From Trigonopsis variabilis (Eukaryota > Ascomycota > Trigonopsidomycetes > Trigonopsidales > Trigonopsidaceae), in contig PPXM03000012.1 in assembly GCA_003707065.3 (NCBI GenBank), forward strand, positions 1 through 64,000: a stretch of DNA of 64,000 nucleotides, given 5' to 3'. The notes under the pieces are model-generated. The model was given only the letters and a program-made list of their open reading frames with translations, was not told the DNA's origin and did not search any database. This document shows positions 1-64,000 of this stretch, piece after piece. Each line of letters starts with the position of its first letter. Position 1 is the first letter of the stretch. Made by a program: the position numbers and the translations under genes.

Positions 1-1319
1 ACCTGCCGCCAAAGGGTTTATGTGACCTTACAGCTGGACGCCATGGGATCGGAACGTGTTCCCGCTAGAGTAATTAATTGACCAATAGAATAAGTTCGCA
101 CATTAGTGAACGGTTTAAACGATGGTGATAGCAAGATTTGGGCTCGCATTCATCAGTTATTATTAGCTCGTCCATCATGAGCTTTCATGTCCAACTCTTT
201 TGCCTCTCTAATCCATCCATCTTCTAGGACGATCTGTCCCAGCGGCGATAAGCTGAGTTTCCCTGGGTTGCCAGTTTGACGCTTGTGTTGACCATCTTCT
301 CTATTCTCTATACCATTTTCGGACTCTTCCCTCGTTTTTTGACTGTTCTCCAAAGTGCAGTCGTTGATAGAAACCATAATTTAGGTGATAAGCTGAAGCG
401 TGCCTCTGCCCGAAGAGGAAATTTTAAACGGCAGCACTTGTACCATCTTTCCAATCTACGAGGCGGGCTCATATATTCTGGGAGAAATAAGCTGGGGAGA
501 AATAAGTTACCAGAAGAACAAGACGGTGAGGCATTTCGTCCGTCATCCTGAGGAATTATGTCGCGAGTTACAGTATGTGTTTTTACACGCTTCTATCCTT
601 GCAGGCTCTTTCGCAAAATACTAACTAGACCTTGCTATGGCAGACACTTGTCAAGAGCTGTTTCGTTTATTACGTTTTATTACATAAGCAAGACTCATCA
701 GTGACCTGTCTCTAGGTGGGGGCGGCGTCGACCCGATTCTTATCATCGGGATTACACGCCTCAAATCGCAGGCATTAGATACCAACGCCTGAGAAATGAA
801 TCTGAGGGTCCGTTCTCATTATCAACTATATCTTTAATACTCTACTATCACAGTCCCATATACTGACTAGGATTCTCCTCCTGCATCAAAAAAATATCCG
901 TCCGACTACAGAAGCTTATATCCAAGTCCAAAACAGCATAAAATCTAACGAGTCCAAAAAGATATAGCTAAGCAAAGAAGCAATTACAGGACGACACTTC
1001 GGGGATCGCGGATACCAATCCGCGACTTAGAGCGCTAGAAGAGTTTTTCAACCCTTCAAGAAACGAAAAAGATGGAAAGATTAACGACTTAACCTGGTCC
1101 AATGTACTTAGAGTCATCGTAGTTTCAGTTATGATGTCTCTCCGTTTTTATATCCATGAGTTTTCTTACACTCTCGAGAATAAGAGTTCCGCGTTGTTTG
1201 AAAGAATCAATGGGCAATAGTTTTGCAGATTATTTGCTGTGATGTTAGGGTAACAAAAATCCATTCACTATATTTATATGAGTGCATCTGCCTTGACTGT
1301 AGATCTTTTTGCTACGTTA
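1..1319. other. No gene recognised
   Basis: Short open frames on both strands overlap one another and resemble no family I know. Base composition is AT-rich with frequent stops. I see no tRNA, no long ORF and no clear intron pattern here. Confidence 0.5.
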
Positions 1320-1430
1320 ACTTCTAGAACCGGCATCACTCATAAGGGCCAGTATGCAACATCAAAATATTACAAACCTGGTATGGTCCCGTTAGTGTTA
1401 GAACACAAACGAAGAGGCCAGTAGTTTACA
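1320..1430 (-). repeat. Diverged copy of the repeat also seen at 3620 and 29050
   Basis: This stretch aligns by eye with 3620-3720: GGCCAGTATG against GGCCAATATG, and CAAACGAAGAGGCCAGTA shared except for one or two bases. A third, worse copy lies near 29050-29160 in the same orientation. Read on the minus strand the copies give a YWPL-containing peptide (FDVAYWPL here, HDVTYWPL at 3.6 kb), so they are probably remains of one gene family rather than of a transposon. The family itself is not identified; the kinase relic at 4.0 kb lies nearby. Confidence 0.5.
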
Positions 1431-2364
1431 ACAATTGAAAAGTGTCGGTGAAGATAGTATTGACATAAGCATCTAGTTCTGCAGTATGGTGAGAACACAT
1501 GTGTCTGTACAACGTCCTTATGACCCTAAGAATCTTAAAAACGAATAATGGAATTCCCGAGGCCTATGATGTAACTTTAGACAAGAATAGTCAAGGATTC
1601 CGAATTGAACAACAAGATGTGAGTGAACTTGAGAAATACTTCCATTGAACCAAACTCGATGGGTTGATGAACCCTCCGAGACCCGTTCATCTCTTGGATA
1701 AGTCGCTTCAGAAAACAGCCTGACTCCAGAGGGCCCAAGGATGTCGGAAACTGAAGAGGTGTCAAGAAGGACAATAAACCTTCTAAAGTAAGTCAATCAG
1801 GGCTCGCGCGGCCTGGAAACTTTTCTAGCGCTATACAGATATTCTAGATCAGCCTTACCACATACGCTGAAGATACTCATAAGTCTTCGACCCTCCAATT
1901 GTGATGCCCTTATCTGGAGTTGGAAATGATGCCCTGAGCTTAAGTCACACTGGGAAATAGAGAAATAATAGTGGTTATTTGTATGTCAGAGATGGGGTCC
2001 TGATGCAGTCCTTAATAGAGATTGATACTTGGGACCTAATCCCAATAACAAAAAACGTGCAGGTTGTCAAAAACAACTAGGTCTTCGAGAGGAAATTTTA
2101 TCAAGATGTCAAGCTCGTATAAGCAGCTTTGTTACCAGAGGATTTACAGAAGTTAAGGGAGTAGACTTGAAGAGACATTTTCACAGGTTGTCCAATTTGA
2201 GTCTATCCGGTTAATCATCCGGGTCATCTGCTGCCAGAAGCCGGCTGGCATCTTGATCAAAGGGTGTCGATTCAGCTCTTCTACAAGGAGACTTGGAGGA
2301 AATAATAACCTGAGGGGATTCCTAACATGGATGTGAGAGCTACAAAAAAAATCGCTACACAATG
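1431..2364. other. No gene recognised
   Basis: A 92-residue minus-strand frame at 1518-1796 and shorter frames elsewhere show no domain or signal I recognise. It may continue the decayed gene fragment to its left. Confidence 0.4.
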
Positions 2365-2369
2365 AGATT

Positions 2370-2614
2370 GCGTTGCAGAAGTCTGCTTTACGCCTCCTAT
2401 TTGTGGTGACGCGCCACGACCAACAGATACTCGACGTGGCGACCCGTCATAAGAGTATGGCTGCGTGCCGCAGTAAGGGCTATATAAGGAGTAGTCATGT
2501 ATGCAGTCAATTCAAGTTAGATTTGGTTTACGATCTGTACTTCTTTAGCAGTTTTTGCCTTTCGGTTTGATCAAGGTCTGGGAAGGCCTTTCCGACCCAC
2601 CAGGAGTTGCAACA
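2370..2614 (+). mobile_element. Solo LTR-like fossil
   Basis: The segment ends in GTTGCAACA and carries a TATATAAGGAGTA box followed by a CAAGTTAGAT block. The same order of blocks recurs at about 8659-8991. The layout (short edge, TATA-like box, 3' CAACA) is that of a long terminal repeat of a retrotransposon. No internal element adjoins it and I found no matching target-site duplication, so it is an old, eroded solo LTR. The family is not assignable. Confidence 0.4.
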
Positions 2615-3236
2615 TATTCGATATTTTGCTCAGCAAAGAAAAACAAAGAACAACAAGAGCACATAATTGATACTCGGCCAAGAGCGACAAATAGAGGATC
2701 GCAGTTGCTAGGTCAAAAGAAAGGCTGACATATGATATCGACGAGCTCAAAGAACAGCATAGAATATCAGTGAATCCGAAGCACCCTCTTACTTAAACAG
2801 GGAGAATTCGCAGAGAACATGATCCCAAGCGATGACGGCTAAAGGAACTGAGTCGAGAGAGCCTGAGATAGAGCTTACTGAGGTCGGTCTCACAGAACTC
2901 AATCTTAAGATTTCAAACCCAGCCTTATAGTCATAATATATTCCTAGGCCAATAACAATGAGACAACAACAATGTCAGAAACGTTTGCCCGGAGTGCTGT
3001 TTTATAAATTTCCACCACTCATTTAAAACTACTCGTATTGGCCAGAGAGCCTCACTGGCGAGATGTGAAAGTGATGAAATATTTGGAATAAGAGGAAAAA
3101 AAAACTTCGATCGGAGTTTGCCCAAGCAGATTCCGTAGTTCCGACTTCTCTGGTTTCGATAACAGTGAAAATCTCAAGATCGAGTTCTGCTTGAAAAACA
3201 GCTTTCTGGGCAAACTTATCTGGCATTGTTTTTTTT
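2615..3236. other. No gene recognised
   Basis: Several 60-65 residue minus-strand frames overlap each other around 2931-3240. None has recognisable content. The stretch may be decayed coding sequence joined to the palindrome that follows. Confidence 0.4.
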
Positions 3237-3264
3237 TCATCGGGACCCCCCCTTGGTATATATC

Positions 3265-3620
3265 ATGCCATTATGGGGCTTGAAAACGTTAAAAAAAAAA
3301 GGCCGATAGACTGGTTCAATTTTGCTTTTATGCTCTTCATGACCTTCCAAACCATCGACAGCTATCTTGAGAAACTCTTTCGCCTCGGCTACGATAATTA
3401 TCCGCCTCTTTTGAACGAATTGAGAGGTAATGGGGAGGAAGGACGTGTTGGTTGGCGAAGGCGTCTCTACGTCAACTTTCTCGTTCAAAAGATCAGCATA
3501 AATATCGTGGCCGAGGCGAAAAAGTTTCTCAATATAGCTGTGTTTTGGAAGGTCATGAAGAACATAAAAGATAAACCAGTCTATTGGCTCTTCTTTTAAC
3601 GTTTTCAAGCCCATAATGGC
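3265..3620. repeat. 355-bp imperfect palindrome
   Basis: The left arm begins GCCATTATGGGGCTTGAAAA and the right arm ends with its complement, TTTTCAAGCCCATAATGGC. Both arms read inward into closely matching protein: MGLENV...RPIDWF on plus and MGLKTLKEEPIDWF on minus, each followed by EKLFRLG and LLNE. The arms are roughly 160 bp with a short centre near 3430-3470 and differ at scattered bases. It is a head-to-head duplication of a fragment of the same unidentified gene family whose pieces occur at 1320 and 29050. Because of it, a 175-residue minus frame (3237-3764) and a 108-residue plus frame both stay open. I regard neither as a working gene. Confidence 0.75.
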
Positions 3621-3764
3621 AGCTGGTGTCTCTAAGGGCCAATATGTAACATCATGATATTCCCAGTCTGGTAAGGTCCTGTTAGTGTCGAGATATAAAC
3701 GAAGAGGCCAGTAATCTATGTACTTTACCACGGCACTTGTCAATAGAGCAGTGAAGATGATCAC
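3620..3764 (-). pseudogene. Fragment of repeated gene family (YWPL peptide)
   Basis: Minus-strand reading gives VVKYIDYWPLRLYLDTN and HDVTYWPLE, with homologous but poorer copies at 1320-1430 and 29050-29160. It is contiguous with the right arm of the palindrome, so the duplicated piece lies inside the former gene. There is no start context and no domain I can name. Kinase remains begin about 250 bp away on the same strand, so the fragments might belong to one ancestral gene, but nothing in the sequence proves that. Confidence 0.4.
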
Positions 3765-4012
3765 TTTTGCAGCGAGATTCCTGTTAAGTCACAGGTGTTC
3801 GATTCGTTAAAGCATATAACAAAAGGCAGCCATATACTTAAAGTCAAAGCGAGCCTCAGAAAAGAGTCAGCACAAGCGCTTTGGAACCAAGTGACCGTAT
3901 GAGGATGTCATTATCACCTATTACATCAAGAAGTATGGGTTCGTTTATTCATATTATTCATATTATACAGTGTTTCCAGCTACTTCTACAGCACTTCTCA
4001 AAACAGAAAGAG

Positions 4013-4900
4013 CTAGATATTTCTCTGCTCCTCGGCTTGTTCTCGTAGGTATCTATTTATGTCACTCAGCACTATCTCGTAGAGTTCAGTATCATTTTGA
4101 GGTAACCGTAATTTGTAGTGGTTCACCTTCACTAGTGATCCATCTCGCACTTCATAAGCATTCATCACCCAAATAAGAATCCAGAAAAAAGGTTCGAGCT
4201 CAGTCAAGACAGAATAGTCTTCTTCATCATTCACAGTACATGACATAAATAGAGTCGTGCCGAAAATCTGTCCGCAGGGTCGCGCTGTCTTATAGAATAT
4301 CGCATTTTCTAGATTCAGTAGACACACTTTTTGACTCTTGGGATCATAGGCAATATTTTTCAAACATACATTCCGGTGAAGTATTCCCAAGTCAAAAAGA
4401 TAATGGTGGCCTCTTGTTAGATGTCGCAGCACTGTTAGGCTTACCTTTCATAGCATCGCGTAACGTAATCAAAACATCTCGAATACTACACGCTGAGATC
4501 ACAAGCTCGGAGCCCTCGTAGGATAAAACGAACCGCTCTCTATTCAGGATTCTAGGTATGTTGCCCAGCATAATTGCTACCGTCCCTACTCCCATTCGCA
4601 AAAATGAAGTCAACCCTGTACACTCGAAACCTTTCAACCGGTCCGAAGTCACAGTTAGGAAGTGTCTTTCCTCGCGTTTTAACATTGGAAGGTATCTAGA
4701 TTGCCTGTATTGGCCAGGTGTATCAAAATGTCCAGTTTGGTCCTCCGATCGACAGTATTCCAGTAGTCTCTGAGCACGGATAAGTTCCCTTCATCATCTG
4801 CGACCTTGGAGACAACATTTCCATCACTAAAAGCTTTGTCTATCATTAAGACAAGATGTATTTTTGGCTTTTCGAACGCGTCACTGAGAGACCACCCTTA
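4013..4900 (-). pseudogene. FunK1-like fungal protein kinase, decayed
   Basis: Two exons are visible. The 3' exon (4013-4410) reads HHYLFDLGILHRNVCLKNI, matching the catalytic loop of fungal-type FunK1 kinases (usually GI-HRDIS-NI). It continues with LLNLENA in place of the DFDLA metal-binding motif, then GTTLFMS and a W-rich ELEPFFWILIWV helix. A 34-nt intron (4411-4444) joins it to LRDAMKG in the upstream exon. HRN instead of HRD and LLNLEN instead of D-D-L-A mean the catalytic and metal-binding aspartates are missing. Upstream, to about 4900, a second frame reads VLMIDKAFSDGNVV and SVLRDYWNTVDRR. It is offset from the MLKREERHF frame near 4685, and a stop lies near 4890. I call it a degenerate host gene. 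A second, worse copy lies at 33.7-34.5 kb. Confidence 0.6.
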
Positions 4901-7140
4901 CAGACGCCCAGATTCGGCATTGAAGACAACTAAGGGATGAATAAGTGGACAGTTTCATCATCAAGCGACCTTGCTTTATTGTCTAGTCGTATCTCTACGA
5001 CGTTGTAACCAACACTCCTTTGTGAACACGCTTTGTTCAAGGAATTCTAAACAGATATTCTGGTATCAAACTTATAAATCGAATAAATTAGTCATTCAAG
5101 ATATGAAGGTATCCAGCCTATCCTCACTATATCCGTGCAAGGAGAACAGACTCTAGCCGTGTACGGCAGAAATCGATTTCCGCATTAAGCAAGGATCACT
5201 CAAGGCTATCCTAGCTTTTTTATGTTTAAAGGTTCCATTGGCTATAACCTATCTCGCCTAGGCCATGACTCAATGAGGTTTTGGATATGCAACGAGCCTC
5301 TTTTTCGATAGTAAACAAAACGGCTTTAATCAACCGACGACCATAATACCACATACGAGTTGAGTGAAAGCTCTTTAGTCTATTACCCCATTAAAATGAA
5401 CTGCAGAGCCTCAATTAGGCCTCTACTATTATCATATCTGAAAGAGAAAAGTCTCAAGTCTACTGACCAGAGCGCCTCTTGCGCCAAAATCCCGAGAACT
5501 GCGACTTCTCAATATTAAAAAGTTCCAGCAAGTCACTTATAGACTTCCTTGTCAAACATTATCCTTTTTTCCATCCGCAAAAACAAAGAAAAAAACCCGC
5601 CAGTGACAGGTCGGGACTAAACAGCAAGATCAGGAACCAAACGAGTTGAGTTTGGTCCACTCGACACTGACACTGTTTTACTCGGTCAAAAAACACGATG
5701 GGATATCAAAATGTAGACACTGATGACCTTTCTACCTTCATTCTAAAATGTGTTTCTATATAAATACGAGCTATCTCTATCTGAGTGATTCCATTATGGA
5801 CAACAAGCTGTCTCAGATTGAGAAACTGCCAAAAGAGAGAACGCGCTAGCTTACCTAAAATCGATTTGGGGCTTAGCTCATTCAAGATCTCATTCGGCTT
5901 AAAAGGCGGCTAGGGCAGACCATTACCGCGTTAGAGAGGTGACGGTACCAACAGTTTAGAATTGGTAGAGTCAGTTCCAGTCGGAGATGCCCTCTTCCAA
6001 GATTGTCTCCAGTTAGATTCAGTAATGCCACCTATTGTGCGTATGATAGTCGTTCTGGAACAGTGGCATTTTTCAAGGATCAGTAGGTCCCAGTTGATAG
6101 GTCCTTTGCTGGCGAACTTATATAGACTATTCAGAGCCACGGCCAATCGTATCACCTTCCGAAACTTCTAGAAGTCATCAATCAGGAGAAAGGGATAGCC
6201 TGGATCAATCTTGAGGCATCAACATTGAGAAAGACTAGGTATTTGCTGATGGGCTACATGAAACATGATATTGGCACTCGTTCTTTCCCTATTGAGATTC
6301 AAAGTGAGGGCATAGTCACTGACTAGAGCATGAGACCTCCCTTCGATGCAGTTTCAGTTGTCGCAGACATTGTTATCCTATAAGGGAGAATATAATCGGC
6401 AAGCACAGTCATCCCTCACTAGCCTAGAGGTCACTCCAGCTCTTTGAATATAGAGTCGCACACCAAGTTGTAAATCTCGCCAACATATTTGGTTTTGGGC
6501 AGAAAAATTGTCCTTCTTGAACTTGGGGAACGCAGTCTTCCATAAGACCAGTCAGTTGCAGTTGCGTGGGCACTTTGTTAAGGCGATACAACCAACGATC
6601 GCTACTCTTTGTCTAAGATGATAAGATCCTATTGGCCCAAGAGCAAACGCAACTCATATCTTTACAGTTAGGTTCTCAGTCATTGAATGTTTATCAGCTT
6701 TGGAACTTCAACAGCTTTTCACAAAGAACGGGGATTGCATTGTAGTACGGTAGATTGATTTATGCCTGTCCCCCTAGGATCGCATGTAAAGATTCGTCTT
6801 TTTTTCTATAATTTGAATTTTGTCTTTACATCTAACGAGCGCAATTCATGGCTGTTCTTAGTCATTAAGCGCGGTTCCATCGTTCGGTATAACTTTCATT
6901 ATTAGGAGCTAATGTAAACTGTCATACATCAAATTGACATCTAGCCTGTGGTTGTAGTGTAAATTTCACGCCGAGTTCCTGCCATCATCTACCAGGTTTT
7001 TCTTATTTTGTAAAGCAGCTTTGGCCGCAGTAAGAGACAATTGCCAAACCAGTAGCTAGAGTCTCTATTCCGGTAATAACGGTTTTCACTGTCTCTCTAA
7101 TAAACATTGTCACCATCTGGATATCTGACGCGCATGCCAT
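4901..7140. other. Gene-poor stretch
   Basis: No frame longer than about 75 residues is convincing. The minus-strand frame at 5931-6155 (NSLYKFASKGPINWDLLILE) has a protein-like composition but no family I recognise. The right end lies 3' of the minus-strand gene that terminates at 7141. Confidence 0.45.
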
Positions 7141-8400
7141 CTAGGCAAGTCCACCGCTTTGGTGCCCATCACGAGATTCACGAGCTAATCGTCTAAGATT
7201 GGGTGCATGTCCCACAGCATAGCCATATTGCAGAGGCCACTGGGCGTTCACTCCAAATTTATCAGCAAGGTCCAGCGCAAAGTTTGGGTTGGCAATGAAC
7301 CCGCGGCCAACGTAAATGGCATCTAAATTTCCAGTCTCCGACTCTTCTGTGTATTTTCTAATAACTCTGGGTTCGGTCATAAGACCGCCTGAAGTGATGT
7401 GAGCATGAGGAACAGCCTCTTTGATCTGGATTCCAAGCTCAGCTTGAAATCCGGGGACAGCAGGAATGACTTGACGGTAATCGTTGCCTCCGCTAGCAAC
7501 ATCGACCGAATCCACTCCCAAGGCCACCGCGCGACGGACATACTCGATTGTATCAGGCAATTCGAGTCCTTTTCCGTCGGGGGACCAGTCAACAGCAGAG
7601 ACTCTTAGGAACAGCAACACCCGGGACGGGATGGCCTTCTTCACCGCCTCGATGACTTCCAGCGGGAACTTGAGCCGACCGTCTAATGAGCCCCCATATT
7701 CATCTGTCCTAGTATTGGAAAGAGGAGACATGAAGGCATGAAGCAGACGTCCGTAGGAAGACTGGATCTGGATAACATCAACTCCTGCATTCACAGCTCG
7801 CACGGCAGCATCAACAAAGGCTCTGGTGATCCGATGTATTCCCACCTTATCAAGAGCTGTGGGTCTGGCATAGTGTTCTCCAGTATGATCCCAAGTCTCA
7901 TCGGTGACGCCCACAATGTCAAAGCCGCCTTCGGCAGCATCTGCCTTGCCGTAACCGATATAGGGAGCCAAAGTCGAACCCTTTCTCCCAGTATGAGACA
8001 ATTGAATGCCGGCCTTACCTCCGACTGAGTGTACAAAGTCTGCAAACCGTTTCAATGGCGCAGCATGTGCGTCGGTCCATAGTCCAGGGCACTGTGGAGT
8101 GATGCGTCCCTCGGGAGTTACAGCACATGCCTCACTGAGAACCAACCCAGCTCCTCGACTTGCGTAGGAACCGAGCTCGACGAGCATCCAGTCGTTAAAA
8201 AATCCATCTTTGGCCGAATATTGGCAAAGACCAGGCACCCAGATCCCGTTGGCAAACTCAACTCCTCTGATACTTATGGGAAGGAAGACCTTTGGAGTCT
8301 TGTCGGTAACAATCTCTGCCGTCCCAGGAGCAGGCACTTGACGGGGAGCAAAATAAGGAACTCCTACAGCTGCAGGGACAGTTAGTGGTGTCGGAGACAT
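7141..8400 (-). CDS. Old-yellow-enzyme family protein with altered active site
   Basis: A 419-residue single-exon protein of the NADH:flavin oxidoreductase (YqjM-like, class III OYE) TIM-barrel family. Normally such enzymes bind FMN and reduce activated alkenes with NAD(P)H. Family landmarks are CQYSAKDG (59-66), GAGLVLSEACAV (84-93), GIQLSHTGRKGS (131-142), MSPLSNTRTDEYGGS (224-238) and the phosphate-binding YVGRGFIANP near 363-372. The frame is open upstream to 8463 only through a TTG codon, so I start at the ATG at 8400 (MSPTPLTVP). The oddity is at 211-219: the usual E-I-H-A-A-H-G-Y-L, which holds the histidine pair binding the substrate carbonyl, is Q-I-Q-S-S-Y-G-R-L. Both histidines are replaced (Q213, Y216). 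FMN binding may survive while ene-reductase chemistry changes. An LTR-like relic lies about 260 bp upstream. Confidence 0.88.
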   Translation of the reverse strand: MSPTPLTVPAAVGVPYFAPRQVPAPGTAEIVTDKTPKVFLPISIRGVEFANGIWVPGLCQYSAKDGFFNDWMLVELGSYASRGAGLVLSEACAVTPEGRITPQCPGLWTDAHAAPLKRFADFVHSVGGKAGIQLSHTGRKGSTLAPYIGYGKADAAEGGFDIVGVTDETWDHTGEHYARPTALDKVGIHRITRAFVDAAVRAVNAGVDVIQIQSSYGRLLHAFMSPLSNTRTDEYGGSLDGRLKFPLEVIEAVKKAIPSRVLLFLRVSAVDWSPDGKGLELPDTIEYVRRAVALGVDSVDVASGGNDYRQVIPAVPGFQAELGIQIKEAVPHAHITSGGLMTEPRVIRKYTEESETGNLDAIYVGRGFIANPNFALDLADKFGVNAQWPLQYGYAVGHAPNLRRLARESRDGHQSGGLA

Positions 8401-8658
8401 GGTAAGCAGGCGTGATAGATTCTCCCAAGACCCTCTTTTCAATATACCCTTATATGCTGACAAATGCCGCTCACCATACTCTCCCTGTTACCGGCTTTGT
8501 CGGAGGTCAACCTAAAGCCATGGTCACATGTACGTATAGTAGCTACGATTTAAAGGCTTATCTTTTATCCAAGCGAGTGGGCCATGAAAAGTCTGATGCA
8601 CTGCTCTTGAGGTAGGTCATATCTTGATAATCTATGGCAAAACTTAATTGTTCACAAT

Positions 8659-8991
8659 AGTTGCGGAACTAGCTATGTGCGGCGGGGGCACATGGTCCGC
8701 ATCACGTGCAGGGAAAAGACAATTGTTGCAACGCCAGACTGGATCATGAGGCTCTCCCAATGTTGGGACAACGACCGGCACTGTTACAAATACTCGTATG
8801 TCACTCGTGATGTATATCATACTAGTCATAGGCGATATGACTGCACGCCACAATGAGAGGTACATAAGGAGTAACTTTGCATGTAATTAATGCAAGTTAG
8901 ATCTCATATACAGTTTGTGCTCCAATTGTCTTTGTCCTGATCCAGGCTTCAGGAACGCCCTTCTGATCCGACCTGCCGTTGCGTTGCAACA
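8659..8991 (+). mobile_element. Solo LTR-like fossil
   Basis: It shares an ordered set of blocks with 2370-2614: GTTGC at the left edge, ATAAGGAGTA, TGCAAGTTAGAT, TGATCCAGG and a 3' GTTGCAACA. It is about 90 bp longer in its first half. The two copies are clearly diverged, so both insertions look old. No internal retrotransposon sequence adjoins it. It sits just upstream of the promoter of the minus-strand OYE-family gene. Confidence 0.4.
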
Positions 8992-10099
8992 CAGTGCTAG
9001 GCCATGCCACAACACAATGGACAGACCCGCGGGACAACGACTGCGATTATTGAGGGCATATGTCTCATAATCTTGTCTATTTAATGGCCAAGATTCTGTT
9101 CTGTTAGCGCGACGGCCTACAGCTGCTGATTTCAATGGAGACATTCTCTGATGTTTCACTACTTACCTGGTCACATACTCAATTGGCCAGACTATTATTG
9201 ATAGATCAACTTATCCTTTCCTGGTGGATTTTCTAGCTTTCTTGCTATCACTATACTGGTCAATGGCTGGACAATCGGGGAGATAAACGGAAATAGATAG
9301 CTCTTTCTAATGGAACCGGAGAAGGTCGAGCTCCTAGACAATCAACATCTTTCCAACAGTCCTTAAGAAGAAACAGGTTTGGCTTGCGGATGGTCAACTT
9401 GAAGGAATCAGTCAGTTAGCGAAGCTCTATCTGCCTTTTTCACATTTGACGCTAACTTCCACTTTTCAAGGGCTTTGGATAATAACAATCCTTCGTGGTT
9501 TTCCAAATTTCTCAATGAGGAGTGAACAAGCGAGATTGGCTTTCTACTGAGAACATAATATGTCTCGCCTAGTTTGCTGGCGTTCTCCTATGATGTCCTA
9601 TGGTTCTCATCATTATCACTGGATTCATCACATAGTAGTCATAACACCTTTTGACACGACTCCCGGCTCGATGCAACAATAGAATACTCTTGATATCTAG
9701 GACGTTCATAACTATCTGCTTGAGGGACAGTTCGATATCAGCAATAGAATATTGATAGTAGATCATAAGACCTTAAGATGTTCTATACTCAGACTGGTTG
9801 TCTGGATTTTAAGCTTTGGTCTTTGTAAACATACCGAACGTTCTGTGGAGAGAGTTCATGACTTTTGTCAAGTCAGGTATTAAACCTCTCGAAAGCTATA
9901 GGGATAACGTATTTCCAGAAGGCTTCTATAATACTACCAGAGCTAAAGATCATTATTATATCATTTAAATATCTAAATTAATATTACGCGCATGTCCATG
10001 TTTTCGCTATTAATCATATTTACTTTACCATCTCCACAAAAGGAAGATCATAGATATGCAGTAGTCCAGTAAAAGACAAATAACACAAACACAAAGCAC
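8992..10099. other. No gene recognised
   Basis: Only short overlapping frames occur. The right end is the 3' flank of the minus-strand oxidase gene. I see no RNA gene or repeat beyond the LTR-like edge at the left. Confidence 0.5.
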
Positions 10100-11362
10100 C
10101 TACAATTGAGACTTGCTCCATCCGAAAAAGTCGTCAAGATCTCGGAGAGGCACAGGATGAGCGAGCGGCTTATCGGATTTCGGATATTTATATCCACGGC
10201 CTTTATATTGCCATATACCTTTAAGATCTTTAGGAAGACGACTCTCGAGCATCTGGACAACATATTTACCCACGATTGGCAGAAACTTGAAGCCGTGTGC
10301 AGATCCGGCTGTGGCCAGGTACAATCCCTGCCTCTCAGGATAAGGACATATAAAGAAGTTGAAATCAGGAGTATCACCATCCCAGCAAACTTTCTTCTCG
10401 AACCACGGTCGGTCCGCTATTTCGGGCATAATCTCTCGAGCAAACTCCCTGATCTCAAATTCAACAGCAGGAGGAATGATGTCCTCGGGATATTCTTTTT
10501 TATATCTAGGTAAGGATACTCCGGGGATTTTAGAGCGGGAGATATTATGCAAAAACCTAACTGATGCAACCTTGACAACATTATCATCGTTTGGCGGAAA
10601 GATGATGCCCTGTTCAAGGTCATCAATGATCGGCTGGTTTCTATATTTTTCTGCTTCTTCGGCTGTTAATTGAACAAACCCAACACAATGGCCTTTGGCC
10701 ATGACATGACCGCCAAGATCAACTAGAGAAGCTGAGTTTGCTCCTGCAGCGACGATGACGGCATCTGCAAATGTCGCTGTCCCGTCGGCAGTGCGTACTC
10801 CTATACACCTGAAACTCTCGTCGTACAATAGACAAGTCACCGTGCCCTGATCGCCTGAAAAAGATTTGACCCCCAGTTGCACCGCTTTGTCGGCTAGTCG
10901 CTTTTGAGCAACAGCAGCTTCAACCCATCCCGCATTTTGGTTGAATACAACGGTCCAGCCAGGCATTTCTCCTGTTAGACCGGGCCATCTTGCATGGACT
11001 TGATCAGGAGTAAGTACTTCACCCGGATCTGTCTTGAGAGCGATGTTATTTTCTCTTGAAGCTTTCAAATAGGCCAATGTCTTGTCATGAGCTCCTATTA
11101 TCCAGCCGGTCCTGTGATAAAGATCACTGAGAAGAGGAGAAGTCCATTCCTTCATAGCCTCTAAGGCTAGCTTCGTATAGATCGGGTTTGAATAGTCAGT
11201 TCGAAAGACCTTATTAATGTCATTTCCGGCGCTATCGTCGCATGGAAATGGCGAACGGTCAAGTACCGTGACATTGTTATACCCACTTGAAGCCAAATGA
11301 TAGGCCGTAGAAGTTCCAAAAGTCCCTCCTCCAACAATTATAATTTTAGAATCTTTCTGCAT
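10100..11362 (-). CDS. FAD-dependent amino-acid oxidase (saccharopine/fructosyl-amino-acid oxidase type)
   Basis: A 420-residue intronless member of the DAO/monomeric sarcosine oxidase superfamily. These enzymes oxidise secondary amines such as saccharopine or Amadori products, releasing hydrogen peroxide, usually in peroxisomes. The Rossmann dinucleotide motif GGGTFGTSTA is at 11-20. SAGNDINKVFRTDY at 44-57 matches the fungal amadoriase/saccharopine oxidase signature. AAGANSASL lies at 205-213. Cys326 (VCWDGDTPDFNF) fits the residue that carries covalent FAD, and SAHGFKFLP (354-362) is the conserved C-terminal flavin loop with Lys359. The C-terminus ends KSQL, which could be a weak PTS1-like tripeptide (SQL). 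The start at 11362 gives MQKDSK directly before the first beta strand. A TATATATA box lies about 100 bp upstream. Exact substrate cannot be read from sequence. Confidence 0.88.
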   Translation of the reverse strand: MQKDSKIIIVGGGTFGTSTAYHLASSGYNNVTVLDRSPFPCDDSAGNDINKVFRTDYSNPIYTKLALEAMKEWTSPLLSDLYHRTGWIIGAHDKTLAYLKASRENNIALKTDPGEVLTPDQVHARWPGLTGEMPGWTVVFNQNAGWVEAAVAQKRLADKAVQLGVKSFSGDQGTVTCLLYDESFRCIGVRTADGTATFADAVIVAAGANSASLVDLGGHVMAKGHCVGFVQLTAEEAEKYRNQPIIDDLEQGIIFPPNDDNVVKVASVRFLHNISRSKIPGVSLPRYKKEYPEDIIPPAVEFEIREFAREIMPEIADRPWFEKKVCWDGDTPDFNFFICPYPERQGLYLATAGSAHGFKFLPIVGKYVVQMLESRLPKDLKGIWQYKGRGYKYPKSDKPLAHPVPLRDLDDFFGWSKSQL

Positions 11363-11459
11363 CTTATTGAATGCTCAGACACCGGATACGAGCAGTTCAG
11401 GAAAAAGAAAATAACCCTACCGCAGGACGCTAGATATTGCTAATTTCGGGGATTTCCCC

Positions 11460-11467
11460 TATATATA
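11460..11467 (-). promoter_or_regulatory. TATA-like box of the oxidase gene
   Basis: TATATATA lies 98-105 bp upstream of the ATG at 11362. It is next to a GGGGATTTCCCC near-palindrome at 11449-11459, which could be a factor site. Confidence 0.4.
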
Positions 11468-12163
11468 TTCAATGAGCAACACTGAATTGCTAGATCATCT
11501 CACCTAATCTGTAATGGGTAGTTTGCCTAGATAGGCAGGTCCTGATAGCGGCCTCTTGCTTATTTCCGGCTCTGTCGCACCCGTTGACTACTTTTCTCTG
11601 ACCTCTGTTACCGTTGTCAAGGGATTTCTCAACCGTTGTTCCTTTCGACGACGGGCTCATTCCTAATTTGGTGAGTTCTGTCGCTACAGAAAAAAGACGC
11701 ACCCTCATTTTCGGTCATTGAGCTCGCTGACAAAAGAGCCAAGCTTTTCCGAATGCTTATCGAATTCTTATCATTCGAAATCGGACCCCACTTCTTGTCA
11801 TTGGTAACTCGTTTAGGCCTATCTTCTCACTTCTGGTCGATCGCTGAGCCCCATCGTCGCTTTTCCCGACCCTGTCATGTAGCAGGAACGACACTACGTT
11901 TAACACAGAAGCGAACGTTTTACTTATCCCCAGCTAATCATGCATCAGCGAAACGACAAACATAATTGAATTCTGTATAGTAGCGATGAAAAAGCCTTTT
12001 ATTTGACATGTATTTTCTCTAGAAATGGTGCAGCCATGCCGACATCTCAGGGTGACTTTAGTGCGATCGTTACAGGTGTAAAGTTATGGTAAATATTCCA
12101 TCTTACCTAACATGGGAAGGATGAGGACTGCGAACTAGCGCCAAAAGCCGACTGAAAACCTCC

Positions 12164-12206
12164 GATAAAGTTGAGAAGAGATGTGGACGAATGGAGTTCC
12201 TGATAA
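12164..12206 (+). promoter_or_regulatory. Pair of GATAA sites
   Basis: GATAA occurs at 12164-12168 and 12202-12206, 76-118 bp upstream of the permease ATG. Paired GATA sites close to a start codon are the usual binding pattern of AreA/Gln3-type nitrogen regulators. This fits the allantoate-permease family of the downstream gene. Confidence 0.4.
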
Positions 12207-12228
12207 CACTGACTAGCAAACACTCACT

Positions 12229-12236
12229 TATAAAAG
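12229..12236 (+). promoter_or_regulatory. TATA box of the permease gene
   Basis: TATAAAAG lies 46-53 bp before the ATG at 12282, a typical TATA-to-start distance for a fungal gene with a short leader. Confidence 0.55.
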
Positions 12237-12281
12237 AAACCGTTTCATCTCACTTCTGATCGGCTTTTCCAATACGAGACC

Positions 12282-13862
12282 ATGTCTGAAGAAAAGGTCA
12301 ACAACACTCCAGAGATCAACTCGGTCGAAATAGTCCTTGGAGAACATAGAGATGTCCTTAACACAAGCAAGGAGGACCTTGGGATGACAGATGAGGCCTG
12401 GAATCTATATACGGAAAGTCTTAAGATGTCGGAAGACTACTTGAACTCTTGCTCTTCTAAAGTTCGTTGGCGGTTGGATCTGCTTATGCTTCCTATGGTG
12501 AGTCTTGGAATAAGGAAGATACTGACTTGATAGATGTTGTTCACCTATGTTATTCAATATTTAGATAAGCAGACCTTGAACTACTCCAATGCCTATGGTC
12601 TCCAAACTGATCTTGGTATGTCAAGTGCTGATTATTCCTGGGTCGCTTCTGCTGCCAACTTTGGAATTCTGGCCGCAGCCCTACCAATGAATCTCATTCT
12701 TCACCGATATCCAGCAGGTCGAACTGTGTCGATTCTCGTGTTCATCTGGGGTGTCATATGTATGGCAACAACAGGTGTGAAGTCTTTTGGAGGCTTGTTT
12801 GCTGCCCGCTTTTTTCTCGGAGCAACTGAGGCTGGAATTGCTCCTGCTTTCATGGCCCTGACCCAGATGTTCTACACCAGAAGGGAGCAGCCACTACGCA
12901 TGTGTCTATGGATGGGAACTAATGGACCATCGATCGTTCTTGGAGGACTCATTGGCTGGGGGTCTGGTGTGGCTGATAGCTCTCTGAAATCGTGGCAGTT
13001 GGTCTATTTGATCATCGGCACCATTACAATCGCATGGTCTTTTGTCATCTTTTTCTTGATGCCAGATACCCCTGTCAATGCAAGGATGTTAAATGAGGAA
13101 CAGAAAATCGTTGCGGTTTGGAGAGTTGCTCATAACAAGACCGGAGTCAAGAATAAGCATTTCAAATTGGAACAGGTCAAGGAGATCTTCTATGATCCCA
13201 AGTGCTATTGCTTCTTCATTATTCAGTTTGCTTTAGGCCTCGTCAATGGAGGCGCTTCCAACTTCACCTCTACGCTTTTCAAAGCTTTTGGCTTCACAGG
13301 TATTAAAGCTACCCTGCTTAACATGGTCGGTGGATCACTCGAGTTCTTTTCATGTGTCATGTCTGGCATTGTCACATATTTTGTTCCTAATACCGTCTGC
13401 ATTCTCATGGCTGTTGGCGCTGTTCCTGGACTTGTGGGTATGATTGGCATCCATACGTTTCCCCTAGACCATAAATGGTCACTTGCTGCGTGTACATGGC
13501 TGCAATACTGGTTTGGAGCTTCCATCATTTTGGCTTGGTCAATCCCAAACACTGATATTGCGGGACAAACCAAACGATCAGTGACTGTTGGAATATCATT
13601 CATCCTCTACGCGGCTGGTAACATTATCTCCCCGCATTTCTTCAACACTGCCGATTCACCAAGATTTGCGCCAGCATTCAAAGGTCTTACGGTTGCTTAC
13701 TGCCTCATCATTGGGTTTGCACTTATTCTTTTAGCCTATATGTGGTCCGTTAATAGATATCGAGATAGAAAAGGATACGGAGTAAATGACAGAGAAGATA
13801 TCCTACTTGGTTTCGCTGATACGACCGACTTCAGCAACAAGGAATTCCGCTATGTACTTTGA
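12282..13862 (+). CDS. MFS permease, allantoate permease (Dal5) family
   Basis: Two exons, 12282-12497 and 13862-terminating 12534-13862, encode 514 residues. The intron (12498-12533) is 36 nt, GTGAGT...TAG with a CTGAC branch 9 nt from the acceptor. It lies between codons, in RWRLDLLMLPM|MLFTYVIQYLDK. The protein has the hydrophilic N-terminus and 12 hydrophobic segments of the anion:cation symporter/Dal5 family. Landmarks are QYLDKQTLNYSNAYGLQTDL, RFFLGATEAGIAPA in helix 4, YTRREQPLRM in the loop after it, and the MPDTP-nA loop after helix 6. Relatives import allantoate, nicotinate, biotin or other carboxylates; the substrate cannot be assigned. Two GATAA sites and a TATA box precede the gene. 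It is a paralogue of the permease at 53.6-55.1 kb. Confidence 0.9.
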
Positions 13863-15505
13863 TTTAATGTTGACAGTTTATTGTTTTCATCTGTATCGGT
13901 GTAGCTTTTGTTCTAAGAATCTCAACCGAAGGTCAAACGTTTTCTTAGGGTGTGTATATAATGAGTGTGAGCGATTCGTAGCGCTCTTAGGAACCAGAGG
14001 AACTATTACAGGAATCACAGAGGGACAGCGTATAAGCCGAACTATGTGTCAATTATATAAGATATATAGTCTGTCGAGCTTGGCAATATGAAAGCGTGGG
14101 AGTTAGTTCGGGTTTGGCTTACACTCATATCCCCAAGACATTGTTCCGATGAGTCCTCCCATAAACGTCACAATTGCACAGATGAAAATCTACAAGCCCA
14201 TCCTTTTCCCGGTATGAGGCCCCTATAGTGAACAGTTACCATATAGGCGCTCTTCTATCCTCCCCGAAGCAGTCGCTGTCGTTATCTGTATGACCATCTG
14301 ACGTGAACTCGAATTCGAAAAATTCAATCAAAAGGATAACCAGCGGGCCTCTAAAGAAATTATGAGACTTGATATTTCTGGCGCCAAGTCGTGAAAACAG
14401 AATTTCCTTTGGTTGATTGGTACATTGACTAAAAGAAAAAAGTGCTCACAGAATAGAATAGCATCTTCGAATGAACTTCCGAAAAAAGAGGCACAGCGAC
14501 AAAAAGTGGATTCATTTTATTCAATGTTGACTATTAAAATAAAAGACTAGTTTGGATAGCAGTTCGTCTGAGGGAGCAGAAAGTGACATCTCACAAAATC
14601 AGGTCGGCAAGTTACCGGTCTCAAATTAGGTCCAAAGTGATTTCTCATCTCCCATTCATTTTGATGACTGAGAAGTGAGACTTCCGAACCTTGAAAAATG
14701 TGACACTAGGGATCAAGTGAGCAATTCTCAGAAGTCCTAAGACAGTCAAATAACCACATCCGGTTTTCTAACAATGTGGCGCTGATGGCGAATCAATCAC
14801 ATCAATGAGCAACTCAGTTTGTCATAGCAAGATACTTCTGGTGAAATGAAAAATCCGCGGTAGGATGATTTGATTGTCTTTCGTGAGACGTCAATTATAA
14901 AATGCGATAGCGGTCCCATGGCTCTCTCGGATTCCATCCGTCTGTAACGGTGATCGAGGATATCTCGCTGCGTCGAGCTTAGAGAATCATCTTAGTTAAT
15001 AAATTGATCCCAGTCTATAAACATTCAATAACATTTTGTAAGGATAGCCATTGTAGGAAGACATCAATGAAAATATTTGTGGGCCTATGCGTCGCACTTG
15101 CCGTTATATGGAAGTCCCACTATATCACAAGCTATGAGTCACTGGTACTCTATGACGTTAAATAAAAGCGTGAATTGAACGGTCAAAGTCACTTGCACTT
15201 CCGTCTAGTGGTGCGGACGGAGTCAATTTATATACTACTCGCGGAAACACTGCAATTACTGGCTGCGCAGTCAAGCCTAAGAGTCTCGGACTTCCCGGTC
15301 CCATACAAGTGAAATACCACGCTCTGCTACGTTCATGCGTTTCAAAATACTAATGAATTCAATAAAGCGGAATAGATTATGAAAACAAACATATCCTTTC
15401 GAATATCTCTTGGATTCGTCTCATTAAGAAAGAAAGAAACCAGAAGGATATATTCATCGATATATGAACCTCCTGAAATTATAAAATTAATCGGTATCCT
15501 GGTCT
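13863..15505. other. Convergent intergenic region, no gene seen
   Basis: The 3' flanks of the plus-strand permease and the minus-strand surface-protein gene meet here. One 101-residue plus frame overlaps the permease end out of frame and is a shadow. The rest is AT-rich with no recognisable ORF. Confidence 0.5.
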
Positions 15506-18500
15506 TTAGAGAAGGACAGCAGCTAATATGGTCGAAATAAAGAGTGTCGAGAACAGAGTCAACGATCTGCTTCCGACAGTTCTGGTCGCTCCTGAATACG
15601 CGGTGCTTGAAGGGTTTGATATTAAAGTACTCGTGTCTATAAAAGTTAGCAGCAGATCTATGTAGAATGAAACTTACTTGAAACAGCAGAGCTTAGTGCA
15701 GTTGCTATTGTATTCAGATAAAGAGACGTAGATTGAGACCCTTGAGTGTCTTCACTGACGGTGTTTGTTGCACCAGAGCCATTATTTTGGGACCCAGAAG
15801 TACCTTCATTGTTTTCAGAACCCGACCCATTTCCTGTACTCTCTTGGCCAGAGCCAGAGCTGGAGCCCGAAACATTACCACTGTTCTCAGAAGCGGATTC
15901 ACTTCCAGTGTTGCCAGAACCGGAGCCAGAGTTGGAACCTGAGCCATTGCCATTGTTGCCTGAACCGGAGCCAGAACCAGAGGCTGACGTGGAAGCTGAG
16001 CCACTGCCATTGTTTCCTGAGGCTGAGCCCGAAGTGGAACCTGATCCACTGCCATTGTTGCCTGAACCGGAACCTGATCCATTGCCATTGTTGCCAGAGC
16101 CCGAGCCAGAGTTGGAACCTGAGCCATTGCCATTGTTGCCTGAACCGGAGCCAGAACCAGAGGCTGACGTGGAAGCTGAGCCACTGCCATTGTTTCCTGA
16201 GGCTGAGCCCGAAGTGGAACCTGATCCACTGCCATTGTTGCCTGAACCGGAACCTGATCCATTGCCATTGTTGCCAGAGCCCGAGCCAGAGTTGGAACCT
16301 GAGCCATTGCCATTGTTGCCTGAACCGGAGCCAGAACCAGAGGCTGACGTGGAAGCTGAGCCACTGCCATTGTTTCCTGAGGCTGAGCCCGAAGTGGAAC
16401 CTGATCCACTGCCATTGTTGCCTGAACCGGAACCTGATCCACTTCCACTGTTGCCAGAGCCCGAGCCAGAGTTGGAACCTGAGCCACTTCCATTGTTGCC
16501 TGAACCGGAGCCAGAGCCAGAATTGGAACCTGAGCCACTTCCATTGTTGCCTGAACCGGAGCCAGAACCAGAGGCTGAAGTGGAAGCTGAGCCACTGCCA
16601 CTGTTTCCTGAACCACTTCCGTTATTGCCTGAACCTGAGCCACTGCCACTGTTGCCTGAGGCTGAGCCAGAGTTGGAACCTGAGCCATTGCCATTGTTGC
16701 CTGAACCGGAGCCAGAACTAGAGGCTGACGTGGAACCTGATCCACTGCCATTGTTGCCTGAACCGGAGCCAGAGCCAGAGCCAGAATTGGAACCTGAGCC
16801 ATTGCCATTGTTGCCTGAACCGGAGCCAGAACCAGAGGCTGAAGTGGAAGCTGAGCCACTGCCACTGTTTCCTGAACCACTTCCGTTATTGCCTGAACCT
16901 GAGCCACTGCCACTGTTGCCTGAGGCTGAGCCAGAGTTGGAACCTGAGCCATTGCCATTGTTGCCTGAACCGGAGCCAGAACTAGAGGCTGACGTGGAAC
17001 CTGATCCACTGCCATTGTTGCCTGAACCGGAGCCAGAGCCAGAGCCAGAATTGGAACCTGAGCCATTGCCATTGTTGCCTGAACCGGAGCCAGAACCAGA
17101 GGCTGAAGTGGAAGCTGAGCCACTGCCACTGTTTCCTGAACCACTTCCGTTATTGCCTGAACCTGAGCCACTTCCACTGTTGCCAGAGCCCGAGCCGGAA
17201 CTGGAACCTGATCCACTTCCACTATTGCCTGAGCCAGAGTTGGAACCTGAGCCACTTCCACTGTTGCCTGAGCCCGAACCAGAGTTGGAACCTGAGCCAC
17301 TTCCACTGTTGCCTGAACCGGAGCCAGAGTTAGAACCTGATCCACTGCCATTGTTGCCTGAGCCCGAACCAGAATTGGAACCTGATCCACTGCCATTGTT
17401 TCCTGAGCCACTTCCGTTATTGCCTGAACCTGAGCCACTTCCACTATTGCCTGAACCGGAGCCAGAGTTGGAACCTGAGCCACTTCCATTGTTGCCTGAA
17501 CCGGAGCCAGAGCCAGAGCCAGAATTGGAACCTGATCCATTGCCATTGTTGCCAGAGCCCGAGCCAGAGTTGGAACCTGATCCACTTCCACTGTTGCCAG
17601 AGCCCGAGCCAGAGTTGGAACCTGAGCCACTTCCACTGTTGCCTGAACCGGAGCCAGAGTTGGAACCTGATCCACTGCCATTGTTGCCTGAGCCCGAACC
17701 AGAATTGGAACCTGATCCACTGCCATTGTTTCCTGAGCCACTTCCGTTATTGCCTGAACCTGAGCCACTTCCACTATTGCCTGAACCGGAGCCAGAGTTG
17801 GAACCTGAGCCACTTCCATTGTTGCCTGAACCGGAGCCAGAGCCAGAGCCAGAATTGGAACCTGATCCATTGCCATTGTTGCCAGAGCCCGAGCCAGAGT
17901 TGGAACCTGATCCACTTCCACTGTTGCCAGAGCCCGAGCCAGAGTTGGAACCTGAGCCACTTCCACTGTTGCCTGAACCGGAGCCAGAGTTGGAACCTGA
18001 TCCACTGCCATTGTTGCCTGAGCCCGAACCAGAATTGGAACCTGATCCACTGCCATTGTTTCCTGAGCCACTTCCGTTATTGCCTGAACCTGAGCCACTG
18101 CCACTATTACCAGAACTAGCTCCAGTGCTAGTCGAACTTGCACTTTCTCTGACGGAAGTAGCTGGTCCAGAGCTAGTAGTCGAGCTGCCTTCGAAAGAAG
18201 CGGAAAAGGAAACTGGAGATAATGAGGAAGAAACGGAAGATTTAATAGAAGGCGCTGAAAAGGTCGATTCAGGATATTGCCCAGTATTAGAAGGACCATA
18301 ATTTGAAGACGACGCGCTATTTGGTTTAACCACATTTGTAGATTGAGAAAACAAATGAGACTGCGTAGAACTAGCATAATAAGAAAGAGAACCACCAGAA
18401 ATAGAAATCGTAGGTGTACTCGATATGAACGAGCCCTGCGAAACTGTACCGATAGCGGATCCACCATTGAAATCAGATGCAGAAGAATATGATTCTACAG

Positions 18501-21500
18501 ATACTCCTTGTCTGCTTTGAGAAGCAAAGTAGGAGGAAGAATGCTCACCTTGGACAGCGCTAGACCATGAAGACGTAGTAAATGTTGAAGAAGATATTCC
18601 AGAAGCGCCTTGACTTGAAACTGAGGCACTTAAGAGTAGACCTGATTGACTATTTGAACCAGTAGAAATAGCGTTTTGACCCATAGAAGACAGTGTACTA
18701 CCTTTTACCTTGGAGGAAATCATGGATCTGAAATTCGAAGGGAGAAGGGAGCTAGCAGCAGTATTAGAGGGCTGTGATGGGGCGCTTGCTATAACTGAGC
18801 CAGAGAGTAGAGAAGCACTAGGTACTCCCGAATTAGAAGCTGTTCCTAAGGAAGCAAAAGACTGGTCGGTGCCAGAAGACTGGAGTGAAGCAGATGGTGA
18901 CGCAGATAACTGGGTGACGCTAGATATGCCAGCATTAGAAAGGACTCCTGATGAAGTAGAAGATTTGCCCACACTGTAAGAAGATTGTGCAGACAGAATA
19001 GAGGACGTTGTTCCGATCGTATGCGCTGATTGTATCGAGATAGTTCGTATAGCCGAAGCAGATAATTGAGTCACACTAGATGTACCAGCTGTGGCACTGT
19101 AAGATTGTGCGGACACAGTAGACGATGCGGTTCCAACGCTTTGTCTTGATGAAACAGTAGTAGAGCTCGCGCTGCCACTTGCGGTGGAACAGACACTAAA
19201 AGGAAGTGAGTTACCGCATCCAGAAAGAAGTGCGTCAAGGTCGTTGATGATGTAAGGAACTGCGCCAGTCAAAAACTCCAGTCCATTAGGATCAGCAAGA
19301 CAAGAGGCAAGGTTAGTTTGGAATGACGACGTCGAAGAGCAACAGTCAGTAAAACCAAGTCCCAAAGTACCAAGAGTAGAGGATACAAGACATAGAGGTG
19401 CCTCCGCTAGAACAATTGCACACGATTCAATCTCTCCAGAAGCTTGGCTAGGAATCAAGCTATTACACTTAGTTACCACGGGGTATACCACCGCTTGGAG
19501 CACATCCGAAGTCAACGTTCCAAGGATACCACAGCTTCCGCAGTTTCCAAGCATTAGCTGAGCGCCACCCGTAGGATCACAACATTGGCTGTAGAAATCG
19601 CTTTCAGAAACAGTGAGCCCGACCAATGGGACTTGCAGTTCACAAGAAGTGTAATCAGTAGTGAGGGTGAGAATATCTAGGATTAGCCGTTATCAGTTAC
19701 AAGTAACGTACCACATTGATCGCATAGGTTGTCTGTTTGGGCAACACATGTTCCAGAAGGCGAAGTTGATGCAAGCGACAGTGACGCAGAACTCGTCGTC
19801 GTTGAAGCAGCAACAGATTGGCCAGCACTATAAGATGCTAAGGACGAACTCGGTACACCAACAGACTGGCCAGCGCCAGAGGACTGGAGTGAAGCAGATC
19901 GTATAGCAGACGCAGATAATTGGGTGACGCTAGATACACCAGCATTAGAAAGAACTCCTGTTGAAGTAGAAGATTTGCCCGCACTGTAAGAAAACTGTGT
20001 GGACAGAATAGACGATGCGGTTCCAATGCTTTGTGCCGATTGTATCGAGGTACTTGGTGCAGTAGAAACAGGTAATTGGGTCACACTAGATATGCCGGCT
20101 GACTTACCTGCACTGTAGGATTGTGCGGAAGCAGTCGACGATGCGGTTCCAACGCTTTGTCTTGATGAAACAGTAGTAGAGCTCGCGCTTCCACTTGCGG
20201 TGGAACAGACATTAAAAGGAAGTGAGTTGCCGCATCCAGAAAGAAGTGCGTCAAGGTCGTTGATGATGTAAGGAACTGCGCCAGTCAAAAACTCCAGTCC
20301 ATTAGGATCAGCGAGACAAGAGGCAAGGTTAGTTTGGAATGACGACGTCGAAGAGCAACAATCGGTAAAACCAAGTCCCAAAGTACCAAGAGTAGTAGAT
20401 ACAAGACATAGAGGTGCCTCCGCAAGAACAATTGCACACGATTCAATCTCTCCAGAAGCTTGGCTAGGAATCAAGCTATTACACTTAGTTACCACGGGGT
20501 ATACCACCGCTTGGAGCACATCCGAAGTCAACGTTCCAAGGATGCCACAGCTTCCGCAGTTTCCAAGCATTAGCTGAGCGCCACCCGTAGGATCACAACA
20601 TTGGTCATAGAAGGCACTTTCCGAGACAGTGAGCCCGACCAATGGGACTTGAAGCTCACAAGAAGTGTAATCAGTAGTGAGAGTGAGGATATCTGTGGTT
20701 AGTTTAGGCCAATGTAAGTAACATACCACATTGGTCGCACAAGTTATTTGTTTGGGCAACACATGTTCCAGAAGGCGAAGTTGATGCAAGCGACATGGAA
20801 GCAGAACTCGTCGTCTTTGAAGCGGCAGCGGATTGGCCAGCACCGGAAGATCCTGATGAAGGAGATGTTACAGCAGAAGCAGATGATTGGGTCACACTAG
20901 ATATGCCGGCAGACTTACCGGCACTGTAGGATTGTGCGGAAGCAGTCGACGATGCGGTTCGAACGCTCTGTGCTGATGAAACGATAGTAGAGCTCGCGCT
21001 TCCACTTGCGGTGGAACAGACACTAAAAGGAAGTGAGTTGCCGCATCCAGAAAGAAGTGCGTCAAGGTCGTTGATGATGTAAGGAACTGCGCCAGTCAAA
21101 AACTCCAGTCCATTAGGATCAGCAAGACAAGAGGCAAGGTTAGTTTGGAATGACGACGTCGAAGAGCAACAGTCAGTAAAACCAAGTCCCAAAGTACCAA
21201 GAGTAGAGGATACAAGACATAGAGGTGCCTCCGCTAGAACAATTGCACACGATTCAATCTCTCCAGAAGCTTGGCTAGGAATCAAGCTATTACACTTAGT
21301 TACCACGGGGTATACCACCGCTTGGAGCACATCCGAAGTCAACGTTCCAAGGATGCCACAGCTTCCGCAGTTTCCAAGCATTAGCTGAGCGCCACCCGTA
21401 GGATCACAACATTGGTCATAGAAGGCACTTTCCGAGACAGTGAGCCCGACCAATGGGACTTGAAGCTCACAAGAAGTGTAATCAGTAGTGAGAGTGAGGA

Positions 21501-23357
21501 TATCTGTGGTTAGTTTAGGCCAATGTAAGTAACATACCACATTGGTCGCACAAGTTATTTGTTTGGGCAACACATGTTCCAGAAGGCGAAGTTGATGCAA
21601 GCGACATGGAAGCAGAACTCGTCGTCTTTGAAGCGGCAGCGGATTGGCCAGCACCAGATGATGCTAACGGAGCGGTTGATACAGCAAGAGATTGGCCAGC
21701 ACCGGAAGATCCTGATGAAGGAGATGTTACAGCGGAAGCAGATGACTGGGTCACACTAGATGTACCAGCCGTGGCACTGTAAGATAGAGCGGACACAATA
21801 GACGATGCGGTTCCAACGCTTTGTCTTGATGAAACAGTAGTAGAGCTCGCGCTTCCACTTGCGGTGGAACAGACACTAAAAGGAAGTGAGTTACCGCATC
21901 CAGAAAGAAGTGCGTCAAGGTCATTGATGATGTAAGGAACTGCGCCAGTCAAAAACTCCAGTCCATTAGGATCAGCGAGACAAGAGGCAAGGTTAGTTTG
22001 GAATGACGACGTCGAAGAGCAACAATCGGTAAAACCAAGTCCCAAAGTACCAAGAGTAGTAGATACAAGACATAGAGGTGCCTCCGCAAGAACAATTGCA
22101 CACGATTCAATCTCTCCAGAAGCTTGGCTAGGAATCAAGCTATTACACTTAGTTACCACGGGGTATACCACCGCTTGGAGCACATCCGAAGTCAACGTTC
22201 CAAGGATGCCACAGCTTCCGCAGTTTCCAAGCATTAGCTGAGCGCCACCCGTAGGATCACAACATTGGTCATAGAAGGCACTATCTGATACAGTGAGGCC
22301 GACCAGTGGGACTTGAAGTTCACAAGAAGTGTAATCAGTAGTGAGAGTAAGGATATCTGTCGTTAGTTTAGGCCATTGTAAGTAACATACCACATTGGTC
22401 GCACAAGTTGTTTGTTTGGGCGACACAGGTCCCTGAGGGCAAAGCAGATTTAACAGTTGAAGCGGCCACGGATACGCCAGCACTGGAAACAGCTAAAGAG
22501 GCAGCCGATACAGCTGATTGGCCAACACTAGAAGTTTGTTGTGAAGCAGATGGTATAACCGAGAAAGACAACGGAGCCACGCTAGACGCGCCAGCATTAG
22601 ATAGGGCTCCTGACGGAGCAGCAGAGTTACTGGCACTATAAGCTGACTGCGTGGCAATAATAGACGATGCGGTTCGAACGCTCTGTGCTGATGAAACGAT
22701 AGTAGAGCTCGCGCTTCCGCTTGCAGTAGGGCAGACACTAAAAGGAAGTGAGTCGCCACAACCAGAGAGAAGTGCGTCAAGGTCGTTGATGATGTATGGA
22801 ACTGCGCCAGTCAAAAACTCCAGTCCATTAGGATCAGCGAGACAAGAGGCAAGGTTAGTTTGGAATGACGACGTCGAAGAGCAACAATCGGTAAAACCAA
22901 GTCCCAAAGTACCAAGAGTAGTAGATACAAGACATAGAGGTGCCTCCGCAAGAACAATTGCACACGATTCAATCTCTCCAGAAGCTTGGCTAGGAATCAA
23001 GCTATTACACTTAGTTACCACGGGGTATACCACCGCTTGGAGCACATCCGAAGTCAACGTTCCAAGGACGCCACAGCTTCCGCAGTTTCCAAGCATTAGC
23101 TGAGCGCCACCCGTAGGATCACAACATTGGTCATAGAAGGCACTGTCTGATACAGTGAGGCCGACCAGTGGGACTTGAAGCTCACAAGAAGTGTAATCAG
23201 TAGTGAGAGTAAGGATATCTGGGATTAGCTGTCACTATTTGTAAATGAACGCACTGCATTGGTCACAAAGATTGGTTGTTTCCGGAACACAACTTTGAGC
23301 ATTGGAGATGCCAGCACTCAAGAGAGATATCAGTTCCAAATAATAGATGAATCTCAT
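15506..23357 (-). CDS. Giant GPI-anchored surface protein, five-repeat Cys-rich adhesin-like
   Basis: Seven exons join in frame to 2545 residues: 23255-23357, 22391-23218, 21538-22356, 20727-21503, 19712-20692, 15678-19676, 15506-15636. Intron sizes are 36, 34, 34, 34, 35 and 41 nt, and every internal splice is phase 1. Exon 1 encodes a signal peptide ([20 protein letters not shown]). Exons 2-6 each carry one copy of a domain of about 180 residues with 16 cysteines. It runs from C-x6-NLCDQC across the intron, through [19 protein letters not shown] and GFTDCCSS, to LSGCG-LPF-VC. Each copy is followed by a Ser/Thr/Ala-rich stalk. Exon 6 adds about 745 residues of Gly/Ser/Asn repeat (about 1690-2435). 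Exon 7 supplies a hydrophobic tail ending [10 protein letters not shown] with small residues (YSGAT) before it, a GPI-anchor signal. I do not recognise the Cys-rich domain; a wall or adhesion role is inferred from architecture. Confidence 0.85.
15921..16460 (-). repeat. 180-bp tandem repeat, three copies
   Basis: Within the Gly/Ser/Asn region, blocks starting at 15961, 16141 and 16321 are identical over at least 60 bp. The 180-bp period (60 codons) holds for three full units. The peptide unit includes [12 protein letters not shown]. Confidence 0.85.
16561..17165 (-). repeat. 264-bp tandem repeat, about 2.3 copies
   Basis: The block GCCAGAACCAGAGGCTGAAG begins at 16561, 16825 and 17089, exactly 264 bp (88 codons) apart. 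The match between the first two units extends across the whole period. The third diverges after about 75 bp. Confidence 0.8.
17270..18100 (-). repeat. 330-bp tandem repeat, about 2.5 copies
   Basis: TCCACTGCCATTGTTGCCTG followed by the same flank occurs at 17341, 17671 and 18001, a 330-bp (110-codon) period. The underlying short unit is Gly-Ser-Gly-Ser/Asn. It is distinct from the 180- and 264-bp arrays next to it. Confidence 0.8.
19150..23230 (-). repeat. Five tandem exon-domain units (about 0.8-1.0 kb each)
   Basis: Units begin near 23218, 22356, 21503, 20692 and 19676. The roughly 530-bp domain-coding part is nearly identical in all five, while the Ser/Thr stalk between units varies in length. 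The introns at 21504-21537 and 20693-20726 are identical in sequence. The one at 22357-22390 differs from them by two bases. The fifth (19677-19711) is diverged. Confidence 0.9.
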
Positions 23358-25305
23358 CGTAAAGGATCCCCTCTAAGAGAAATAACCCTGTGCTGTGTTG
23401 AAATTGGACGAGGTGCCATCACATATTTATTAGCAAGACACTTTGGACCTCATTGCCAATCCACAATAGAGAACCGGCAATTTGGAAGAGAGAAGAGATA
23501 TTTGGTCCGCATAACGGCCGTAATTTACTCGTCCTATTTCTTCTTCTGGAAGTACAGTGCTGTATTTGGAAAACTGAAATGGGACATAATGGAAATTCTA
23601 GCCGTATACCTATAGATTCCACAATGGATCTATCGGGAAACAACCTCAAAAGGCTTAAGTTTCACAGGCGTGATATGACTGAAGATATAAGCTCTTTGAA
23701 ATAAAATAAAAAAAAAGGCGGCTAGTAAGGTCTCATAATAAAAGGATAGATAACCCGCATTGACGTCTCAGTCTTGGTGACCAGTTAAAAGCTCGATAAA
23801 CCTAGCTCATCTTCAGTTTTACATCTGCCTTCTTTGACAAAAGTTATCAATTATTCCAATATAAGCAAGAGGAGTTACTCATCTCAGGAATCAGACCGTC
23901 CAAACTAGGAAACTCTTTGAAACTCTTTGAGAGAGTAACACCGTTATCGCCAGCAAAGAGATGGTCAAGGCTGGTTGGTTGCCTTTGAGGCTATCCCATT
24001 TAGTTCGAGGGGGGTATACAACCACTTCAGGACTGCTCATGGTGATACACTTGAACGGTTCTCTTCACGAATTGAAGACTGAGAACACTAAATGGGGGTT
24101 TTCTCTCTTGCAACCTACTTGCTGGACTTGTTAAATTTCACGTAAACGTTGGCGTCCTCGGTTTCTTAATATCAGCATGGCATATCTTGTATTCCAACGA
24201 AAGGCTTAGTTGAAGGTTTCCTGTTCTGTCCAAACTGTTCACCTTTTTCCGGAAAACTCCGCCTAACAATGGGACCGAATCGGACTAAAAGAGAATACTC
24301 ATGTCTCTGTGAGTTGACTTAGAGGATGGGTACACGAAATGACTCTGTCTTCAACTAAAAGAGTTGGCCTATATTAGCATTAATTGACATTGATTGTAGT
24401 GATTACCATAATTAGCATGTATGCGCTAACTCTTGGGGCTAGCAGTTTTCCCGTGTCGCGACTGGTGAAGCACTTGTCCTTAGAGTGTAACGACTAAGCC
24501 ATCCGATTGCAGGACTGCCGATCTGTAAGCTGAGCGCGTTGATTATGTCAGTAACACGCTGCCACATCCGAGGAGTTTGCGTCGCAAGCATAAACATTTG
24601 TCCCGTTTGCTGTATGTTCGTACCTATACGGTTCTTTAGGAACCAGAGGCCAGAATGAACATCACGCTACTTCTTTTGGAGAAAACACCGCCGGATAATA
24701 TTGTGCGACAAGTCACTGAGAGTTAAAGAAACTGAATTGAATGCCTTAGTCTAAAAGAAATCCCTTATAACACTTTCTCAGTTTCGTGACTCTATTTATT
24801 TTTAGGAATAAAAGCGTATTTCTACGTGATCCGACTGTCAAACAAACTAAGAACCGTTTAATTTTGGTTCGTACTAGGCTTGAACGTAATCTCCTCAACG
24901 GTGGGATGATCCAATAGTAATCACTAAAGTCTTTCCGCGGCTACTTAGGAAAGGAAGTAGAAAAAATATTTTCTACCTTCCGAAAATCCCTTCCAATGTG
25001 GAATACAGCTTTCCTCACGGCTGCAATAAAGGACCGATTTGGAAATTTCAACCCTTTTTGCAAGTACGGTCTTTACAGAAGATCGGAAATATTCGCTAAC
25101 AATGTCTGCATCATATTGATCAGTCAAATTGCAAACCGTGACTGTATTCCTATTGAGATTCAGCTCTTATTGAAAAAATAAAAGGAACCCAAGTTGAAAT
25201 ATCCTAGCCTTACCGTTCCTTTGCCGTTATCAGAACGTCTATTGGCTCTTGTTCTTCTGAGCGATATTCGCACATGAAATTTGCTCAACCCTTACAGAGG
25301 ATTGT
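23358..25305. other. Upstream region of the surface-protein gene, otherwise empty
   Basis: A minus-strand AATAAATATG element near 23424-23433 could serve the surface-protein promoter. Plus frames of 118 and 83 residues at 23259-23704 overlap exon 1 and are shadows. Beyond 23.7 kb I see no gene; short frames at 24945-25181 overlap on opposite strands. Confidence 0.4.
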
Positions 25306-25455
25306 CGCATACTTATGGCTCGCCGGATCGTCCAAGAACAGGCCAAACCAATTTTGAAACGTCGTCAGCGGTTACTTCGCTTATCCACTTTTGGATCTCT
25401 TTACGATCGGTAATAGACCAGCCGGCGTTTGTAGAATGATCGAGAAATTTCAAAC
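25306..25455 (-). pseudogene. Possible short coding remnant, unknown
   Basis: A minus-strand frame reads GWSITDRKEIQKWISE and DDVSKLVWPVLG before a stop. The amphipathic, charged composition is unlike the surrounding translated noise. No family is recognised and no start or splice partner is evident. Confidence 0.2.
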
Positions 25456-28400
25456 AGATTGATCAGTCATTCCTGTGGTGGTTTGTGGTTTTTTTATATC
25501 CAAGATGCAATGTCTCCCGGTTCTTGTTGCACACCCCACTGGAGGTAAGGAAGAGTCCTCAAGTGATCACAGTCAATAATGAGATGTGTACAGATTATTT
25601 TTGTTCACTAAACTTTACTGACATTTAAATGGGTCAACAAGAAGCTAACATATGTATCCGTGAGAGTCCGGCAGAGTGTGATATATTTCCTTCCAAAGCA
25701 AAAAGCACATCAAGTGGAGTGGGATTTATCTATTTACTGTCACTAATCACACATTGCCGCGTCTTTCCTCACAGTCAGGTTTGTGAACAAACACCCTTTC
25801 TGAGAAATGAATAGCTTGCATCTTTGACGTATGATAACTTGCTCTTGCTCCACTTTCCATACCAATATGCAGGTGATTCCCTAAAATTTATTAGCTAGAA
25901 GGAAATCCAAAGACAAAGAATAATCAGTGTATCCTACAGATATATCCTTGAACTTGACGGCTTGGCAATTTCACAAGCCACGGCTGAGATAGGGAAAAGG
26001 CGGCCCCTCCACATTGTTTCCCCGGTGGTCGGTACGCCGTTAACTCCAAATTAGGGTTTTAGAATTCTGGCTTCACATCGTACAGGCGATTCACTTTAAA
26101 CATTCCGCATTGGCTGGATAGAGCCGCATCTTGAGAGTTCTGAATTCCACGCTTCTATTGTGCCTTGTGCCCAACATACAAGAGTATCTTTTCTATTTCT
26201 TCAACCTGGGTTTCTTTGCTTCAGAACAGTTCCATGTTCCTGATCCCACCATTCCAACTGTAGGGACACTTGCGCTGACAGCGTTCGATTGTTGTCTGCC
26301 AAGAATTTCAATGGCCCTCAATGGTGTTCTTCAAACCAGAGATCGGGCCGATGCCGCATTAGGCGATCCGTTTCTCAAACGGTTGAGTCGTTCATCCATT
26401 ATTGACACACTCAGCCACGTTATCGTCCCTATAGTTAACCCAACTCAAGATCACAAATCCATTGTCTGAATACGCTAATTTATGAATCGAAAACTTGAAT
26501 TTCTCTGTCGGCCAAAAAATAGCCTATTTTGGTCAGCGGAAAGGTAAGGCTTGTTATCAGTGATGCTTAACATGTCGTCATCGTCGCCTTTCTCTTATAG
26601 AATCGCTGCTCATGGTTGGGTCTTATATTGAGCAACGCAAGAGGGCTTTATCAAGGAAAAAGCCTCCCTTCTTGCAATACTTGCAATAGGATCCAAGCTC
26701 TTGGGTTTCTGGCTAGTTGCTTTCACATGGCCATCCCACGAGTTCATTTCGGGCTTCTTTTGTAATCACTTTTGTCAATAACCTTCTTGAAGACTCTTTC
26801 CTAGAAGAAGCATGGTTCTGGCAACTTCTATAGAGGCCAAAGCCATGAGCCATGGCTATAGCGCAGACCAGCTGTGCATTTCACACACTACTGAACGAAA
26901 GATGTCGTAGATCTGTTGCATATTAAAAGATAAATCAGACACAGTAAGAGAAAAGAAAGTTCATAGCTCTTTCAGCCATTGTTGTTATCCCATTGTATCG
27001 CAGAAAGAAAACTCATCTGGTTTGTTAATGCAAGGCCAGAAGTGTTTACCGTGCAAGCGAAGGTTGACTTTTCTAGCAATAGGGCTGTCTCTTATGGTCG
27101 CAATGAGGGGATAATATACTGTAGGCGAAAAGAAAATATAAAGATGACTATTAGAAATATAACTTTAAAATGAAACTGAGAACATTAGCAATGAGGGACA
27201 GACAGTGGAATATATGATCTGAAGAAATGCTACATATATAAGAGTATTTTCGTCAGGTACCTGCAAAAGGCGCCATTTTTTGTCTGAGCTCTTTAGCTAT
27301 CTCTTTTTCGTATCATTCATTCACAAAATTTAGCCTGCCATTATAACCATAGATTCAGGACAACATCCGTAGAGCTGCGCAGAGCTGCACCAATTTCTCA
27401 GTCCTAGGGACCTCACTGGCAATAATGGAAAAGAATAGACCGATAAGATAAGCTCTTTAGATGGCTCCTCGTTGCTACTCTGTTATACCAGTAAACCTCT
27501 CACGTGGCTTTTTTTTGTGTTTTATATGCACAATCGCCGTTCCAATTCGCCATATGTATTGTGAACAGAGAGCACAACAATTTCATGAGACATTCTCATA
27601 TTCTCCAGTTCCTCACTTCAACAGAATAACACTGGAGTGATACAGATACCATAGCGTCAAAAGCCTCGGCCATGACCGAATGACAAAGAACCAAATGAGA
27701 TCTTCTAAAGATATACTCCCAAACTTGCTCTTGCATTGAAAAAAGGCTTTCATGCATGGTTTTTTCAAGTTTCCGGCGATGAAATATCGCTAACATCGTT
27801 GGGGATCGTGATAAACAAAAGGGGTGTCAACTGGCTCATGGAGAACACTTAGCGTCTATCGAGCCTCTGAGATGCGTGTGACATCACATTAGAAGAAATG
27901 ATATTTGTATTTTATCCGAAATAGAACATTATATCTGCTCAACAAAATCGCTAGGTCTAACACTTGAATGTCAATAGTTTCACTCTACTCATTTATAATA
28001 CCTTTGGAAAGTCATCCAATAGAGCACCTCTCAACTGTAACATCTTAACATCTTATTGATATCCTTGAGATGTTCAGCCCAGATCAGTCTTCATGGTGGA
28101 TTGTATGCTTTATCTAGTTTGAAACTGGGGTCTTTAGTGATGCCACACGCAGTTGTAATCATCAACTTGGATAAAGAAAAATAGCAAGCCATCTATCGAC
28201 TTTATTCAGATAATCAACAAAACACTTGAGTGTACAGTTTGGAAACAGAAGTCAATGTGCCGCAGTAGAGATTTTTATGGGACGCAAATCCCGTTGTCAG
28301 GTGACATTCTTTGACAGTCAGTGCACGTGTATCGGTTACAAGCGTCTAATCAAGCAACAAAAATTTGAAGATGGAAAGTACTCTGGTGAGATTTCTCCTA

Positions 28401-29040
28401 TTGTCTCTAGTTAACGATCCCACTTATATTATACGGACTATTCTTGCTACCATTATATATGCGGACTGAAGGTTTCAGACAGTTGCTAGAGAGCATATCA
28501 GACGGTACTGACTGACTAGATCGCTTTTTTGCAAGACTTGAGCAATACTTTATCCATACATTAAATTTATGATGTATAACAAGTAGAGTTCTATCAAGTA
28601 CTTTTCTCATTTTTGTAGCGGACAGTCGAACATGCTTGTCGCAAGGGAGAAGAAGAACGAATAGGACTCTCATACTATCTACATCTATCCGATATTGGTA
28701 GCACTGTCTGATATTTTGAAGATCTATATGGTAATTGAGCCCCAGAGCCGGACGAGGGCCAAAAGAACTCTGTTGGTTTCAAGATCCTCACTGTCTGCAT
28801 GGTGGCAATTCTGAAGCATCGCTTCTAGACATTATTGCCTATAACATGCAAAATTGACAAAAACAACTTATTTAAATTGCAGACCAAATTTTACTACTGT
28901 TAAGTTCTGAGGGTCACGCATGAGCTTGGACGAATGACGAAAACGGAATGAAAATAGTCAAGGAATGCCAGGAAGAAGGTCTCTTCCACAAATAAAGCTC
29001 CTCATTATGATAATCACAGTGGCGAGTGCTCGAGTTCCCC
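25456..29040. other. Large gene desert
   Basis: The longest frame is 112 residues on plus (26131-26469, with the segment VPDPTIPTVGTLALTAFDCC). Its hydrophobic start is not a convincing signal peptide and I know no homologue. It could be a decayed exon. The remainder shows only frames shorter than 90 residues on both strands, and no RNA gene. Confidence 0.4.
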
Positions 29041-29049
29041 GGCTAAATT

Positions 29050-29160
29050 TTATGAAATTGGAAGTTCCGTCCCATTTAACGAGGGTCAATACACAACATC
29101 AAAAAAATACTGGTTTGGAATAGCTCCAAGTGTGTCACATATATACGCTCAGAGTGAATA
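29050..29160 (-). repeat. Third, worst copy of the repeat at 1320 and 3620
   Basis: GAGGGTCAATACACAACATC aligns with GGCCAATATGTAACATC at 3.6 kb, and the CATATATACGCTCAGAG stretch with its AAACGAAGAGG block. Orientation is the same as the other copies. The minus reading carries a stop in the YWPL motif. Confidence 0.4.
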
Positions 29161-29164
29161 GTAA

Positions 29165-31348
29165 GTTCTAGAGAGACGAAAGTGTCATACTTGTCCTAAC
29201 GGCGGACAGCGCAAGGGCAAGAAATATGAAACAGACGGCAGGCTTTTTGACAACAAGCAGTTTACACATCCTCTCAAAGGAAATGAGCGATATTCTGTGA
29301 TCCTTGAATGATTTCACAGTCTAGCGCACATACCCGCTTAGAATAATGTTGCTTATAGTATTTCTTAAAGATGACAGATAAATGAGCGTTGCTGAAAGCT
29401 TTGCAAAAAAACACTACGATTGTATTATATTAATTCATGCTAGAAATTCCTGGGCCTTGGATAGATGTTTTTTTCCCAGCAGTCGGTGTTTTACTTCATA
29501 AAAGAACCTACAGTCAAAAATAATCCACAGGTGTTTGAGGTGAGAAAAGACATAGGACTTGGCTTAGGGAGGCATGCATGCTTCTTTTACAAAGGTCCTT
29601 CTTTTGAGCGTACATGTTGCGATCAGAAGCAGAGCCTCTTCCTCGGCATTTTTTTTGTGTAAAGTTTGCGCTTTCTCAGCAACATTAATTCTGCTGTGGG
29701 TGGCTAGCAGCTGACCTGATCTCAAATATTTGGACCAGGAAAGAACTGCAGGGAAACCCTTTGGAGATTGTATTCTCCCGAACACCTCTACCAATGATGG
29801 CAATGGTCCTCAGTTGGAATAGTTAGAATATTGATAGAGTAGATATTTATGGTATCGAATAACTGAATAACTTTTACTACGACAATGGAACAGAAGACGA
29901 GTCACCAAATATACTCGAGGTCGGCGTTAAATCTCCAGTGTCCATTAACTTTTTCATTGACAGTTAATAGATTGAGTGACATTTTTTCCCATTACGAACT
30001 CTTCACTTTTTACCACTATTTTCTGATTAAAGATGGCACATGAGGGCTATCACAGTCTGACAACGTCGTACGATAAAGAGCGGTTTAGAATTAGCACCTT
30101 CTGACCCCAGTTGTCCATTAGATATCCTAATGGACAATAGCAATCTGTGAATATATAGTCATCATAGGATGTGCAAGATGAGACTTGCAGTCTGTGTGAT
30201 TTGGACTTTGTTGACAGGCACGACTTAAAGGCACAGATCGGACTTTCGACCTGCTTGTGGGACCTCATACCGAGGCTGGACATTAGTATATCCCCTTGCC
30301 AGAATTCGCAAACAATAAGTTAACACATACAAACAGGCCGCGCGCCGTTCTCCGAGACAGCCTACAAGAACACGCAGTTCCCGCTTGCCAAAGATCACCA
30401 TATTTGAGCATCGCTCCCTTTGGACACAAATGTTATTCTTTGCATGCCTCTAAGATATTCAGATATTATTTCAGAGCCTAAGCCGGTTCTATCACAAACT
30501 TGAGTTCCTCTGCGATCTTATATAGAACAAAAAAAGAGTAATGGGTGCATGGAGATGCTTAAAAACACGTGGAGACTTTAACCGCAAGGCTTCGGTGCCT
30601 TCTAGTGTGGATCCCTTAAGAAGACTTCGGTGATCAAGCGTACCAATTCAAATTAGCAGAACCATCACGAATTGAAGAAAACAGCGGGAATAATCTTCTC
30701 TAAATTATATTGGAAATTGAAATTGACTAGAAAGGGTTACATTTGCTGACATATCAACTTTAAACGAGGATATATCTAGCATAGAGTTTCTTCGGATGGA
30801 TGCGACCTCAACCTACAGCTGGGGTTCCCGGAAACCTACTTAACCTAAGGAGTAAGTCTACCACCATAAAGAGATCTATCAAGCAAATAGATTGAGTGAG
30901 AGATGAGTGAACGTTGTGGTTATCAACCTTCGCCATGCACTTCCAGTTGCTGTTACAGAATTGGCCGCAACCACGGAGGCCTGACCGGACGGGAACGACT
31001 GGATCGAGTCAGCTTGTTAGAATATCGGAAGATATAAACTCAACCCAGGCAAAAAGTTGTCTACAAATATGTGTAATTAAATAAGAAAGACAAAGACGTA
31101 TGCTTACAGATTTGCGCTCACATCGTAACATTAATTGATTGTTGATATTAATACAACGCATTCTACTGACTCTACAAGCGACTAGAAATATTGACGAATC
31201 GACGAGGTCAAGTTTTACTGGAAAAAAATGGTGAAAAACAACCAAATCATTGATAGCATATCCTTCTATAAACCGTTCCTTGGCAGCTACAGCCGTCGCC
31301 TCTATATCGACGGGCATTGAGCCAAGCCAATCACGTAAACTGTGTTAT
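29165..31348. other. No gene recognised
   Basis: A 102-residue minus frame at 31009-31317 begins with an ATG (MPVDIEATAVAAKERF) just downstream of the methyltransferase gene. It might be a small unknown gene, but it has no support beyond length. Other frames are shorter and mutually overlapping. Confidence 0.35.
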
Positions 31349-32638
31349 TCAAGAGTAGATATATCCTCTGTTAAACGGATACTGTGACTGGCATCCTCTC
31401 AGGCCAGTAGCCGTTTCCCCTGTCTCGAGGTTTCCGTTCGGCTTGGTCGCCAGAACTTGGTACAGATAAACCCACCTCTGCTCAAAACCGACCGCACAGC
31501 CGGCCAAGTATACTCTATAAGCACGAAGAACTTTATCTCCGACCATTTGACGTGCTTTTTCTAGATTCTTTTCCAGACGATCCGACCATTCCCACAGAGT
31601 CCTGCCATAATGAGGACGGAGATCTTCCACATCGACTACCTCAAAACCACATTCGGCCATAAACCTGAGAGCAAGAGAGATATGAATCAATTCACCTCCT
31701 GGAAATATATATTTATCAATAAATGATCCCATATTGGCCCCGAGCGACTCATTGGTGAGTTTTGAGCTGGTGATGCCATGATTCAGAAGCATACCCCCTG
31801 GCTTTAGAAGCGAGTATAAAGTACTGAAATAAGTATCCATCATAGCTAAACCGACGTGCTCAAACATGCCGACCGAGGCGATCTTATCATATCTTCTGTC
31901 GCCAAGCTCGCGATAGTCACATAAAAAGACCTCGACGCGACCCTGTAGGCCCTTTTCTTCGATTAAATTAGTCATGTGCTTGAATTGAGACTTGGATACA
32001 GTTATACCTGTAGCAAAGACCTTGTATTTCTCAGCTGCCCACATTACCAGTGCTCCCCAGCCGGCGCCAACGTCGAGAAAGTGTTCGCCGGGCTTGAGGA
32101 GAAGCTTACGGCAGATCAAATCTAGCTTTGCGTCTTGTGCTTGAGCTAGAGAATATTCCTTCTTGAAGAAATACGCACAAGAGTATAATTTTTTAGGATC
32201 CAGCCAGAGGGAGAAAAAATCGTCCGAGATGTCGTAATGAAACTGAACATGTCTAGTGCCTCGGAATATGGAGTGATTATACCAAGAATACACATATCTA
32301 AGGCAATTGAATATTCCCAATCGTATAACCAGCCTCGTCATCCACGAAGGAGACTCGCTGACAGGGTCATTGGCAGTGACCTCAAGAAGAGATGTACCAG
32401 TCCGCATCAAGTCTCTCATATCCCCATCGATATCGACCTCACCTTCGACATAGTCACTTGCAATACTGCCAATGTTTCCGAAGGCCACGTCAGCTAGAAC
32501 TTTGTACTTGTGGATCCAAACCACCACGTGAGCGTCATCAACGCTACATCCCAATCGTCGCTTGTCTGGTAAAATGACGGCAGCTGGAACAGACAATTGG
32601 TTCAATAAACTGTCTAAATGCCTCTGTTGCGAAAACAT
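31349..32638 (-). CDS. Cyclopropane-fatty-acyl-phospholipid synthase-like SAM methyltransferase
   Basis: A 429-residue intronless protein of the CFA/mycolic-acid cyclopropane synthase family. Members transfer a methylene or methyl group from S-adenosylmethionine to double bonds of membrane lipid acyl chains. The small N-terminal lipid-binding domain is present (DYVEGEVDIDGD at 62-73). HYDISDDFFSLWLDP (134-148) and YSCAYF (152-157) precede the SAM-binding FLDVGAGWGAL (187-197). They are followed by ATGITVSKSQ, DYRELG (241-246), VGMFEHVG (256-263), LKPGGMLLNHGIT and FIDKYIFPGGEL (306-317). Length is close to that of bacterial CFA synthases with a short extra tail. No introns interrupt it, although most multi-domain genes here are spliced. 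The family is patchy in fungi, so bacterial ancestry is plausible. No neighbour suggests a shared pathway. Confidence 0.9.
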   Translation of the reverse strand: MFSQQRHLDSLLNQLSVPAAVILPDKRRLGCSVDDAHVVVWIHKYKVLADVAFGNIGSIASDYVEGEVDIDGDMRDLMRTGTSLLEVTANDPVSESPSWMTRLVIRLGIFNCLRYVYSWYNHSIFRGTRHVQFHYDISDDFFSLWLDPKKLYSCAYFFKKEYSLAQAQDAKLDLICRKLLLKPGEHFLDVGAGWGALVMWAAEKYKVFATGITVSKSQFKHMTNLIEEKGLQGRVEVFLCDYRELGDRRYDKIASVGMFEHVGLAMMDTYFSTLYSLLKPGGMLLNHGITSSKLTNESLGANMGSFIDKYIFPGGELIHISLALRFMAECGFEVVDVEDLRPHYGRTLWEWSDRLEKNLEKARQMVGDKVLRAYRVYLAGCAVGFEQRWVYLYQVLATKPNGNLETGETATGLRGCQSQYPFNRGYIYS

Positions 32639-33679
32639 TAAGGGAAGGGTTCTAGCAAGCGTGTTTTAGGCGCTTGCGGCTTAGTCAACCAGATTAAGCT
32701 TTCTTCCTATCAGCTAGATAGGATATGATCGGGGAGCTAAGTGGTTCTACGCTACCCGAAGCCATATTCTTTTGTCCTTGCATGTCTGAAGTCTTTGCCA
32801 CCATGTTCCTCCCTTCAAGTCAGATAAGGAGCCATTCCAGTAGGATGCCTTCATGTCCTGAAAAAAATACCTGACTAAGATGTATTAAATAATAGTTTTC
32901 CTATCACTTGGTGTTCTAAATCATCTGGATGCTATCATTGTGCCGGACGGCGTTGGTTAACAGTTGCGGCCGGCTAAGGCACGGCACGTATAAGATGGCT
33001 CAGCGCCTGGCTCCACATTGTTTATCCATTGTTCATCGCGTGCTTTGGCACCCAGATTGTGACCATTCTTCCATCGTAGCACCTTTTAAAAAGTCTAGTC
33101 AGGATGAAACAATATCCTTCTATACCAGAGTCTTTTCGAATTAGTTAAAGTGTGTTTCTCCCCATTGTTGTGGACCTGCAGCAGCCAGGGAGATGGCTCT
33201 GATAGGCGGTGCTACAGATATCTTTTTCTACTACAGAAAAGACGCTAGTCGAACCTACACGCCAATCTACGATTGCCAATATATAGACCTTCTAATGGCA
33301 TTTGTAGCTAGTTTATCTGATGACAATGACTTTAGTCTCTGGCCATCCAATAAAGATGTCCAAACTCTCCCGTTTAGTAGACACCGGCCAAAAAGGATTG
33401 AGGCCCACGAAATAAGCGCGGTGTGAAGCGAGTGATGCCTTGCTCCCATATACAACTCAAATATAATCTTCATTATTCATCTGGGCAACTTATGTTTTAA
33501 TATAGAGGTTAAGAACCCATAATTATGTGAAAAAACCAATGAGCCTATCATATAGCGTCTTGAATTGCAAGAACTGTTAGAAACCTATCTTTGACTAAAA
33601 AAACAGACTCTCTTCCAGCAAAATCCGATCATGATAGAGTCGGAAGATGGAATGGTATACAAGGAATGCTACCATTTGC
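32639..33679. other. Upstream of methyltransferase, no gene
   Basis: The promoter of the minus-strand methyltransferase must lie at the left end. A 77-residue plus frame and a 68-residue minus frame at 33193-33473 overlap and are not convincing. Confidence 0.4.
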
Positions 33680-34520
33680 TCATAAACATATCTATCTTTT
33701 TATTCATATTATACAGCTTTCACAGTTCTTTTTGTAACGGCCACTAGAACACGGAGAACCGGACGTAATTCTGTTCATCTGCTGGTCAGTGGAAGGTTAT
33801 CCACGTAGCACAGGACTACTTCGTAAGGCCGGGACCGTTTATCTAGAAACGATTCCGACCTATACGAGGTAACAGTACTACTGGAGAAGAAACTCCCCGC
33901 AACGAGAGACATGAGGTTGGAGCTCACAGGCGGAAAAGGTATGATTTTTCAGAAAAATACAACGGTACTGAGTGCATTGTTTCGAAAACGAGCTTTGCAA
34001 TAGTCTTCAACAGTCCGCTTGAATGTTGGTTTCCTTAGAACATCGCGTACCTCCATCAACTATTAGTCTTCAAGCATATACCAACCATACCAACACCCAA
34101 GGAAAATACCGTCTCAGTCTAGAAGGAATAATCATTTTTATTTCAAAAAAAACATATAACGAACAACGCCGTGCCGAAAATATATCAGCCGTTTGTACCG
34201 TTTACTGAATTTTCCAGATCCAACAGACATCCTTTTCGACGCTCAAGATTATAACCAATATTTTTCAAGCGCACATTCCCGTGGAGTATTCCCAATTCGA
34301 ACATGTAATAATAGTCTTTTTTCAGATTCCATAACCCTGTCAAACGTACCTTTTATAGCATCACGCAGGCGATGGGTTACAGGAGACAGTTTCTGCCTCA
34401 ATACGGGCATCAAAATCCTGCACCATAGAAATACTACACTTGTCCTCTTATGTAGCTGATATATTGAGCAAAAACAAATGCTCAAATATATTTTTTCCAT
34501 TTCATGCCACAATGGGAATA
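33680..34520 (-). pseudogene. Second FunK1-like kinase relic
   Basis: It aligns by eye with the relic at 4.0-4.5 kb in the same orientation. Shared blocks are TTCATATTATACAG near 33700 and 3965, GTGCCGAAAAT at 34171 and 4259, CAATATTTTTCAA at 34256 and 4352 with a nearby GGAGTATTCCCAA against GAAGTATTCCCAA, and the LRDA-KG peptide (34340-34390 against 4430-4480). Frames are heavily interrupted and no catalytic loop can be read through, so it is older or faster decaying than the first copy. Confidence 0.55.
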
Positions 34521-34901
34521 CTAGTGACTGCTAAATGGTACGTCTGATGGCCAAACGGATCAAACCGTACCGACTGTAAAAGATCCTGCTCATATCTAGT
34601 AGTTTTGCATGACATTTTTTGTCGACTGAAAGACGGATTATTTTTACTTGGGTATTCCAAAAATTCAAATCGGGGATCACTCGCAGTCAAAAGTGAGTCT
34701 ACCGCATCAAAACGCAACTGACATATTTCCAGACGTAGTTGTCCAAAGCAAGGTCGTTGGCATAATGTCTAAGACATTATGGCTATCAATGAGGATATTA
34801 TAACAATATCCCACACGCATCCTCTTCATTTTCCGTATGAGCTCGAGAGGCAAGACTTTCTTTTCAAGTTCGAACGAGCTGTCCAACGACGATTTAGGCA
34901 A
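34502..34901 (-). pseudogene. Decayed coding sequence, probably upstream part of the kinase relic
   Basis: Two abutting minus frames read KKVLPLELIRKMKRMRVG and then RFDAVDSLLTASDPRFEFLE with RFDPFGHQTYHLAV. The composition is protein-like and the order suits an N-terminal region of the kinase relic. I cannot match it to the first copy. Confidence 0.3.
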
Positions 34902-36149
34902 AGAGTGCTAGATTGCCATAATTCAAAGGTTATGACTATTGAGGAAAGGACCGATTGGATAGGTATCATGGAGTAAACGACATAGGATTTTCTCTCTCGG
35001 ATCAAGCCGCACTAGTCTCTTTGTCTTTATTCATCAGGCTTAAAAAGCTCCCTTTGGTAATTGATATTATTGTGACTTATGGTTACTTTTGGCGTATTCC
35101 AATAAACCTTAGTTAGAAGGTTCATGCATGATAATTAAAAAGTTTTCGAAGGAATGATGTTTGGTCTAATTGGGCCAAGCGTTTTATAGTGTGAGCCGCG
35201 CTGACAGTGCATGAATGTCTTTACATTTCACCGTTGATCCTTATCCTCACCTTTTTAAAGGCTTTCGGCATGTTTACAGTAAGTGGGATACTATCTGAGA
35301 CGCTTCCCCTTACTGGAATTATCTTCTTTAACCGGGTCTTTCTCACGTCGCTTATTTACATTTTGTTAAATGACTCGCACTCTGTACGCAGTACTGCTTA
35401 GGGGTTTGTTTGTGGTGCAAAGACAGGCCTGTTTCTTTCCCACTTACAGTCATGTTATGTGCAGTTGTAGAGTACGTAGACTACTGACCAAATGTCGATC
35501 TTTTAGACCTATAGAGATCTGCAGAAAAGGTCTTACATCATCAACTTACCAAGGCAATTTTTTATGTCGCTGCCCGTGATCTATAGTTGTGGGGTGACTT
35601 GGACGTTTAAGAAAAAGAACAATGTCTGTATACAAGGGACATTATTCAAGGGACATAAATGTAAAGGACATAAATGCACTTGTGTTGCGCCGTAAATTGC
35701 CAAAGAGGAAAGCAAATCATTGTCTCAACCATGAATCCTGGTGCGCAGGACGCCGCTCATGTCTTTCACTTACTTTCTTGTGAACTATTAGGGAGTTGCA
35801 TGCATGTTGCCGGTCGACCCGGGCCGGATTTCTGTTCGTCGGATGTGGAACTCGGCTCCTTGTGGTAGAAATATTTGCGTAGCATTCGCAAGTATGCGAG
35901 TGGGGAGTCTGGGAATAGCCGGTGACCATTTTCACACATGCAGTAACCAAATAATGGCAACTGACGACAAACAATTATGTTAGTGAGCCTTTCACGTGAC
36001 ATATGAACTAATCTCAATGCGTTGATATTCGCTCACTTAAGTGAAACAGCGGTCAGCAGCTAAAGTAAAGAGTATTCTTGGCAGGAGAACAGTCACACAG
36101 GATGTCTCTGCAGAAAATTACTCGAGCGGATATCGTCTTCTCTGCAGAC
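34902..36149. other. No gene; short direct repeat at 35625-35672
   Basis: GGGACAT-AT-CAAGGGACATAAATGTAAAGGACATAAATG contains three imperfect copies of a GGACATAAATG-like unit around 35637-35672. The stretch 35800-36000 is unusually GC-rich (CCGGTCGACCCGGGCCGG) but carries no supported gene. Confidence 0.35.
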
Positions 36150-37904
36150 TCACAGCATCTCCATGTAAGTATCAAAAAGAGGTAGTCCAAGCATGAAGTC
36201 TTCTAGCCCTGGAAGCGTCGAGGCTGATCCAGGGATTTCTTCGGGTAAAAGATGATTTGCAGACAGAGATGTAAACAGATTAGTCTTGAATATAGGAGCC
36301 CTGCCTGATCTAATCCTCCTCTCATCAATAAGTCGCATAAATATCTCGGCATAGGGAAATTTCTCCGTGATATAGTAGTGTTTTGGAATCAAGTCCTGCA
36401 CAGCCAACATCTGGTGGATCGATGCAATCATTCTCTGATAGATCTCTGTTCCTGTCGGATTATCCCAGTCTGATGCTTTCATGGAGAGCCAAATAGATCG
36501 AATTATGCAACTCCTCAGACCAAGAAGTGCCAGAGGTCGCCAGGGCCATAGCGTCCACTGACTGAGAACGGAAAGCAAAATAGAAGAAAACGATATGAGG
36601 AGATCCTCGAGACGAGAATAGTGCACGTATTGGCTGGATGAAGAGTGCCCTCCAATCAGAGATATTTCTTGGGAAATCTGATATTTTCGGATCACACAGA
36701 AGATCCTAAAATCAAAAAGAGATACCGACGAGGTTGTCCTCTTGACCGCATCTTCAAATTGACAGCAATAGTGACTCAAGGAGACTAAATCCGTCTCTGA
36801 GTAAAATATTCCGTCATTACGAAGATTCTTAATAATGGTGTTCAAGTGTTTGTAGGACCCAGGGGGGCAAAAGTCGCACGAAGTGATCGATAAAGGCCAG
36901 CCCAGATCGGTATTACGCTCAGCATCAAGTAGACATAATTGAAACCAGAGCTCACGTTCGTTCTCTTCCTTGGCATGATTTAAATCAATGGAATATGCAA
37001 GCTGGATGGTGAAGCCCAGAATAGGAGCGTTCTTGACGCCATCGCCTCCATCATTTGCATCTTGGGGAGTCAAAATGTCACATAAGCGGGATAAAAATAG
37101 GGTGGCTACAGTACTGAACGATGGCTCTCTCACCGAGTTTGCATAGGAAAGACATGTGTTAGACAATGCCAAAAAATTCGGACCAACATACTCGTTATAT
37201 GGATGCGGATCTTCAAGCGAAACAATGAGACAAACCTGAGCTAATCGAAGCATCGTAAAGAGCACACTAAGGAACCTGATCAAGTAGGGAACCATGTGGC
37301 TTTTGTGAGGACGTTTCAGTAAGATTTCAAGAAACGTCTCCATATCTTTTCTTCTCAGGATCGGGAAATGAGTATGCACATTATCAAAATACACATCTAA
37401 AAGCTCTATTATAGTGGAACTGGGAGGTAGAAAAGCGATTAACGTTTTTAATATTATCCCGGGCTGGTCAGATGGCGAAGGTAAAGCCACGGTGGGCCTC
37501 AGGCCAAACTCAAAACAGGTCTTTGCAGCCTTGATCGCTTCGTGGAAATCACACTTGGCACCAGTTCTTCGAAGATAGTCGAGCATATCTTCCAAACATT
37601 GTCTAGTGTCCGCATCTTTTGTAAACACAGAAAATAGGTTCCCAGGTCCGTAGTAACGTGTTTGCCGGAACATAGGGCACTGATCTAGCACCTTCTCGGT
37701 AATTGTCGGGCTTTCACTTGCTGAGACATCTCGAGAGTCCTCATAGAACCTGTCGCAAGTATAAGTACAGCTCGTGGCTGCGGCTCGACATCGACTACAT
37801 GGTTTCTGTCGATCACATTTAATCTTCCTCTGTCTGCAGCGCTCACATGATATGACAAGCCTTCGTCGTTTCTTCTTTCCATTTAGGAGTCTTCTTTGGT
37901 TCAT
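36150..37904 (-). CDS. Zn2Cys6 transcription factor
   Basis: A 584-residue single-exon regulator. The binuclear zinc cluster is at residues 20-46 (C20, C23, C30, C36, C39, C46; spacing CX2CX6CX5CX2CX6C), preceded by a basic stretch (KKKRRR) that can serve as a nuclear signal. The middle region, with LLDVYFDNVHTHFPILRR followed by several hydrophobic helices and WFQLCLLDAERNTDLGWP, has the layout of the fungal-specific transcription-factor domain. Such proteins bind CGG triplets. The nearest genes are a ruined MFS efflux gene and the bacterial-like hydrolase on the other side of the promoter, so its target cannot be inferred with confidence; the ruined transporter may once have been the partner. 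Confidence 0.88.
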   Translation of the reverse strand: MNQRRLLNGKKKRRRLVISCERCRQRKIKCDRQKPCSRCRAAATSCTYTCDRFYEDSRDVSASESPTITEKVLDQCPMFRQTRYYGPGNLFSVFTKDADTRQCLEDMLDYLRRTGAKCDFHEAIKAAKTCFEFGLRPTVALPSPSDQPGIILKTLIAFLPPSSTIIELLDVYFDNVHTHFPILRRKDMETFLEILLKRPHKSHMVPYLIRFLSVLFTMLRLAQVCLIVSLEDPHPYNEYVGPNFLALSNTCLSYANSVREPSFSTVATLFLSRLCDILTPQDANDGGDGVKNAPILGFTIQLAYSIDLNHAKEENERELWFQLCLLDAERNTDLGWPLSITSCDFCPPGSYKHLNTIIKNLRNDGIFYSETDLVSLSHYCCQFEDAVKRTTSSVSLFDFRIFCVIRKYQISQEISLIGGHSSSSQYVHYSRLEDLLISFSSILLSVLSQWTLWPWRPLALLGLRSCIIRSIWLSMKASDWDNPTGTEIYQRMIASIHQMLAVQDLIPKHYYITEKFPYAEIFMRLIDERRIRSGRAPIFKTNLFTSLSANHLLPEEIPGSASTLPGLEDFMLGLPLFDTYMEML

Positions 37905-38420
37905 ACTGAGTCTGGACAGAAGGTTGATTTTCTTCTGACGGAGATAAGTTTGCTGTAGCTCCGAATCCCGGGGACATCGTCGCTCATCGCAAGGGACAAA
38001 AGCGAGTATGTTCTATTTCTAATGGAAAAAAGACAATATTAAGATAATAGGAAAACCTATAGGATCTAATTATGATAATCTCATCTCGTTGACCCTTCTG
38101 ACCGTCTTATTTCGGTCCTCTATCGTGTGTGCCTCCAGTGAGCTTGAAGACTATGGAAGTCAATTGGAGGTTCGCGTAACAAATATACTATAACTAATAA
38201 ACTAGTAAATGGTTATACAAGTCTCGCAAGTATGCTCTTGTAGGCTCTTTTACCCACGCTCACTATACTACCAGTCCATCTCCGTCTTATCTCCGTTTCG
38301 ACTTTTGACAAAACAATGCCTCAATGATAGAGTAGTTTATTATTCAATTTAGTTGTTGGAAGTAGTTATCTTACTTGGGTCTCAAAAAATACAGAAACCA
38401 GTATCTCATGAGCCAAAAGA
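37905..38420. promoter_or_regulatory. Divergent spacer between regulator and ruined transporter
   Basis: This spacer separates the minus-strand Zn2Cys6 gene from the plus-strand MFS remnant, a common head-to-head arrangement in fungi. It is AT-rich; I see no clear CGG palindrome, though TCCGTCTTATCTCCG occurs near 38281-38294. Confidence 0.3.
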
Positions 38421-38990
38421 ATGCTGGAGAATGATATACAGAATGAAGTTGACGACCAAGAGGAAAGTGTGAGAGATGGTGCCACCATAGAACAGCCTAT
38501 TGTTTAAGTTTACGATGTGCTGTATTGACGCATTTCTTCCTGTCCTGGATCAGACTATAGTAGCCACTGTTAGCACGACGGTTGGAAACAAGTTCAATAC
38601 TCTTCACGAGACTCGGTCCATGTCTACTGCTTACCACGACTCATTGGCTTGCTTTTCCTTTACCTGGAGAAGGTTTCATCTTCTTGTGTGGGAATAACAA
38701 TTAAGAAGCTACTTGTTGGAAATACTCCCACTCATTGGCAGTGCCTGCTCAATTGCAGGCGTTGTCTACTGACATTGTTCTCACCTGGACCGTCATGCTC
38801 CAAGTACAAGTATACCAGATATCGCATCCTTCATGGACTCACAGTGAGGATTATGTTCTCAGATTTGGTCATATCTTCACAGATTGTCGCTCCAAAGAAA
38901 GGTCGCTCACTAAATGATACTACAAAACTTTTTTTGATCCTCCACCTCAAGCACGAATCGAAGGGTAATGCCAGCATACGATAAATGTAA
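38421..38990 (+). pseudogene. MFS drug-efflux (DHA2/14-TMS type) pseudogene
   Basis: It starts MLENDIQNEVDDQEESVRDG from an ATG at 38421, and a TAA stop interrupts after about 28 codons. In another frame comes FLPVLDQTIVATVSTTVGNK, the helix-1 signature of 14-TMS efflux pumps (usually LDQTIVATALPTI), then STAYHDSLACFSF. Further on, IMFSDLVISSQIVAPKKGRS matches the DIV-P-ERGKY loop of the same family. Several frame changes and stops occur and only the first third of the gene remains. It lies head to head with the Zn2Cys6 gene. Confidence 0.65.
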
Positions 38991-39655
38991 TGGCTCTAGA
39001 GGTATCCATAGGAAACGTGACCTTCGTGTGAAAGAAATGGAATCTTTTCGAGTTCCAACACAGTTGTGCTGAGGCGTAAAGTAGAATGTGAACAATCAAT
39101 CCTAGTTTCAGGTGATGTGTAATCGATATGGTCAATATTCAGTCCCAGGTTCACTTCTAGTTGATTAGCAGAGTCGGGATCAAGTGCTTCCCGAAGTTTC
39201 ACTGACAGGTATCTCATTATGACGTATGTCAACAAAGGCTAGTCACCGTATAGCGAAGGGAGTCTTCTCTATGACAATACTTGCATCACCACAGTATAAC
39301 AAGATATATATCATGTATTTTCTATATTTCAAACTTCAGACTGATCCCTCTCTTTTCAATTCCAACCTGTTTTACCTCTAAGAAGGCGACGCTATGACAA
39401 CCATGTCAACAACAAAAGGCCTTGTTGTTACAGCGTGAATGCTCGTCTCTAAACAAATTTGTCTCATGGCCACTAAATACATCTTAGACAGTGACATAGC
39501 GGATGTAGGACATATAGTCGGAGGATAATACCGATGATTCTCGGAATTCGTGAATATAAATGCGGAGTTATGTCTCGGCGCTACGACAACTAGGCTATTT
39601 GAAGGGACCGCATCGCCATGAATCTTCATCCTTCTTCAGCTTCAGCAATTGAGAG
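38991..39655. other. No gene recognised
   Basis: Minus frames of 60-83 residues overlap one another and have no recognisable content. The right end must hold the promoter of the hydrolase gene. Confidence 0.4.
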
Positions 39656-40585
39656 ATGACGGTAAAAACAGTGAGCTTCAGAAACAAGACCTGGGATATG
39701 GCGGGTGACTTGCATTTCCCCCAGGACTTTGACAAAAGCTGCAAATATCCCGCCCTCGTGGTTGCGCATCCTATCAGTTCCTGTAAAGAACAGACTGCTG
39801 CAATCTATGCTTCTGCGCTGGCAGAGGCTGGCTTCATCTGTCTAGCTTTCGATGCTTCGACTCAGGGTGTTAGTGGTGGACCCGGGCGCTATCTGGAAGA
39901 TCCGGCTCTGCGAGTTGGGGATTTCCACTACGCGGCCGATTATCTCACGACACTTGACTTTGTGGACGAAAGCCGCATTGGGGTGCTCGGCATCTGTGGT
40001 GGCGGGGGCTACGCTGCGAATGCGGCCATGACAGAACGCCGCTTCAAAGCGGTTGGCACTGTCGTAGGAGCCAACTACGGGCGCCTCTGTCGTGAAGGCG
40101 ACCTGTCTCCTGGTGCCGCGATCAAGGCTCTCGAAGGTATTTCGGCTCAGCGTACAGCCGAAGTCCGTGGTGCAGAGGCTGCCATCACCACGTACATTCC
40201 CCAGTCGGAAAAACAACTCGCGTCCCTCGGCATCAAAGACGTCGATATTGTTGAGGCCGTCAATTACTATACAACTCCCCGGGGCCAGAAGCCAGGCTCG
40301 CCCAACAAACTGAATGTGGTCAGCACGGCCGCGGCCTTTTCATGGGATGCTTTTCACCTTGCAGATCATCTTCTCACTCAGCCTTTGCAGATCATCGTCG
40401 GCGGCGGTCAGCCTGGCGTTTTTGGTTCTTTTCGCGATGGTTTTGAACTGTTCGATAAGGCTCGGTCGGAGAAAAAGAACATCTTTGTCGTTCCCGGTGC
40501 AACTCACTACGACCTATATGACGAGCCGCAATACGTCAATCAGGCCATTGCAAAGCTGAAAGAATTTTACGCAGAGTATCTGTAG
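39656..40585 (+). CDS. Alpha/beta hydrolase, YcjY/dienelactone-hydrolase-like, bacterial type
   Basis: A 309-residue intronless hydrolase. The beta-strand/turn VVAHPISSCKEQTA (35-48) and FDASTQGVSGG (65-75) match the YcjY-like branch. The nucleophile elbow is LGICGGGGYA (111-120), with Cys114 where serine hydrolases have Ser, as in dienelactone hydrolases. The catalytic histidine is His284 in PGATHYDLYDEP. The acid residue is not obvious. Relatives cleave small esters or lactones; the substrate is unknown. The coding region is visibly richer in G and C, especially at third codon positions, than all neighbours, and it stops being so right after the stop codon. This suggests recent transfer, probably from a bacterium. 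It stands alone between an MFS ruin and a retroelement fossil. Confidence 0.88.
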   Translation: MTVKTVSFRNKTWDMAGDLHFPQDFDKSCKYPALVVAHPISSCKEQTAAIYASALAEAGFICLAFDASTQGVSGGPGRYLEDPALRVGDFHYAADYLTTLDFVDESRIGVLGICGGGGYAANAAMTERRFKAVGTVVGANYGRLCREGDLSPGAAIKALEGISAQRTAEVRGAEAAITTYIPQSEKQLASLGIKDVDIVEAVNYYTTPRGQKPGSPNKLNVVSTAAAFSWDAFHLADHLLTQPLQIIVGGGQPGVFGSFRDGFELFDKARSEKKNIFVVPGATHYDLYDEPQYVNQAIAKLKEFYAEYL

Positions 40586-41094
40586 CATCCGTTTGTTCAG
40601 CATCGGCTTGATAATCGGCTGGATAATCGGCTCGTCCTTTTTTCGACATCGTTATTGTCAAGGACTTAACATTAATCTAGTGCTATAGCTATCCTATAGT
40701 CCTAGTATAAGAGTAACCGTAAAGCAGTAGGAAGTCTTGCATATGTAGACTACATCGCTTGTGTGAGGAACTAAGTTGCTTTTCTTGTACTCATTCTCCA
40801 GCTATAATATTGTACTATAGTAACCTATTACCTTTTATCATCTGATTGTCTAGAACCGTTATCTAGGCGCTGTCGCTTGAGAAAATCGGTGACGACCGCT
40901 TAGGGGCTCATCTTTATTAACGCAGTCTCTATTAACACACTCTCTCTTTCTCATACCGTTGCGGCCATAACTATCTCCTCTGTATTATTTCCTATTCTGG
41001 TGTGCGCATTCATGCTTGAGTGTTCTTGGGAGAGCAGATTCGTATGAGAACAAGTTACACTGGTTAAAGCACAAGAGCAGATTGATATCCTAAC
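40586..41094. other. No gene; small direct repeat near 40605-40634
   Basis: GGCTTGATAATCGGCTGGATAATCGGCTCG just after the hydrolase stop contains two to three copies of a GATAATCGGCT unit. The rest is AT-rich with no ORF. Confidence 0.4.
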
Positions 41095-42400
41095 AGCAAG
41101 GATGAGGCAGAACACCAAAAACATCTAAAACTGATGTTGGAACAACTAAGAAAAAGAAACTAGTTGCCAAAAAGAGCAAGTGTGAGTTTTTCTGTAACCA
41201 ACTAGAATACCTTGGTCATCTGATTACTCCGCTGGAGGACAAAACTGCCGCTGTCAAGAACTGGCCAACCCTAAGTCAGTAAAGGAATTACAATCATTTC
41301 TAGGCCTTCCAGGCTATTATAGGAGGTTTGTTCGAGATTTTGGAAGACGTACTCGACCTCTATATCAACTCTTGAAACAGGATATAACCTGGGCTTGGTA
41401 TCCCGAGAGAGACTCAGCCATTCGAAAACTTGCCCAATAGATAGTGCCGCCATGTTTAGAGTGCTCTGATGATTGCCAGAAGTTCCTGTTGGCAGTCATT
41501 AAAGTACTCCAAACCTGGCGACATTACCTCTTGGGCAAGCACTTCAAGATAAGGACCGATCATCGGACTCTGCAATATATACGGACCCAACAACGTTTGA
41601 CTTCCCCACAAGTCCATTGGTTGGACATATTAGCAGAATTCACATTCACCGTTGAGTGCTTGCATGGAAAAGAGAATATAGTCGCCGACGCTTTAAGCCG
41701 CGTGCAAGATGTTCTAGACATCTCAGCCTTAACCTTGGAGGAACGAAAGCAAATAGAAGAATACTAAGATCATGATCCGTGAACCAAACCGTTGGTAAAT
41801 GCGTTTAAGGAAAACGATAGTCCACCAGAGCTGAGGGCGATGATAAAGCACTATCGATTCGAAAATGCCTGTTACCATGCGAAGGCACGGTGGGGACAGG
41901 AGAGTGGAAGCTTTGTGTGCCAAATTGCTCCCTACAGGCAAAAAATATTGAGGCAACACCACGACCCACCAGTCCAAGGACATCTCGGGTGCCTAAAAAC
42001 CTATGAGCTAGTCCACCGGGTATTTTATTGGCCAAAGATGATCAAAAACATAAAAAGCTATGTCGCAAAGTGCGACGCCTGTTAGAGGAGCAACGTTCAA
42101 CACAAATGCCTAAAGTTATGTTAGAACCTTTACCCCCAAGCAAGTGTTGGGAAGGAATATCGATGGACTTCATCACTGGATTACCAAAGACCGAAAGAGG
42201 TTACGATGCAATCATGTTAGTCGTGGACTGCCTGTCTAAAAGAGCGTACTTTATACCCCGCCATAAGACTGATTCAGCCAAGCATGTTACCGATCTAGTT
42301 TGATAACGTACTGAAACTCTACAGTGTCCCTAGATGTAATGTTTCAGCACCTTATCAAAAAATAGATCGGCAATCCGGTGATAATCCATCGATATTCCTT
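41095..42400 (+). mobile_element. Ty3/Gypsy retrotransposon pol fossil
   Basis: Successive pieces of a Ty3/Gypsy-type polyprotein lie in order on the plus strand: end of reverse transcriptase (KSKCEFF, YLGHLITP, FLGLPGYYRRFVRDF), RNase H (FKIRTDHRTLQYI, ENIVADALSRV), integrase zinc-binding region (GHLGCLKTYELVHRVFYWPKM) and integrase core (GISMDFITGLP). The gag part, the 5' half of reverse transcriptase and both LTRs are not visible. It is broken, with at least three or four interruptions, and is a partial relic. Age cannot be estimated without LTR pairs. Confidence 0.85.
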
Positions 42401-42406
42401 CCCAAC

Positions 42407-42618
42407 GGGAGCGCCTAGGTGGACGGGTCTGGACACCCTTGTAGCGGTATAGCAGAACACTATTTCCGACTCAATCTGTAGGACCTTGAATTGGACCTCT
42501 TCATAGCTTGGAGCGCTATCGAGCCGGAGTTAGTGAAGTAGGTGAATGAGCTTCGTGCAAACAAGCTACGGATTGGTCCAAGTAACGCTACACGGACTCG
42601 TCCACCTAGGCGCCCTCA
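42407..42618. mobile_element. Possible small inverted-repeat element
   Basis: GCGCCTAGGTGGACGGGTC at 42411-42429 is mirrored by GACTCGTCCACCTAGGCGC at 42596-42614 with one mismatch. The similarity runs further inward (GTAGCG against CGCTAC) after an 8-nt gap. About 210 bp with terminal inverted repeats of roughly 35 bp would suit a MITE-like element lodged at the end of the Gypsy fossil. No clear target-site duplication is seen. Confidence 0.45.
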
Positions 42619-43060
42619 CCGCAGTCTAGATTGTTACAGGGGGGCTCGTAGCAGACTGCCATGGAGCTTCATCCCTGCAACGTCACCAACCGATTCTCCA
42701 GGTGCTGTGTTATGAGTTTGTGCCTTTCAATTTGGCATGGGTGTTGAGCACATTGATCAGGTCGCAAGCATTCCTGATATTCTCGCACAGGGGTATCTTT
42801 GGCAGGATGTGATCCTGTACTGGGTTGAGCTCGAACAATTGGTGCCATTCTGGGCCCAATAATCGGATCAGCAGACAGTTTATATGCTTGCTAGAATTGA
42901 AGAGTTTTATCCGGATATTACCCTGAAAAGGTCCAAGAACTGCCATGTTTGTCGTGATTCCGCTTATTTCAAGGCATTTCTTCGTTCAAGATTAGGAGGT
43001 TGACGAGGTTGAGCATTAGATTGAGGAGTGAATTGAGTACACGATAATATAGTACACAAC
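42619..43060. other. No gene; possibly continuation of the retroelement fossil
   Basis: Plus-strand frames here are short and interrupted. A 78-residue minus frame at 42710-42946 has no recognisable content. Confidence 0.35.
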
Positions 43061-44831
43061 TCACTTGCCAAGCAAGTCCACCAGATGCTTGAAGCCAAAA
43101 GCCGACCGATACCGCAAGAACAGCGCGACTATAATCTGCATGTGCAGAAACGAACTCTCCTCGTCTCGTTTCAGGCCAATCTTCACCATGTCCTTCACCA
43201 TGCTGTCAACCGTATTCCCAGCTACGTCCCGGTACAGACCCTGTGCAAAGTCGTGGCCAAAGTCGTCCTTGATCTTGCGCCTTAAGTGATCACTAACCCG
43301 TTGCCAGCGAGAATTCAAGTCAAACACTATCAGAAAGAAGCATCCAAGCACAAACTGGCTGTTGAACAAACGCCATTCGCCGTCTGAATGATAGACGCTG
43401 GCGAACAGTCCAAACATGGCTGACTTGGGCATCAGACACTTTGCACAAAAGTCGCTCTGCTCACCAAACAAATCCTGCCTTCGGGGAGCTTCTTTTCGGT
43501 ACACGTCCATGAAACTCTCAAAGTAGGCTTTGCTGTTCTGCTCACCCTCGAGAGCCACATGGTTATGCCTTGCGAGGTCATTATGGTTCTCACAAGAGCT
43601 CCGCGACGGCACTGGGCTGTCATCGAATAAACACCACGTGCAGATCTTGTCCATTGAGTACAGACGGCCGATCAGCGCAACCATCTGGGACATGCTGCTG
43701 CCCATGGCCAGTTGACGACGGCCGCGAGGAACCACAGTTAGCTGGGGCTGCACCAGTTGTCTGTAGGGTTGACGTTGGGCAGGCTGAGATGGTGGTATAG
43801 ATCGAGGTTGAGGAGGAGTTGGCTGTTGAACTTCGAAAGCAGGCCATGCTGACCGCGACGACGGTTTAGAAGACGACGGCGACTGACTTGCTGTGGCCAG
43901 CTCCTTCACAAAATCATACGACTGATCACTGCAAACACAACACTGCTGCGCTCCGGGTATCTCGTAACATGGACTTCTTGCATCGTCCAAATATCGGCTC
44001 AGTCGTTCAGGCAGGCACCCTTGACACAACAACACTTCTTGCCTTCATAGTGGGGTCCCGTCCCGCACGCTCCGACTCCTGCGCAAAGTTCACCAGCGAG
44101 TACGGTGGTCCGTAATGGATGACCAGGCTGACATGAGCATAGTCAATGCCGGCCTCAAGTGCTGTAGTCCCGATAGCAATCCTTGTTGCGTTGCCGTCCT
44201 TCCACCGCTCGAGATGCTCGTCTTTCTCGTCGACCGACATGGCTCCATTAACTACTGACGGCTGCCACGAGTCCAGCGCACCAGTCAGCTTCTCACAGGC
44301 GGCACAGGATCGAACATAAATAGCTACCCATTCCGAAGCATCCGCATTCCGCTCCCATCTCGAAGCTGTCTCTTTCACGTAACTTGTCCATTGTGAATAC
44401 TGAGTTATATGAACAGAGTATGAGATATTCGGCCTGATGCTGGGTTCACGGATAAAGTCAAAGATCCGCTGCCCTTGGAACGTCTGAAGGAACAGTTTTC
44501 GCCATTGAGGTGGAACCGTGGCCGTCAAGGCATACTTGGATACATGAATAGTTGATAGTACTCTCAGCGCGCCTTTGGGGCTCGAACGGCAGGCTGACGA
44601 GTTGATAAAGAAGTGGGCTTCGTCAAAAAAGACCGCATTTAGTTTGCCTCGGGAAGTCAAGTAGTTCAGTACGCATTCCCACGCTGAACCTTGGGCAGCA
44701 ACTTGTTCAACTGTGACAAAGATAACGCCTCCTTTGACGCCGCGGTCATTGGATACATATTTGGTGTAATAGTCGGAAAGCGTATAAGCAGGAACGCTCG
44801 ATCGTGCAACACAGTCTATACTTGGGTACAT
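43061..44831 (-). pseudogene. Telomere-linked RecQ-type helicase, broken
   Basis: Two overlapping minus frames form the 3' two thirds of a RecQ/TLH-like helicase. The first (44831-44007) has the DEAH box FFDEAHFF, the TAT of motif III (ALTATVPP), RPNISYSV, AIYVRSCAACEKL (motif IV), IGTTALEAGIDY (motif V) and AQESERAGRD (motif VI). The second (44035-43061), in a different frame, has the Cys-rich tail typical of this family: LLCQGCLPERLSRYLDD, CCVCSDQ and ICTWCLFDD, then an uncharacterised C-terminus ending in a stop. A single frameshift at about 44007-44035 separates them. Walker A (motif I) and everything upstream is missing. In many fungi such genes sit next to telomeres. This one lies among other fossils, so it is a displaced or truncated copy. 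Confidence 0.75.
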
Positions 44832-46010
44832 GAATATTCGATAGTACTAGCTGGTGCGCTCTGAAGCATTCGCACCTAGACTTAAGAGAACTGTCGTTGA
44901 TATCCAATGATCACTTATCGTTCTCAATTAAAATGATCCAGCGAGTTCAAAAGGAAACTGTCTGGTTCGGCAAGCTCAACCTCGCACATAGACAAGTGAA
45001 AGCCTCAATGAGGACTGGAACCGAGTACTCGATAAGCTTGGATCCGACAATCGCGGCGCAGTCATTCTCAATTTCAACGTCCTCTCCAAGAGTGGTTATT
45101 ACCTGTGGACGCAATATTCGACGTGCATGCAGGATCTTACCCATGGTAGTGTATGGTGCTTTGAACATGTCAGTGGCATACGGAATGATATCGACCCGCG
45201 AGAAATTGTCGATCTCGTCAAAGACTGCGTGGAATAAAACGCAAGCTGCGCCCATCCACAGCATCTCATTAAACAGTCTTTCGCGCAATCGAGGATTTCT
45301 CCGGCTCAATATCATTGCTTATGCTACGCAAGCTCCCCGTCATATTTGTGCATTCTTTATATAAGCCGAGCAAGAAACAGGTTTCACGATCGCCGTCTGA
45401 ATCTCGAGAACAGGTTCTGCGGGAAGAAACAAGTACTCAAGCGGTTATCATGTCTTTGTCGGATTCTGAAATATAAGTTTATAAGCCATCGTAAGGAGTT
45501 GCAACTCGATGAAAGAGTAGAGAATATGTCATGCGTATTTTATAATATATCAATATCATAACATTATCTAATATAATATTACAAGTTATAATATTTTTGT
45601 TATCGGATCGCGCCTGCAGCTTTTGTCCTCTCAGGGTGTTCTCCTGTAGCGTTCTCTTAAACCCTAATATTTGCTATCGTCGAATCGCGATGGTAACAAC
45701 CATCGCTCTCTACTTGACTTGACGCTTCTTTACCGGCGCGGTAATTCACACAAGTCAAGGTGAGCGAGAAATCTTGTCAGCAGACACCCGAAAGTTTCTT
45801 ATCCAGGGACATAGTTGTGCTGCTGGATAACCCTCACAGGTCGTGTGAAACAGAGTGCAATCATTGAAAAAACAAGACCGGATCACTCTTTTTTCTTTAT
45901 CATCTGCATGCCTGTTGTAAAGGTTCAATCTGTGAAATTGAACCCGTTATTGTTGCTACTATAACCAAAGCCATAATACTTTCCTTGACTCGGATACGAT
46001 AAGGGTGAAA
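44832..46010. other. Helicase flank and FEX promoter region
   Basis: A 122-residue minus frame (44947-45315, FDEIDNFSRVDIIPYATDMF) may be a detached upstream piece of the helicase gene, but I cannot match it. From 45535 the sequence turns very AT-rich. 45687-45759 holds two striking inverted repeats described separately. Confidence 0.35.
45687..45759. repeat. Cluster of perfect inverted repeats upstream of FEX gene
   Basis: GCGATGGT-AACA-ACCATCGC (45687-45706) is a perfect 8-bp hairpin with a 4-nt loop. Seven bases later CTTGACTTG (45713-45721) pairs with CAAGTCAAG (45751-45759). Between these lies TTACCG-GCG-CGGTAA (45730-45744). The set is about 250-320 bp upstream of the fluoride exporter ATG. 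Confidence 0.7.
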
Positions 46011-47036
46011 ATGCCGATGGGAAAGCTGAACGAGACTGTGCTTATTATCTCCTGTCTGTACGGTGGAGGAGTCTGGGGAGATTTAATTCGAATGGGTATT
46101 CAACAGCTAAATAGCTACGATGGTGCTCCTGTGTTCAGCTTAGCGTGGGTGCAGTGGTGCGGATGCGTCGTGATGGGTTTCTGCCAGGCTCAGAAGCAGC
46201 TTTTTGGATTATCAGGGCCTAATGCAAAGGCTAATTCGATTCTTTTTCTCACTATGACTACGGGATTGTGCGGAACAATCACGACACTCTCATCGTGGAT
46301 ACTCGACTGTTTCTATATGATAGCAAATGTTAGGCCAGAAATAGAAAATAGAGGCCGTGGTTACAATTTTCTGGCTCTAGCCAGTCATGTAATGGTGACT
46401 GTGGCCGTGTCTTTTGGCGGCATTGGAGTCGGTCATCAGATTGGGCTTGTGGTTAAGAGGAAGGTCTTCAACAAATGGTTCAATCTATTTTTCAACGTCT
46501 GGGAGAGAGAAATAGTTATCATATTCGCTATTGTGTTTGGAATACTTTCTTGGATCGCAGCCTTGGTGCTGACCTGCACTTATCCTCCATGTAGAAAATG
46601 GATGTTTCCCACGGTGTTCGCTCCCTACGGTACCATACTGCGATGGTGGTTGATCAAATATTTCAACCCGTTTTATAAACACTTTTACCTGGGAACTTTC
46701 TTCTCTAATGTTTCGGCATGTACTCTTTTGGCCTTGCTCACAGTATTCCAGCAGAGATCCTACCCCCATTCTGGTCTCACTGGATGTCTTGTTCTCGATG
46801 GCGTTGCCACGGGATTTTGTGGTTCGCTTAGCACCATATCGACTTTTGTCTGGGAGCTTTACGGCCTGGCGCGCATAGATCATTCGGGTAGAGCTTGGCT
46901 CTATGGAACAGTGACCTTTCTGTGCTGTCTTGGTCCTATGATAGTCATACTTGGAACTGAGGTAAGTCTATTGTCTACTGCTCTTACACTATAGAATTGG
47001 GGCTTCCAAAAATTCGACAACGTCGGCGTTTGTTGA
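46011..47036 (+). CDS. Fluoride export protein (FEX), two-domain CrcB homologue
   Basis: Exons 46011-46961 and 46995-47036 encode 330 residues. The protein is a tandem of two CrcB-like halves, as in yeast FEX1. The first half has the channel signature TTGLCGTITTLSSW, the second GFCGSLSTISTFVWEL, and a hydrophobic linker lies between them. It exports fluoride through the plasma membrane. The unspliced frame would end LSTALTL at 46994, inside a GT-AG intron of only 33 nt (46962-46994). Splicing instead gives LGTENWGFQKFDNVGVC, which matches the FEX1 C-terminal pattern (LGS-x2-W ending in C), so I prefer the spliced model. Upstream ATG choices are 46011 and 46017; the frame is open to 46005 only through a GTG. 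An inverted-repeat cluster lies upstream. Confidence 0.88.
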
Positions 47037-48238
47037 CCGTTTTCGGAGATTTTCCATCTTGTTCTCCTCATTGCTGCACTCTTTTGCCCATTTAAGGTCA
47101 TCCTTGATCGAAATGTGCAAGAGTTTCTTGCTTAGAAAGAAATGGGCCAATGCCATAGAAACTGCAGTCCACGAGACTGCAGAATAAATAGAATAGAACT
47201 ACCTGTTATTGAAGGCAGACAGAGATAACGTTCTATATATAGAAGTTTATAGAGATTGTTTTATCTGATTCATAGAATAAACCTAGAGCTGATTTCGGAG
47301 CAAATTTCACTTTATGGTTTGAGAAAAGTTAAACTGTTTACATTCTGCTGCCAGTCTGTAAAATAAATCCAACGTACCAAATTACCCGTGAGCCGGCTGA
47401 TCGGCATGAAAAGCTCAACTGCTAAGCTTAAGACTTCGTTCGTCTTGTCTCTAATAAAGTCACATCTTGTCACGTTGCCATTCAGCAGTACTGTGAGAAT
47501 CTGCTCTTTTATTAGAATTCAAATGAACGAATGAAATCTTTTCTCTGAATCAAGCGTCCTTTAGTAGGGCGCTCATCCTGGTCACTTCCCACAAAAGGAT
47601 TTTCCTTATATGAAGCTATGATGTGCCATGCTATTTTCAGCTGAAATTTTGTTCTCGATGATTGCTCTTAGCCTGGATTAACACATTTTTTGATTCAGAC
47701 AACCAATGGTCAGTGATCAGTCGCTATAATGATGTCTACTGAGTTTATGAACGAAAGCCACTCAAACATGCTAGGGTCATAATCACATGTTTGTTCATGC
47801 AAGGGAGGCTTCACAGGCTATACCTAATTAGGAATATTCTCGACAACATTGTTGATTCGAAGAGCTTCCCTACTAATGACTTGTTGAATGAAATAATATG
47901 ACTGAAAAGCCAGGTTCTTCCCTACAGAGAGACTTTTATATTTCCGATACGCCAAGAAAGATAGATTCCTTGTGGATCGTAAACTCACGATAACAACGTA
48001 AAAGTTCAAACCTAAAACTCCAATTCCAGAAAATAAAACACAAAACGAGAGAAATATGACAAGAAATATCTAAAAACTCTATAGATTTCTGAGGTTGCCT
48101 CCTCATTCGAGGCTGTATAATTCTATGTATTTCCACTCTAAGCTCAGCAGAAGATATCAAGATAATAAAGGGGAAATAAGAGTGATGCTTTTTTCCATAA
48201 GAAGAAAATTAATCATTATGATCCTCTGAGTGCCTTCG
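47037..48238. other. No gene recognised
   Basis: A convergent spacer between the plus-strand FEX gene and the minus-strand transporter. Only frames under 75 residues occur. No repeat or RNA gene is evident. Confidence 0.5.
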
Positions 48239-49813
48239 CTAAGACTTCTTAGAGAAATTATTAATATCGCTATGTTTCGCAGCAAAAGGGCTCCTCATGC
48301 GAATGAAAGAGCCATATCTGTAGAATACATAAGGCATGGGAGCCGCAATAAGGCTGAGACATGCCAAAATAGTCAGAGTCCAGTGAGGGCCCATGTTCCG
48401 GTAGAAAGGGACTCCGACCACTACCATTCCTCCTGAAGTTGTGTATCGAGCCAATGTAATAAAAGTAAGAGCTGAAGCAGCGTATATTTCATAACTGTCG
48501 ATGAGGTACATATAGACGGTTATAAAAATTGTAATAAATCCATAGCCAAACACTACTGAAGCAATTAAAGGGCACCAGATAGAGATCGAGGGATAGGCCG
48601 TCCAAGCCATCCAAAAGAGAGAGATTGGAACTGCGGGTGCGCCTAGCATTCCAAACCAAAGCCTCACTTCTGGGTCAAACGTATCCCGGCCCTGGAGTTT
48701 TGCTTCCGCAGCAGCTCGCTTCGTTATACGGTAGACAATGGGAACCAGGATGCCCGAGCATTGAAATCCGATCCCAATTGCAATAAATAGAGTGTTTGTC
48801 ATGCCCGTTGACAGATTGTAAGTCTGCTTAAAGATCTCGTTATAGCCATCAAAGAAAGTAAACATAACAATGTACGCTAATGTAAGATAGAGAGTGCCAA
48901 TCTGGATGATAGGCTCATGCCAAGCAAGGATAAAAGGTCGTAAAAGAGCAACTTTCAGCCTCTCCTTAAGGGAAATCGTCAGCTCGATTTCGTGCAGAGC
49001 CCTGTATGAGTCGTCGCCGGTTAGCTTCCGTAGTCTGCTAGCTTTCCACTCGAGCAGAAGTGGATGATACGTCTCTGGCTGGAAGATGAACAGTATGACA
49101 AAGACCACTCCACCAAATAGCAAAGCTATCCACTCGGACCACCTCCAGGTGTGAAGATGAGGGGAATCTGGAACCCATGCCGAGAGCACAGGACCAATTG
49201 ACGGGCCCAAGAATCCAACAATGGAGAAAAAAGCAAAAGAGTATGTCTTTTCAAGTTGGTTGTACATATCTGATATTGTACCGCCTGCACAAACCAGAGG
49301 TGAAGCACCTGATAAGCCGGCCAGAAATCGAAAAGCCATCTGAGCACCGAAATTCGGTGCCAATGCTGAGGCCATTAGCCAGATACACATTAGAGAAATA
49401 TTCGACAGATAAGTAATCGACCGACCGAGGACCTCTGAGACGGGTCCTGCTATTAGAGCGCCACATCCAAAGCCAATTAAGAAAATGCCTACCGATAGCG
49501 ACTCTGCGACTTCGCTAACACCGAATTCCTTTGCAGCCTGAGCAAAGATGGGAGAATCTATAGGAGCACATGCGTTGACAAAACAAGACAAGAGAGTGAC
49601 AAGTGATGTAGCAATCCACTTTCTTGAAGATGACCAGTTTTTAGGATTATCCGGATCATCTGGACCGTCCCATCCAACTATAACGAATGTTCGACCATCT
49701 ATCATCATTTTCTCTGGACTCAAACATGATAGCTGGTCGAGATTACAGTTGTCTGGCCCAAGCTGTTTCTCAAGTTTCTTCTCCGCTCGTCTGAGCTGAA
49801 GAAGGGTAGCCAT
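48239..49813 (-). CDS. MFS transporter, DHA1 multidrug/polyamine family
   Basis: A 524-residue single-exon protein with 12 predicted membrane helices. The DHA1 signature DPDNPKNWSSSRKW (53-66) directly precedes helix 1. GPVSEVLGR follows helix 2, RFLAGLSGASPLV lies in helix 4 and GFLGPSIGPVLSAWV in helix 5 (the antiporter-type motif C). A long charged loop (about 255-290) separates the two halves. Such proteins export drugs, polyamines or fungal metabolites by proton antiport. The ATG at 49813 is chosen because the family's hydrophilic N-terminus follows; a TATAAA-like element lies about 65 bp upstream (49879-49884). Two direct CCGAGA motifs occur further upstream at 50069 and 50082. Specific substrate unknown. 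Confidence 0.88.
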   Translation of the reverse strand: MATLLQLRRAEKKLEKQLGPDNCNLDQLSCLSPEKMMIDGRTFVIVGWDGPDDPDNPKNWSSSRKWIATSLVTLLSCFVNACAPIDSPIFAQAAKEFGVSEVAESLSVGIFLIGFGCGALIAGPVSEVLGRSITYLSNISLMCIWLMASALAPNFGAQMAFRFLAGLSGASPLVCAGGTISDMYNQLEKTYSFAFFSIVGFLGPSIGPVLSAWVPDSPHLHTWRWSEWIALLFGGVVFVILFIFQPETYHPLLLEWKASRLRKLTGDDSYRALHEIELTISLKERLKVALLRPFILAWHEPIIQIGTLYLTLAYIVMFTFFDGYNEIFKQTYNLSTGMTNTLFIAIGIGFQCSGILVPIVYRITKRAAAEAKLQGRDTFDPEVRLWFGMLGAPAVPISLFWMAWTAYPSISIWCPLIASVVFGYGFITIFITVYMYLIDSYEIYAASALTFITLARYTTSGGMVVVGVPFYRNMGPHWTLTILACLSLIAAPMPYVFYRYGSFIRMRSPFAAKHSDINNFSKKS

Positions 49814-51902
49814 TTTCTCTTATCCTCCCCTTGTCTGCTCTTTGCAAATAGCCACATGGTGGTTCGCCATAGGTGTCTTATAAACCTTCGGATTTAACGG
49901 ATTTACCCAGCTCGATAAGTAGATTTGGCTAAAATTTGGCACTGGGCGGAATCATGTCTTCCGTTCACAAGAAAGCAAAGGAAAAAGCTCCGTTATTAAG
50001 CTGGTCTATTGTCTGTCCGTAAAATCCACAGAAGACTGAGGCACTTGTACTAGTGATAATAGCAAAGCCCGAGAATGATGACCGAGACACAGCACATATA
50101 GAAGATAGAATTTATTGAACTCAAATTTCAAAAAGAAACCAGAACCAGAAAATTCTTATACCATGTGGTCAAACAGCAGTTGGCTCTCGATATCGTCACT
50201 CTCTAACAGACATCGAAGGTCGCTCGAGATGCTGGATTTTGTCCTCGCCGTGCCTGTCCATGTGTTATCGTATGTCATAGACAAACATTTCACTCTTCTA
50301 TGACCAGGGTTGACTGTTAAAGATTTGCTGATGCACTTGAAGTAGCTATAAGATGAAGTCTCGAGCGCAACGTTAGTGATTACCTGATTACAAGACAGAA
50401 ACAGCTATCAGACAATGTCATCAGATATGACGTCTATCTTGCAAGTTGCGAGAAATTTGTGGAGCAACTATAAAGTCGACGAATTCACGATATGGTCTTT
50501 ACATGTACTGTTTACCCCATTTACAAAACTCCAATGGCTGATTTATCTCAACGTGTAGCTGCCGAGTTCATTTCGGAATATTCATCTGTATCACAATTTT
50601 TATAACGAAGAGATTTATGTTCTAGATTCTTTAATTCTATTGACTGAATGTTGTGTTTTGTTTCGTCAAACCGACAAAAAGAGCGAGGTCATTGAGTGTT
50701 GTATCATATGGTACAGTATATCTCAAATGAATTCTATGATTTGGTTCCAAGTATTCTTAGAAACTATCTTCTTTACCTAAAAATGGAAGAGCGAGAGGAT
50801 AATCCGCCAGTTTTTAGACAAATAAAAATTTCAAGTTAAGCTGCTTCAGATACCGTCAAATTCTGTAACTATCGACTTCAAGCGGCATCGTCTACACCTA
50901 ACCCATAGACTCCATGTACTGGTACTTGTGGCTCAGACAGATTGATAAATCGATGACAGAGTCTTATCCATGATTGCGTTATGGTGCCATGATCTGACGT
51001 GAGCGAAAACAACCTTCAGCGGTTTACAGGAAGAGCAGAGACGTTCAGACGAAGAACACAAAGACACTTTGTTGGAACCTTGGTGACACAATGCAAAGCA
51101 AGTGTCAAATGCAAAATTCTAGGAGAAGGTTTAAAGGTCTACTTTATCTATTTAGAGGCTGCCAGCACATGAGCAGTTTGAGCTTTAGAGTTATCGAGTA
51201 GCATCGAGCTATGTATGTGGCCCGAGATATAACCTGATGCCTATGTAAGGATTCATATAGCATTAGATTATTCAATGGAGATAAATGATAGAGTCATTGA
51301 AGCTGATTGATGCCGAGATCTGTGACATTAGGGTTCTTTTACGGTCAATGGTCTGTGCCACTTCGGTGCGAAGGAGATGTTCCCATCTGGGAACTCTGGT
51401 GATTTTTCCAAGAGTTTTCGCAGACTTGAGAATAAGATCCGGACCGTAATCGCCGGACACGGACTGGACCGCGATTAGTCCCAAAGACCAAGAATGCTGC
51501 AGTAGATACCGTTTCACGACAAGATTTGAGTTCTTTTTCTTTACCTGTCCCTATATAGCGTGTTAATGGAACTTCAATTGTTTACAGTGTGCTATCTTTT
51601 TTACATCTTGGACGATTTCTCTCAGATTATGCAATAAATATCTGCTTCTTACGCACATGTCACTACTGAAGAGGAGCTCTGAAATGCAATTATTTCCCGG
51701 ATTGAAAGGACTTTGGCCTATGCCAAGGCCACAGAAACCCCATGGTCGGGATGAATTCCGTAACAAGGAGGTTAAAAAAGTTTAATCATTGCATAGAAAT
51801 TCTTGACTAGGAAAGGCAATTGTTCTGTTCTCTTTTGCGAAACGCTAAAACGCTCACTCTCAAATATATACAGGCCAGTGGATGCTGTGAAACCGGAGTC
51901 CA
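49814..51902. other. Long intergenic region
   Basis: Two direct CCGAGA motifs (50069-50074, 50082-50087) lie about 260 bp upstream of the DHA1 transporter. An 81-residue minus frame at 51272-51517 (DLILKSAKTLGKITRVPRWE) is protein-like and might be a small or decayed gene; I cannot assign it. The rest is AT-rich with no ORF of note. Confidence 0.4.
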
Positions 51903-53096
51903 ATGAGTTTTTTTCTTATTCAGACAGCAATACTAACTATATTCCTCACTCTTGCCTTGTCGGTAGATCAAGGACAAGGGAATATTGTAAATGTGGATCT
52001 TATCTTCAATCGGCATGCTACACCTCTACCGATACAAGGAAACAATATCCCTTTTGGCTACAATCAAAGCTCAGACTTAATATATGGTCCGGAGTATCTT
52101 GGTCATATTTCATTTGGAACTCCTCCTCAGAAGTTACTTGCTTCTTTCGATACACTGTCTCCTGGAATATGGCTTCTAAAGCCCGGGGAGGATTCTAGAG
52201 AAGAGGACCGCTTTGATTTTCACAATTCTACTACCTGGCGTTATAGGAGAGGCCCCTCACACCCTTCTGAAGACTCGCTGTACGACCTTGGGACAGATGT
52301 TGGCTCTGTCGGAGGCGTGTCTATATCAAACGTACCAATAACGTCATTTGATGCGAATGTGATCCCATGGAGCGTAGTCGGACTCGGTTGGACTGACAAC
52401 ACAACTCATTACCCAAGCCTCCCCGGTCTTCTTGCACATGAAGGCAAGATCAGGACGAACACCTATTCACTTTGGCTCAACTCGATAGAAGCCGGTTTTG
52501 GACAGATCTTGTTTGGAGGTATAGATGTTGCAAAGTACGAACCGCCTCTCGCTATCCTTGACGTGGTGAAGGAAAACAATGACGACCTTTCGTCTGATAA
52601 CCCATATATCTTTTCTATTCATCTTGATAGGATTAACGGAGTACAGGATGATACTGCGTACGAACTCAGTTCCGAGATCAGTTATTTCCTCACCTCCAAC
52701 AAACGAGTATTTGATGCAATCGTTACGACGACCGGTGCCATCAAGTCAAATGGTACTTATGGGATCTCTGTTCAGGCCTTTGATTCGCTCTCGGGAAATA
52801 TTGCCTTTGAATTTAATGGCAAGAGTATTGAAGTACCCATCAGTGCATTCTTTAGAGATATTGGGATCATAGACGGACATGGAAATCAATGGCTACCTCT
52901 ACAGGCTCATCTTAGTACTCATAATATTATTGGAACTTTATTCCTTCGGTATGCCTATGCTGTTTTTGATGCTGACCATGGGGTCGTCGGCATAGCTAGT
53001 GCCAAGACAGGAACTCAAGTGAGCTCTAATGTTGTCGTACTGGGCCCTGGAGGTTTACCGGCCTTTGTGGCAGAGATCGAATCTCAAAATGGGTAG
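51903..53096 (+). CDS. Secreted pepsin-fold protein lacking catalytic motifs
   Basis: A 397-residue single-exon relative of pepsin-like aspartic proteases. An N-terminal signal peptide (FFLIQTAILTIFLTLALS) precedes the mature part. YLGHISFGTPPQKLLASFD (65-83) is the canonical first-lobe start, and NIIGTLFLRYAYAVFDADHGVVGIA (341-365) the family's C-terminal strand set. In a working enzyme each lobe supplies DTG-S/T. Here the first is DTLS (83-86) and the second is TTTG (275-278) in DAIVTTTGAI, so the second aspartate is gone and the first motif has lost its glycine. The usual dibasic propeptide site is not evident. The reading frame is intact, so it may be a non-proteolytic secreted binding protein. 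There is no obvious GPI signal. Confidence 0.82.
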   Translation: MSFFLIQTAILTIFLTLALSVDQGQGNIVNVDLIFNRHATPLPIQGNNIPFGYNQSSDLIYGPEYLGHISFGTPPQKLLASFDTLSPGIWLLKPGEDSREEDRFDFHNSTTWRYRRGPSHPSEDSLYDLGTDVGSVGGVSISNVPITSFDANVIPWSVVGLGWTDNTTHYPSLPGLLAHEGKIRTNTYSLWLNSIEAGFGQILFGGIDVAKYEPPLAILDVVKENNDDLSSDNPYIFSIHLDRINGVQDDTAYELSSEISYFLTSNKRVFDAIVTTTGAIKSNGTYGISVQAFDSLSGNIAFEFNGKSIEVPISAFFRDIGIIDGHGNQWLPLQAHLSTHNIIGTLFLRYAYAVFDADHGVVGIASAKTGTQVSSNVVVLGPGGLPAFVAEIESQNG

Positions 53097-53581
53097 TATA
53101 CGATCATATAGAAGTTCACCGCTGGTATCGCCTGCATTCGCTATCCGCTAGTTAACTATATGACTGTACCTATCGAAATCAGAATACTTGCTCAGCATGG
53201 TCTATCCCCTAGAATCATTAATCATTATAAATATTTGAAATTGCGAAGACAGAGCTGTTAGAGGGAGCCAAAAATGCTGGGAGGTATCGTCACAAAATAC
53301 CAAAACGGCAGGGGGTAGCGGCCCAAAGTCGGCCCTGCACATATAAGGTCAGAAAGGAATAGCAGATGGATGCTTGTTGGAACAGGGAGACTAAAATGTG
53401 CAACTAGCTCGTTTTTCATATCGACATTCTTGCTTGTAACATAGTAAAGTACGAGAGACGGTCCGATGATCGAACACCTGTAACCAAGTACGAGAAGAAA
53501 GCTTGATGATAAGATAACTGAATTGACAACGACAAGGCCCGAAGGCCATTACAATAACTCACTCAACAAGATAGAAACACT
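53097..53581. other. Convergent spacer, no gene
   Basis: The region between the pepsin-like gene and the minus-strand permease. No frame of interest and no repeat. Confidence 0.5.
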
Positions 53582-55138
53582 TCATAACTTGTAACGGAAA
53601 AACTCATTTTCAGTGTCCGTCAGATCGTTAAATCCATTAAGGACACCGTCAAGCATTTCGCTCTCGGTATGATGAGCTTGACGCTTGTCTCGGGACTTAT
53701 TCCTGTATACAAGAAGACCAAGATAAAGGGCGCATAGACCGATGATACCGCAATAGGATCCGATATAGCCTTTCAAAGCTGAGTCGTAAGTAGGGGCTTC
53801 ATTTGCATAGAAGATATTAGGTCCAATGACATTTCCAGCAGTATAGACGACAAAATAAGTGGCGGTAGTCACGGTCTTCTTTGTCTGGCCTGCAACGTTT
53901 GTGGTCAAAAACACCCAAGTCAAGATACAAGTAGCTCCCAGAATGCCTTGCAACCAGTACATGCCAAGGTGGACCCATTTCTGTTCAATGGGTACAGTGT
54001 ACATCACAATTAAGCCAATCAAAGGAGGAAGACAGGACCATATGAGAGTAATGCCTCTAGCATTGGGAACGGAAAAGGAGACAACACCACACATGAGAAC
54101 GACGACAAATTCGATAGCTCCAAAAGGCATCGAGTAGAGAGAGGCCTGCAATCCAGTAAAACCCAAGCTTTTAATAATAGTAGTACCAAAGTTAGTGATA
54201 CCTCCATTCACCACACCCTCTCCTAGACCTATGAGAGCAAGCATCCAAGTTTGAGGATCTTTATAAGCTTCCACCACCTGGTACATCCTGAACTTTGAGT
54301 TTTTAATACCCATCATGTTTCGGGCAACTCGATCGACGGCAATGACGCGCTCCTGGTGGGTCAAGAAACGGGCAGTTTGGGGAGAGTCGGGGATAAAGTA
54401 GTAAAAGACAGGGCACCAGGCAAGGTTCATTAATCCAATGACTAAAAAGATCAATTTCCAAGGCTTGATTGCAGCGTGTGTGGCATGTCCTAAGCCATAG
54501 CCAAGGAGACTGCCGACGATAGTGGAGATACCGTTGAATGACAAGAAAAAGCACATTCGAAGAGGCTGTTCCTGGCGAGTATAGAAAAGAGAACAGATTG
54601 CCATACAAGAGGGAGAGATACAAGCCTCAAAGACACCAAGAATAAATCGAAGAACCAAGATTCCTGCGTAGTTTTTGGCTCCCACGTGTCCGATCAAGAT
54701 GATTGCCCAGCAAAACAACATGACAGATACAAACTTAGCGACAGGGACCCTTTGAATGGTATAGTTGGCCGGGAAAGCCCAAAAGAGCCAGCCAAAGTTG
54801 ATGATGGCAGCCACCCAGCTATAGCGTTGACCAGTGAGATCGAGATCCGTCTTCAAATCATAGGCAGCAGCATAATTCAGACTCAGTTTGTCGAGAAACT
54901 GGAGAGTATAAGTAACTCCAATGATGGGCATGATATGATAATCAATTTTCCAGCGCACTTTGAGCTCCTGGGCCTTCTTCTCCTCATCGCTCATCCGCTG
55001 GGATTCCTCGAAGTATTCGATTCCCTCAGCGCCCGCAACATGTTTTTCGTTCGGTTCAGTGCTCGTCACATCATATATAACTCCTTCCTTCTCGTCTAAA
55101 CCACTTGTCGCAGTAGCCGCTTCCTTTTGATCAGTCAT
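53582..55138 (-). CDS. MFS permease, allantoate permease (Dal5) family
   Basis: A 518-residue intronless transporter, paralogous to the one at 12.3-13.9 kb. Shared landmarks are QFLDKLSLNYAAAYDLKTDL, RFILGVFEACISPS in helix 4, YTRQEQPLRMCFF and PDSPQTARFL after helix 6. The N-terminal 85 residues and the C-terminus are hydrophilic and presumably cytoplasmic. Family members import carboxylates, ureides or vitamins with protons. It is transcribed away from a Zn2Cys6 regulator gene starting 290 bp upstream, and three GATAA/TTATC sites and a TAAATATA box lie between. This favours nitrogen-regulated, inducer-dependent expression controlled by the neighbour. Unlike the 12.3-kb paralogue it has no intron near helix 1. 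Confidence 0.9.
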   Translation of the reverse strand: MTDQKEAATATSGLDEKEGVIYDVTSTEPNEKHVAGAEGIEYFEESQRMSDEEKKAQELKVRWKIDYHIMPIIGVTYTLQFLDKLSLNYAAAYDLKTDLDLTGQRYSWVAAIINFGWLFWAFPANYTIQRVPVAKFVSVMLFCWAIILIGHVGAKNYAGILVLRFILGVFEACISPSCMAICSLFYTRQEQPLRMCFFLSFNGISTIVGSLLGYGLGHATHAAIKPWKLIFLVIGLMNLAWCPVFYYFIPDSPQTARFLTHQERVIAVDRVARNMMGIKNSKFRMYQVVEAYKDPQTWMLALIGLGEGVVNGGITNFGTTIIKSLGFTGLQASLYSMPFGAIEFVVVLMCGVVSFSVPNARGITLIWSCLPPLIGLIVMYTVPIEQKWVHLGMYWLQGILGATCILTWVFLTTNVAGQTKKTVTTATYFVVYTAGNVIGPNIFYANEAPTYDSALKGYIGSYCGIIGLCALYLGLLVYRNKSRDKRQAHHTESEMLDGVLNGFNDLTDTENEFFRYKL

Positions 55139-55428
55139 CTTTGTTCACACTTGGGTGTTGGGGTCTGATCTTCGGGGGGGCTCGATCCTATATTTAAGCC
55201 ATGACTCCACCTTGGATTCTCGATGAACCTTATCATCTTTTGATCTAACGACAAAGTTGGAAAAGAATGCCCCAAGATAGACGAGCCGCGGGCTGCGGCT
55301 TGGCTAAGCGCTCCGAGCGGCTGGTAACGGTTGACAGCAAGGCCATGGTCTTATCGCTCTGACTAGCAAATGATAAACGATTCCGACTACAAGGATTGGC
55401 GGGACGAAAGGTCTCGGCACTAATCCAA
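55139..55428. promoter_or_regulatory. Shared divergent promoter of permease and Zn2Cys6 regulator
   Basis: 290 bp between two start codons facing apart. It contains TAAATATA on the minus strand (55189-55196), GATAA-type sites at 55230-55234, 55351-55355 and 55372-55376, and AGCCGC-N5-GCGGCT (55284-55300), a palindrome with CCG and CGG half-sites. A further CCGAGCGG occurs at 55313-55320. Confidence 0.5.
55284..55300. promoter_or_regulatory. Candidate Zn2Cys6 operator palindrome
   Basis: AGCCGCGGGCTGCGGCT has perfect 6-bp arms AGCCGC and GCGGCT around GGGCT. Inverted CCG/CGG triplets are the usual half-sites of zinc-cluster regulators, one of which is encoded 130 bp to the right. Confidence 0.4.
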
Positions 55429-56931
55429 ATGATGCGAAGGCGGAGTAAGACGGGCTGCTTCACATGTAAGTTGCAGAAGTGATTTCTAATATTCAAACCA
55501 GGCCGAAAACGCAAAAAGAAATGCGATGAGCAAAAGCCACGGTGTCAAGCTTGCAAGAACTTGCGATTGGAGTGCCAGTGGGAGAAGGAGCCATGCCACG
55601 TTCTAAGTTGTGATAAAGACCTGGTGACCCGATTCAGCGGGGGAAGACGACTTTTACCTAGGATTGGAGGGATAGAAAGGTTAATTCCCGGGACCCCTTC
55701 GGTTGGACTCAGTATCAGGACCGACGAAGAGTGGAAGTTGTTTAATTGCTTTGCTTCTGACTATTTCGACGGACTCTATATCCGCCAGGGCGAATGGCAT
55801 GATTTCGCAAAGGCAGCGATTGAGTGGAGGATTGTTTTGGATTCGATATTCACTTATACCTTGATGAAATTGACTCTGCGCAATGATAAGCAAAAGTACA
55901 AGATGTTGGCTTGGTACAACTCATGTCTTGGGTCTTTGAAAGCCCAGTTATCCTGTCAGTCCAATAGCAAACTTTCGCTTATCTTTGTTAATATCTTTCT
56001 GGGAATCGTCGAAAAGTCAATAGATCCCTGGGCCACCTCGTTATTTACCTACTTGCATGGGGCTGGACTGATGATTCTTGGGGACTTGCGCGACAAGCAA
56101 AAGCCTACCTCGGCCACTTTTCAGGTCTTTACCGAATCTCAGCTATATCTGACCATGACGAGCTTCCATAACCCTATGGTGGACTGGGAAGCACTGACCA
56201 GCCTAGGCTTTGCTGTATCCTCGGCCATGCTTTTGGCAAATTCGGGCTCAACCTCTAAATTTACCTCCACCTTTTCACGTCCTTCAGTCACAGGCCTTCC
56301 CTTAGAATTGTTCGTCTTGGTCCACAATATCTCTCTATACTGCCATCTTCCAAGCATTCCCCCTGATGAGGCGGCAAAACTATGGGATCTTCTCGATTAT
56401 TGGGATAGCGTTTTCCTGGCAGAGTCAGAGCCTTCTATTCTACAAGACATCGACCTTGGAGTCTCCAAACTGATTCCAGACCAAACAAGACCTTACGCTG
56501 GAGTTTATCTTTCTGTTGGCCGGATCTTGCTCACAATTCTCACCCGACCAGAGACCATGGCCCAAGACGCATGCATTTCTGAACCCCTCAAGCGAGGTAT
56601 AGAACAACTGGATAAAATAGACCTCAATCCCATCAGAAAAACGTTCTTCGTTTATTGGCCTATTGCTATTTTTGGCTGCGCCCTCACCGAACGATGCCAC
56701 TATTTATATCTCTACGGTCTTCTTGCTTACTTGGAAACTATTTACACTGACGCTGAAACAAAACACGTCGCAAATATCATCTCTAAAGTCTGGGAGTGGC
56801 GGCAGTCGGCCTCTCCGGGACAGGATGAAGGCCTATCTTTCTTACTGGGAAAGGGCTCGGTATGGAGCAACATCTACAACATCAACGAAAAGAAGCAAGC
56901 TAGTCTCATTGTCAAACAAGCAGAGAATTAG
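55429..56931 (+). CDS. Zn2Cys6 transcription factor (two exons)
   Basis: Exon 1 (55429-55465) and exon 2 (55502-56931) encode 488 residues. The 36-nt intron (55466-55501, GTAAGT...CAG with CTAAT near the acceptor) splits a cysteine codon in the zinc cluster. Joining restores TGCFTCRKRKKKCDEQKPRC followed by QACKNLRLEC, a perfect CX2CX6CX6CX2CX6C cluster. The longest uninterrupted frame alone (from 55561) would lack the DNA-binding domain. RSKTGCFTC with RRKKC-like basic residues is typical of the fungal regulator group that carries a C-terminal fungal-specific domain II, and the rest (LDYWDSVFL, LFGCAL-like helices) is compatible. The ATG pair at 55429/55432 is preferred because the upstream frame holds no other ATG before a stop. 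It probably controls the divergent permease. Confidence 0.88.
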
Positions 56932-57772
56932 CAGCACAAACATGGCAACAGATATATACGATCAACAATACATTACCCTTTGCATGGTTCCGTAACTTAG
57001 CCTATCCAAATGTCGTACCTGGTTTGACCTATCATATCCCAAATAAGAAAGAACCAACACCCTGCACAAAGACGCCAAGGTGCCAAGCCGCCGAAAAAGA
57101 CTCATCGCGCAGGATTCCTTAATTACAGTTAGCATATGATAAGATAAGCGGGGCGCCGCAATGTCGATGACTTGCGGCGGAATCTTGCCGCGCACCCTGT
57201 TTCTATTGGTCCGCTCGGTTATGCCAACACACAATGGAGCCTCATCATCCAATATTGACAACGTTCGATTCAAGTGCTGACGCCGATCAAAGGAGTTCCA
57301 ATACCTTTCCGGCGGCTCTGAAAGCGGCATGGAAAGCAAGGACGAGATAGGTGAGAGATATTGAAAGATAGCGGCTCCTGCTTATCTGGAATCTTATCGC
57401 AAGTGGGTTTTAAGATTGCGAGCCGCTTAAACCCGATCCTGTAGTATCGGCGGCATGTACGCATTACATGCAACACTCGAACGGAGAAGCCAATGTCCGT
57501 TGTTTTTGCGGGTTTGTGAATCAAGGTGATCAATGATTACTCGAGCGCGTAGACTGAATTGGTTGTATTGGACGACTCGGTAATGACTTTGCTGGATTTC
57601 ACCTTTCACTTATTACTTGTTTTACGTACATATTCGAGCAGGCAATTAATTGATTCATTATCCACATGACATTCGGGTTAATCTAGTGAGAAAAGAGTGA
57701 ATCTGGAGGTCGGGAGATATCGGCAGGGTCTTGAACCGAGAGAACAAACAAAGAGACAGCTCAGTTTCAACG
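56932..57772. other. Convergent spacer with unusual CGG/CCG density
   Basis: Between two 3' ends, yet 57060-57450 carries many CCGCCG, GCGGCGG and GCGGC runs (for example CTTGCGGCGGAATCTTGCCGCG near 57172-57195 and CGGCGGC near 57311 and 57448). It may be a former promoter or a decayed gene. Minus frames of 60-125 residues here overlap and are not convincing. Confidence 0.35.
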
Positions 57773-59129
57773 CTATACAAAGGCTAGAACTTTGCGTGAA
57801 ACAGATAATCGGAGAAGACCAAGAATAACAGAAGAGGCGAGGAGAAAGGAGGAGGAGAAGATACACATTTTTGGATATCCCGCTGTTGAGCCGGCCGAGA
57901 GCCAGATTCCGGCAATGGGGCATCCCACGAGCGGACCAAGTCCCCCAATAGTAAAATAAAAGGCGAACCGGGACTGAAGATGAGCAACACCAAAGGTCTG
58001 GCCTATCACGGCAGGCAAGAGAGACACAATGCTGCCAGAGAAGAATCCATAGAGAACGCCGAAACTGAGAACACCTTGCTGGTTCTTGACCGGGATCCAT
58101 AATACAAGAGGAAGAATCCCGGTGACGAAAAGCATAGGAACTAGGACGTTCAATCTCCCTAGACGATCAGCTAGGATTCCCGGGACGATTCTGCCAAACA
58201 AAGATGCCGAATTCGCAATAGCAACAATATAAGCCGTAACCGTGGGTGAAATATTGAGCGCTTGAGCATAGGTCTCTATATAAAACAAAGGAGGAAAGAA
58301 TCCGAGGAACGAACAAAATGCGCCTCCATAAATCAACCAGCCGCGATAGTCCTTCAGCACGCAAAACTTGATGAGCTTTCCTTTTCGTTCACGAGCCGCC
58401 TCCAGTCGCGGTCTGACCACTATAGAGGAGTACACAAACATGGGAAGATAAATAAAGCCGATTATTCGATTGGCCCAGGCAAATCCAACTTCTTCAAGGA
58501 GCCTCCGTACTGCTATTGGCCATATTACTCCTCCCAGGGAAGCTCCTGCAACGACTATGCCTGTCGCCAGGGCTCGTTTCTTATGAAACCATTCCGAAGG
58601 AAGCTGGATCGACGGTAAATACCCCATTGCCGAGCCTATGGGAAAGAGGACTCCTTGGGCGAGATAGATCTGCCAAATTGCGTGACACAGAGAAAGCATC
58701 ATATAAGAAAATACCACCAGGAATCCTCCCAGACATAAGATAGGCTTTGGTCCAAGTGATGCTATAAGAGCAAAAATGGGAATCGCACTAATGAAAATAA
58801 CAGAACACTGTAAAGCCCCAATAAGGCCAATGATTGAAGGATCTATCTCAGGAAACTTTGCCTGGTAATAGTCTTGATAGACGCCAAAAGAATTGACCAT
58901 GCCCAGTGTCGCATTAACAATGAGGAAATTCCCGGAAATCACCCACCAACCATAGCCTTACGTTAGCTGTATACATTTTCATTATCTCACCTCCTTCCGT
59001 GAAATCCTCTGTCCCTTTGCTCAAGCCCTGCGAGCTGTTGCTCTCTGGTGTCCCGCCATTACCATCATGGTCACTTGTAGCGATCTCACTATGCTCCTGT
59101 TTACTAGCACGCTTGAGCACTTTGCTCAT
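57773..59129 (-). CDS. MFS monocarboxylate-transporter-like permease
   Basis: Exon 1 (58991-59129) and exon 2 (57773-58956) join across a 34-nt intron (58957-58990, GTGAGA...AAG, branch GCTAAC) to 440 residues. The join recreates DFTEGGYGWWVISGNF, the signature of the fungal MCT/MCH family at the start of helix 1. The frame from the internal ATG at 58942 would miss it. Twelve hydrophobic segments follow, with FGVYQDYYQ, LPSEWFHKKRALATGIVVAGASLGGVI-type helix 5 (written in the sequence around 58530-58610) and RIVPGILADRLGR in the second half. Fungal members carry monocarboxylates or riboflavin, and some serve secondary-metabolite clusters. The substrate is unknown. It is convergent with the Zn2Cys6 gene and could belong to the same regulon. 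Confidence 0.88.
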
Positions 59130-60112
59130 CAGAAAGGATCAACTTTTTAGCTCTAGAGTATTTCCTGAAAGTCATTTATTTAATATCCTCATTCCTCTCT
59201 AGTGTTACAAGCGAGGATCGCAGGATAGCCTAAACGAGACCCATTAGTAATGGCGATGCCCAAAACGGATAACAATCTGTCCCAATTCTTATCGAACAGT
59301 TTTCGTGAGATTATCATGAATACCATGCATATTAGGGCTTCGTATTATAACAGTGTTTTGAATAAGTATGAGAGAACACCATTACTTCATTGGCTATGTT
59401 TTTGTACGGTGTAGCCTGTTCGCTTGCTTGAACAAAGAGAGAAGCCTGCTGACCATTAGTCATCTCAACCTTGCCCTTAAGTCTTAGTAATAGTTGTTTC
59501 TGATCCACGGCTCCAGCGTTTCGACCCCGGACTTAAACTATAGCTTTTAGCAAATTGATCGGAGGAGATATTGATTGATAAGCAGGCTTCCTGTCATCAA
59601 CTCTTCTATAGTTAGAGTATCGCGGTTAATGTCAACATTGTGTAGAACGGTTGGGAAATCTAGAGTTATGTCTTCATAGATATAGTTTGCGTTGTAAATT
59701 TGCCTTAGAGAATTATGCAACAGCCTCTAGACTTTGATATGCATGAAGACTTCAACATGATATACCAGATAGAGTGACATAGTTTCATATCTTTCCTATT
59801 TTTCTCTATTCACGTGGAAATCACTACTCTTTACACCATTGACCGCTCAAGGGTATAATTTTCCGTCATGAGCTCTGACTACTCTGTATTCTTTTAAATT
59901 ATTGCCCTTGATTTTGTCTCTGAACCCGTCCACAAACTTGCAAACCTGTTTCTGACCCACATGAACTTTATGGCACTCTTCAGTGCACCTTTATGAACGC
60001 AACACGGCGACATATTATACAAAGTATGAACGAAGAATGGGACGTATATATTCGACAAACTTGTAAGTCAGCACCCTCAAGTAGGCAATAGGGTCAAAAA
60101 ATACAAACAGAA
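59130..60112. other. Upstream of transporter, no gene
   Basis: AT-rich spacer containing the promoter of the minus-strand transporter on the left. No ORF, repeat or RNA gene is evident before the tRNA. Confidence 0.5.
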
Positions 60113-60195
60113 GGCACTCTGGCCGAGTTGGTCTAAGGCGTTAGGTTAAGGTCCTAATCTATTCGTAGGCGTGGGTTCGAATCCCACGGGTGTCA
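60113..60195 (+). tRNA. tRNA-Leu (anticodon AAG)
   Basis: An 83-nt class II tRNA. The acceptor stem GGCACTC pairs with GGGTGTC (two G-U pairs). The D arm is GCC-GAGTTGGTCTAA-GGC, the anticodon arm TTAGG-TTAAGGT-CCTAA with anticodon AAG, the long variable arm CTATTCGTAG, and the T arm GTGGG-TTCGAAT-CCCAC. There is no intron. A run of ten or more T residues follows at 60199-60209, the Pol III terminator. AAG reads CUU (and CUC by inosine) leucine codons. Confidence 0.93.
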
Positions 60196-60198
60196 CTA

Positions 60199-60209
60199 TT
60201 TTTTTTTTT
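60199..60209 (+). terminator. RNA polymerase III terminator
   Basis: An oligo-T run four bases after the tRNA discriminator base, as expected for Pol III termination. Confidence 0.8.
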
Positions 60210-60415
60210 CAATCCCTCTTTTATAGAGGAAGCTTTTCTTAATTTATTAAAAATCATATGTACGAAGTCCCTCTTCTGACAAATAGGGCTTGTGGCGCCT
60301 CTTGCTGGGGAGGTCACGTATAGTTTGCTTAGAGGTGGATAGTTTGTTGGTTACCTAAATAATTGGTTACGACTATAATATAACTAGAAGTTACAGCCAA
60401 AGCAGCGTCCCTTTC

Positions 60416-61633
60416 TCAAAGCTTCTCTGAAAGCAAGGGGCAGTGCCCTTGTCCGATATGAACATCGAGCCATGTTTCAGAATCGGCTCTCAGACCACAG
60501 AAGCAGTGTCCAACATACCGCAGTTTATCGGTCAAATTATGGAGCGACTTTGCCCGACAGTCTTCAAATACGAAATGCCCATGTAAGAGATGCTTCTTCT
60601 GGTCATAAGGACGATTGAATTGTCCTGTTTTGTGCGGACATCTCTTGCGTGGGAACGGACAAGAGTACCTCGAGAGCTCCTCATGGGTTCGCATATGTCT
60701 TGCCAGATCGCGCGCAAGAAACCTATGGCAAATAGGGCATTGTTTCTTCTTCTTCTTCGATTGAGGATAGAGCATCCTATTTGCTCCAGATCGTTTCTCA
60801 ACAGGCATACAAGCCAAAGATTGTCCATAATCTGCTTTTGGTATATCCTTAAAGCATGACAAGCTATCCCAAAGGCTCATAGTCCCCTCAAGGCCACAAA
60901 CAGGTGTAGATGCTTCTGGGCCTGAAGACAATATCAGCGGATCGGAGCGACTCCTAGTTGGGAATCTAATGCCCTCATCTTTGAGTCCTTGAAGCTGAAA
61001 ACTGGATTGCAGTGTATCAACTGGCCAGTCGCAACAGTTGAGACTAGGATTTTGAGAGCCTTCAACCGTGTTTGCAAGATCAAAGTTGAAAGCGTTGTCT
61101 AGATCATCTCGTGGATTTTCTTCAAACAGAGCATCGATTGAAGGATCAGATATCACCAAGTCTTCATTGAGACAGGACATTTGCCCATTCAGCTCAGGAT
61201 CTGACTTATGGGTATAGTTTTGGCTCAAATTAAAAGAATCGGAAAAACTATCTATAAACAGTTTGACTGAGTCCTTAAGTGCACCTCCAGCGTCGTTGGA
61301 GTTGATGTCTTGTACTGCTGGAGAGTGCAGGAAATCTCCAAGACTAGGATCAAAAAGTGAGTCAGGTAGATCATTCGATGATATGAAATCTGAGAAATTT
61401 AGCTCTGGCAATATATTATCATGATCATCAGAAGAGGAGACATCAAAATCTCTATAGGTATTCGACCCCAGCTTAGGGAGTAAGTCTGAAGACAGGCAAG
61501 GGTCCCGTAACTCCTCAGGGAGGAAGTCTTCTTGGTCAACTATGAACTGATTAAGACTATCGTCGAATGTGGTAGAACCAGCGAGTCCAAATCGATCACT
61601 AGGAAGAAAGATGAAATCTTGTTGAAGAGACAT
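60416..61633 (-). CDS. C2H2 zinc-finger transcription factor
   Basis: A 405-residue single-exon protein. Residues 1-290 are acidic and Ser/Asp-rich (LNFSDFISSNDLPDSLFD), resembling an activation region. The C-terminus holds zinc fingers after a lysine run that may act as nuclear signal: finger 1 CPIC-x10-H-x3-H (299-317), finger 2 CPFPRKRC with KKHLLHGH (325-353), and a third Cys/His cluster (C377, C379, H392, H397). RPYDQKKHLLHGHF is a motif I associate with a Pezizomycotina family of C2H2 regulators with no fixed name. A TATATTTATA-like stretch lies just upstream (61665-61680). Target genes are unknown; it stands between the tRNA and the hydantoinase-type gene. Confidence 0.82.
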   Translation of the reverse strand: MSLQQDFIFLPSDRFGLAGSTTFDDSLNQFIVDQEDFLPEELRDPCLSSDLLPKLGSNTYRDFDVSSSDDHDNILPELNFSDFISSNDLPDSLFDPSLGDFLHSPAVQDINSNDAGGALKDSVKLFIDSFSDSFNLSQNYTHKSDPELNGQMSCLNEDLVISDPSIDALFEENPRDDLDNAFNFDLANTVEGSQNPSLNCCDWPVDTLQSSFQLQGLKDEGIRFPTRSRSDPLILSSGPEASTPVCGLEGTMSLWDSLSCFKDIPKADYGQSLACMPVEKRSGANRMLYPQSKKKKKQCPICHRFLARDLARHMRTHEELSRYSCPFPRKRCPHKTGQFNRPYDQKKHLLHGHFVFEDCRAKSLHNLTDKLRYVGHCFCGLRADSETWLDVHIGQGHCPLLSEKL

Positions 61634-61877
61634 TAGAGCTATGGTATATCATCAGTATCCATCAAGGTATAAATATGAAAATACTAAGGCTGAAATTGCC
61701 TTGATTTATCTGCCTCAGTTGCCTCAATTGCTGTAGAGGCTTGCCTTAGTTCGCCTTAAAGGTATGCCTCAACATGCCTCAGATTTATATAGAGTGCCAA
61801 ATACAAAGGTCAAAATTAATATCGATCTAATAAAAAGCTAACCCTTTGACCAGGTATACTATTCGAGCCTAGAAATT

Positions 61878-62155
61878 TCAGCACTGTAGAGGGTACCATA
61901 TCGGTTCAAATCCAAAAGACGGGAGTTTTATCTTGATTTCTCCCGGATTCTGCTCGCTTGCTTCCTTTAGATCAATCACTGCAACGAGTTCAGGCAAAAC
62001 AAGAGCTCCGTGCATTTGAAATCGGCCATACACAGGAAATGTTAATGACAGTGACTTGGAGCAGCAATGATGATTTAGCGTAGCCTCGCAGAAGATATCC
62101 TTCAAGTACATCAGTAGGGCATCTATATGAATGCAAATAGTTAGAGTGGAAAACA
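61878..62155 (-). CDS. Unknown small gene or terminal exon
   Basis: An open minus frame reads MYLKDIFCEATLNHHCCSKS, then SLTFPVYGRFQMHGALVLPE and ends PSFGFEPIWYPLQC before a stop at 61878. It is preceded on the minus strand by CTCTAAC...CATATAG, a good branch and acceptor, near 62130-62152. This suggests a terminal exon whose first exon lies around 62200-62260 (MNWVYSTVVRKGLY from an ATG). That join would need an intron of about 90 nt, far longer than all others here, and the phase does not fit cleanly. The protein-like composition supports coding, but the family is unknown. The start may instead be an ATG inside this frame. Confidence 0.35.
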
Positions 62156-62156
62156 C

Positions 62157-62726
62157 CCGAAAGAATATAATATTTATCCCATGACCTAACCTATGACATT
62201 AACTCACCCAATATAAACCTTTGCGTACCACCGTAGAATATACCCAGTTCATTTTACCAGTAGAATGAGCTTGCCAGTTCTTGGCCTTTAGCTAGAGTCC
62301 ATTTGTTAAACTCAGCCTGCTCCATTCTGTCGTCCCTCGTACTTTTGTTCTGACATATTTCAGGTCAATATTCTACAATATACTCGGAGCACCACATGAA
62401 TCGTATTGTACGTAAATCAACCAAGCGATCATTAGAGGAGATCAGGGAACACAGTACCTTTAGAGGTCACGACAGTATCCAAGTTTCAGGAACCAGTTAT
62501 CAACTGGCGATAATCACGTGTTATTATATTCAGCATGTGACTTTGGCACCTGACAGTTTATAGACTGCTCAGTTATCTTTCAACGGGCATTCCTACGTAT
62601 CATTCCGGTAACGCATACTCTTGTAACTCTCTGGCAACTCTAATTGATAGAGTTCGTTGCACTCTTGACTGGCACTGACTGGCAAGCCGTTTATGTGTTG
62701 TCAAATATATAGTTAGGAGGCCAGGA
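62157..62726. other. Spacer, no gene recognised
   Basis: It contains a CACGTG E-box-like hexamer near 62516-62521 and otherwise nothing I can support. Confidence 0.35.
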
Positions 62727-62902
62727 CCGAGATACCATGTGAAGGATCCAGGAGCAGCTTATCTCGGCAGTCAAAGGCGAACTAAGCGAGTGTTTAGTTC
62801 TGACTTTGTTACTGTCACTAGAAATTCCTCTTTCGGTCAATTCCGAGATAAGTGATCAGTCTCGGTTATAAACCCAAGGTGGTCCTTACAGCTTTACCGA
62901 GA
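62727..62902. promoter_or_regulatory. Array of five CCGAGA/TCTCGG half-sites
   Basis: CCGAGA occurs at 62727-62732, 62843-62848 and 62897-62902. Its complement TCTCGG occurs at 62762-62767 and 62860-62865. The pair at 62843 and 62860 forms CCGAGA-N11-TCTCGG. All lie within 200 bp of the start codon of the hydantoinase-type gene, next to GATAA at 62847 and TTATC at 62759, and just before a TATAAA. Confidence 0.5.
62867..62872 (+). promoter_or_regulatory. TATA box of hydantoinase-type gene
   Basis: TATAAA lies 54-59 bp before the ATG at 62926, immediately after one TCTCGG half-site. Confidence 0.55.
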
Positions 62903-62925
62903 CCTCTGATTCTCAAAGCTCAGTG

Positions 62926-64000
62926 ATGTCGAGGCTTAGACTAGGAGTCGATGTGGGTGGAACGAACACGGACTGTGTGCTTCTTGATCCCGCTCAAGCC
63001 AATGAACCTTCAAGAGGAATTCTATATGGATACAAATCCAAGACGACTGACGACGTGACCAGCGGCATAACTGCTGTGGTTCGAGAGGTTTTGCATTGTT
63101 CTGGAGTAGATCGGTCGAGAATCTCATCGTTGACGATTGGAACTACGGTAAGAGTGAAATGGAAATCGGGAGATTAACTGAATACAGCATTTCTTGAACG
63201 CGATTCTGCAGCGAGATACAAAGAAGCTTGAAAAGGTTACTGTGATACGGCTGTGTTCTCAGTACACTCGGACGAATCCCCCCTGCTCGGACTTTCCATC
63301 CGATCTTCAACAAAGTAAGGCTTATCTCAAGAGTCTTGCTAACTGATAGTCATATATGGATCACATTACTATGTTCGGGGCGGAATACAGGTTGATGGAT
63401 CGTTGATTGACCCAATTGATGTCCAAGAGATCAAAGACCTTGTTCCTCGTTTGAAAGCCAGTGGTATTAGAAATATAGTGATTATTGGTGTCTTCGCTCC
63501 TATAGATGAAAGATACAATCAAGAATACGAAGCACGAGATCTCTTGCAGTCGCTTCTACCACCGTCTTTTAATTTAGTCTGCTCAAGCGACGTCGCCGGC
63601 TTGGGATTCTTGGAACGAGAAAATGCTTCGATCCTAAACGCCGCTATTCTATCTCTAGCTAAGCAAACAATTGCCGCTTTTAGATCCGCAATGACAGACT
63701 TGAAACTGAATTGTGGGCTATTTCTTACTCAAAACGATGGCACTTTGGCCTCTGCAGATGCCGTAGCAAAGGTACCTATATCGACTTTTGCTTCTGGAGC
63801 AACAAATTCAATGAGAGGTGCAGCTTATCTTGCCAAGGCTGAGCTATCTACCCACCGATCATCTGTTCTCGTTGCTGATATAGGCGGAACGACGACTGAC
63901 GTAGGCATTCTTCTACCTTCTGGTTATCCTCGTCAAGCCGCTGCTTTTGTTAGTCTAGCTGGAGTACGAATCAATTATTCAATGCCTCACGTTGAAAGTG
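62926..64000 (+). CDS. Hydantoinase/oxoprolinase (HyuA-type) family protein, 5' part
   Basis: Exons 62926-63147, 63188-63314 and 63350 onward, with introns of 40 and 35 nt. The second is phase 1, and the gene runs off the window. The N-terminus RLGVDVGGTNTDCVLLD is the first phosphate-binding motif of the ASKHA ATPase fold, and VLVADIGGTTTDVGILLPSG (about residue 305 on) the second. HFLNAILQRD, KVTVIRLC and DIAGLGF-like DVAGLGFLERENASILNA are characteristic of the Hydant_A_N and Hydantoinase_A domains. These proteins open cyclic amides such as hydantoins or 5-oxoproline using ATP. In fungi they are often fused to a further domain, which would lie beyond position 64000. Frame upstream of 62926 is open only through GTG, so ATG 62926 is the start. 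The promoter has a TATA box and repeated CCGAGA half-sites. Confidence 0.9.

Follow-up and report, generated by a model that had tools for sequence, protein, structure and literature searches.

Analysis of the 64,000-nt stretch of Trigonopsis variabilis DNA considered here (the window) revealed a single intact gene model on the minus strand, from 23357 to 15506, whose seven exons form a coding sequence of 7638 nt, a multiple of three, encoding 2545 aa. The product is probably a secreted, GPI-anchored cell-wall (manno)protein with a multivalent adhesive or coat-forming head that arose by tandem duplication, in which a long Ser/Gly/Asn stalk would display five 16-cysteine domains, set on Ser/Thr-rich linkers, at the cell surface. 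The first-pass annotation had proposed one giant surface-protein gene at these coordinates with exons of 828, 819, 777, 981 and 3999 bp, its units flanked by phase-1 introns of 34-36 nt; the model bears out these points and adds a sixth, previously unlisted intron. The introns measure 36, 34, 34, 34, 35 and 41 nt in gene order and all six lie in phase 1. The features of the model are as follows.

23357-23255, minus strand: exon 1, 103 nt; start codon, signal-peptide-like sequence and Cys1-Cys3 of domain 1
23219-23254, minus strand: intron 1, 36 nt, phase 1, with an in-frame TAG if retained
23218-22391, minus strand: exon 2 (unit 1), 828 nt; Cys4-16 of domain 1, Ser/Thr linker and Cys1-3 of domain 2
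22357-22390, minus strand: intron 2, 34 nt, phase 1
22356-21538, minus strand: exon 3 (unit 2), 819 nt
21504-21537, minus strand: intron 3, 34 nt, phase 1, with the same sequence as intron 4
21503-20727, minus strand: exon 4 (unit 3), 777 nt
20693-20726, minus strand: intron 4, 34 nt, phase 1
20692-19712, minus strand: exon 5 (unit 4), 981 nt
19677-19711, minus strand: intron 5, 35 nt, phase 1
19676-15678, minus strand: exon 6 (with unit 5), 3999 nt, phase 1-1; Cys4-16 of domain 5, a long Ser/Thr-rich region and the Ser/Gly/Asn stalk
15900-18116, minus strand: tandem-repeat stalk, with nested periods that include 180, 264 and 330 bp, each divisible by three
15637-15677, minus strand: intron 6, 41 nt, phase 1
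15636-15506, minus strand: exon 7, 131 nt; GPI-type C-terminus (polar spacer, then hydrophobic end) and stop codon

Several features argue that this model is not a product of chance, namely the 2545 open codons, the in-frame stop that each of the six introns would introduce on retention, and the signature of purifying selection between units (dN/dS of 0.05-0.13 in all ten pairs). Conservation was gauged between copies within the gene because the libraries searched yielded no homologue in another species. Five separate genes in place of one were rejected on sequence grounds, since the retained introns would stop translation and no signal peptide of their own was seen by eye at the start of exons 2-6. 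Antisense to the stalk, the plus strand carries an open frame of 851 aa (15746-18301), which we attribute to the stalk repeats and do not regard as a gene. Sequence at the contig start is matched by DNA close to where two other contigs, C2 and C5, begin, a subtelomeric-like setting.

Each of the five domain copies contains 16 cysteines, and over 162 aa copies 2-5 have 96-99% identity to the first. In every repeat, three cysteines (C-x7-C-x2-C), which probably form part of the domain, lie 5' of the intron and thirteen lie 3' of it; two CC pairs per domain are preceded by spacings of 19 and 15 residues. The domain is both hydrophobic and acidic (GRAVY 0.55, pI 4.05, one Lys and no Arg in 175 residues). 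It had been flagged at first reading as unrecognized, and it found no credible match in Pfam, PHROGs or PDB sequences. A Pfam scan that covered the domain and exon 6 returned no family for either at E up to 10, a limit at which the HMMER filters remove most matches above E of about 0.1. No relatives of the domain were found in bacterial, archaeal or viral contigs, and the search of its own genome gave five hits, all within this gene, and thus no paralogue. A CC-x12-C motif occurs twice in the domain; internal duplication was nonetheless not supported, as local alignment of one half against the other scored 38, a value also reached in 264 free shuffles and in 425 with cysteines fixed, out of 3000 each. 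Structure prediction, put forward earlier as a way to see whether the cysteines pair, did not deliver: two AlphaFold2 runs reached mean pLDDT values of 34.1 and 36.2 with no usable fold, and so lend no support to a fold or a disulphide pattern. The unmatched domain is an attractive candidate for structural work.

A hemophore-like function, or another small-molecule relay in which GPI-anchored tandem Cys-rich domains bind a ligand and pass it on, is suggested by the likeness to Candida Csa1-type tandem-CFEM proteins, where several near-identical Cys-rich domains also share one wall protein. The CFEM domain has 8 cysteines, however, against 16 here, including the two CC pairs, and neither CFEM nor any other Pfam family matched the domain at E up to 10; also unlike the Csa1-type proteins, an intron lies inside each copy. 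We therefore regard such a role as distinctly unlikely. According to PMC9635878, Csa1 has tandem CFEM domains and a likely role in heme acquisition, and its deletion was without detected phenotype.

The remainder of the protein has the composition expected of a GPI-anchored wall protein or adhesin, with a Ser/Thr-rich, repetitive and glycosylatable middle. Ser and Thr together make up 39-51% of linkers 1-4 (84-152 aa) and 43% of the sequence that follows domain 5; the linkers contain no cysteine. The stalk spans 729 aa (residues 1692-2420) and consists of 40% Ser, 39% Gly and 17% Asn; N-X-S/T sequons number 39, and the pI of the mature region is 4.05. By eye, the N-terminus is signal-peptide-like, as would suit secretion. 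Of all 15-residue windows in the 2545-aa protein, the four most hydrophobic begin at residues 2528-2531, where a hydrophobic end after a polar spacer, with the omega/anchor site likewise judged by eye, would direct GPI anchoring. With no known ligand-binding family recognized by Pfam in the domain or exon 6, it is the architecture that points to adhesion. The same architecture could instead serve a structural wall component or a determinant of surface hydrophobicity, hydrophobin-like in effect, rather than a specific adhesin: the GRAVY and pI of the domain, its CC pairs and the very long, glycosylatable stalk would all suit such a role. This alternative seems unlikely, given that Pfam yielded no hydrophobin match for the domain at E up to 10 and that hydrophobins have shorter spacings before their CC pairs than the 19 and 15 residues found here.

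Exons 2-6 are each divisible by three in length, in agreement with the earlier proposal of symmetric phase 1-1 internal exons that can be gained or lost in frame. The accompanying proposal that one exon equals one repeat unit stood for the period of the DNA, but each exon is a circularly permuted unit rather than a self-contained domain, because it runs from Cys4 to Cys16, through the linker and on to Cys1-Cys3 of the next domain. Introns 1-5 thus each split the cysteine framework between Cys3 and Cys4.

Introns 3 and 4 are identical, intron 2 differs from both at two of 34 positions, and the intron 3/4 sequence, with up to three mismatches, occurs in the genome at three places, all in this gene, indicating that introns 2-4 were copied along with the exons. 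The same search, made with the intron 3/4 sequence, led us to reject an introner-type mobile intron for that sequence. Beyond the splice signals, introns 1 and 5 bear a weak likeness to each other and to introns 2-4, with scores that 39-344 of 1000 shuffles attained, and the unrelated intron 6 fares as well when aligned with intron 1 (33 of 1000). Given this weak similarity, common descent of introns 1-5 is argued mainly by their identical position and phase, and the uniform phase was probably for the most part inherited from one ancestral intron. If introns 1-5 derive from one duplicated intron, a shared phase is expected, and only the last intron would provide independent evidence.

Comparison of the units pointed to exchange among them. 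In pairwise BLAST, unit 1 aligned ungapped over its leading 556-560 nt with the other four at 92.5-96.3% identity (near-identity over about 530 bp had been noted before), and a 486-nt core differed at 7-31 nt across the ten pairs. As judged from their sequences, the copies are mosaics of one another. In 556 columns free of gaps in all five units, 72 of 136 pairs of informative sites failed the four-gamete test; within the core alone, 18 of 55 failed, all 18 involving two sites. Sites in columns 8-59 group units 1+2 against the rest, those in columns 269-380 group units 1+2+4 against 3+5, and those in columns 520-543 group units 1+3 against the rest, while two single sites group units 1+3+4. 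Units 3 and 4 share an exact stretch of 268 nt at their start, and units 3 and 5 one of 314 nt from position 150. With differences placed at random over the 556 columns, an identical run as long as the longest observed arose in under 100 of 10,000 trials for seven of the ten pairs and in 651-1018 for the other three, so clustering is not seen in every pair. Units so long and similar could have misled an assembler into creating extra or scrambled copies, but all ten pairs differ within the core, linkers 1-4 differ in length over the range given above, and frame and splice sites are kept at all junctions, making an artefact highly improbable.

We propose that the ancestral gene probably encoded one domain and had a lone phase-1 intron shortly after the signal peptide, and that a segment extending from Cys1-3 across the intron and Cys4-16 into the linker was then duplicated in tandem and in frame. 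The breakpoints would most simply have lain in coding sequence, in the linker and domain start, rather than in introns. Variation in unit number between strains would be plausible. True exon shuffling by recombination inside introns, which would make the units a fungal counterpart of the class 1-1 modules of Metazoa, would also account for a run of five phase 1-1 exons in what is probably an extracellular protein and for a first phase-1 intron near the signal peptide, as class 1-1 modules have according to PMC8001218. We consider it improbable, since the introns do not fall at domain boundaries, the units are copies within one gene rather than domains moved between genes (own-genome search), and introns of 34-36 nt would offer far less substrate for recombination than a near-identical exon of more than 550 nt. 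A broader version, in which the gene is such a counterpart with a new 16-Cys fold and a unit number variable in both DNA (by unequal crossing-over) and RNA (by frame-keeping skipping of any of exons 2-6), appears quite unlikely; if true, one gene could yield surface proteins with different head numbers.

This exon-repeat layout, a Cys-rich domain five times over with a tiny intron at the same place, is better known in animals than in fungi. A fungal gene whose five phase 1-1 units are near-identical and evolve under purifying selection suggests that plain tandem duplication around a signal-peptide-proximal intron, the route we favor, can mimic the pattern of shuffled exons, and whether breakpoints lay in coding sequence or in introns becomes directly testable in related strains. 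Among open PMC papers, none was found on symmetric phase 1-1 exons in fungal tandem repeats, on phase-1 exon shuffling in tandem-repeat GPI proteins of fungi or on intron-split Cys-rich tandem repeats in GPI-anchored yeast proteins, and those on tandem exon duplication in fungi included, by title, none on a fungal surface protein.

The gene shares with the FLO/ALS adhesins, described in part in PMC3899988, a signal-peptide-like start, an N-terminal functional part, Ser/Thr-rich repeats, a GPI-type C-terminus and repeat arrays that recombine; for FLO1 and the ALS adhesins, that paper reports that repeat-tract length correlates with adhesion. In contrast to the single N-terminal binding domain of FLO/ALS proteins, there are five tandem Cys-rich domains matching no Pfam family, and introns separate the repeats. 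In Candida albicans, none of 31 tandem-repeat regions in intron-containing genes was intron-interrupted, according to PMC6162428, suggesting that an intron-split repeat array is unusual in a yeast-type surface protein. In the review PMC8001218, symmetrical phase 1-1 exon modules are described as a speciality of Metazoa, and the question is raised why exon shuffling should be confined to that group. Like metazoan class 1-1 modular proteins, the gene has symmetrical phase 1-1 exons, with the same intron phase at both module ends, and a first phase-1 intron near the signal peptide; unlike them, it is fungal, carries the intron inside the domain and has duplicated its units within one gene.

A seven-exon model on the minus strand bore out the giant gene reported in the first-pass annotation, with its phase-1 introns and five near-identical repeat units; the interpretation given there found support in part. 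This gene and three further features of the window are as follows.

23357-15506, minus strand: giant gene, with exons 1-7 of 103, 828, 819, 777, 981, 3999 and 131 nt and introns 1-6 of 36, 34, 34, 34, 35 and 41 nt; repeat units 1-5 lie in exons 2-6
15746-18301, plus strand: antisense 851-aa open frame, Pro/Glu/Leu-rich
12498-12533, plus strand: candidate 36-nt intron directly ahead of a 442-aa MFS transporter frame
31352-32665, minus strand: 438-aa frame matching Mycolic acid cyclopropane synthetase (CMAS, E 1.3e-92)

The 7638-nt coding sequence yields a protein of 2545 aa. All six introns are in phase 1 and carry a GT donor, an AG and a CTAAC or CTAAT branch-like motif near the acceptor; retention of any single one introduces a stop within it. 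Exons 2-6 each have a length divisible by three, so that skipping any one keeps the frame. A strict consensus scan of the entire 64-kb window returned eight intron candidates: these six, the similarly sized one at 12498-12533 and a weak one of 55 nt. Elsewhere in the genome, an ARP2-like locus has a 53-nt phase-1 candidate (GTATGT plus CTAAC), one of five overlapping candidates. Because of this locus and the candidate at 12498-12533, short introns are probably not peculiar to the giant gene.

The encoded protein has a signal-peptide-like N-terminus, as judged by eye, and a hydrophobic C-terminus holding its most hydrophobic windows. Between them lie five 16-Cys domains, whose spacing, measured on one composite copy, is C7C2C11C19CC12C2C21C14C9C15CC12C27C8C (figures are residues between cysteines), separated by Ser/Thr-rich linkers of 101, 98, 84 and 152 aa. 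The stalk, a Ser/Gly/Asn region of 729 aa (residues 1692-2420), consists of nested repeats with periods including 180, 264 and 330 bp, all frame-keeping; we read the 851-aa frame antisense to it as a by-product of its codon repeats. The protein contains 1 Trp, 29 Lys+Arg and 97 Asp+Glu, and the mature region has a pI of 4.05. Two AlphaFold2 runs gave mean pLDDT values of 34.1 and 36.2, too low to serve as a structural basis.

For the domain, "unknown" would mean only to the following sources. Pfam returned no family for it or for exon 6 at E up to 10, with filters that remove most matches above E about 0.1, and PHROG returned none for the domain. PDB sequences gave an antibody chain alone (E 0.35, taken as chance), and a search at E up to 1 through the 15 contigs (11.35 Mb) of its genome gave five matches, every one of them within the giant gene. 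None of 27 pattern matches in bacterial and archaeal contigs, nor the single one in viral contigs, was confirmed.

The first-pass annotation had equated one exon with one repeat unit; the symmetric 1-1 phase held, but the exon boundaries fall off the domain boundaries. Introns 1-5 each sit past a domain's third cysteine (CDQC, followed by D or N), making the exon a permuted unit of thirteen cysteines, linker and three cysteines. Domains 2-5 each count 16 cysteines. The protein's total, 80, is even and its linkers contain none, from which we infer that the three cysteines at an exon end belong to the following domain. As outlined in an excerpt of PMC8001218, exon shuffling is diagnosed by symmetrical phase together with agreement of exon and domain boundaries; the giant gene shows the former, whereas its boundaries disagree. 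If introns 1-5 share one ancestral intron, their common phase counts only once, and intron 6 alone adds independent evidence. Introns 2-4 are identical at 32-34 of 34 positions. With splice signals held fixed, scores for introns 1 and 5, against each other and against introns 2-4, were reached by 39 to 344 of 1000 shuffles. Intron 6, presumably unrelated, does at least as well when paired with intron 1 (33 of 1000), so the common origin of introns 1 and 5 rests on position and phase.

The repeat units are mosaics of one another. Comparison of the ten unit pairs across a 486-nt core shows 7-31 nucleotide differences per pair; values are 0.042-0.227 for dS, 0.0055-0.0195 for dN and 0.05-0.13 for dN/dS, the last indicating that the copies have been kept functional. 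Across the 556 columns gap-free in all five units, 72 of 136 informative-site pairs failed the four-gamete test, and blocks at columns 8-59, 269-380 and 520-543 group the units differently; within the core alone 18 of 55 failed, all via two sites. The longest difference-free run among the five units in the core, 118 nt, was reached in 45 of 20,000 random placements (277 of 20,000 using third positions only). Pairwise longest identical runs over the 556 columns were matched in fewer than 100 of 10,000 placements for seven pairs and in 651-1018 for the other three. Units 3 and 4 are exactly identical over their first 268 nt, and units 3 and 5 over 314 nt starting at position 150. Gene conversion or unequal crossing-over best explains this mosaicism.

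The window opens its contig (C12), whose start looks subtelomeric from sequence matches, with a subtelomeric-like duplication shared with contigs C2 and C5. Positions 1-3000 match nine places besides themselves: three near contig starts, C2 1-242 (99%), C2 4958-6249 (89%) and C5 6203-7460 (79%), and six short ones (71-80%) on C1, C2, C3, C7, C12 and C13. Inspection of the first 1500 bases by eye revealed no telomere repeat. In PDB, a partial EF-2 encoded in this genome has its best score against yeast eEF2 (1n0u and 6gq1, 1347.9 bits), which makes a budding-yeast-type ascomycete the probable source. The CMAS family is mainly bacterial, and horizontal transfer of the CMAS-like frame into the fungus is possible.

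The giant protein is laid out like a GPI-anchored repetitive wall protein. Our preferred reading is a multivalent adhesive or coat-forming role, with roles in surface hydrophobicity or ligand capture as the rivals. Adhesion by FLO1 is stronger with longer repeat tracts, according to an excerpt of PMC3899988, and Csa1 carries tandem CFEM domains, linked to heme uptake by inference only (PMC9635878). For a yeast-type surface protein, a tandem array split by introns is unusual.
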